A DNA stretch of 5,288 nucleotides, from positions 1 to 5,288 of the forward strand of contig CACZQQ010000350.1 in NCBI GenBank assembly GCA_902783355.1. The letters run 5' to 3'. This document shows positions 1-5,288 of this stretch, piece by piece. How positions within the stretch are numbered: position 1 is the first letter of the stretch; the number at the start of each line of letters is the position of its first letter. Both the position numbers and the translations under genes were made by a program. The notes beneath the pieces were generated by a model that was not told the DNA's origin, did not search any database, and saw only the letters and a list, made by a program, of their open reading frames with translations. The DNA comes from an uncultured bacterium. GTDB taxonomy: Bacteria; Verrucomicrobiota; Lentisphaeria; Oligosphaerales; Oligosphaeraceae.

Positions 1-2
1 GA

Positions 3-998
3 GGGACGGATACGCTCAGCTACCTGGCCTCGGCCTTGCGCCTGCTTCCGCCGCAGGCGGGCGGCGGCGGCTTCCGCGTGACGCAGGCCGCCTGGAGCGA
101 CTTCGACGGCGCCGCGCTGGCGGAGTGCCGCCTCGCAATCCTCCAGCCCACGGCCGCCGCGTCCGCCGCGATGGCCCCGACGGTGGCCGCATGGCTCCGC
201 GACGGCGGCGCCCTCATGCTCTTCCCGCCGCAGGACGCCGCGCCGTCGGAGAATCCCTTCTGCACGGCGCTGGCCGCCGCCCTGGACGGCATGGCGCCCT
301 ACAAGGCGGAAGCCGCCGCGCGGGACGGCGAATCCGGCATGGAGCTGCTGGGGCCCCTCAAGCCATGGCGCGGCCGCCTGGAACTGGACCTCATCCGCTG
401 GCGCGGCCTCCGCACGCCAGCCAGTGATAACGCCGAAATTCTGGCGGCGAACGGCGGCGGCCCTCTCGTCGCGTCGCGGCGCATTGGCCGTGGCACGCTG
501 CTTGCCATGGGCATGGCGCCTGGCCGCGCCGGCGGCAACTGGCCTGAACTCAAGTCGTTCCCTCTCATGATGTTGACGCTGGCCAGCTACGCCCTCGGAG
601 ACGAAGGCCGCGTCCTGCAGGCGGAATGCGGCCAGCCCCTGTCCATCCATGGCGAAAAGGCGCAATTCCTTCTGCCGGATGGACATGCCGTCCCATTGAC
701 CAACGGGCGATGGAACGGCATGCGGCTGCCCGGCCTGACGCGCTTCCGCGAATCGACTGTGCGCGCCGCCGTGGCGAACGCCGCACCGCGCGAAAGCGCG
801 CCGCGCTGTCTGGAGGACAAGGAGGTCGAGCGGCGCCTCCGCCAGCCGCTCGTCTGGCTGGAAGGCGGCCGCGACCCCGCCGAGCAGATCCAGGCCCTTC
901 AGGCGGGCACCGACCTCACGGGCCTCCTGCTGGCCGCCGCCCTCGTCGCCATCGCCGCCGAATTCCTCCTTGGCCTGGGGCGGCAGGTAAAGAGATAG
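3..998 (+). CDS. BatA-like membrane protein, C-terminal part (5' end outside window)
   Basis: The reading frame is open from the left edge (first full codon at 3) to a TAG at 996-998, giving 331 visible residues. A TTG at 36 could be read as a start, but the frame continues upstream with protein-like sequence, so this is a 5'-truncated gene. A segment near codons 45-75 (LAILQP ... WLRDGGALMLFPP) resembles the glutamine-amidotransferase-like fold found in BatA-type proteins, where a strand is followed by 'lrdGGxlllFp'. It is followed by a GRGTLLAMGMAP strand and a W-xx-L-x-SFPLMMLTLASYAL segment, both typical of this family. One hydrophobic helix (about codons 306-326) ends the protein, followed by a basic tail QVKR, consistent with a C-terminal membrane anchor. 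BatA-type proteins usually sit next to MoxR ATPase and DUF58 genes, and those would lie upstream of this window. The exact role is unknown; the family assignment comes from pattern recognition only. Confidence 0.68.
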   Translation, partial: GTDTLSYLASALRLLPPQAGGGGFRVTQAAWSDFDGAALAECRLAILQPTAAASAAMAPTVAAWLRDGGALMLFPPQDAAPSENPFCTALAAALDGMAPYKAEAAARDGESGMELLGPLKPWRGRLELDLIRWRGLRTPASDNAEILAANGGGPLVASRRIGRGTLLAMGMAPGRAGGNWPELKSFPLMMLTLASYALGDEGRVLQAECGQPLSIHGEKAQFLLPDGHAVPLTNGRWNGMRLPGLTRFRESTVRAAVANAAPRESAPRCLEDKEVERRLRQPLVWLEGGRDPAEQIQALQAGTDLTGLLLAAALVAIAAEFLLGLGRQVKR

Positions 999-1014
999 GG
1001 CCGGAAGAGATTGC

Positions 1015-1029
1015 AGGGGCCGCGCCCCT
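1015..1029. terminator. Possible bidirectional terminator hairpin between convergent genes
   Basis: AGGGGC (1015-1020) and GCCCCT (1024-1029) form a perfect 6-bp GC-rich stem with a 3-base CGC loop. It lies between the BatA-like stop codon and the regulator stop codon and overlaps two bases of the latter. No T-run follows on either strand, so it is not a classical intrinsic terminator. The position between converging genes is the main argument for it. Confidence 0.35.
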
Positions 1030-1561
1030 AGTACTTGCCCTCCTCCCGAATGGCCTCCAGGCCAACCTCCGCGGCGGGCTTCTGCGCGCCGGCAGGCCAG
1101 GAGCGTATCATGAGCTGGTGGAGCGTCCCGCCCATGGCGGTGTCAAAGCCCTCCATGAGATTCTCCTGGAGGTCTGGATGGCCGCTGCAGATGCGGTAGA
1201 TGGTCAGGGCGCGCTCCAGACGGCCGCTGACATATTCCGGCAGGGAGGTCCACAGATGCATGAAGCCCCGCGCCTCGATGTCGGCGACCTTGAGCCGGCG
1301 GTCGTATTCGCCGTTGAGGAATTCGGCGACGCGGTTGATGTGGACGGTCTGGCAGGCATTGACCACGCCCTGCTCCCATTTGCGCAAGGTGGAGATGTTG
1401 ACCCCTATCATTTCCGCCAGCTGCTGAAGCGAGGTGCCCAGGGCGTTGCGCCTGTCGCGCATCAGCGTGCGGATTTCAGGGGTGAAGGTGCCGTCGAAGA
1501 AGTACGGAGTGCCGGAAATGGGACGGCGGGTGCGTCGATGGAAGACTTTCTTGTCGGACAT
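1028..1561 (-). CDS. XRE-family helix-turn-helix transcriptional regulator
   Basis: This is a 177-residue protein with a Cro/C1-type DNA-binding domain at about residues 28-85. Helix 1 is EIRTLMRDRRNAL (29-41), helix 2 SLQQLAEMIG (44-53), and the recognition helix region is NISTLRKWEQG (55-65), followed by a further helix near 74-83. The N-terminal 25 residues are basic and probably disordered (HRRTRRP). The C-terminal half (about 92-177) is a predicted helical region that I do not recognise (FMHLWTSLPEYV, RALTIYRICSGHP); it could mediate dimerisation or ligand sensing. The ATG at 1561 is chosen because a strong Shine-Dalgarno, AGAGGAGA, sits 6-7 bases upstream. The gene is divergent from the UvrA-like gene and separated from it by inverted repeats, a layout typical of a local autoregulator. 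Base and codon use match the neighbours, so there is no sign of recent transfer. DNA binding is well supported; the target is inference. Confidence 0.85.
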   Translation of the reverse strand: MSDKKVFHRRTRRPISGTPYFFDGTFTPEIRTLMRDRRNALGTSLQQLAEMIGVNISTLRKWEQGVVNACQTVHINRVAEFLNGEYDRRLKVADIEARGFMHLWTSLPEYVSGRLERALTIYRICSGHPDLQENLMEGFDTAMGGTLHQLMIRSWPAGAQKPAAEVGLEAIREEGKY

Positions 1562-1567
1562 GACGTT

Positions 1568-1575
1568 TCTCCTCT
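1568..1575 (-). promoter_or_regulatory. Ribosome binding site of the XRE regulator
   Basis: Read on the minus strand this is AGAGGAGA, a strong Shine-Dalgarno core 6 bases before the ATG at 1561. It fixes the start codon. Confidence 0.8.
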
Positions 1576-1611
1576 TTGTGATGGGTTGCTTCTACGGTTC
1601 CAGCCACCTGG

Positions 1612-1633
1612 GCCGCAAGCCCTTTCTTGCGGC
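1612..1633. promoter_or_regulatory. 8-bp hairpin in the leader of the XRE gene
   Basis: GCCGCAAG (1612-1619) and CTTGCGGC (1626-1633) are perfect inverse complements around a 6-base loop. The structure lies about 50 bases upstream of the regulator's start codon, so it would be in that gene's mRNA leader or serve as a dyad binding site. No T-run follows on the minus strand, so an attenuator is not obvious. Its function is unknown. Confidence 0.45.
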
Positions 1634-1693
1634 AAGGCCAAATGTAGCAAGCCTTCTGAAACCCTTGAAGATACGCTCTGCAAATCGCCAAAA

Positions 1694-1726
1694 TCACATG
1701 AAGGGCGCGTAATTACGCGCATGTGA
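1694..1726. promoter_or_regulatory. Candidate operator: 16-bp perfect palindrome inside a larger dyad
   Basis: GCGCGTAATTACGCGC (1705-1720) is a perfect palindrome. Outside it, TCACATG (1694-1700) pairs with CATGTGA (1720-1726), with four extra bases (AAGG) on the left side. The site sits beside the AT-rich, promoter-like stretch between two divergent genes, as expected for a dimeric regulator's operator. The divergent XRE protein is the obvious candidate binder, by inference only. As RNA on the plus strand it would form a hairpin followed about 10 bases later by a T-rich stretch, so a terminator for leftover rightward transcription is a weaker alternative. Confidence 0.5.
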
Positions 1727-1739
1727 GCCTAATTTTATT

Positions 1740-1769
1740 TTAACTTATTTATTTTCAGATAGTTATAAA
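1740..1769 (+). promoter_or_regulatory. Possible promoter of the uvrA-like operon
   Basis: TTAACT (1740-1745) and TATAAA (1764-1769) are separated by 18 bases and match the sigma70-type boxes at 4 and 5 of 6 positions. Transcription from here would start near 1776 and give a leader of roughly 200 bases that carries the GGGAC/GTCCC hairpin. AT-rich DNA gives such matches easily, and the sigma factor preferences of this organism are not known. Confidence 0.3.
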
Positions 1770-1790
1770 ATTTAACAACAAGGTAAACAA
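1762..1790 (-). promoter_or_regulatory. Possible promoter of the XRE regulator
   Basis: On the minus strand, TTGTTT (1785-1790) and TATAAC (1762-1767) are spaced by 17 bases, with a good -10 and a weak -35. The start would lie near 1755, so the leader would cross both the palindrome at 1694-1726 and the hairpin at 1612-1633. It overlaps the proposed rightward promoter, so the two would compete. Confidence 0.3.
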
Positions 1791-1800
1791 AAAGGCTCCG

Positions 1801-1821
1801 CAGGTCTATTGCTGAAGGCGG
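1801..1821 (+). repeat. Left copy of a direct repeat flanking the GGGAC/GTCCC element
   Basis: CAGGTCTATTGCTGAAGGCG followed by G matches the copy at 1903-1924 with two transitions and a one-base gap (19 of 22 aligned columns identical). The two copies bracket the inverted repeat almost exactly. Confidence 0.75.
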
Positions 1822-1825
1822 ATGC

Positions 1826-1902
1826 GTGGGACACATGGGACACATGGGACCTATGGGACAGGGCTTTTGTCCCACAAGTCCCACAAGTCCCATAGGTCCC
1901 AT
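1826..1902. repeat. Mirror array of 9-bp repeats forming a long imperfect hairpin
   Basis: GGGAC occurs at 1828, 1837, 1846 and 1855, exactly every 9 bases, with spacers ACAT, ACAT and CTAT. GTCCC then occurs at 1869, 1878, 1887 and 1896, again every 9 bases. The two halves are in perfect mirror register around 1864, so all four boxes can pair at once with mismatched 4-base spacers and a loop near GGGCTTT. A second register is stronger locally: ATGGGACCTATGGGAC (1844-1859) is the exact inverse complement of 1887-1902, a 16-bp perfect stem. The element sits in the probable leader of the UvrA-like gene. Its function is unknown: an RNA hairpin, a protein-binding array or a dispersed repeat family are all possible. 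Confidence 0.85.
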
Positions 1903-1924
1903 CAGGTCTGTTGCCGGAAGGCGG
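1903..1924 (+). repeat. Right copy of the direct repeat flanking the GGGAC/GTCCC element
   Basis: CAGGTCTGTTGCCGGAAGGC plus GG repeats the left copy at 1801-1821. The copy abuts the end of the inverted repeat (the 16-bp arm ends at 1902). This could be a decayed target duplication of an inserted element or part of the repeat unit itself. Confidence 0.75.
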
Positions 1925-1962
1925 GACAGGGGCGCCGTATTAAATTATGCATCAAGCCAATT

Positions 1963-1967
1963 GGGGA
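1963..1967 (+). promoter_or_regulatory. Ribosome binding site deciding the UvrA-like start
   Basis: GGGGA lies 8 bases before the ATG at 1976. It is moderate in strength. It supports starting there rather than at the GTG at 1826, which lies inside the repeat array. Confidence 0.55.
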
Positions 1968-1975
1968 CAGAAGCA

Positions 1976-4246
1976 ATGGAACCAGACGAAATCATCCTGA
2001 AGGGCGTGTCCGTCAACAACTTGAAGGGCATTGACCTTGTCTTGCCGAAGAACAGGCTGATAGTCTTCACGGGCGTCTCCGGCTCGGGCAAGAGCTCGCT
2101 TGTCTTCGACACGATCGGCGTGGAGTGCCAGCGGCAGATGTACGCCGCCTTTCCCGCCTATCTGCGCTATCGGATGCCGCGCTTCGAGCGCCCCGCCGCC
2201 GAAGAGATGCGCAACCTGACGGCAGCCGTCGTCATCGACCAGCAGCCCATGGGCAGCAATCCGCGTTCCACCATCGGGACGGTGACGGACATCGCGCCCC
2301 TCATCCGCCTCCTCTTCTCGCGCATCGGCGAGCCGCATGTCGGCGCCGCCGTCGACTTCTCCTACCAGAGCACCTTCGGCCTCTGCCCCGCCTGCCACGG
2401 CCTGGGCGAAAAGCTCTCCGTGGACGGCGACCGCATGATCGACCCGGAGAAGTCCCTCAACGACGGCGCGGTCCTCTTCAAGTACTTCTCCAAGAGCAAC
2501 TGGCAGTACATGTACTACACGCAGTCGGGGCTCTTCGACAACGACAAGCCGGTCAAGGACTACACGCCGGAGGAGTACCGCAATCTGCTCTACGGGCCGC
2601 CGGAGAAGGTGCGCGTCCCCTTCTATCTGAAGACGGGCACGGTCTACAGCGACTACGAGGGGCTTGTGCCGCGCTTCGAGCGCCTCTACATCAACCGCGA
2701 CCTGACCAAATTCCCCTCCGTCAGCATGGAGGAGGTCAACCGCTTCCTGGTCAACGCGCCCTGCGCGGAATGCCAGGGGACGGGCCTGAGCCAGAAGGCG
2801 CTCTCCTGCCGGATCGGCGGCCTCAACATCGCCGACTACCTCTCCATGCAGATCCGCGACCTCGTGCCGCTGCTGCGCGCCATCGACCACCCCGTCGGCG
2901 GCGCCATCGCGCGGCAGGCGGCCGACGCCCTCCAGAAGGTGGTCGACATCGGGCTGGGCTACCTGCCGCTGTCGCGACGGACCGACAGCCTCTCCGGCGG
3001 CGAGGCCAAGCGGCTCAAGATCGTGCGCTCGCTGCGCAGCAGCCTCAACAACACCACCTTCATCCTCGACGAGCCAAGCGCGGGCCTCCATCCCCACGAC
3101 GTGGCGCAGCTCAACCGCCTCCTCCTCGAACTGCGCGACCGCCACAACACGGTCCTTGTCGTGGAGCACAATCCCGCCGTCATCCGCATCGCCGACCAGG
3201 TGGTGGACCTCGGGCCGGAGGCGGGCCGCGGCGGCGGCGAAATCACCTACCAGGGAAGCGTGGCGGGCCTGCTGGAGAGCGGCACCGTCACCGCGCAGTG
3301 CCTGCGCAGACGCGTAGAAGCCAATCCCTCGCCGCGCCCATGGCGCGACGCCTTCGTCGTCGCCCACGCCCGCCGCCACAACCTCCAGGACATCACCGTG
3401 CGGATTCCGAAGGATGTGCTGACGGTGGTGACAGGCGTGGCGGGCTCCGGCAAGAGCACGCTCGTCTGCGAGGAGTTCGCGCCGCGCTGCGAGAAGGCCG
3501 TCTTCATCGACCGCAAGCCGCCCGGCGGCTCGGTGCGCTCCACGCCCGCCACCTACACGGGCTGCATGGACATCATCCGCCAGCTCTTCGCGAAGGCCAA
3601 CAGCGTCTCCGCCGCCATGTTCAGCTTCAATTCGGAGGGCGGCTGCCCCGTCTGCCACGGCAAGGGCGAGGTCACGCCGGACGTCGCCTTCGCGGATCCC
3701 GTCGCCATCCCCTGCGAGGCCTGCCATGGCGGCCGCTACAGCGCCGAGGCCCTCGCCCTCCTCTACAACGGCAAGAACATCCAGCAGGTCCTCAACATGA
3801 CCGTCCGCGAGGCGCTGGAGTTCTTCGCGGACCAGCCGCGCATCGTCAGACGCCTCCGCGCCATGGCCGACGTCGGCCTCGGCTACCTGACGTTGGGCCA
3901 GTCCACCGACACCCTCTCCGGCGGCGAAAACCAGCGCGTCAAGCTCGCCGAGGAACTCCACAAGTCCGGCCATGTCTACATCTTGGACGAGCCGACGGCG
4001 GGCCTCCATGCCGCCGACACGGACAAGCTGCTGAAACTGCTGCAGCAACTTGTCGACGCCGGCAACACGGTCGTGGTCGTCGAGCACAACCTGGAGGTCG
4101 TCGCCGCCGCCGACTGGCTCATCGACCTGGGGCCGGGCAGCGGCTCCGACGGCGGCCGCGTCGTCTTCGAAGGCACGCCGCAGCAGCTGCTGGCCTGCCC
4201 CGTCTCCTTCACCGCCGAGGCGCTCAGAAACGAATCTCTCATCTAA
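1976..4246 (+). CDS. UvrA paralogue lacking the UvrB-binding domain (class II, UvrA2-like)
   Basis: This is a 756-residue tandem ABC ATPase of the UvrA family; canonical UvrA has about 940. Nucleotide-binding domain I has Walker A GVSGSGKS (33-40), Q-loop IDQQP (Q89), a signature-domain CPAC at 137-140 and CAEC at 263-266, the ABC signature LSGGE (339-343), Walker B ILDEP (D365, E366) and the switch histidine H398. Domain II has Walker A GVAGSGKS (487-494), zinc-module cysteines C557, C560, C580 and C583, signature LSGGE (647-651), Walker B (D671, E672) and H704. After 'RIGEP' the sequence passes directly to the CPAC module, so the roughly 150-residue region holding the UvrB-binding domain and the first CxxC pair is absent. 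Such paralogues (UvrA2, DrrC) are linked to tolerance of DNA-damaging drugs, probably without standard UvrB loading. The protein is cytoplasmic and should bind DNA. The ATG at 1976 is chosen because homology starts within a few residues (ILKGVSVNNLKGI). An arginine (R513) replaces the Q-loop glutamine in domain II. Confidence 0.9.
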   Translation: MEPDEIILKGVSVNNLKGIDLVLPKNRLIVFTGVSGSGKSSLVFDTIGVECQRQMYAAFPAYLRYRMPRFERPAAEEMRNLTAAVVIDQQPMGSNPRSTIGTVTDIAPLIRLLFSRIGEPHVGAAVDFSYQSTFGLCPACHGLGEKLSVDGDRMIDPEKSLNDGAVLFKYFSKSNWQYMYYTQSGLFDNDKPVKDYTPEEYRNLLYGPPEKVRVPFYLKTGTVYSDYEGLVPRFERLYINRDLTKFPSVSMEEVNRFLVNAPCAECQGTGLSQKALSCRIGGLNIADYLSMQIRDLVPLLRAIDHPVGGAIARQAADALQKVVDIGLGYLPLSRRTDSLSGGEAKRLKIVRSLRSSLNNTTFILDEPSAGLHPHDVAQLNRLLLELRDRHNTVLVVEHNPAVIRIADQVVDLGPEAGRGGGEITYQGSVAGLLESGTVTAQCLRRRVEANPSPRPWRDAFVVAHARRHNLQDITVRIPKDVLTVVTGVAGSGKSTLVCEEFAPRCEKAVFIDRKPPGGSVRSTPATYTGCMDIIRQLFAKANSVSAAMFSFNSEGGCPVCHGKGEVTPDVAFADPVAIPCEACHGGRYSAEALALLYNGKNIQQVLNMTVREALEFFADQPRIVRRLRAMADVGLGYLTLGQSTDTLSGGENQRVKLAEELHKSGHVYILDEPTAGLHAADTDKLLKLLQQLVDAGNTVVVVEHNLEVVAAADWLIDLGPGSGSDGGRVVFEGTPQQLLACPVSFTAEALRNESLI

Positions 4247-4276
4247 CTCGTTGATTACCAAATAGATAGAACAAAC

Positions 4277-4282
4277 AGAGGA
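4277..4282 (+). promoter_or_regulatory. Ribosome binding site of the PHP-domain gene
   Basis: AGAGGA lies 7 bases before the ATG at 4290. It is strong and close to consensus, and it fixes the start codon. Confidence 0.8.
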
Positions 4283-4289
4283 ATTCCCT

Positions 4290-5159
4290 ATGGAAAAGAA
4301 AGCCGGCTACGACCTGCATCTGCACACCGAATGGAGCTACGACGCGCTCGCCAAGGTGGAGGACTACTTCAGGGAGGCGCAGGCGCGCCGCCTGCGCGCC
4401 ATCGCCATCACCGACCACCATCACATGGACGGCTACGGCGACGTGCGCGCCTGCGCGAAGAAGTATCCCGACGTGCGCTTCATCGCGGGCGGCGAGCTGA
4501 CCGTCCACTGCCCGCTGGGCACCTATGACCTCGTCTGCCTCAACCTGCCTGTCGAGGAGACGCCCGCCCTCGCGCCGCTGTGGAAGACCTACCACGAATG
4601 GCAGCGCGCCTACGGCCACAGCTACTCCGTCAACCTCACGCGGCTCGGCTTCGACTTCGACGACGACGCGCGCCTCAAGCTCCTGCAGAGCTACCGCGCC
4701 CCGCGCATCATCGCCGTCCAGGGCAACACGCATGTGCGCTATGCGACCATCCGGGACGAATGCATCCGTCGCGGCTGGTGCGCCGACGAGGCCGCCTACA
4801 GGAAGCTCTACGCCTCCTTCGTCGACTGCCCCGACTACCCTGAATACGACTTCGTCATCCCCCATGTCAAGCGCGCCGGCGGCATCGTCATCTTCGCCCA
4901 CCCGTACGACTACTTCAAGCTGGCGGACGAGAAGCTGCTGGACGAACTGCGGGAGATGCTGCAGCTCGACGGCTTCGAATGCGCCCAGAGCAACATGCCT
5001 CCGGAGGCCAACGAGTACTACGGCGCCTACTGCAGGAAGCACGGCCTCCTCGCCTCCGCCGGCACCGACATCCACCACGCCCCCTTCGACCGCCTCGGCA
5101 CCCACGGCGGCCCCGAGGCGTGGCTGGACGCAATACTGGAACGCGTCACCCTCCATTAG
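4290..5159 (+). CDS. PHP-domain metal-dependent phosphoesterase
   Basis: This 289-residue protein has the full set of PHP (polymerase and histidinol phosphatase) metal-site motifs. They are H10-x-H12 in YDLHLHTEWSYD, D42-H43 in AITDHHH, E69 and H73 in GGELTVH, H148 in the NTHVRYA segment (equivalent to the 'RPHIAR' histidine of YciV/RNase AM-type proteins), H204 in IVIFAHPYDY, and D260-x-H262 in GTDIHH. Family members bind two or three metal ions and hydrolyse phosphomonoesters or phosphodiesters: histidinol phosphate, nucleotides, or RNA and DNA ends. The architecture (short core, inserted helical region before the AHP motif) is closest to the YciV/TrpH group, but the substrate cannot be read from the sequence. 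No signal peptide or membrane segment is visible, so it is cytoplasmic. It follows the UvrA-like gene by 43 bases with no terminator, suggesting one transcript and possibly a shared role. Confidence 0.85.
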   Translation: MEKKAGYDLHLHTEWSYDALAKVEDYFREAQARRLRAIAITDHHHMDGYGDVRACAKKYPDVRFIAGGELTVHCPLGTYDLVCLNLPVEETPALAPLWKTYHEWQRAYGHSYSVNLTRLGFDFDDDARLKLLQSYRAPRIIAVQGNTHVRYATIRDECIRRGWCADEAAYRKLYASFVDCPDYPEYDFVIPHVKRAGGIVIFAHPYDYFKLADEKLLDELREMLQLDGFECAQSNMPPEANEYYGAYCRKHGLLASAGTDIHHAPFDRLGTHGGPEAWLDAILERVTLH

Positions 5160-5182
5160 CGGCCCGCGCCATTTAGTCATAT

Positions 5183-5206
5183 CTACTTGCAAATGAACTA
5201 CTTGCA
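5183..5206 (+). repeat. 9-bp direct repeat spanning a start codon
   Basis: CTACTTGCA occurs at 5183-5191 and again at 5198-5206, 15 bases apart, on either side of the ATG at 5193. It could be chance or a binding site for a translational regulator. No Shine-Dalgarno is visible here. Confidence 0.4.
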
Positions 5207-5288
5207 TCTAGACTTCAAGGGAGCGGCGCCGTCGGCGCGCCGCGTCTGCGACTATCTGGCCTACTTCCGCGACTGCGGCTTCGAGGGC
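5193..5288 (+). CDS. Probable GH20-like (hexosaminidase-type) protein, N-terminal 32 residues
   Basis: An open frame begins at ATG 5193 and runs off the right edge. The visible start MNYLHLDFKGAAPSARRVCD, followed by a YLAYFRDCGFEG stretch, resembles the first strand and helix of GH20-like TIM-barrel proteins. These commonly open with 'hLDlKGapP' and a helix ending in 'l.d.GfnGll'. If so, it would act on N-acetylhexosamine-containing glycans. Only 32 residues are visible, so the family is a guess from the opening motif. The gene begins 33 bases after the PHP gene with no terminator between them. There is no clear Shine-Dalgarno upstream (CATATCTACTTGCAA), so translation initiation is weak, leaderless or dependent on other features. 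Confidence 0.5.
   Translation, partial: MNYLHLDFKGAAPSARRVCDYLAYFRDCGFEG

Follow-up and report, generated by a model that had tools for sequence, protein, structure and literature searches.

TGGGAC box arrays in Victivallales-like bacteria: an inverted array beside a UvrA-like gene as a probable member of a repeat family scattered between genes

The array and its setting

The stretch of DNA analysed here (5,288 nt; hereafter, the window) carries three genes with Pfam matches, which specify an HTH_3 protein, a UvrA-like ABC ATPase and, following the latter, a PHP-domain protein. In the gap between the divergent HTH_3 and UvrA-like genes sits an array of short boxes organised in two arms (Table 1). 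From the end of the array (1902) to the likely ATG of the UvrA-like gene (1976), the distance is 73 bp. The UvrA-like frame is open upstream through the array, because nine is a multiple of three; we have taken this extension to be non-coding, given that alignments with most homologues begin within residues 1-10 counted from the 1976 start. It is possible that the array belongs to the leader of the UvrA-like gene, and it also faces the divergent HTH gene. In 1560-2000, we found neither a sigma-70-like promoter nor a T-tract intrinsic terminator after the stem.

Table 1. Coordinates of the array, its flanking repeats and the neighbouring genes in the window.
Feature	Position	Strand	Basis or remark
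Open frame at the window start, 331 aa	3-998		no Pfam match at E 0.001
Divergent HTH_3 protein gene, 177 aa	1028..1561	-	Pfam
Imperfect direct repeat flanking the array, left copy, CAGGTCTATTGCTGAAGGCGG	1801..1821	+	
Left arm: four TGGGAC boxes, 9-bp period	1827..1860	+	direct reading, TRF
Alternative 16-bp perfect stem, left half (less stable register)	1844..1859	+	partner 1887-1902
8-nt centre between the arms, GGGCTTTT	1861..1868	.	direct reading
Right arm: four GTCCCA boxes, 9-bp period	1869..1902	-	direct reading, TRF
Alternative 16-bp perfect stem, right half	1887..1902	+	partner 1844-1859
Imperfect direct repeat flanking the array, right copy, CAGGTCTGTTGCCGGAAGGCGG	1903..1924	+	
UvrA-like ABC ATPase gene, downstream of the array	1976..4246	+	Pfam, homologue alignment

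The GGGAC boxes of the left arm start at 1828, 1837, 1846 and 1855, and the GTCCC boxes of the right arm at 1869, 1878, 1887 and 1896. All of these positions agree with the original prediction of eight pentamer boxes in exact 9-bp phase, and TRF returns two concordant 9-bp arrays (1827-1860 and 1869-1901). That such regularity is not due to chance was borne out: the window holds six matches to ATGGGACNNATGGGAC (at most three mismatches) where 0.34 are expected, and at least six occurred in none of 200 shuffles. The “perfect mirror register” of the two halves holds for the boxes but not for the spacers between them, which mismatch in that register (ACA, ACA and CTA in the left arm; CTA, TTG and TTG in the right arm when reverse-complemented).

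The two copies of the direct repeat that flanks the array (1801-1821 and 1903-1924) align with 19 matches, two mismatches and one gap, giving a local score of 13; when the same geometry is placed at 4790 other positions in the window, the score never exceeds 11. This imperfect 21/22-bp repeat is the only target-duplication candidate at the window array. A flanking direct repeat of this kind is present in one of 106 arrays tested, namely the window array itself; when the repeat was sought as a dispersed motif, two viral contigs matched, without arrays nearby. No flanking inverted repeat scoring at least 9 was found in the 160 bp searched on each side of the window copy.

Folded as RNA, the section 1777-1975 reaches -77.9 kcal/mol (z -4.2). 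The predicted 16-bp perfect stem (1844-1859 with 1887-1902) is present, and the two mutually exclusive registers proposed for the array both exist, but they are unbalanced: over 1795-1935, the register pairing box n with box n comes to -69.3 kcal/mol versus -62.4 kcal/mol with the 16-bp stem enforced, a gap of 6.9 kcal/mol that favours the former. We have rejected a balanced RNA switch on these fold energies. The wider suggestion of an RNA switch also fails to find support in Rfam, where no family scored above the gathering score over 1700-2100 and only three sub-threshold microRNA matches appeared, or in the spacers, the complementarity of which is marginal. In 31 inverted elements, spacer complementarity between the arms amounts to 94 versus 84.5 +/- 5.0 in within-genome shuffles, a value reached in 83 of 2000 shuffles, with the signal coming (by eye) mainly from G403.

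Arrays in related genomes

A search of genome contigs for the UvrA-like protein yielded 49 loci of 30-43% identity, nearly all in other phyla. A Roseibacillus locus from the UvrA-like search gave access to a draw of 387 genomes of the phylum, and a set of 47 genomes of one order was centred on G233, which has the best PHP match (63%). Five of the 70 PHP relatives are named: two Victivallales, two Lentisphaeria and one Chthoniobacteraceae; we infer that the 47-genome order is Victivallales or a close sister. The HTH_3 family of the window occurs in one to seven copies in 30 of these 47 genomes, with identities of 25-45% among the matches listed; because of these multiple copies, we assigned no HTH orthologue. 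A 1232-bp contig encodes an HTH protein that is 99% identical.

Arrays of the same kind are dispersed in these relatives. Direct arrays of three TGGGACNNN units occur in 25 of the 47 order genomes, with 1 to 228 overlapping matches per genome; the reversed-pattern control gave none in 41 of the 47, the non-zero genomes being G084, G264, G285, G390, G391 and G399. Inverted pairs of the form (GGGAC)n..(GTCCC)n, with two boxes each, are present in nine of the 47 (reversed control: zero in all), and the opposite order, (GTCCC)n..(GGGAC)n, in four (control: zero). In the phylum draw, arrays occur in 27 of the 387 genomes and control matches in seven; by our own count, the former divide into 11 of 25 genomes inside the order and 16 of 362 outside. 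The background set, reached via UvrA-like loci and consisting mostly of other phyla, has arrays in none of its 41 genomes and a single control match (G448). The raw counts include coding repeats, because some genome matches (L152, L159) lie in long ORFs. Many of the viral-contig matches are, by eye, coding-type repeats (MGQ, DGT, MGP), and the raw viral-contig counts include these as well. The suggestion that the array belongs to a dispersed repeat family of its lineage is strongly supported in the related genomes (25/47 versus 0/41 in the background), where the arrays are confined neither to a single genome nor to a single locus. The opposite-order arrays L187, L188, L190 and L191 (G222, G315, G409) share a GC-rich core of the GCCCCAAACGCGCGCCGCCGGATCG type.

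Placement was assessed in 100 stretches around the matches listed, from 12 genomes, together with the window, using a codon-usage gene caller written for this analysis. Among the matches listed, there are 111 distinct arrays, i.e., 82 direct, 24 of the (GGGAC)n..(GTCCC)n type and five of opposite order; seven are coding, 13 lie at an edge, and 53, 21 and 17 lie in tandem, convergent and divergent gaps, respectively. The arrays are thus intergenic: with the edge arrays excluded, seven of 98 (among the matches listed) are coding, versus a coding density of 78%. Of the 23 non-coding inverted arrays, the window copy included, eight lie between convergent genes; among the other gaps, 16 of 128 are convergent (Fisher p 0.013, post hoc). 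The 40 direct arrays in tandem gaps have GGGAC in the sense strand in 13 cases and antisense in 27 (p 0.038, post hoc). Of the sense arrays, nine lie closer to the stop and four closer to the start; of the antisense arrays, 20 lie closer to the start and seven closer to the stop, so that strand and position are associated (Fisher p 0.015, post hoc). All three p values are uncorrected for multiple tests.

Run length ranges from 2 to 19 units. Runs of 2, 3, 4 and 5 units number 44, 65, 28 and 12 in loci that were selected by at least three units, and 16, 8, 9 and 0 in loci fetched by element ends, in which overlaps are unmerged. One array (G401 C41) consists of 11 units with identical spacers.

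Carrier elements

By BLAST among the loci, arrays were found inside dispersed units of ~150-190 bp. Seven copies of such a unit were aligned in G315, some with ends of the form GCCGGCGAAAA..TTTTCGCCGGC, while the G400/G401/G402/G353 clade has units with 23-bp inverted ends (GGGAATTATATC[G/T]TTAACTTGCC and the complement), and the units in G360 have ends that differ from both types. As the array-bearing units in G315 and G360 have different ends, a single MITE does not explain all arrays. In L396-L400 (G360), the arrays lie within larger dispersed units of other short repeats, of the GACAAGGTGT and CTTAATC..CGGCACGCTTA types.

The 16-nt core of the clade's inverted ends, with one mismatch allowed, gave 129 matches in four of seven genomes and none in the control. 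Thirty end-core loci and 20 further stretches, chosen mostly for paired ends, provided 24 complete elements of 79-277 bp. Six of the 24 are flanked by AT-rich, 8-bp target duplications matching at 7-8 of the 8 bases, versus 0.5 expected from shuffles, six having been reached in none of 5000; in four elements, the duplication is perfect (TAATATAT, AAAGTTTA, TAAAATTT and ATTTTTAT). The other 18 show no target duplication at 7 of 8 bases. At a partly orthologous site, G353 lacks the element that is present in G400 and has 46 bp of unrelated sequence in its place. No transposase was found within the 1.6-kb pair of ends in L454, the one long pair read in these fragmented genomes; its 356-aa ORF appears by eye to specify a GntR/LacI-like regulator. 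A second long pair of ends, in L456, is 3.6 kb apart.

At least three boxes occur in 15 of the 24 elements, which were searched with an end motif derived from array-bearing elements; in total, there are 107 boxes versus 7.8 in shuffles. In 14 of the 15 box-bearing elements, plus boxes are followed by minus boxes, with one to twelve boxes per arm, and in eight of the 15 the centre step is exactly 24 bp. The remaining nine elements hold fewer than three boxes, and arrays are therefore not required for mobility. Since some elements that share the ends have other interiors, the array is a module and a non-essential part of the element.

Bacterial MITEs (RUP, NEMIS, ERIC and others), as outlined in the sections of PMC3733652 devoted to them, are 70-300 bp long with terminal inverted repeats of 15-30 bp. 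The elements described here resemble them, as far as those sections go, in overall size, the length of the inverted ends, the lack of coding capacity, the location beside genes and the strong secondary structure, and differ from the MITEs listed there in that the interior is often an expandable 9-bp box array, which also occurs in units with other ends. Terminal inverted repeats are found in the relatives but not in the window copy, and target-site duplications in the relatives (6/24). Identical 23-bp ends around a different, box-free interior were seen in L426, L460, L461, L466, L467 and L468.

Box conservation and the meaning of the arrays

In elements fetched by their ends, the five GGGAC positions recur 9 bp on at frequencies of 0.78, 0.65, 0.72, 0.67 and 0.86, versus 0.39, 0.33, 0.23 and 0.44 at the four positions of the spacer (107 anchors). 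The leading T varies more in these elements, because some units read CGGGAC. The genome-locus sets are biased towards exact boxes, most loci having been fetched by exact triple boxes. Read with that bias, the unit between exact boxes 18 bp apart is itself exact in 379 of 426 cases, and adjacent units differ at 22-48% per spacer site versus 0.2-5% per box site; arrays without GTCCC nearby show a similar contrast (165 units, equally biased). Because the box is kept in arrays without GTCCC, pairing alone does not hold it constant, and because the spacers vary, slippage alone is insufficient, as it would copy the spacers too. Judged from these sequence comparisons, the contrast between box and spacer calls for more than a hairpin, a G-quadruplex or slippage by itself, and the simplest reading would be that a putative factor recognises each box. 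The earlier idea of an array of protein sites thereby gains indirect support, through boxes conserved beyond the spacers even when an inverted partner is missing, the factor itself being inferred.

The arrays of the relatives are dispersed, lie between genes, keep their boxes and, in one clade, are carried in MITE-like elements. The window array is probably one copy of this dispersed, intergenic repeat family of Victivallales-like bacteria, with boxes that would act as factor sites and are in part carried by elements. Its unit is nine nucleotides long, TGGGAC followed by a free spacer of 3 nt, and occurs in runs of 2-19 units, partly in inverted pairs; a putative sequence-specific factor would bind the boxes, so that the box would be kept while the spacers drift. 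Transposition of the carrier element, as well as recombination, may bring arrays to new loci, where gain or loss of units may later change their length. The window copy would have been inserted between the HTH and UvrA-like genes, and both might then be insulated or tuned by the bound factor or, if transcription crosses the array, by a stable hairpin. In a bolder and unlikely version, the arrays are mobile, expandable regulatory modules read by a dedicated TGGGAC-binding protein, the sites being carried by several unrelated MITE families beside tens of genes per genome, which would amount to a transposon-wired network or to chromosome-wide, initiator-like iterons; as a particular form of this, dispersed iterons would serve to decoy phage initiators.

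Neutral expansion, i.e., slippage and unequal exchange within a mobile element with boxes devoid of function, would sit well with the highly variable run length (2-19), the MITE-like carriers and homogeneous arrays such as the 11 identical-spacer units of G401 C41. We nevertheless hold it to be unlikely, given that spacers diverge so much more than boxes between adjacent units (in the biased set) and that recurrence in end-fetched elements is 0.65-0.86 for the box against 0.23-0.44 for the spacer. An action at the RNA level, in which the inverted arrays, once transcribed, fold into a long hairpin and thereby terminate transcription both ways or protect the ends of mRNAs, is about as unlikely as neutral expansion. 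The strong fold of the window (z -4.2) and the enrichment of inverted arrays between convergent genes (8/23 versus 16/128; p 0.013) speak for it, as do six arrays (four inverted; all six from G394) that have both stop codons closer than 60 bp, but no T-tract terminator was found in 1560-2000, the window copy lies between divergent genes, direct arrays are the majority (82 of 111 among the matches listed), spacer covariation between the arms is weak, and the constraint on the box persists in arrays without GTCCC nearby.

A G-quadruplex on either strand could form from the four GGG runs with 6-nt loops in each arm of the window array, as in the GGGNATC repeat family. The passages of PMC4692102 on these repeats of Xanthomonas and Nostoc describe G-rich short units dispersed between genes in variable number, with a strand and position bias beside starts and stops, which the bias of our 40 direct arrays (p 0.015) resembles. 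According to the same passages, however, the GGGNATC unit has 7 nt and a preference for four copies, versus a 9-nt TGGGACNNN unit with free spacers and no clear preference in the present family; moreover, GGGNATC repeats are described there as generally not associated with mobile elements, unlike the many arrays that lie inside elements with terminal inverted repeats in one clade. Conservation of the A and C of the box is roughly on a par with that of the Gs, changes within the box are most often tolerated at its first two Gs (in the biased genome-locus set), run lengths show no clear peak at four units, and ViennaRNA with quadruplexes allowed chose none in either arm. As a selected trait, the quadruplex is disfavoured by the A and C conservation and by the run lengths, and we regard this explanation as very improbable.

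The preferred reading, an element-carried family of boxes recognised by a factor, has further parallels. Several phyla are known to have dispersed arrays of short units. In the passages of PMC4679880 that treat them, the TAACTGA repeats of Beggiatoaceae, some Cyanobacteria and Bacteroidetes are intergenic arrays of heptamers, with between two and dozens of copies and many loci per genome, for which a binding factor is likewise suspected. They differ in motif and, in Maribeggiatoa, in lying mostly just upstream of starts and being nearly all direct; those passages report no carrier element, unlike what we find for the present arrays. REP and REPIN palindromes with GTAG or CGTC tags, reported also in a Verrucomicrobia species, are similarly dispersed and extragenic in the account of them in PMC3733652; unlike those, the window has no GTAG or CGTC tag in 1822-1905 by direct reading, and its stem is made of repeated boxes. 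We consider the arrays a real dispersed family, of known dispersed-repeat and MITE kinds, that is apparently undescribed as far as we have searched: in the open literature covered, no paper contains any of six 15-16-nt array strings, and among the matches listed, none describes TGGGAC arrays in its title or opening abstract lines. A box conserved apart from its spacers inside mobile elements makes (TGGGACNNN)n a ready probe with which a putative reader could be sought, and natural variants in presence or copy number could be used to test effects on adjacent genes. For the little-studied Lentisphaeria-like gut bacteria, the elements add a marked family of MITEs that has clear ends and, in some copies, target duplications.

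Viral contigs provide a different lead, in which the arrays would derive from, or imitate, replication origins of phages or plasmids, as iterons bound by an initiator of the primase-helicase type. Presumed phage origin iterons beside VapE/DUF5906-type primase-helicases likewise consist of 9-bp-periodic hexamers in inverted (GGGAC)n..(GTCCC)n order; they adjoin the primase and mostly have a longer centre, while the present arrays are dispersed and away from the primases tested. The inverted TGGGAC arrays of viral contigs adjoin or overlap the frame of primase/helicase genes in eight of eight ORFs scanned with PHROGs (four of the eight also with Pfam), these belonging to 11 loci that we chose by eye among 53, and 15 of 20 further ORFs, from 37 new loci with some near-duplicates, are of the primase/helicase type, the five among the 20 without such a match being those of L211, L212, L219, L229 and L230. 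The layout on viral contigs is likely a replication origin. Carrying this over to the window is highly doubtful, since its array does not adjoin a primase-type gene. Within the order, no phage-origin link was found at the 28 primase loci of the phrog_1156 family, the one family covered, all of which lack a 9-bp TGGGAC array. TGGGAC was also the search key, so the common motif may reflect how the loci were selected. None of ten named phages with related primases, taken from 60 matches listed, carries TGGGAC arrays in the 420 bp that follow the gene on its 3' side, and four of the ten have, in that same place, 9-bp-periodic hexamers of other sequence.

The viral-contig loci with inverted TGGGAC arrays beside primase/helicase genes are L053, L054, L063, L066, L070, L080, L083, L102 and most of the 20 among L203-L231. 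The 9-bp-periodic boxes of other sequence are those of Acidithiobacillus phage AcaML1, Yersinia phage YeP5, Bdellovibrio phage phi1422 and Mycobacterium phage Kashi_VT1.
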